A stretch of 6,649 nucleotides of DNA from Faecalibacterium prausnitzii (lineage in GTDB: Bacteria; Bacillota; Clostridia; Oscillospirales; Ruminococcaceae). This document shows positions 1 to 6,649 of the stretch, one piece after another. The notes below the pieces were generated by a model, which saw only the letters and a program-made list of their open reading frames with translations, did not search any database and had not been told where the DNA came from. A program made the translations under genes and the position numbers. The stretch is from contig DCCL01000088.1 of assembly GCA_002313795.1 (NCBI GenBank), forward strand, positions 8,921 through 15,569. Reading direction: 5' to 3'. Each line of letters begins with the position of its first letter. The stretch's first letter is position 1.

Positions 1-461
1 AAGAAGAGCAGCAGGTTCAGCAGCACAAAAATGCCCTGGGCATTGCAGATGAGTTCCAGCAGACGCCCGGTATCGTAGTGGTCGGCCAGCCACAGGCCAA
101 ACAGCACCGTGACCGCCAGACGCAGACAGGTGGTCAGCTCTCCCTTCACATCACTCGTGACAAGAAAGGTCATCACCAGCATCGCAGCCATCATCACATA
201 AAGAGGGCCGTACTTCCGTTTGAAGTCGAGCACCTTCAGATCCAGGATGTTGTCGCCGCTGGCCAGCAGCATGATGAGCAGCTCCACACCGCAGGAGCCA
301 TAATCGAACAGCGGCGTCAGAAAGCCGTATGTCTCTGCCAGGATGCCAGGAAAGCCCAGTCGGCACACGATGCAGAACGTGACCCAGAAGTCCACCACGG
401 AATCCTTCCCGCTGACGAGGTATATTTCTTTGTGTTCTTTATGCATCCGCAGTTCGTTCAT
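1..461 (-). CDS. Polytopic membrane protein, N-terminal part; probable polysaccharide polymerase (Wzy/O-antigen-ligase-like)
   Basis: This partial gene gives 153 codons from ATG 461 and then runs off the left edge. The visible part has a short charged N-terminus (about residues 1-20) and hydrophobic stretches near residues 21-45, 58-68, 84-102, 113-126 and 143-153. The loops between them are short and polar, including a basic patch around residues 76-84 (KVLDFKRKY). This pattern suits the N-terminal half of a many-helix O-antigen polymerase or ligase. The family's diagnostic loop lies further on and is not in the window, so the function is inferred from topology and from the Wzz/kinase gene upstream. 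An in-frame ATG at 479 lies 18 bases earlier. I prefer 461 because AAGAGG sits 7 bases before it, whereas 479 has no well-placed site. The gene begins 22 bases after the VanZ stop and is probably translated from the same message. An unrelated membrane protein or a flippase is possible. Confidence 0.72.
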   Translation of the reverse strand, partial: MNELRMHKEHKEIYLVSGKDSVVDFWVTFCIVCRLGFPGILAETYGFLTPLFDYGSCGVELLIMLLASGDNILDLKVLDFKRKYGPLYVMMAAMLVMTFLVTSDVKGELTTCLRLAVTVLFGLWLADHYDTGRLLELICNAQGIFVLLNLLLF

Positions 462-468
462 CTTCCGG

Positions 469-474
469 CCTCTT
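469..474 (-). promoter_or_regulatory. Ribosome binding site for the partial polymerase-like gene
   Basis: AAGAGG on the minus strand ends 7 bases before ATG 461. It favours that start over the in-frame ATG at 479, whose nearest purine-rich tract (in the end of the VanZ gene) is about 17 bases away. Confidence 0.5.
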
Positions 475-483
475 ACCATTTGG

Positions 484-1185
484 TCAATCGTCTGCGTCCT
501 CTTCTGAGAATCCCCACCGGCTCAGCAGCCAGTACACCAGATAGCCTCCCGCGCCACCCAGCACGTTGGCCACAATATCGGTCAGGTCTGCCTGACCCAG
601 GTTCAGCATCATCTGGGTGGTCTCGATCAGAATCGTCAGAAGCAGACTGAACAGCAGCGGGCAGGTGAAATCATCCAGATCTTCCGGGTCGATATGCGGG
701 AGCAGGAAGCCAAAGGGCAGAAATAGCGCCATGTTGAGAAAAATATGCTTCATGGGCTTGAGCGAGTGGGTGCGCAGCGCAGCTGCCAGCATATCCACAC
801 GGAACAGCGAGACGGTATGGTCGCCCGTGGTGCTGCGGGACAGCAGCGTGATATACATCACCGCCAGCAGATAGACCATGAACAGGGCCAGCATCCCATG
901 GTTCAGCTCCCGGAAATGCCCCACGAGGTAGAATACTGTCCCGCACACTGCCGCCAGCACCGCCAGAAGCAGCAGCGTCAGCAGCACCGGCCCGGTGCCC
1001 AGCAGGAGTGCAGCATAGACCATGATCGCTGTCAGCAGGCCGAACAGCACCAGCAAAATGACTGCCGCTGCCGGAAATGCCCGCCTCATCGTTTCCCGTC
1101 TGACCAGCATCCGGAAAACGCCCAGAAAGCTCCCGGCCAGAAGCAGCCCGATCATAATAGCCTGTAATGAAGTCTGTTTGTTCAC
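484..1185 (-). CDS. VanZ-family membrane protein
   Basis: This 233-residue integral membrane protein has the two hallmark VanZ segments. One is an Asn-led helix at residues 148-163 with the pattern N-x-x-L-F-L-P-F-G-F-L-L-P. The other is residues 187-215, with IETTQ, then a Gln-Ala-Asp-Leu-Thr-Asp loop, then a helix of the N-x-L-G-G-x-G-G type. Hydrophobic helices lie near 8-26, 39-61, 65-88, 97-115, 147-163, 175-195 and 204-221. The acidic C-terminus (SEEDADD) is probably cytoplasmic. VanZ of Tn1546 gives low-level teicoplanin resistance by an unresolved mechanism, and relatives are common in Gram-positive envelope and polysaccharide loci. Nothing here suggests a glycopeptide-resistance cluster, so an envelope role in this operon is more likely. 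The start is GTG: an in-frame TGA lies directly upstream and AAAGGAAG (1193-1200) ends 7 bases before it. The gene follows the kinase stop by 22 bases. The family assignment is firm; the function is not. Confidence 0.9.
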   Translation of the reverse strand: MNKQTSLQAIMIGLLLAGSFLGVFRMLVRRETMRRAFPAAAVILLVLFGLLTAIMVYAALLLGTGPVLLTLLLLAVLAAVCGTVFYLVGHFRELNHGMLALFMVYLLAVMYITLLSRSTTGDHTVSLFRVDMLAAALRTHSLKPMKHIFLNMALFLPFGFLLPHIDPEDLDDFTCPLLFSLLLTILIETTQMMLNLGQADLTDIVANVLGGAGGYLVYWLLSRWGFSEEDADD

Positions 1186-1207
1186 TCAGGATCTTCCTTT
1201 CCCCGCC

Positions 1208-3250
1208 TTACGGCTCCTTCCCGTTGTCCCTGCCCTGCTGCAGCAGTTCATCCATCACACTCTGGGTGGAACGCTCCTCATTGCTCATGGTTTTTTCTTC
1301 CTCCATCAGCTCTGAGAGCACGTCCCGGCGGCGCTCCCCTGCCTGTTCTGCAGAAAGGTCGCCCAGCGGGTCATGCCGGGCCTGTGCCATGTGCGACGGT
1401 GTGGTACGGACTTCCGGCGCAGGAGCTTCCTGCACCGTTTTTTCCGGAACTGCCGTTTCCGTCACAGTCGGAGCGGGCGTCTTCTCGACCGTGGCTGCAA
1501 CCGGAGCAGATGCTTCTTCAACCGGAGCCACGACCGGAGAAAGCATTTCCTCGGTCGGAGCCGCAGGCGGAACCTGCTGTTTCTCTTTGGGCTGGTTCCG
1601 CTCCGCTGCCCACACTGCCCCCTTGGCGTGCTTGTCTATATATTTAGGCTTTTCGTCTTTTTTATCCTTGAGCTTCCACAGTCCGAAGCCTTTTGCCTTC
1701 GGTTTCTCCGCCACAGGCACTGCTGCTTCTGCCGGAGCCGCAGGTGCCGGTTCAGGCGGTGCAGCCTTTACCGGCTTTTTCGGTTTGGGCTGTTTCTTCT
1801 CCCTTTTCGGTTTTTCCTTCCGAGGCTGTTTCTTCGCTTTCGGCTTTGCCGGCAGATGGATATAGTCCTTCTTATCCTCGCTGGACTTCGAGCCACCATT
1901 GCCTACCCCGTTGACCACACAGCCCAGCACACGGATGCCGGACTTGTCCAGCTTTTCCAGTGCGTTCTGGATGGCAGGCAGCGGCGCGCTGTCATACCGG
2001 ATGACATACAGTACCGTATTCGCCACACGGTTCAGGCTCAGCGTCTCCGAAACTTCACCCACCGGGGCGGAGTCCATGATAATATACTCGTATCTATCGG
2101 TCAGACGCTGGATCATGTCGGTAATGACACCATCCAGTATCATGGCATTGTGTTCCAGCACCGAGGGCAGGATATCAAGGTAGCCTGTCAGCGGCGTGAT
2201 GGCATCTTCCTCGGTGGCATCACCGCGGTACAATGCGTTGAGCGAGTGGATGTAATCCACCTTGTCCATAAACAGGGTGCCAAGGCTGGGGTTGCGGGTG
2301 TCAAAGTCGATCAGCAGGGTGCGGTGTTCCATATCCGACAGCTGGATGGCCAGATTAGCCGCCACCGTAGACTTGCCCTCACCACTGGTGGTACTGGTGA
2401 CATAGAAGCAGTGGTGCTGCTCCTTGGTGCCCAGGCGGTTGCGCAGGATATACGCCGCCGCCGAGTAATTCTGGAGCACATTGGAGCGGTCCGGGCCGCT
2501 GCTGGTCAGCAGAGAGCCCTGCCGGCTGCGGAAGAACAGCTCATCCTGCGGGATGATGCCGATGGTCTCCAGGCCGAACATCGTTTCCGCATCGCGCGGG
2601 TTGGTCAGCGTCGGGCGGAGGATCAGCTCCATCAGCGCAATGCCGATGCCGCAGCAGAAGCCCAGCATCGTGAGCAGCACCGGCAGGAGCTTGCCGGTAC
2701 CTGCCACGGAGGACTGTCTCACTTCCGGCGCATCGATAACCGTCAGCTGGCCCAGCTGAAGCGCGGTCGGAATACTCTGGTTTGCTGCGTCAATGATGGC
2801 CTGCCAGATGCTCTGCGCTTCTTCCGCCGTGCGCCAGGTAAAGCGCATCTCGATGATCTGTGTAGCCTGATACTGTGTGATGCTCAGGTTTGATCTCAGC
2901 TCGTCCACCGTGGTGCCCAGCAGCCCCTGCTGCTGGATGACCTGTTCCAGCACCCGGTTGCTGCGGAGGACATAAGCCACTGCATCCACCATATCCTCAG
3001 CAAGGTGAAAATCGTTGTTGTTTGCGACCTGCGAGCCGTTGATATATACGCCATCGGAATGGTTCTGGGTGGAAATGGCAAATGAACCGCTGACCTCATA
3101 GCTCCGGATGGAGTCCTGTACATAGGTCATTGCAAAGAGCACAATGCCAAATACAAGCCCGACCAGCGTCAGCGACAGGATCATCTTCCAGCGCTTCTTC
3201 AGGACGAATACCATATCACGGACCCGGATCTGTACTCCGCCGCCTTCCAT
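1208..3250 (-). CDS. Fused Wzz chain-length regulator and BY-type tyrosine kinase with long disordered tail
   Basis: This 680-residue protein probably controls polysaccharide chain length and export at the membrane. Residues 1-45 hold a basic start and helix 1 (about 23-43). Residues 46-186 are the extracytoplasmic Wzz-like region, including a predicted coiled segment near 95-155. Helix 2 is about 187-211. The cytoplasmic ATPase/kinase domain (about 225-455) has Walker A (TSGEGKST, 288-295), Walker A' (LLIDFDTRNPSL, 312-323, with D315, D317 and R319) and Walker B (IIMDSAP, 390-396, with D393). It closes with a VLGCVVNGVG strand (441-450). In many Firmicutes the transmembrane and kinase parts are separate proteins; here they are one chain, as in proteobacterial Wzc. 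Three points are odd. The EX2RX2R oligomerisation motif is degraded (A264, Y267, R270). The C-terminal tyrosine cluster is missing. Residues 465-680 form a Lys/Pro/Ala/Glu-rich tail. ATG 3250 has a strong ribosome site. The kinase-like assignment is firm; actual autokinase activity is uncertain. Confidence 0.93.
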   Translation of the reverse strand: MEGGGVQIRVRDMVFVLKKRWKMILSLTLVGLVFGIVLFAMTYVQDSIRSYEVSGSFAISTQNHSDGVYINGSQVANNNDFHLAEDMVDAVAYVLRSNRVLEQVIQQQGLLGTTVDELRSNLSITQYQATQIIEMRFTWRTAEEAQSIWQAIIDAANQSIPTALQLGQLTVIDAPEVRQSSVAGTGKLLPVLLTMLGFCCGIGIALMELILRPTLTNPRDAETMFGLETIGIIPQDELFFRSRQGSLLTSSGPDRSNVLQNYSAAAYILRNRLGTKEQHHCFYVTSTTSGEGKSTVAANLAIQLSDMEHRTLLIDFDTRNPSLGTLFMDKVDYIHSLNALYRGDATEEDAITPLTGYLDILPSVLEHNAMILDGVITDMIQRLTDRYEYIIMDSAPVGEVSETLSLNRVANTVLYVIRYDSAPLPAIQNALEKLDKSGIRVLGCVVNGVGNGGSKSSEDKKDYIHLPAKPKAKKQPRKEKPKREKKQPKPKKPVKAAPPEPAPAAPAEAAVPVAEKPKAKGFGLWKLKDKKDEKPKYIDKHAKGAVWAAERNQPKEKQQVPPAAPTEEMLSPVVAPVEEASAPVAATVEKTPAPTVTETAVPEKTVQEAPAPEVRTTPSHMAQARHDPLGDLSAEQAGERRRDVLSELMEEEKTMSNEERSTQSVMDELLQQGRDNGKEP

Positions 3251-3254
3251 TCAA

Positions 3255-3263
3255 GATCACCTC
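3255..3263 (-). promoter_or_regulatory. Extended Shine-Dalgarno site of the Wzz/kinase gene
   Basis: GAGGTGATC on the minus strand matches nine consecutive bases of the extended anti-Shine-Dalgarno complement (AGGAGGTGATC). It sits 4 bases before ATG 3250, and the GAGG core is 9 bases away. It is the strongest ribosome site in the window and suggests independent, efficient translation of the kinase rather than coupling to the gene before it. Confidence 0.75.
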
Positions 3264-3278
3264 AATCCTTCCGGAATA

Positions 3279-4931
3279 TTACGAGTGGGCTTTCTTTTTT
3301 CGTTTGCACAGGGCAGAAATGCCTGCAATCACAATGCCCAGCAGCACAGCCACACCGCCGCCGATCAGCAGATACCGCACTGCCTTGCTTGCGCCGACAT
3401 TCACAGTCTGCACTGCTGCCTGGTCTGCGACCTGGAAGGTATAGTGCTTGTCGCTGTTCTTTCCCATAGTCACATAATACGAGCCCGCCTTCAAATCGGT
3501 GAAGGTGATGGGGGCATTGGTGGTGGTCCAGGTACGGATCAGGTTATCCGATGCGTCATAGAGCGACAGCTCCACACCGGCACGCTGACCGCCCAGAATG
3601 TTGGACGCCGCACCGATGCTGACCCGGATGACACGGTTGGTCAGAGCCAGTTCCTTCTGCGCATCGCCGTCGATCCGGCCGTCGGACGTCACATTGAAGG
3701 TATACTCCATCGGGTCAATGGCATAATCCTCTGCCGTGCCGGTCTGGCGGATGGTGTAGGTGGTGCCCTTTTCCAGCTCTTCCAGTACGATACGGCCCGA
3801 TGCATCTGTTGTGGCGGTGGTCGTTTTTCCATTGATGTCCGTGATCTGGAAAGTCGCACCCTCGATGCCACGGGAAGAATACAGTTCATCGGCCAGCGTC
3901 AGGACGATGCGGCTGCGCTCGGATGTCAGCGTATTCAGCGGAGCCTCCACTTCCGACTTCTTCTCCACCATGCAGTCAAGCTCTTCGGTTTGTCCTGCAT
4001 AATACTGCGGGATGTCCTTCTGCCGGACGATATACTCACCCAGATAAATCTCATTGCTCTCACCGTAGCCGTTCTCATCGCAGGTGATCTCGTCCACGAT
4101 CTGGCCCTCACGGTAGCGCAGGGTGCCGTCCTGGGTCGAGATATCCGTCTTGGCGATCACGTCAAAGGTGCTGCCGGCCACTGCCATGCCGGTCTCTGCA
4201 TCGTTCATCTGGATGCGGATGATGTTCCGGGACGGGCTGAGCGGGATCTTGACCACATAAGGGTCGGGCCAGTCGTAGAGGTCGTCCAGATCAAATTCCT
4301 GATTCTCTGCGGCATCATAGCCTTCCGGCTCGGTCAGCTCATGGACGATGTACTTGCCCTGCAGCAGTTTTTCCGGGAAATAGAAGGTGCCTGCTTCCGT
4401 CGTCTCGTAGTTGCGGAACGAGACCTTTTCCGGATAATATACATTTAATATCTGCAGCGAATTGTCCGCACCATACAGCTCGAACTGCACGCCGGCCTCC
4501 TTGATGGTGCGGTCCGTCTCGGCATCGACCATGACCACGAACACGGCGGACTTGATGCCCTTATCCGGGCTTTCTCCCGTTCCGGTGCCGCTTCCGCCGC
4601 CTCCACCGCCGCCATCGTGGTCGTCCGGGCCGCCGGGCAGGTCTGCAACGGATGAGCCATCCGGGGTAGAACCCGCACCGCCGCCGGCGTTTCCATCGGC
4701 ATCCTGATGTCCGCCGTCCGGTCGCGAGATCACCGCGCCGATCCCGTCATTGCTGTTCGACACGGAACTGCCGGAGGCAGAATCCGGCTGGTCGATGTCG
4801 TCAATATTGACCAGATAGAGCGACAGCAGCAGAATGATCAGTAACAGAATCAGGACCAGCGCACTGAACATATCCGTTGCGGGCTGCCAGAAATTCAGTT
4901 CTTCGTTTGGACGTTTCCGTTTTAATTTCAT
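3279..4931 (-). CDS. MotB-like membrane stalk protein with prealbumin-like (SpaA/Cna-B) domains
   Basis: This 550-residue protein is probably the partner of the MotA-like gene it overlaps. A basic N-terminus (KLKRKR) leads into a helix at about 18-41 that begins NFWQPATDMFSAL. The F-W-x(4)-D-x(3)-A-L spacing, with D20 at the head of the helix, matches the ion-carrying helix of MotB/ZorB-type stator subunits. A Gly/Asp/Ser/Pro-rich linker follows (about 45-125, with seven Gly at 107-113). Four beta-rich repeats come next, at about 127-232, 236-330, 340-432 and 434-512. They carry typical SpaA/Cna-B elements: DAETG-type first strands, GATF-like turns, and ...G-x-Y-x-V-x-E near the end of the first. 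A second helix (about 519-541) and the tail KRKKK finish the protein. There is no LPxTG sortase signal and no OmpA/MotB peptidoglycan-binding domain. The predicted topology puts both ends inside and the repeats outside. ATG 4931 overlaps the previous stop as ATGA, and GAAGG lies 9 bases upstream. The domain calls are good; the stator role is inferred. Confidence 0.87.
   Translation of the reverse strand: MKLKRKRPNEELNFWQPATDMFSALVLILLLIILLLSLYLVNIDDIDQPDSASGSSVSNSNDGIGAVISRPDGGHQDADGNAGGGAGSTPDGSSVADLPGGPDDHDGGGGGGGSGTGTGESPDKGIKSAVFVVMVDAETDRTIKEAGVQFELYGADNSLQILNVYYPEKVSFRNYETTEAGTFYFPEKLLQGKYIVHELTEPEGYDAAENQEFDLDDLYDWPDPYVVKIPLSPSRNIIRIQMNDAETGMAVAGSTFDVIAKTDISTQDGTLRYREGQIVDEITCDENGYGESNEIYLGEYIVRQKDIPQYYAGQTEELDCMVEKKSEVEAPLNTLTSERSRIVLTLADELYSSRGIEGATFQITDINGKTTTATTDASGRIVLEELEKGTTYTIRQTGTAEDYAIDPMEYTFNVTSDGRIDGDAQKELALTNRVIRVSIGAASNILGGQRAGVELSLYDASDNLIRTWTTTNAPITFTDLKAGSYYVTMGKNSDKHYTFQVADQAAVQTVNVGASKAVRYLLIGGGVAVLLGIVIAGISALCKRKKKAHS
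4557..4799 (-). repeat. Low-complexity Gly/Asp/Ser-rich linker coding tract
   Basis: This tract encodes residues 45-125 of the MotB-like protein, a stretch dominated by Gly, Asp, Ser and Pro with no hydrophobic core. It includes a run of seven Gly codons (4593-4613). It probably forms a flexible spacer that lifts the Ig-like domains off the membrane and through the cell wall. The GGN run could vary in length by replication slippage. Confidence 0.7.
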
Positions 4932-6490
4932 CTTTCAGAGCCTTCGTTTGTCATGTTCTCAAATTCCTGAACGGTCACAGGACGCGACAGCAGGAAGCCC
5001 TGTCCCTCCGAGCAGCCTGCCTTCCGCAGAGCCGCCAGCTGTTCCATGCTCTCTACGCCCCCCGCGATGAGGTTCAGCTTCATCTTTCGTGCCTGTGCAA
5101 AGACATCGGCCACCGTACCGGCATTCTGCCGTTCCGTAAACCGGCGCAGATCCAGTTTGAATGCATCTGCGTTGATCTTATCGATATCCTTCAGAACGAT
5201 AAAGTCACCATCAAAGCCGTCCACCACTACACGGAAGCCCTCTGCCCGCAATTTTTCTTCGATGTCGTGCACTGAGTCCATCGCGTTCAGGTAGGCATTC
5301 TCCGCGATCTCAATTTCCAGATAGCGGGGCGGGATACGATATTTTTTGACCAGTTTCGAGAAGAAATCCACCACATCCATAGCCAGAATGTCCGTTTTCG
5401 TCACATTGATGGACAGCGGCACCGGACGCAGACCCGCATCGATCCAGCGGCGCAGCGTCATGCAGACCTGCTCCCAGATATACTGGTCCAGCTTGGTGAT
5501 GTAGCCGTTCTGCTCCAGCACCGGGATAAAGATGGCGGGCTGGATGATGCCCATCTTGCCATGATTCCAGCGGACGAGCGCTTCCGCGCCCACCACCTTG
5601 CGGCTGTTGATATCAAAGCGCGGCTGCAGCTGGAAGGTGAACTCACCATTCTGCAGTCCTTCCAGAATCTGCGGCATAAGGATCTTTTCGTGTTCTGCAC
5701 CACCCGTAACAGCCGCCGGGTCAGCTGCCGAAAAAGCGGGCGTCTTAGGCAGACGGTCCAGCAGCTGTGCGATCTGCCTGAACTCCCGGCGCTCCCGATA
5801 GCGAGTCTGTTCCTCAGACGACGGGATGACATTTTTGTGGAAGGAGTCCACAAACAGCCCCAGGCTCCGCATCAATGCGTTCCAGGCCGACCGGTACAGG
5901 ATATTGAAGATCAAAGACAGGATCACGCCCGCGATGGAGGTGTAGAATGCCATCTGGATACCGGACAGCAGGGTCTGCACACTGGTCAGTGCATCGTTCA
6001 CGGTACTGAAACCGATCCCGCGGATACCGATCAGCAGGCCGATAAAGGTACCCAGAATGCCAAGGCTGGTCAGCATGCCGGGCACCTGACTGACCAGAAT
6101 CTGCCAGCTGTGAAGCGAAAGCATATCTTCGTTGATGTATTCGTCGATGTCACACAGCACCTGGCCGCTCTCCTGCTGCCCCTTCACCTTGCTGCGGTAT
6201 TCATCGAAGAAGCGGTCCAGCACACGCTGTCCAAAAAATTCTTCGTATCCGAGGATTGCAGACCACGTCGAACTGGTCTGTACTTCCATAGCGCGGTCAA
6301 TGTTCTCCAAACCGCGCTCCAAGGCCTGGTCATAGCGCAGCACCGGCAGAACTCCGCCCAGAATCGCCGCCACGATGATGCCCACCATGATAAGGATGAA
6401 CATCAGCGAGAGCAGATCCGGCGAGTACACCGTAAGGACTGCACCACCAGCCAAAACCACAAGGATCAGAATATATAAACTTCTGCGCAC
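4928..6490 (-). CDS. MotA/TolQ/ExbB-like proton-channel subunit fused to a degenerate EAL domain
   Basis: This 520-residue protein has two parts. Residues 1-220 resemble MotA/TolQ/ExbB channel proteins: helices at about 4-21 and 27-51, a cytoplasmic loop (52-135), then helices at about 138-158 and 174-198. Helix 3 carries P137 and GILGTFIGL (144-152, with T148). Helix 4 carries a MAFYTSIAG motif (180-188, with T184). These fit the family's GT-x-x-G and A-x-x-T-x-x-G signatures. After a linker (about 221-268), residues 270-512 form an EAL domain, with EAL at 303-305, N362, E394, D424, K445/D447, E480 and Q497. Two catalytic positions are lost: the DDFG motif reads DGFD (G425) and AEGVE reads AGGVE (G477). 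It therefore probably binds cyclic-di-GMP or a protein partner rather than hydrolysing the nucleotide. GTG 6490 is the only plausible start after an upstream in-frame TAA, with AAGGAG 9 bases before it. The stop overlaps the next gene's start (ATGA). The EAL call is firm; the channel-like call is good. Confidence 0.9.
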   Translation of the reverse strand: MRRSLYILILVVLAGGAVLTVYSPDLLSLMFILIMVGIIVAAILGGVLPVLRYDQALERGLENIDRAMEVQTSSTWSAILGYEEFFGQRVLDRFFDEYRSKVKGQQESGQVLCDIDEYINEDMLSLHSWQILVSQVPGMLTSLGILGTFIGLLIGIRGIGFSTVNDALTSVQTLLSGIQMAFYTSIAGVILSLIFNILYRSAWNALMRSLGLFVDSFHKNVIPSSEEQTRYRERREFRQIAQLLDRLPKTPAFSAADPAAVTGGAEHEKILMPQILEGLQNGEFTFQLQPRFDINSRKVVGAEALVRWNHGKMGIIQPAIFIPVLEQNGYITKLDQYIWEQVCMTLRRWIDAGLRPVPLSINVTKTDILAMDVVDFFSKLVKKYRIPPRYLEIEIAENAYLNAMDSVHDIEEKLRAEGFRVVVDGFDGDFIVLKDIDKINADAFKLDLRRFTERQNAGTVADVFAQARKMKLNLIAGGVESMEQLAALRKAGCSEGQGFLLSRPVTVQEFENMTNEGSER

Positions 6491-6499
6491 GAATGCACG

Positions 6500-6505
6500 C
6501 TCCTT
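6500..6505 (-). promoter_or_regulatory. Ribosome binding site deciding the GTG start of the MotA-EAL gene
   Basis: AAGGAG on the minus strand lies 9 bases before GTG 6490. No ATG, GTG or TTG occurs in frame between the upstream in-frame TAA and this GTG, so site and frame agree on the start. Confidence 0.7.
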
Positions 6506-6562
6506 CCCTTCAAAATCGGGAGTTTCGCACTCTCCAAAAAGTGAGCGGAACAGCCCAATATA

Positions 6563-6594
6563 ATTATAAGTATATTACATCACATCATTGACAA
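6563..6594 (-). promoter_or_regulatory. Possible promoter of the operon
   Basis: In the AT-rich leader, reading leftward, TTGTCA (6594-6589) resembles a -35 box. A perfect TATAAT (6568-6563) follows after 20 bases, and TATACT (6574-6569) follows after 14. Neither spacing is the preferred 16-18 bases, so the boxes are suggestive only. The position, about 75 bases before the GTG start and directly upstream of the first gene of the block, is what makes it plausible. Confidence 0.3.
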
Positions 6595-6649
6595 ACCTAC
6601 ACGTGCACTTGAAACCCTATATCTACGCTGTAGGATTACAATAGATGTG
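6581..6649. repeat. Imperfect inverted repeat upstream of the operon
   Basis: Bases 6581-6601 and the reverse complement of 6629-6649 agree at 15 of 21 positions without gaps. The two outer blocks (CACATC and CCTACA) are identical and equally spaced in both arms. The arms are separated by 27 bases. The left arm overlaps the possible -35 box, so it could be an operator or an RNA hairpin in the leader. The right arm ends at the window edge and may continue. There is no T-run after it, so a simple terminator is unlikely. Confidence 0.4.

Follow-up and report, generated by a model that had tools for sequence, protein, structure and literature searches.

A stator-type gene pair in Faecalibacterium prausnitzii combines ZorA/ZorB-like motor halves with EAL and SpaA domains and may serve surface polysaccharide assembly

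Two overlapping genes of Faecalibacterium prausnitzii encode what profile searches and structure predictions identify as the halves of a stator-type membrane device. Judging from their sequences and those of their neighbors, we put it at even chances that the pair is a c-di-GMP-switched, ion-driven motor driving the polymerization or export of a surface polysaccharide; the polysaccharide role is predicted because the pair adjoins sugar-polymer genes. In the window, i.e. the whole 6,649-nt stretch of DNA analyzed, the genes are laid out as follows:

4928..6490, minus strand: gene 1, 520 aa, GTG start; MotA/ZorA-like channel half with a fused EAL domain (ORF, PF01618, PF00563, model)
3279..4931, minus strand: gene 2, 550 aa; ZorB-like helix followed by a linker, SpaA-type domains and a C-terminal helix with a basic tail (ORF, SpaA, model)
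1208..3250, minus strand: gene 3; Wzz-type co-polymerase and BY-kinase-like ATPase in one protein, with a long Lys/Pro/Ala-rich tail (TIGR01007, TIGR01006)
484..1185, minus strand: gene 4; VanZ-like membrane protein (PF04892, 66.8 bits)
3..479, minus strand: gene 5; start of a Wzy/O-antigen ligase-like protein, cut by the window end (blastp)

Genes 1 and 2 appear in the ORF list of the window as two reading frames overlapping by 4 bp (ATGA), both on the minus strand. Each of their products has at least 120 homologs (58-90% identity for protein 1, 45-100% for protein 2), which argues that they are a real feature and not a chance one. Neither RNA families (at the gathering threshold) nor tRNAs were found in the window.

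A first-pass annotation had read the two genes as a stator-type pair and had proposed profile searches for MotA/ExbB similarity; these searches, together with the predicted four-helix fold of protein 1, bear the reading out. The relevant features of the channel half are:

5891..6223, minus strand: MotA_ExbB match, residues 90-200, with the GTF and AFYTS helices (Pfam PF01618)
6047..6049, minus strand: T148, in 122/122 homolog rows, on the GTF threonine of ZorA 8vvn_C (alignment, profile match)
5939..5941, minus strand: T184, in 121/122 rows, on the AFLTS threonine of ZorA 8vvn_C (alignment, profile match)

PF01618 scored 28.6 bits on protein 1, above the family cut-off of 22.9. The predicted structure (model ma7b6c4f8c812; mean pLDDT 81.2, pTM 0.48; made with 75 of the at least 120 listed homologs) shows the four-helix layout (helices 2-21, 26-69, 136-157 and 164-220), with polar threonines in TM3 (T148) and TM4 (T184), as the layout of the MotA/TolQ/ExbB family requires. 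The single sequence matched ZorA 8vvn_C in the PDB with an E-value of 1.4e-10, and profile A5, comprising 25 of the 59 matches from one homolog search, brought this to 2.5e-21 and recovered the ZorA entries 8qyy, 8qyk, 8qyh and 8qyd at 3.6e-20 to 2.8e-19. The same profile reached MotA in the PDB only at E 0.079, and the NCBIfam MotA equivalog gave 10.6 bits, inside the EAL part and far below its cut-off of 340 for flagellar MotA. The NCBIfam ZorA models likewise stayed under their cut-offs, the best at 59.3 bits against 100. Fold matches of the model, among the best 50 of 1132 Foldseek matches and 50 VIA-align entries, were EAL folds; recognition of the MotA half therefore comes from profiles and helix layout and not from a structure match. 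On this evidence, we assign the N-terminal part of protein 1 as a MotA/TolQ/ExbB channel half.

The start of protein 2 supplies the predicted partner of this channel:

4809..4889, minus strand: first membrane helix, residues 15-41, with the WQPATDMFSAL motif (model, profile)
4872..4874, minus strand: D20, in 117 of the 118 rows with a letter at this position, on ZorB D21 (8vvi_A) and D24 (8vvn_B) (alignment, profile)

Profile A4, built from 11 protein 2 N-termini chosen for diversity, ranked three solved ZorB structures first in the PDB (8vvi_A, 8vvn_B and 8qyd_F; E 1.8e-5 to 5.4e-4), followed by a designed protein at E 0.036. The relation needs the profile, since full-length protein 2 alone found no ZorB in the PDB and the single sequence matched one ZorB model at E 0.0036. 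The aligned ZorB residues, D21/D24, are reported to be critical in PMC11890865. By these profiles, protein 2 begins with a ZorB-type helix bearing the aspartate D20. The membership in the stator family claimed by the first-pass annotation thus stands, with a refinement as to relatives: among solved structures, sequence comparison places the protein pair nearest to ZorA/ZorB of Zorya and not to the MotAB of flagella. D20, T148 and T184, whose conservation the annotation had put forward as a check, proved near-invariant. Such residues would be needless in a non-moving scaffold, i.e. a stator fold that transports no ions and only localizes the EAL domain and the Wzz/kinase. This alternative, which draws on the probable tethering of protein 2 at both ends and on ion flow being purely predicted, strikes us as quite unlikely.

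The C-terminal part of protein 1 provides the putative switch:

4979..5668, minus strand: EAL domain, residues 275-504 (PF00563, fold matches)
5198..5221, minus strand: degenerate loop 6, residues 424-431, DGFDGDFI replacing DDFG(T/S)GYS (alignment)

PF00563 matched with 170.5 bits against a cut-off of 31.3, and the position of the domain after the fourth helix suggests a cytoplasmic location. Several positions that we presume to bind c-di-GMP, from the roles of their RocR counterparts and with numbering fitted by spacing, are retained: Q289, R307, N362 and Q497 in 122/122 rows, D447 and E480 in 121/122. The second Asp of the loop 6 DDFG signature, in contrast, is Gly in 121/122 homolog rows and in 11/11 loci, whereas it is kept in all seven other EAL proteins compared (Gly in 0/7). 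This argues that the domain is more likely a c-di-GMP receptor than an active phosphodiesterase. Loop 6 is described as essential for EAL activity in PMC12943098, which also describes RocR E352/E355. Many relatives may nonetheless have enzyme activity, as the catalytic-base Glu (ExxE, position 477) is present in 120/122 rows and E397 in 108/122. The former is Gly in the window (G477) and Ser in locus L015, and Glu397 is replaced by Gln or Lys in 9/11 loci.

These mixed signatures bear on the idea that the EAL domain works as a phosphodiesterase under stator control. The arm would sense surface tension or polymer, ion flow or ring movement would change, and c-di-GMP would be lowered, making the motor half the sensor and c-di-GMP the output. 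Retention of the EAL Glu, the Asn, the first Asp and the Lys, besides the frequent ExxE and E397 glutamates, fits such an enzyme, and a probably double-ended arm would suit a tension sensor. The altered loop 6, the substitutions at Glu397 and the lack of the catalytic base in the window copy speak against it. An active phosphodiesterase is thereby weakened as the main reading by the loss of loop 6 and retained, on account of the many relatives keeping both glutamates, as an alternative that we regard as unlikely. GGDEF proteins, which speak for the c-di-GMP-switched motor, are present in 9/9 genomes tested, and a diguanylate cyclase (GGDEF) gene lies directly upstream of gene 1 in G021 and G027, such adjacency being confined to 2/9 genomes.

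The remainder of protein 2 forms a predicted outer arm:

4566..4805, minus strand: Gly/Asp/Ser-rich linker, residues 43-122, predicted disordered (pLDDT <50)
3396..4553, minus strand: beta domains (SpaA/CnaB-like), residues 127-512 (Pfam, model, Foldseek)
3285..3386, minus strand: second predicted helix, residues 516-549, hydrophobic at 521-539, with a basic tail and no sortase motif (model, alignment)

SpaA (PF17802) matched protein 2 in four stretches with 107.6 bits, so that the unusual pairing pointed out in the first-pass annotation, EAL on the channel half and SpaA on the other, is borne out on both sides. The structure prediction (model m5ce087d9c0e3; mean pLDDT 77.7, pTM 0.58; made with 67 of the at least 120 listed homologs) had a TIE protein and pilins as its top Foldseek rows, albeit with a low whole-model TM of about 0.27. 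K127, E198 and N236 are our guess at an isopeptide triad, after CnaB chemistry. The second hydrophobic segment is found in 118/118 rows of at least 520 aa, and an LPxTG-type sortase signal in 0/122 rows (two simple patterns, last 90 residues). Given this segment, the basic C-terminal tail and the lack of a sortase signal, both ends of the modeled arm are probably anchored. Pfam searches to E 10 returned SpaA, SdrD_B and weak others on protein 2 and no OmpA-like domain; an NCBIfam 'peptidoglycan-binding protein' line (E 0.13) covers the N-terminal helix. The second hydrophobic segment, the degenerate loop 6 and the constant third gene described below had been absent from the first-pass annotation. 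A sortase-anchored pilus was considered and rejected, the signal being missing from 122/122 rows.

Folds of the SpaA type are characteristic of pilins and adhesins in Gram-positive bacteria, and the pair might accordingly power adhesion or gliding via its arm, with the polysaccharide genes as mere neighbors or as a source of substrate. However, the sortase motif is lacking throughout, an arm ending in a second hydrophobic helix is unlikely to extend far from the cell, and the kinase is the third gene in 11/11 loci. We therefore consider this use of the arm unlikely.

In all 11 loci examined, motor half 1 is followed by motor half 2 and then by the Wzz/kinase, and the adjacency of the two motor genes, for which the first-pass annotation had proposed a survey, held in each. 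Gene 3 scored with both Wzz/BY-kinase co-polymerase models, below both NCBIfam cut-offs (TIGR01007, 87.5 bits against 108.05; TIGR01006, 54.9 bits against 296); in Pfam, Wzz (PF02706) stayed at 20.5 (cut-off 25.5) and CbiA (PF01656) reached 40.7 (cut-off 25.4). Its only tyrosines past residue 420 are Y463 and Y537. A VanZ-like gene lies near the pair in 7/11 loci. The gene 5 product, which has no Pfam match of its own, shares 36-42% identity by blastp with proteins of loci L024, L025 and L027, and its relatives in L024 and L027 carry Wzy_C. Other polysaccharide-type genes were recognized in 7/11 loci. The remaining ones (L019, L022, L023 and L034) had no recognized polysaccharide gene besides the kinase and, in two of them, VanZ, with L023 being a short contig and the scans covering some of the neighbors. 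This polysaccharide-assembly setting had not figured in the first-pass annotation. A link to a Tad pilus, raised by genes upstream in L027 (TadZ-like domain), was dropped, as no such gene was recognized in the other mapped neighborhoods.

Full-length protein 1 occurred in 9/194 genomes (G001 and relatives), with protein 2 adjoining it in the same nine. A family draw gave 2/397 genomes, and a phylum draw with an EAL-less relative as query returned only G001 of 398; so patchy a distribution counts against the proposed polysaccharide motor. A viral-contig scan with protein 2 gave no relative. Apart from its EAL/SpaA pair, G001 has another pair that is ZorAB-like, which argues against the EAL/SpaA pair being a Zorya-like anti-phage system with an EAL domain in place of the ZorA tail. 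Such a system would explain why ZorA and ZorB are the closest solved structures to both halves and why the channel half scores with ZorA models. Yet PADLOC, ZorC/D/E included, gave 0 matches in the 10 neighboring proteins scanned (three of them from the short window), protein 2 has no OmpA-like match in Pfam, and the Wzz/kinase is a constant partner in 11/11 loci. With this partner, and no effector match among the 10 neighbors, we rejected Zorya defense as the main reading and hold it to be very improbable.

In the polysaccharide motor that we propose instead, five copies of protein 1 would, as in ZorAB, encircle the N-terminal helices of two protein 2 molecules, and ions passing D20 would turn the ring. 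The five ring-borne EAL domains, likely binding c-di-GMP without cutting it as loop 6 is degenerate, would read the messenger and switch the motor accordingly, or else dock the Wzz/kinase. The SpaA arm, with its two anchors, would replace the peptidoglycan clamp, either holding protein 2 or touching the growing polymer. Spelled out to this degree, as a c-di-GMP-gated rotary motor for polysaccharide across a Gram-positive membrane with EAL receptors on the ring, the Wzz/kinase as target and the arm as the fixed part, the proposal is tentative and falls somewhat short of even chances. If true, it would, as far as our searches show, be without precedent both as an ion-driven motor acting on a Gram-positive surface polymer and as a stator carrying its own c-di-GMP receptor. 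It would link c-di-GMP directly to mechanical work on the surface of the cell, and would suggest that Wzx/Wzy-type polysaccharide assembly may be helped by an ion gradient. With two proteins, one Asp and one ligand, the pair makes a simple test case.

Several known systems share parts of this arrangement. FimX and LapD, whose structures are among the listed fold matches of the protein 1 model, are degenerate EAL c-di-GMP receptors whose catalytic parts are lost; their signature changes differ from those of the protein 1 EAL domain, and neither is known to be fused to a membrane motor. Likewise, AglRQS is not known to have an EAL fusion or a SpaA arm. Compared by description, AglRQS with Nfs resembles the motor proposed here in that a stator-type device works on a carbohydrate polymer of the surface: it moves spore-coat polymer, albeit in a Gram-negative (PMC3858216). 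The literature matches listed, from a search with preprints (bioRxiv) and most subscription journals outside its scope, held no description of the EAL/SpaA stator pairing and named no stator pair as partner of a Wzz/BY-kinase. Known stator motors of this kind drive flagella, gliding, type 9 secretion and Ton uptake, as well as Zorya defense (PMC11890865). The literature passages covered mention neither a second-messenger receptor in a stator ring nor a stator for a Gram-positive polymer.

Zorya ZorA/ZorB (PDB 8VVN, 8VVI, 8QYD; PMC11890865) offers the closest solved sequences, with the critical ZorB Asp falling on D20 and the aligned Thr positions present. Where ZorA has a long tail, however, protein 1 carries its EAL domain, and where ZorB has a peptidoglycan-binding domain, protein 2 has the SpaA arm and second hydrophobic helix; our pair is also set apart by its constant Wzz/kinase partner, and the 10 neighbors scanned gave no Zorya effector. 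Another related case is Gram-positive Pel, a polysaccharide controlled by PelD, a degenerate GGDEF protein that binds c-di-GMP (PMC7112168). Both cases would place a polysaccharide under a degenerate c-di-GMP domain, but Pel is synthase-dependent, whereas here an EAL domain sits on a stator next to a Wzz/kinase, joined in some loci by a Wzy-like gene.

ORF calling on the minus strand of the window yielded one operon of five genes, the first two of which share a four-base overlap:

6490-4928, minus strand: gene 1, 520 aa; MotA_ExbB at 28.6 bits (cut-off 22.9) over residues 90-200 and EAL at 170.5 bits over residues 275-504 (Pfam)
4931-3279, minus strand: gene 2, 550 aa; four SpaA stretches (Pfam)
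3250-1208, minus strand: gene 3 (Wzz/kinase-like, below called Wzz/kinase), 680 aa; ParA-type ATPases, with Wzz only below cut-off (Pfam)
1185-484, minus strand: gene 4, 233 aa; VanZ (Pfam)
479-3, minus strand: start of gene 5, incomplete at the window end

In NCBIfam, gene 3 matches polysaccharide tyrosine kinases as well as chain-length proteins, at scores under the curated cut-offs. The gene 3 product (window 1208-3250) ends in a long C-terminal tail rich in Lys, Pro, Ala and Glu; because only two Tyr (Y463 and Y537) lie past residue 420, the protein may act as a pseudokinase or have another mode of signalling. The gene 5 fragment gave no Pfam match and is 36-42% identical to proteins of three other loci (L024, L025 and L027), those of L024 and L027 bearing Wzy_C (O-antigen ligase). 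Within the window, there was no tRNA, and no RNA family at the gathering threshold.

Beyond the MotA_ExbB match above cut-off, ZorA models outscored the general family model on the gene 1 product (PADLOC ZorA1, 64.7 bits; NCBIfam ZorA, 59.3 bits, under its cut-off of 100). As a single sequence, protein 1 matched ZorA 8vvn_C at 1.4e-10, and a profile of 26 MotA-half sequences matched ZorA chains of known structure (2.5e-21 to 1.9e-8), with flagellar MotA reaching only 0.079. The channel half of a stator, as proposed by the first-pass annotation, is thus borne out by domain, single-sequence and profile matches. For its partner, the single sequence of protein 2 matched ZorB weakly (E 0.0036), and a PDB search with that sequence found no ZorB. 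A profile built from 11 N-termini of protein 2, however, recovered all three solved ZorB sequences as its best three PDB matches (1.8e-5, 8.3e-5 and 5.4e-4), the fourth being a designed protein at 0.036. In this alignment, D20 of protein 2 falls on D21 of 8vvi_A and D24 of 8vvn_B (positions counted from the alignment), in agreement with the MotB/ZorB-like helix assigned earlier. Passages of PMC11890865 call the ZorB Asp D21/D24 critical, describe it as packed against a Ser/Thr ring of ZorA, and report D24 to be required for defence.

Conservation of the proposed ion-path residues was assessed in one alignment per protein, comprising the window, locus L001 and 120 listed homologues. T148 of protein 1 is present in 122/122 rows and T184 in 121/122, while D20 of protein 2 is present in 117 of the 118 rows with a letter at that position. 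With these near-invariant residues and the profile matches, the outcomes named in the first-pass annotation as counting against it did not occur, where testable. A Zorya system was rejected as the main reading of the gene 1/2 pair, although ZorAB is nearest: ten neighbouring proteins scanned gave no PADLOC match, and the Wzz/kinase partner is constant. In the first SpaA domain of gene 2, K127 (118/118 rows with a letter), E198 (107/122) and N236 (122/122) were also retained, a trio that, by analogy with CnaB chemistry, is a possible isopeptide triad.

In the EAL domain, N362, D424, K445, Q497, Q289 and R307 are kept in 122/122 rows, and E303 and E480 in 121/122. The second Asp of the DDFG motif is replaced by Gly in 121/122 rows, with the rest of loop 6 replaced as well; the same exchange was seen in all 11 loci (the window and ten other genomes, with L006 and L007 entered once as a single locus). 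In 9 of these 11, Glu397 is changed to Gln or Lys, but it is kept in the window and in G001, the genome of L001. By comparison, DDFG(T/S)GYSS and the Glu are intact in all seven other EAL proteins compared (G001, four; relatives, three). Judged from sequence, a c-di-GMP receptor accounts for these residues better than an active enzyme would. A pure receptor is nevertheless opposed by E397, kept in 108/122 rows, and by the first Glu of ExxE (residue 477), described as catalytic in a passage of PMC12943098; the window has Gly and L015 has Ser at this position, but 120/122 rows have Glu.

Surveying genomes for adjacency of the two genes, as the earlier annotation had suggested, showed gene 1, gene 2 and the Wzz/kinase gene to follow one another on the same strand in 11/11 loci (the window, nine genomes with a full-length pair, and G664; the Wzz/kinase gene of L023 is cut by a contig end). 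VanZ lies nearby in 7/11 loci, in L034 on the opposite side of the trio, and a Wzy-like protein was recognised in 4/10. Scanning part of the neighbours, we recognised a polysaccharide-type gene besides the kinase (Wzy-like, glycosyltransferase, nucleotide-sugar enzyme, sugar transferase or polysaccharide deacetylase) in 7/11 loci, namely the window, L020, L021, L024, L025, L026 and L027. GGDEF proteins were found in 9/9 genomes, with the gene immediately upstream of gene 1 in two of the nine (G021 and G027; loci L024 and L025); upstream of gene 1, the window itself extends by just some 160 bases. In G001, the operon is preceded (L027, 1010-2867) by a prepilin-peptidase-like ORF, recognised by eye, and by a TadZ-like protein (PF21194, 27.9 bits). 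In G024, a DivIVA-domain protein (L021, 271-960) adjoins the Wzz/kinase gene, hinting at localisation at poles or septa.

Protein 1 had 1395 homologues at E <= 1e-3 among 7995 candidates scored, some perhaps matching by EAL only, and protein 2 had 435, with 120 listed for each; the few names given among these were mostly 'Clostridia bacterium' MAGs, and L001 stems from a MAG labelled Blautia. The precomputed annotation of proteins P0001-P0120 carries PF28082, a newer Pfam family absent from the window's Pfam result. Among 194 genomes (G001 and relatives), 12 matched protein 1 at E <= 1e-60, nine at full length and three by EAL only. Protein 2 matched 11 at E <= 1e-20: the same nine, adjoining protein 1, and two others via SpaA domains within frames of > 2000 aa. 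A family-wide draw gave protein 1 at E <= 1e-90 in 2/397 genomes. In a phylum draw queried with the EAL-less relative P0267, 3/398 genomes matched, i.e. G001 and two with ZorAB-like pairs. Such pairs, with long ZorA tails (L032 439-2688, L030 1471-3550 and L031 3-2091; genomes G001, G422 and G314), have a ZorB that is partly OmpA-like by eye, and G001 holds both such a pair and the EAL-fused one.

A tree built from 45 MotA halves places those fused to EAL together in a single group (ultrafast bootstrap 91, SH-aLRT 100, just below the tool's mark for firm support), outside which stand-alone EAL-less relatives of 250-292 aa branch; because several branches are long, finer placement is uncertain. 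The group also takes in five short rows (271-293 aa), of which two extend into the beginning of the EAL domain and seem to be truncated. A ZorA-like stator therefore seems to be the older form, to which EAL was fused once. The apparently stand-alone halves (P0257, P0261-P0263, P0265-P0269, P0271, P0272, P0275, P0276, P0278 and P0280) are 37-45% identical to the MotA half of the window.

We propose an arrangement like that of ZorAB, in which two protein 2 helices would sit within a ring of five protein 1 copies and the ring would be turned by ions that pass D20. The EAL domains, five in all, would project from the ring into the cytoplasm and read c-di-GMP, and a probably doubly anchored arm could keep protein 2 still, replacing the peptidoglycan clamp. 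Since its gene comes directly after the pair in all 11 loci, the Wzz/kinase would be the likely client, in which case motor work would be spent on polymer length or export. Two precedents make such a mechanism plausible: PMC3858216 describes the Agl motor moving spore-coat polymer round Myxococcus spores, and PMC7112168 a Gram-positive Pel under control of a degenerate c-di-GMP domain. Among the literature matches listed, none described a MotA-EAL fusion, a SpaA-bearing stator or a Wzz/kinase operon that includes a stator, and in the main text of a stator survey (PMC12505986) EAL, exopolysaccharide and c-di-GMP never occur. We class the gene 1/2 pair with stators of the MotA/TolQ/ExbB kind, with ZorAB as its nearest known relative.
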